A stretch of DNA of 8,531 nucleotides from Nitrospinota bacterium (GTDB lineage: Bacteria; Tectomicrobia; Entotheonellia; J063): NCBI GenBank assembly GCA_003696125.1, contig RFHZ01000458.1, forward strand, positions 1 through 8,531, in the 5' to 3' direction. The notes below the pieces were generated by a model. It saw nothing but the letters and a program-made list of their open reading frames with translations, did not search any database and was not told the DNA's origin. The position numbers and the translations under genes are program-made. Positions 1 through 8,531 of the stretch are shown in pieces (the stretch's first letter is position 1; each line of letters starts with the position of its first letter).

Positions 1-23
1 ATAGATAATTTCGGCATAGCCAT
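1..23 (-). CDS. Probable 5' end of a divergent gene (partial)
   Basis: On the minus strand an ATG at 23 and a second in-frame ATG at 17 follow a purine-rich GGGGAGGAA stretch. The GGAGG core lies 8 nt before the second ATG, a good ribosome-binding distance, so translation more likely starts at 17. Only about six to eight codons (MAMPKLS...) are inside the window, so the product cannot be identified. The reading frame stays open to the window edge. The call rests only on the ribosome-binding site and start codon and could be chance. Confidence 0.35.
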
Positions 24-81
24 TTCCTCCCCTAGACATGTTATGGACATCGCTACCAGCATCGCTGATCAGACATATCAG

Positions 82-108
82 GGTATAGCAATTTTCCTTG
101 CTTTTCAA
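82..108 (-). promoter_or_regulatory. Candidate promoter for the left-edge gene
   Basis: Minus strand: a TTGAAA -35-like hexamer (108-103) and TATACC (87-82) preceded by TGC, which makes an extended -10. The spacer is 15 nt, shorter than ideal. A CTGATCAG palindrome (65-72) lies just downstream and could be an operator. This is pattern matching only. Confidence 0.3.
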
Positions 109-164
109 CCGAAAACTCCTTTCTCTTCCGGACGCCTCTCCCCATGCCGATTCCTGAAAACCCA

Positions 165-254
165 TTGACCAACCCTCGCTCTCTATGGTAGAGTAAAGTA
201 GAAGAGGCGGCCAACAAAAGAAATGTTTACAGACCAACGGAGTGCAAAGATTAT
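165..254 (+). promoter_or_regulatory. Candidate promoters upstream of khpA
   Basis: Two sigma-70-like pairs are visible. One is TTGACC (165-170) with an 18-nt spacer and TAGAGT (189-194). The other is TTTACA (226-231) with a 17-nt spacer and GATTAT (249-254). The second would give a 5' untranslated region of roughly 60 nt and is slightly preferred. Nothing else is recognisable in 24-319: no RNA gene, and no plus-strand coding region that could be rpsP. Confidence 0.35.
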
Positions 255-319
255 CCCAGGGGTGGGTGGATCATCTCGTGCTTGAAGAGAGGCTTTCTGT
301 CTGGAGGTGAAGAGAGCGC

Positions 320-553
320 ATGAAGGAACTCGTTGAGCAGATCGTCAAAGCCATGGTAGATTATCCTTCGGCCGTAGAGATTCAGGAAGTCAGAGGGGAG
401 ACGACCATCGTCATCGAACTACGGGTTGCTAAAGAGGATGCCGGGAAGATCATCGGGAGAAAAGGACGGAATGCGGAGGCGATCCGCACCATTCTCAGTG
501 CCGCTGGAGCCAAGGCAAAGAAGAAGGTAGAGCTTCAGATCCTCGAATGGTAA
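320..553 (+). CDS. khpA: KhpA-type KH-domain RNA-binding protein
   Basis: A 77-residue, single type II KH domain protein of the KhpA (YlqC) family. The RNA-binding GXXG loop is GRKG at residues 46-49 inside the hallmark [16 protein letters not shown] stretch, and the length is normal for the family. KhpA is known to bind RNA, often with KhpB/Jag, and to affect cell division and cell-wall synthesis in Gram-positive bacteria; its role here is inferred. The start is supported by GGAGGTGA about 9 nt upstream. In many genomes khpA lies between rpsP and rimM, but here no such neighbour is visible. The downstream gene is convergent, so khpA appears to be transcribed alone or as the last gene of its unit. 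The C-terminus is lysine-rich, which suits RNA contact. Confidence 0.93.
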
Positions 554-559
554 GGAGCA

Positions 560-586
560 GGGGCAGGGTAGGGAATTCCCTGCCCC
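560..586. terminator. GC-rich inverted repeat between convergent genes
   Basis: A perfect 9-bp stem, GGGGCAGGG (560-568) with CCCTGCCCC (578-586), encloses a 9-nt loop. The loop-proximal AGGGAATTCCCT is itself palindromic. It lies between the stop codons of khpA (553) and the dehydrogenase (601), so it could end transcripts from both sides. No T-run follows on either strand, so it is not a textbook intrinsic terminator; it may instead stabilise 3' ends or need Rho. Confidence 0.5.
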
Positions 587-600
587 GGTCAGGGGGAGGA

Positions 601-1722
601 TCAGGCCCCAGCCGCGATAACTACTTTGCGTATTTCTTCTCCATCCAGGCGATAACTCTGGCCAATGGCGTTGATGGCATCACCGATGCGCTCAAGGGGG
701 AGTTGGTGGGAGACGAGTCGTTCAAACGGGAGGTGTCCTCCTTCCATGATCTCTCTCCCCTGCTGGAAGTGCCCAACCTCTGAGGCCCAGACTCCCACCA
801 GGGTGATATGTTTATGATTCAGGTGCCGGAACGGATTGAGCGCGACCTCCCCTACATCGGTGAAGTGTCCGGCCACACAGTACGTCCCTCCCCGTCGTAG
901 CATCTCCAATCCTTCCGGGATGGCCTGCGGAAAACCGGTACATTCAAAGACCGCATCGGCACCATAGCGGCCCGTTGTCTCTGCTCTGGCCAGGGCAATC
1001 CGCTCCTTGGGGTCAGGAATCTCTTCGATATTGATGGTCACATCGGCTCCCAGCTCTTTGGCCAGAGCCAGACGGGAAGCCGGAGCCCCGATGACGATGG
1101 CCTTGTGTCCACCGGCCAGCTTTGCTGCCATCAGGGTACAGAGGCCGATGGCGCCGGCACCCTGGATGACCACGGTCTGACCGGGACGGAGGCGCACCCG
1201 ATCCACCTGATGAAGGCCGATGGTAAAGGGTTCCAGGAGCACTGCCCGCCTGGGATCGGCATTGATCTGGAAAAAGCGTGATTGGGGATGATTCAGGTGG
1301 ATATACTCGGCAAAGCCCCCTTGAAAGTGAGGTGGATGATCCGGGAGGGGACGAAAACCGTAACCGGTTCCGTGGCGACAGAGGCAGGGTTCTTTGAGGA
1401 CCGCGCAGAAGTAACACTGACCACAACGCAGACCGGGAACGATGTAGATGCGATCCCCTTCTTTGATCGGCCGGCCACTGAAGTCGGTCGTTACCCCGGC
1501 TCCTAGCTTCTCGATGATGCCTACCGGTTCATGTCCCATGACCAGCGGGAAACGCAGGCGGGGCATATGCCCCCGGTAGACATGCGCATCGGTTCCACAT
1601 ACGCCGCAGAGCTCCTGTCTGACCAGGACTTCTCCCGGTCCCGGGTCCGGGACCACCGCCTCTTCAATGGTGAACGTCCCTTCAATCTTGTCCAGCAGTG
1701 CTGCTCTGCCTGTCTTGGCCAT
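601..1722 (-). CDS. Zinc-dependent medium-chain alcohol/polyol dehydrogenase
   Basis: A 373-residue cytoplasmic oxidoreductase of the zinc-containing MDR superfamily (alcohol, sorbitol and threonine dehydrogenase relatives). Likely catalytic zinc ligands are C39 in CGVCGTD, H64-E65 in GHEPVG, and E164 in LLEPF. A structural-zinc lobe spans C100, C103, C106 and C113/C115. The Rossmann nucleotide-binding loop GAGAIG is at 188-193, implying NAD(P)+ use. The structural-lobe spacing is unusual: the usual fourth Cys position (C-x2-C-x2-C-x7-C) is Leu114, with Cys on either side. The start is firm, with AAAGGAG 6 nt before ATG. The gene is last in a minus-strand unit, 26 nt after the coiled-coil gene. 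Substrate cannot be assigned from sequence alone. Confidence 0.9.
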   Translation of the reverse strand: MAKTGRAALLDKIEGTFTIEEAVVPDPGPGEVLVRQELCGVCGTDAHVYRGHMPRLRFPLVMGHEPVGIIEKLGAGVTTDFSGRPIKEGDRIYIVPGLRCGQCYFCAVLKEPCLCRHGTGYGFRPLPDHPPHFQGGFAEYIHLNHPQSRFFQINADPRRAVLLEPFTIGLHQVDRVRLRPGQTVVIQGAGAIGLCTLMAAKLAGGHKAIVIGAPASRLALAKELGADVTINIEEIPDPKERIALARAETTGRYGADAVFECTGFPQAIPEGLEMLRRGGTYCVAGHFTDVGEVALNPFRHLNHKHITLVGVWASEVGHFQQGREIMEGGHLPFERLVSHQLPLERIGDAINAIGQSYRLDGEEIRKVVIAAGA

Positions 1723-1748
1723 ACCCGACTCCTTTCTGCTCCCGCCGG

Positions 1749-1970
1749 TTAATCGTTGAGTCGCAAGGCCCGCTGTACCTGAAAAAGCTCCCGTTGGAGC
1801 GACTGGATCTGCAATTCCTGCTGCCTGAGGAGTCGGTCTTTCTCTACCAGCTCCTTGTCAGAGTAACATCCCTGCTTTTCCAGGAGGTCGAGGGCCTTGG
1901 TCGCCTCTCGGATCTGTCTCTTCAGATGCCGCTCTTCTTTTTTGAGCTGTTTGAGTAAAGATTTCTCCAT
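1749..1970 (-). CDS. Small coiled-coil protein of unknown function
   Basis: A 73-residue, highly charged protein predicted to be two amphipathic helices (about 3-33 and 38-70) joined by a short GCYSDK turn, with Leu/Ile spacing consistent with an antiparallel helical hairpin or coiled coil. It has no signal peptide or membrane segment. It begins 13 nt after the DnaD-domain gene's stop and ends 26 nt before the dehydrogenase, so co-transcription is likely. GAGGGAGAAGG lies just before the ATG. The size and hairpin shape recall Spo0E-like phosphatases, but the SQxLD signature of that family is absent (EKDRLL in the equivalent place), so no function is assigned. The spacing and ribosome-binding site support a real gene. 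Confidence 0.7.
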   Translation of the reverse strand: MEKSLLKQLKKEERHLKRQIREATKALDLLEKQGCYSDKELVEKDRLLRQQELQIQSLQRELFQVQRALRLND

Positions 1971-1983
1971 CTCCTTCTCCCTC

Positions 1984-2517
1984 TCATCCTAAGTACTGCT
2001 CTCGCACAATTTCCCATAAGGCTGCCCGCACCAGGAGATCGTACGTCTCCTCATTCATCGGAGCATACCTGGGAACGCGCTGCGTTGCTTCTGTGTAGAG
2101 CAGCGCTTTTTTTTCTGGGGGGAGCACTCGTAAAATCCCTTCGATCTGCCGGAGTTCCTCCTCTATCTCCTCTGGAGAAAACTTGAGCGGTAGAGAAGAA
2201 CCCTGCTGATCAACCGGTTCGAGGACCTGTCGAACCTCAGGGGGAACCCTCTCTTTACGAGTCATCTCCCGATAGAAGGCTTCGGTATAATTCACCACTA
2301 TGCGCCCCTGCTTTTTCCACGTGAGCAAAAGCCGCATCACATAGTGTAACGTCGCCCGGTCCTGGTATATCGCTTCCAGCATTGCCAGCTCCACCGTACT
2401 GACAGAGTACATGGTGATCAGATCACTCAGGATACTGCTGACGGTGCGGTGGGACTGGCGCAGGGGGGGAAAGTATGTCGCATACAATCTCACCAGCGCT
2501 TCTATTTCCATGTACAT
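1984..2517 (-). CDS. DnaD-domain (DnaB_2 family) replication-type protein
   Basis: A 177-residue protein if started at ATG 2517. Residues about 5-72 match the C-terminal DnaD domain (PF07261 type): an N-terminal LVRLYATYFPPL helix and the hallmark YxxxIxxxW motif as Y59-VMRL-LLT-W67, followed by KKQGRI. In Bacillus DnaD this domain binds DNA and helps load the replicative helicase. Residues about 112-177 form a helical tail (EEIEEELRQIEG; LPPEKKALL...). The N-terminal winged-helix domain of full-length DnaD is absent. The frame stays open upstream to 2838, but it overlaps a strong promoter (2740-2768) and its upstream residues look non-coding. I chose 2517 because GGTGGAG lies 10 nt upstream. 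ATG 2637 (217 residues) and ATG 2511 are alternatives. The domain call is good; the start is uncertain. Confidence 0.75.
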   Translation of the reverse strand: MYMEIEALVRLYATYFPPLRQSHRTVSSILSDLITMYSVSTVELAMLEAIYQDRATLHYVMRLLLTWKKQGRIVVNYTEAFYREMTRKERVPPEVRQVLEPVDQQGSSLPLKFSPEEIEEELRQIEGILRVLPPEKKALLYTEATQRVPRYAPMNEETYDLLVRAALWEIVREQYLG

Positions 2518-2733
2518 GACCTGGGTTCTCCACCAAATACCTCTTGCCCCAACTCCGAGGAGCCTCTTTCCCCCCAACGAGACCCCTCCCTGGCTCCACT
2601 TCTCCCTGTTTACCGAAGCGCTTCTCTTCACCCCCATAACCCTTGGTGTGCTGGAAGATCTCTTTTTTCGCCTGTTCTCACCTCCTTTCTTCAAGCGAAG
2701 AGTAAACTCTTTCTCATTAAATATAGGAAAATC
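2518..2733 (-). promoter_or_regulatory. Long leader with orphan Shine-Dalgarno site
   Basis: Between the expected transcript start (about 2733) and ATG 2517 lie about 216 nt. The first part holds two overlapping small hairpins: AAGAG/CTCTT around TTTA (2698-2711) and a CTTC/GAAG hairpin just after. Both immediately precede a consensus AAAGGAGG (2688-2681) with no ATG, GTG or TTG at normal distance. A 17-codon mini-ORF from GTG 2681 ends at 2628, overlapping ATG 2637. Further down, GAAGCGCTTC is a 10-bp palindrome, and GGAGCC/GGCTCC can pair. No known riboswitch or T-box consensus was recognised. Whether this is a regulatory leader, a leader peptide or an altered N-terminus is open. Confidence 0.4.
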
Positions 2734-2739
2734 AAAGAA

Positions 2740-2768
2740 ACTATACTGGGAAAAAGGATTAATGTCAA
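2740..2768 (-). promoter_or_regulatory. Strong sigma-70-type promoter
   Basis: Minus strand: a perfect -35 TTGACA (2768-2763), a 17-nt spacer, and -10 TATAGT (2745-2740, five of six matches to consensus). It lies just after the pyrD stop codon (2811-2813) in an AT-rich pocket. It should drive the DnaD-domain, coiled-coil and dehydrogenase genes independently of the pyrD unit, with a transcript start near 2733. Confidence 0.8.
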
Positions 2769-2810
2769 GCATTTTTTCCACTTTTGAGAAAAATAGAATG
2801 CGCCAGCCGC

Positions 2811-3923
2811 TTACCGAGGAGTGTTCTCCGGGTTGCACGCATCCTGTCCCACCGCATCGGTGACCGTCTGCAGGCCGGCTGCGGAGAGGCAGGCACAGAG
2901 ACCGCGGGTAATATGGCGCACCAGAGACGGACCCTCATAAATTAGGCCGGTATATACCTGGACCAGGGAGGCTCCGGCCAGGATCTTTTCCCAGGCATCG
3001 GCCGCGGAGAAGATCCCTCCCACACCGATAATAGGGATACGCCCTTCTGTCCGTTGAAAGAGATAACGAATAATGGCTGTGGAACGTTGTCGCAGGGGAC
3101 GGCCACTCAGGCCTCCCGCTTCATCCAGTGCCGTGGTGAGCCCGTTCCGGGCAACGGTGGTGTTGGTAGCTACAATACCGGCGATCCGCTGCTCGGCCAC
3201 CACGTCCACGATGGCATCGAGTTGGGAGGGAACGAGATCAGGAGCGATCTTGACCAGGAGGGGTTTGGGTGGGTGATGGGCCTGGGTGGCAAGCTGGATG
3301 TTCTGCTCCTGCAAGGCGTGGAGGAGTTCGCCGAGAAGACTCCCTTCCTGGAGTTGTCTCAGCCCAGGAGTATTGGGAGAGCTTACATTGACGACAAAGA
3401 AGTCTCCCCAGGGATAGAGGCGCTCAAAGCTGTACAGGTAGTCGGCCACTGCCTGGGAGAGGGGAACGATCTTCGACTTCCCGATATTTATCCCCAGGGG
3501 GATAGGAGGTTTCCCTGCCTGCTCAAGGTGTTTGGCAACCGCATCGGCTCCGGCGTTGTTGAATCCCATGCGGTTGATCAGGGCCTGATCTGCCGGGAGG
3601 CGAAACAGGCGGGGACGAGGATTTCCTGCCTGGGGATGGGCGGTGACGGTCCCGATCTCCATGAAGCCAAAGCCGAGCAGGGGGATACTCCTGACCAGAC
3701 GACCATTTTTGTCAAAACCGGCGGCCAGGCCGACCGGATTGGGGAAGCGGAGTCCCATCACGGTGGATACGAGTCGCCTGTCCTCAACGGAGAAGCAGCG
3801 CCGCAGGCACCCGGAGAGGAGAGGCGTCTTTCCCACCTGCTCCAGCAGCCTGATGACCAGCTCATGTACGGCTTCCGGGTCTTGCCGGAAGAGAAAGGGG
3901 CGAAACAGAGAAGTGTAAAGCAT
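2811..3923 (-). CDS. pyrD: Dihydroorotate dehydrogenase (quinone), class 2
   Basis: Catalyses oxidation of dihydroorotate to orotate in pyrimidine synthesis, passing electrons through FMN to membrane quinones. With the start at 3923 it has 370 residues. The N-terminal helices (MLYTSLFRPFLFRQDPEAVHE) are the class 2 membrane-association segment. LAAGFDKNG (67-74), NRMGFNN (117-123) and K225 in VKIAPDL surround the FMN/substrate site. The catalytic base is Ser182 in NVSSPNTPGLR, where class 1 enzymes have Cys. VATNTT and the phosphate-binding IGVGGI (299-304) follow. The chosen ATG matches family N-termini, has AGGA/GAGG upstream, and avoids overlap with the transporter gene; an upstream ATG (3962) would add 13 residues. 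About 30 extra C-terminal residues follow the usual end of the family. Confidence 0.95.
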   Translation of the reverse strand: MLYTSLFRPFLFRQDPEAVHELVIRLLEQVGKTPLLSGCLRRCFSVEDRRLVSTVMGLRFPNPVGLAAGFDKNGRLVRSIPLLGFGFMEIGTVTAHPQAGNPRPRLFRLPADQALINRMGFNNAGADAVAKHLEQAGKPPIPLGINIGKSKIVPLSQAVADYLYSFERLYPWGDFFVVNVSSPNTPGLRQLQEGSLLGELLHALQEQNIQLATQAHHPPKPLLVKIAPDLVPSQLDAIVDVVAEQRIAGIVATNTTVARNGLTTALDEAGGLSGRPLRQRSTAIIRYLFQRTEGRIPIIGVGGIFSAADAWEKILAGASLVQVYTGLIYEGPSLVRHITRGLCACLSAAGLQTVTDAVGQDACNPENTPR

Positions 3924-3937
3924 ATCCTCAGGTCCTC

Positions 3938-4978
3938 TCAAAGGGAGGAAGCGAGATGACAACTGACCTGGTGATCCGTCCCCACCGGCTGCAGGGTCGG
4001 TTTATCCTGGACACAGCGCTCTATACGCTCGGGACAGCGAGGGTGAAACGGGCAACCGGCCGGTGGATCGAGCGGATCAGGGACGTTTCCGGGCAGCACG
4101 ATCTGGGGAGTGGTGTCCCAGGGATCGGGAATGGGGATGGCCGAGAGGAGGGCCCGGGTGTACGGATGCGCTGGCGCATCAAAGAGCGTATCCGCATCGG
4201 CGATCTCTACAATTTCTCCCAGGTACATCACCGCAATCCGATTGCTGAGATAGTGTACAACCGAAAGATCATGAGAGATGAAGAGATAGGTGAGCCGGTA
4301 CTCATCCTGCAAGGAGCAGAGAAGGTTGAGAATCTGGGCCTGGATACTGACATCCAGGGCAGAGACCGGTTCATCGGCCACGATAAATCTGGGTTGGAGA
4401 GCCAGGGCCCGGGCAATGGCCAGCCGTTGCCGCTGTCCCCCGCTAAACTCGTGTGGATAGCGATCCTGCAGCCGGGGATCGATACCGACCCGCTCTAACA
4501 GGTAGGTTACCCGCTCTTCCTGCTCCTCTCGCGTCCCGACTCCATAGATCTGCAAGGGCTCCAGGATACTCTCTTTGACCGTCATCCTGGGATTCAGAGA
4601 GGCATAGGGATTTTGAAAGATCGGCTGCATCTGCTGGCGGAGTTGGCGGAGTTCCTGCCTGGAGAGCTTCCCCAGGTTCTTTCCCGCAAAGATGACCTCA
4701 CCCGAAAAGGGGGGATTGAGATAGAGGAGGGCACGCCCCAGGGTGGTTTTCCCACAACCGCTCTCTCCTACCACACCCAGTGTCTCCCCCTCTCGAATCT
4801 GTAAGGTGATTCCCCGGATGGCAACCAGCTCCCGTTTCCCGATCCCGGCAACCCGTCCCCAAAAGCCGCTCTTGACCGGAAAGCGCTTTTGCAGGTTGCG
4901 GGTTTCCACCAGAATACGGTTATGCCCTATCGACCCTTCTCTCATCCTCTGCTCGCCGTTACCCGCGTTCCCGATCAT
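3938..4978 (-). CDS. Oligopeptide/dipeptide ABC transporter ATPase (DppF/OppF-like)
   Basis: A 346-residue cytoplasmic ATPase subunit of a peptide/nickel-type importer. In order: Walker A GESGCGKT (71-78), Q-loop FQNP (121-124), signature FSGGQRQR (178-185), Walker B FIVADEP (198-204), D-loop SALD, and the switch histidine H236 in ISHD. All are canonical. The C-terminal oligopeptide-type extension has HPYTRALLSAIP followed by four cysteines (309, 315, 322, 340), a pattern typical of this family. The start has AGAGG about 9 nt upstream; Met12 is an alternative. It lies 22 nt after its partner ATPase and 14 nt before pyrD, which indicates an operon. Permeases and binding protein are not in the window, so the substrate is unproven. 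Confidence 0.93.
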   Translation of the reverse strand: MIGNAGNGEQRMREGSIGHNRILVETRNLQKRFPVKSGFWGRVAGIGKRELVAIRGITLQIREGETLGVVGESGCGKTTLGRALLYLNPPFSGEVIFAGKNLGKLSRQELRQLRQQMQPIFQNPYASLNPRMTVKESILEPLQIYGVGTREEQEERVTYLLERVGIDPRLQDRYPHEFSGGQRQRLAIARALALQPRFIVADEPVSALDVSIQAQILNLLCSLQDEYRLTYLFISHDLSVVHYLSNRIAVMYLGEIVEIADADTLFDAPAHPYTRALLSAIPIPDPWDTTPQIVLPGNVPDPLDPPAGCPFHPRCPERIERCVQDKPTLQPVGTDHQVSCHLASSL

Positions 4979-5000
4979 AACAAAAAACCTCTACGTGCAT

Positions 5001-6008
5001 TCAGGCAAAGAGGTGGCATTTGACCAGATGTCCTTCTCCTACTGCGTAGGTCTTCGGTTCCTCTGCTGTACAGGGAGCGAAAGCTTCGGGACAGCGGGGA
5101 TGAAAGGCGCAACCGGCTGGGACATGAATCAGGTTAGGCACGGAACCCGGAATGGTAGGTAGGGTTCCCCGTTTCGTTTCCCGTCGCGGAATGGACTGCA
5201 ACAGGCCACGGCTGTAGGGGTGGAGCGGCTGGCGAAAGAAGGAGTAGACATCCGCGTCTTCCACGATCTTCCCGGCGTACATGACCAGGACGCGTCGGCA
5301 GAGCCTGGCCACGATGCCGAGGTTATGCGTGATCAAAAGGATGGTCATCCGCCTCTCTGCCTGCAGTTGCTTGAGGAACTGGAGGATTTGCACCTGGATG
5401 GTGGCGTCGACCGCCGTGGTCGGTTCATCGGCAATCAAGAGGGTAGGCTCACCGATCAAAGCCATGGCGATCAAGACCCGTTGCAGCAGTCCACCGCTGA
5501 GCTGATGGGGATAGGCGGTGGCAACCACCGGTGGATTGGGGATGTGGACCGCTTCCATGACCTGGTAGACCCGCTGCCAGAGTGCCGTGTTTCGCCGTCT
5601 CCGCTGCCAGGGGAGCCAGCCGTCGACCTGGACAGGTTCGTGTGCCTTCACCACCTCGGCAATCTGCTCCCCCACGGTCTGGACCGGGTTCAGCGCGGCA
5701 AAAGGGTCTTGCCAGATCATGGCGATCTCTTTGCCGCGGATATGCCGCATCTCGGCAGGAGACTTGGCCAGAAGGTCTTCTCCTTTAAAGAGGACCTTTC
5801 CCCCTTCGATCCGACCCGGAGACTCGATGAGACGCATGATGGAGAGTGCGGTAGCGGTCTTCCCACACCCCGATTCCCCGACGAGCCCGGTCATCTCTCC
5901 TGCTTCCAAAGAAAAGGAGACCCCATCTACCGCCTTGACTACCCCCTCTGCGGTATGGAAATAGGTAGAGAGGTCTTCCACCTGTAACAAGATGTTCCCC
6001 CTGCTCAT
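5001..6008 (-). CDS. Oligopeptide/dipeptide ABC transporter ATPase (DppD/OppD-like)
   Basis: A 335-residue partner ATPase (ATG 6008; TTG 6026 would add six residues). The N-terminus, ILLQVEDLSTYFHTAEGVVKAVDGVSF, is the classic DppD/OppD opening. Walker A is GESGCGKT (44-51), the Q-loop WQDP (99-102), Walker B LLIADEP (190-196) and the switch histidine H228. The C-terminal extension carries HPYSRGLLQSIPRR and cysteines 300, 306, 313 and 331. Several normally fixed positions deviate: the signature reads LSGGLLQR instead of LSGGMRQR, the D-loop is TAVD instead of TALD, and ITHN replaces ITHD. There is also an apparent short Trp/Arg-rich insertion (GWLPWQRRRR) in the helical subdomain. It may be the weaker, regulatory half of an asymmetric ATPase pair. 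It starts 29 nt after the racemase gene. Confidence 0.92.
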   Translation of the reverse strand: MSRGNILLQVEDLSTYFHTAEGVVKAVDGVSFSLEAGEMTGLVGESGCGKTATALSIMRLIESPGRIEGGKVLFKGEDLLAKSPAEMRHIRGKEIAMIWQDPFAALNPVQTVGEQIAEVVKAHEPVQVDGWLPWQRRRRNTALWQRVYQVMEAVHIPNPPVVATAYPHQLSGGLLQRVLIAMALIGEPTLLIADEPTTAVDATIQVQILQFLKQLQAERRMTILLITHNLGIVARLCRRVLVMYAGKIVEDADVYSFFRQPLHPYSRGLLQSIPRRETKRGTLPTIPGSVPNLIHVPAGCAFHPRCPEAFAPCTAEEPKTYAVGEGHLVKCHLFA

Positions 6009-6037
6009 AGCCTTATGCCCGGCCAATCCGGATCGGT

Positions 6038-6760
6038 TTACTCCTCATAGCTACACTGATGCACCGCCTGGTAGACCATGGTGGTCAGGCTCAGGATATC
6101 GAAGACCGGTAGCCCGACCGCCTGCTGGATCTGCCGTGCATAGGGCGGCATGTTGGTGCATTCAAGGACGATGGCCCCGACACGAGGATGGGTATGCACC
6201 AGGTGTTGCGCGGCTTGCAGGAGATCCTGCCTGGCCTGCTCCACATCCAGGGTAGGCTCGTTTTCGAGCAGGACCCGGCTGAACTCTTTTCCCTGTTCGG
6301 CTCCCACGATCACGACCGGGGTGTCTGCCGCCCCCACCGCTTCCAGATGTCGGCGAGACAGGGAGGGGGCGTACACCGTGAGGATGCCGACCTGCTGGTC
6401 TGGCCGGAGCATCCGGTGGACCAGGGGGACCAGCAGGAGGGTGGAGGTAAAGACCGGGATACTGACCGCAGCCGCCATCTCCCGCTGGAAGAGGGCCAGG
6501 AAACCACAGCTCGTGGTGATCGCCTTTACCCCTTCCCGTTCCAGGAATCGGGCTCCCTCGATAAAGGGCTGGAGCAGGGCCGGGTCTCCTTCCTTGACCA
6601 CCCGTTCTGGCGAAGCGCCTTTTACCACATAATAGCGGACCGGAAAGGGAAAGGAGCAGGCATTGCCGATATCTCCCGGTATCCGGGGAAACCGGGTTTC
6701 CAAGGTTAAGATCCCGATCTCATACCCGTACAGATTGGGCCCTCCTGTCACTCGCGACAT
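6038..6760 (-). CDS. Aspartate/glutamate racemase-family protein
   Basis: A 240-residue cytoplasmic protein of the cofactor-independent Asp/Glu racemase superfamily. The two catalytic cysteines are visible: C85 in ITTSCGFL and C201 in VLECTNMPPY, each near the middle of its half-domain as the family requires. The N-terminal GYEIGILTLETRFPRIPGDIGN stretch is distinctive of an uncharacterised subgroup, so the substrate (Asp, Glu, hydantoin or other) is not assigned. ATG 6760 is chosen because AAGGAGGT lies 4 nt upstream; the longer frame to 6832 has no such support. It is first in the minus-strand unit with two peptide-transporter ATPases and pyrD, which would fit recycling of peptides containing D-amino acids, but that link is inference. 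Confidence 0.85.
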   Translation of the reverse strand: MSRVTGGPNLYGYEIGILTLETRFPRIPGDIGNACSFPFPVRYYVVKGASPERVVKEGDPALLQPFIEGARFLEREGVKAITTSCGFLALFQREMAAAVSIPVFTSTLLLVPLVHRMLRPDQQVGILTVYAPSLSRRHLEAVGAADTPVVIVGAEQGKEFSRVLLENEPTLDVEQARQDLLQAAQHLVHTHPRVGAIVLECTNMPPYARQIQQAVGLPVFDILSLTTMVYQAVHQCSYEE

Positions 6761-7007
6761 CACGACCTCCTTAACCACCAGTATCCATTCTCCTGCTCTC
6801 CCCTCTCCTCTGGCTCCTGTTGATAACCGCAACCCTGAGCGCGGTCATCGCCAGGGATACCGGATAGACCGGGGGCAAGAGCACAAAGGCGCTATCCTCT
6901 CGCTCGCATGTATCTTGTAAGCGCCGATACCCATGAAGCGTCCACGCAGTTTTTATATTACCGAAACCGGGATAGGAAAGCAATGGAAAGAGGGCCTGAG
7001 GTTTTGA
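6761..7007. other. Divergent intergenic region, mostly uncharacterised
   Basis: About 250 nt between the racemase start and the fluoride-operon promoter. The best minus-strand promoter guess is a TAATATAAA stretch (6960-6952) with a weak TTGCTT 17 nt further up, which would leave a leader of about 185 nt for the racemase unit. A minus-strand frame ending at 6771 is open for 70 codons, but it has no ribosome-binding site, no recognisable family and unusual composition, and is not called. A small CCGG-ATAGA-CCGG repeat is present. No RNA gene was recognised. Confidence 0.3.
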
Positions 7008-7036
7008 TTGACAGTGGCCGCGAACTTCGCTAGATT
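7008..7036 (+). promoter_or_regulatory. Promoter of the fluoride operon
   Basis: A perfect TTGACA -35 (7008-7013), a 17-nt spacer, and TAGATT (7031-7036, four of six). The transcript would start near 7043, just before the riboswitch aptamer, which is where it should be. Confidence 0.75.
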
Positions 7037-7046
7037 ATAAGCGAGA

Positions 7047-7107
7047 TAAAGGTGATGGGGTTCACCTGAAATTACTGGGACGAGTACCAGTTGATGACCA
7101 CTATGTG
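7047..7107 (+). promoter_or_regulatory. Fluoride riboswitch (crcB RNA motif)
   Basis: The aptamer core GGTGATGGGGTTCACC (7051-7066) fits the conserved GGNGAUGG-GUUCNCC part of the fluoride motif. It is followed by GAAA, a stem ACTGG/CCAGT (7074-7078 with 7087-7091), and the conserved TGATGACCACTA (7092-7103), matching the UGAUGRCxxCUA 3' part. It directly precedes crcB, the usual target. The 3' aptamer strand is shared with the following terminator hairpin. Known switches of this type turn expression on when fluoride binds, because the aptamer then blocks the terminator. Confidence 0.93.
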
Positions 7108-7135
7108 AGGAGAACCTCAGATAGGGGTTTTTTTT
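7098..7135 (+). terminator. Intrinsic terminator, riboswitch expression platform
   Basis: CCACTATGTGAGG (7098-7110) pairs with CCTCAGATAGGGG (7115-7127) around an AGAA loop, giving about eleven pairs with two mismatches, followed by eight T residues (7128-7135). The 5' arm overlaps the conserved 3' strand of the fluoride aptamer, so ligand-bound aptamer and terminator are mutually exclusive. This predicts an ON switch acting by transcription attenuation. Confidence 0.9.
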
Positions 7136-7215
7136 GTCTATATCCCTAACGGAGGCACGACTACGAATCGAAAACAGATGCGGGAAAGCCTGAAGGGAGG
7201 AACAGAGGGATTCGG

Positions 7216-7599
7216 ATGATCGCACTCTCACAGCTTGTGGCAGTGATGGTGGGTGGGGCGGCTGGCAGTGTGCTTCGATTTCTGGTAGGATTATGGGCAG
7301 GCAAACAGTGGGGAGTAGAGTTCCCGTACGGCACCATGCTGATCAATGTCAGCGGCTGTTTTGTCCTCGGTTTTGTCGGTACCCTGGTCGGAGAGAAAGG
7401 CGCCTTCGGCCCGCATCTCCGTCTGCTGTTGACCGTGGGCTTTGCCGGGGGGTATACGACCTTCAGCACCTTTGGCTTTGAGACCTTTGCCCTGTTAGAG
7501 CGGGGGAACATGGCCTTGGCAGGACTCAACATTGCTGGTAATATGTTTTATGGCCTGATTGCCGTCTATCTGGGCATGATATTGGCCCGATTGCTTTAA
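7216..7599 (+). CDS. crcB: Fluoride ion channel CrcB/Fluc
   Basis: A 127-residue inner-membrane protein that exports toxic fluoride as a dual-topology dimer. Four hydrophobic segments are visible (about 3-26, 38-58, 68-94, 100-125). Family signatures are GGAAGSVLRF (13-22), GTMLINVSG (39-47) with the pore asparagine N44, and GFAGGYTTFSTFGFE (75-89) carrying the fluoride-coordinating Phe-box residues F83 and F86 and the Gly/Thr residues of the central sodium site. The length is typical. The ATG has AGAGGG about 7 nt upstream. It is 80 nt after the riboswitch terminator and is the first gene of the fluoride-controlled operon. A single gene is present, so a homodimer is expected rather than a two-gene heterodimer. 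Confidence 0.97.
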   Translation: MIALSQLVAVMVGGAAGSVLRFLVGLWAGKQWGVEFPYGTMLINVSGCFVLGFVGTLVGEKGAFGPHLRLLLTVGFAGGYTTFSTFGFETFALLERGNMALAGLNIAGNMFYGLIAVYLGMILARLL

Positions 7600-7615
7600 G
7601 GAGAGGGGGCAGGGC

Positions 7616-8467
7616 GTGCCTGCAGGAGAACGGTACTCGCAACTCACCATCTACATCGGTGAGTCGGATCGGTGGGAAGGAAAGAACCTGGCCACCGCCA
7701 TCGTCGAGTTTCTACACAAGGAGCGATTGGCCGGAGCCACGGTGGTACGGGGCATGATGGGCTTTGGAGCGCATTCGCTCGTGCATACCACTGGTATCCT
7801 TACCCTCTCTTCAGACCTGCCGGTCGTCATCACCGTGATCGATCGCCCGGAACGGATCAGTGCCGTCTTGCCCCGCCTGGAACAGATGGTGCAGGAGGGG
7901 TTGATTGTCCGCCAGGAGGTCCAGGTGATCAAATATGCGGCCAGATCCACCCCTTCCAGGCCTCCTCAGGCTTCGCTGACCCTGCCGCCAACCCTCGCTC
8001 CGAGCACCCCGGTGCGCCTGATCATGACTCCCAATCCGGTTACGGTACGGCCGGAGACATCGGTCGGAGAACTGGTCAGCCTCTTTGCCACCCATCACTT
8101 CCGGAGCCTGCCGGTGGTAGACGAAGAACAGCGGGTACTGGGGCTGGTGCTGGAGGAGGATCTGGTGATGAAGCTCCAGGACCTGACCCTCGACCGGGTA
8201 CGGCGTCTCGTGGTAAAACTCCCGCTCCTCCATCATCTGCTGGGAGATCTGCGGGAGCGGATGGAGAAGGCGAAGGCACAGACCGCTGGAGAACTGATGG
8301 TCTTAAATCCGGTGACGGTAGAGGAGGAGACGCCGATCGCCGATGTCATGGGGTACCTGGTAGAGCCGAAAGTGAAACGGGTACTGGTGGTGCGCCAGGG
8401 AAAGCTGGTAGGGGTAGTGAGCCGTATCGACCTGCTGCGGCGAGTGGTGCAGCAGAGTAACGAGTAA
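7616..8467 (+). CDS. DUF190 (PII-like) protein fused to two CBS domains
   Basis: A 283-residue cytoplasmic protein with a GTG start, 16 nt after crcB; AAGGAGAGGGGG overlaps the crcB stop. Residues about 6-108 are a DUF190 domain (LTIYIGESDRW, LAGATVVRGMMGFGAHS, DLPVVITVIDRPE), which has a PII-like ferredoxin fold. A Pro-rich linker (about 111-132) leads to CBS domain 1 (about 133-188; MTPNPVTV, FRSLPVVDEEQRVLGLV), a helical spacer (190-222), and CBS domain 2 (about 223-278; MVLNPVTV, KRVLVVRQGKLVGVVSRIDLL). CBS pairs commonly bind adenine nucleotides. Free-standing DUF190 genes often neighbour crcB; the CBS fusion is less usual. Inferred role: an energy-state or nucleotide sensor for the channel. 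The last codons and stop lie in a tandem repeat. Confidence 0.9.
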   Translation: MPAGERYSQLTIYIGESDRWEGKNLATAIVEFLHKERLAGATVVRGMMGFGAHSLVHTTGILTLSSDLPVVITVIDRPERISAVLPRLEQMVQEGLIVRQEVQVIKYAARSTPSRPPQASLTLPPTLAPSTPVRLIMTPNPVTVRPETSVGELVSLFATHHFRSLPVVDEEQRVLGLVLEEDLVMKLQDLTLDRVRRLVVKLPLLHHLLGDLRERMEKAKAQTAGELMVLNPVTVEEETPIADVMGYLVEPKVKRVLVVRQGKLVGVVSRIDLLRRVVQQSNE

Positions 8468-8524
8468 TGAGTAACGAGTAACGAGTAATGAGTAATGAGG
8501 ACTGAGTGATGAGGACTGAGTAGG
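8455..8524 (+). repeat. Tandem array of a 7-bp unit (GAGTAAY), about ten copies
   Basis: Ten consecutive 7-nt units: GAGTAAC or GAGTAAT for the first six, then GAGGACT, GAGTGAT, GAGGACT and GAGTAGG, so the array decays toward the right. It starts inside codon 280 of the DUF190-CBS gene, encodes its final Ser-Asn-Glu and provides its TAA stop. The plus strand is rich in stops in all frames; the minus strand of the clean units is open. The array appears to end just before the window edge. Confidence 0.93.
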
Positions 8525-8531
8525 GGCGCAG

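Follow-up and report, generated by a model that had tools for sequence, protein, structure and literature searches.

The window (the whole 8,531-nucleotide stretch of DNA analysed here) encodes a soluble, cytosolic protein that joins a DUF190 domain to a pair of CBS domains. We regard it as a strong candidate for the so far missing protein that opens or closes the fluoride channel CrcB (Fluc), since its relatives are all but confined to microbes possessing CrcB. The gene is laid out for co-regulation with crcB, its adjacency to crcB is conserved, and DUF190 co-occurs with the channel across genomes; judging from this association, the protein very probably works with CrcB. DUF190 has the status "uncharacterized" in Pfam, and in the open-access literature we found no report linking it to CrcB or to fluoride. 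A 2024 review states that no natural regulation of Fluc at the protein level has been identified (PMC11139923). This gap would suit a PII-like protein that carries energy-sensing domains and is produced along with the channel.

All features of the operon lie on the forward strand. A sigma-70-like promoter (TTGACA-17-TAGATT; positions 7008-7036), proposed from its consensus match alone (10 of 12 positions), precedes a fluoride riboswitch aptamer (RF01734, the crcB motif; 7042-7110) that, at 34.1 bits, only just clears the gathering score of 34 and reaches E 7e-8 when re-scored locally (401 bp searched, aligned). The minimum-free-energy fold of 7040-7140 (-35.5 kcal/mol; z -4.0) contains a terminator (7096-7135) made of a hairpin at 7096-7129 and a run of eight T at 7128-7135. 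The terminator stem makes use of the aptamer's 3' strand, and the aptamer helices form in the fold once the terminator half is removed. As read from the sequence, this overlap is the arrangement typical of transcriptional ON switches, and it matches the description of crcB-motif RNAs as elements in which the ligand prevents termination (PMC2864571). We accept the riboswitch despite its borderline Rfam score because position, promoter, terminator and downstream crcB all agree, and the same elements bear out the "fluoride-controlled" operon of the original prediction.

The first gene behind the switch is crcB itself (7216-7599, 127 aa; PF02537, E 2e-27), whose product scores 101.6 bits with TIGR00494 against a cut-off of 80.45. 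The DUF190-CBS gene (7616-8467, 283 aa, GTG start) follows after 16 bp, with a likely Shine-Dalgarno sequence, GGAGAGGGGG, at 7600-7609. Its DUF190 domain (residues 9-104; 7640-7927) passes the curated PF02641 cut-off of 23.4 with 128.5 bits (E 1.2e-37) and carries the aligned family motifs YxGESD, GATVxRG and GFG..S.IH..LSxDLP. A Pro-rich linker at about residues 108-130 (AARSTPSRPPQASLTLPPTLAPSTP; 7937-8005), where the structural model has its lowest pLDDT, leads to CBS domain 1 (residues 136-187; 8021-8176) and CBS domain 2 (residues about 224-276; 8285-8443), PF00571 matching the protein twice (E 1.5e-25). The architecture first proposed, DUF190 plus two CBS domains joined through a Pro-rich linker, is confirmed.

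The AF2 model of this protein, a monomer prediction, has a pLDDT of 85 and a pTM of 0.57, and the relative placement of its domains is unreliable. Its DUF190 part matches TM0021 (1o51), described as a "putative PII-like signaling protein", with Z 14.8 and an rmsd of 1.1 over 89 residues, and PH1503 (2dcl) with Z 15.3. Together with matches of Pfam P-II to 24 of 69 DUF190 proteins (E 0.1 or better; best 1.2e-6), one fusion even exceeding the P-II cut-off, these similarities support the claimed PII-like domain, which by the model would adopt a PII-like ferredoxin fold. Pfam P-II did not match the window protein itself, and a profile-based comparison against nine canonical PII proteins gave DUF190 no significant match (probability 2.9). 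CBS chains fill the VIA-align match list, so that canonical PII structures did not appear in it. Where PII proteins carry their T-loop, residues 49-69 (GFGAHSLVHTTGILTLSSDLP; 7760-7822) rank with the best-conserved stretches of the family (mean identity 0.79 vs 0.60 for residues 70-103) and have low pLDDT in part; conservation combined with low confidence fits the expectation for a docking loop, short of proving one.

The modelled CBS pair matches AMP/ADP/ATP-bound AcuB and AMP-bound CBSX2 at Z of about 16-17, and as these matches span 119-137 residues, the two CBS domains are predicted to fold as a pair. Across the fusions, the [TS]xxD ribose-binding motif is present in CBS1 of 29/30 and in CBS2 of 26/30. 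The window protein keeps it in CBS2 (S269/D272), whereas its CBS1 has lost the T/S (L179) and retains D182. Nucleotide sensing by this pair is plausible, given the intact CBS2 motif and the AMP, ADP or ATP held by many of the nearest solved structures.

The tie to the channel was examined in a main census of about 290 genomes taken from across the domain. CrcB was present in 119 genomes and DUF190 in 63, and all 63 DUF190 genomes carried CrcB (Fisher p 7e-31; the genome sets span more than 200 families, and p-values here ignore phylogeny and hence overstate independence). DUF190 genes lay within 3 kb of crcB in 64 of 77 cases, 56 of these 64 being directly downstream on the same strand. The channel works without DUF190, which about half of the CrcB genomes lack. 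Among 52 genomes with a fluoride riboswitch over the cut-off, DUF190 occurred in 15 of the 18 with CrcB and in none of the 34 without (p 2e-10, again ignoring phylogeny); the latter presumably use CLC-F. DUF190 thus tracks the Fluc channel and not the general fluoride response, and the adjacency and co-occurrence expected of a CrcB regulator are both seen across genomes, which strongly supports the proposed tie of the protein to the fluoride channel. As stand-alone DUF190 shows an equal link to crcB, the CBS pair is not required for it. In-frame CrcB-DUF190 fusions were sought in all fetched loci, and none was found. On the CrcB tree, which is poorly resolved, DUF190-linked labels cluster but need at least 27 changes.

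Several loci depart from the simple gene pair. DUF190 sits between two crcB genes at L069 (genome G248), L115, L120 and L131, as expected if it also serves heterodimeric Fluc channels. Another genome, G130, packs three DUF190 genes into about 30 kb together with several fluoride riboswitch matches (L077), and elsewhere carries a split crcB beside a fourth DUF190. Tandem DUF190 genes, either a two-domain plus a one-domain gene or four domains, occur in Acidobacteria and others (L116, L119, L145, L132 and, in G101, L076), mostly beside crcB; these are perhaps built-in hetero-oligomers.

Fluoride riboswitches also precede eight other fusion operons (L062/L094, L081, L082, L083, L085, L087, L090 and L100; nine with the window), including that of Anaerolinea thermolimosa (L081), and in L087 no other gene stands between the riboswitch and the fusion. 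The order in L100 is riboswitch, MFS, AAA ATPase, crcB, DUF190-CBS4, phosphatase and enolase, the last being a known fluoride target. In L082 the riboswitch is followed by two MutS-domain genes, crcB and DUF190-CBS4; MutS is already known as a crcB-motif gene (PMC2864571). The MFS transporter found between riboswitch and crcB in Desulfovibrionales-type operons (L062, 2600-3925; L100, 847-2070) is a possible additional fluoride-linked transporter.

The presence of enolase (L100) and MutS-like genes (L082) in fusion operons lends some weight to a soluble fluoride-stress regulator that would never touch the channel, would sense adenylates or a fluoride-metal-nucleotide complex, and would tune fluoride-sensitive enzymes such as enolase or pyrophosphatase, its link to crcB meaning no more than that cells exposed to fluoride need both. 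The 34 riboswitch genomes without CrcB presumably face equal stress, yet none has DUF190, and we consider such a regulator unlikely. A still smaller share of our confidence goes to a DUF190 that aids CrcB assembly, dual-topology insertion or stability without sensing, with the CBS pair as an add-on. The tight gene order in 56 of 64 adjacent cases would suit this role, as would a main census in which no DUF190 genome is missing CrcB; however, the PII-like fold, the conserved flexible loop and the nucleotide-type CBS domains suggest sensing, and many CrcB proteins manage without DUF190.

The distribution of the fusions themselves bears on a further alternative. A scan of named genomes returned 24 DUF190-CBS fusions, all 24 with four CBS domains and 22 with crcB adjoining, from Chloroflexota (Anaerolineales, Thermoflexales, Caldilineaceae and Ardenticatena), delta-proteobacteria including Desulfovibrionales, and Candidatus Tectomicrobia; the fusion is a recurring architecture. 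The class of genome G064, probably Chloroflexota as judged from the tree position of its fusions, behaves differently: among its fusions (frames of at least 380 aa), crcB adjoins 25 of 83, and CrcB was not detected in 7 of its 70 DUF190 genomes. A tree of 70 fusions divides them into a clade of 53 that comprises 42 crcB-adjacent fusions, the window protein and 10 remote fusions, and a clade B of 17 with branch support 100 and no crcB-adjacent member (0/17). These two clades explain the low adjacency in the G064 class, clade B consisting of paralogues, probably chloroflexotal, that have left crcB. The window protein sits on a long branch (1.08), and its position within the crcB-linked clade is unsure. 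Counted as the original prediction had proposed, DUF190-CBS architectures thus adjoin crcB in 22/24 cases in named genomes and 43/53 in the window's clade; homologues mostly away from crcB, which that prediction had named as telling against it, characterise the Chloroflexota paralogues and not the clade of the window.

Clade B fusions (L064, L067, L242 and L244-L257), all 17 away from crcB, often lie near an NAD-dependent epimerase, and Pelobacter DUF190 genes cluster with a predicted acetoin channel for which transport modulation was suggested (PMC3543383); the fusion could accordingly be a general adenylate-responsive adaptor whose partner varies by lineage, the crcB link being one of several uses, but the window protein is a crcB-adjacent member of the crcB-linked clade, and all DUF190 genomes of the main census have CrcB, making this reading as improbable as the assembly role.

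The window protein is the sole intact short (two-CBS) fusion among those found. Position 8531 is the end of the contig, and a dispersed tandem repeat of the heptanucleotide GAGTAAC/GAGTAAT (8455-8522, repeat search) supplies the gene's final codons and its stop; as the gene end sits in such a 7-bp repeat at a contig end, loss of a second CBS pair is possible. A frameshift-broken four-CBS gene was rejected as an explanation, no CBS being found after the stop, though the contig ends in the repeat; the only other short candidate, G310 (282 aa), proved to be a four-CBS gene interrupted by a frameshift. Derivation of the window pair from CBS3-4 was also rejected, 26/30 comparisons favouring CBS1-2, although the linker between its CBS domains is in part similar to CBS3-4 linkers. 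Degenerate forms of the array (GAGTAAC/GAGTAAT/GAGTGAT) occur at many places of the window's genome (G000), several of them at contig ends, and a 19-mer of it has 261 near-matches genome-wide, compared with 157 for a reversed-pattern control that is itself raised by the repeat.

The explanation we prefer, at roughly even confidence, is that the protein is an adenylate-sensing cytosolic partner that gates CrcB. DUF190 would dock on the channel via its conserved flexible loop, in the manner of GlnK on AmtB; whether the protein blocks or frees the pore would be decided by adenylates occupying the DUF190 and CBS domains. The riboswitch would thus set the amount of channel and regulator, and the protein the activity of the channel. 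Fluc is passive and driven by the membrane potential, and it could let fluoride in if the potential were lost (PMC11139923); the most sensible job for such a partner would therefore be to close Fluc in a de-energised cell, when fluoride would flow in. Adenylates as the gating signal are a point on which we are slightly less confident still, and docking, ligand binding, gating and its direction are what we infer around the observed genomic tie. Weighing against gating are the absence of in-frame CrcB-DUF190 fusions from all fetched loci, the CrcB genomes (about half) that do without DUF190, the mismatch between usually trimeric PII proteins and the antiparallel Fluc dimer, the 58 of 83 fusions away from crcB and the 7 of 70 DUF190 genomes with no detected CrcB in one Chloroflexota class, and the window CBS1 without its T/S. 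The two-input regulator of the fluoride channel originally envisaged therefore stands as regards its genomic link to the channel, whereas its docking, ligands and gating keep the conditional form given here.

A broader version of this gating model, which we advance more tentatively, is that DUF190 proteins are a natural protein-level Fluc gate across bacteria and archaea, with the CBS fusions as a two-sensor version. If so, a drop in adenylate state or membrane potential would lead DUF190 to shut off passive leakage of fluoride. The pattern of DUF190 in about half of the CrcB genomes and in none of the riboswitch genomes without CrcB would offer one testable answer both to the role of DUF190 and to the regulation of Fluc. 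The larger result is the DUF190-CrcB pairing, of which the CBS fusion is a variant.

Set against the closest known systems, the window protein shares with the DUF190 (COG1993, UPF0166) proteins TM0021 and PH1503 its family (1.2e-37), fold (Z 14.8-15.3) and a usual place beside crcB; these are stand-alone domains, to which it adds the Pro-rich linker and CBS pair. The DUF190-CBS4 fusions of Anaerolineae, other Chloroflexota and Desulfovibrionales have an equal domain order, a crcB neighbour and often a fluoride riboswitch, but four CBS domains where the window protein has two. The CBS-pair fold is common to AcuB (with AMP/ADP, Z about 16-17), CBSX2, MgtE, CLC and CNNM; in CLC and MgtE the pair lies within the transporter, whereas here it is carried by a separate soluble protein. 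PII and PII-like proteins regulate membrane transporters in GlnK-AmtB and SbtB-SbtA, and the window protein, as known from sequence and model, resembles these regulators in its PII-like fold, flexible loop and operon partner in the membrane. There, trimer docks on trimer; as PII proteins are usually trimers and Fluc is an antiparallel dimer, the symmetric dock of GlnK on AmtB does not carry over. Modulation of transport by DUF190 in the manner of GlnK was suggested earlier for other channels in Pelobacter (PMC3543383).
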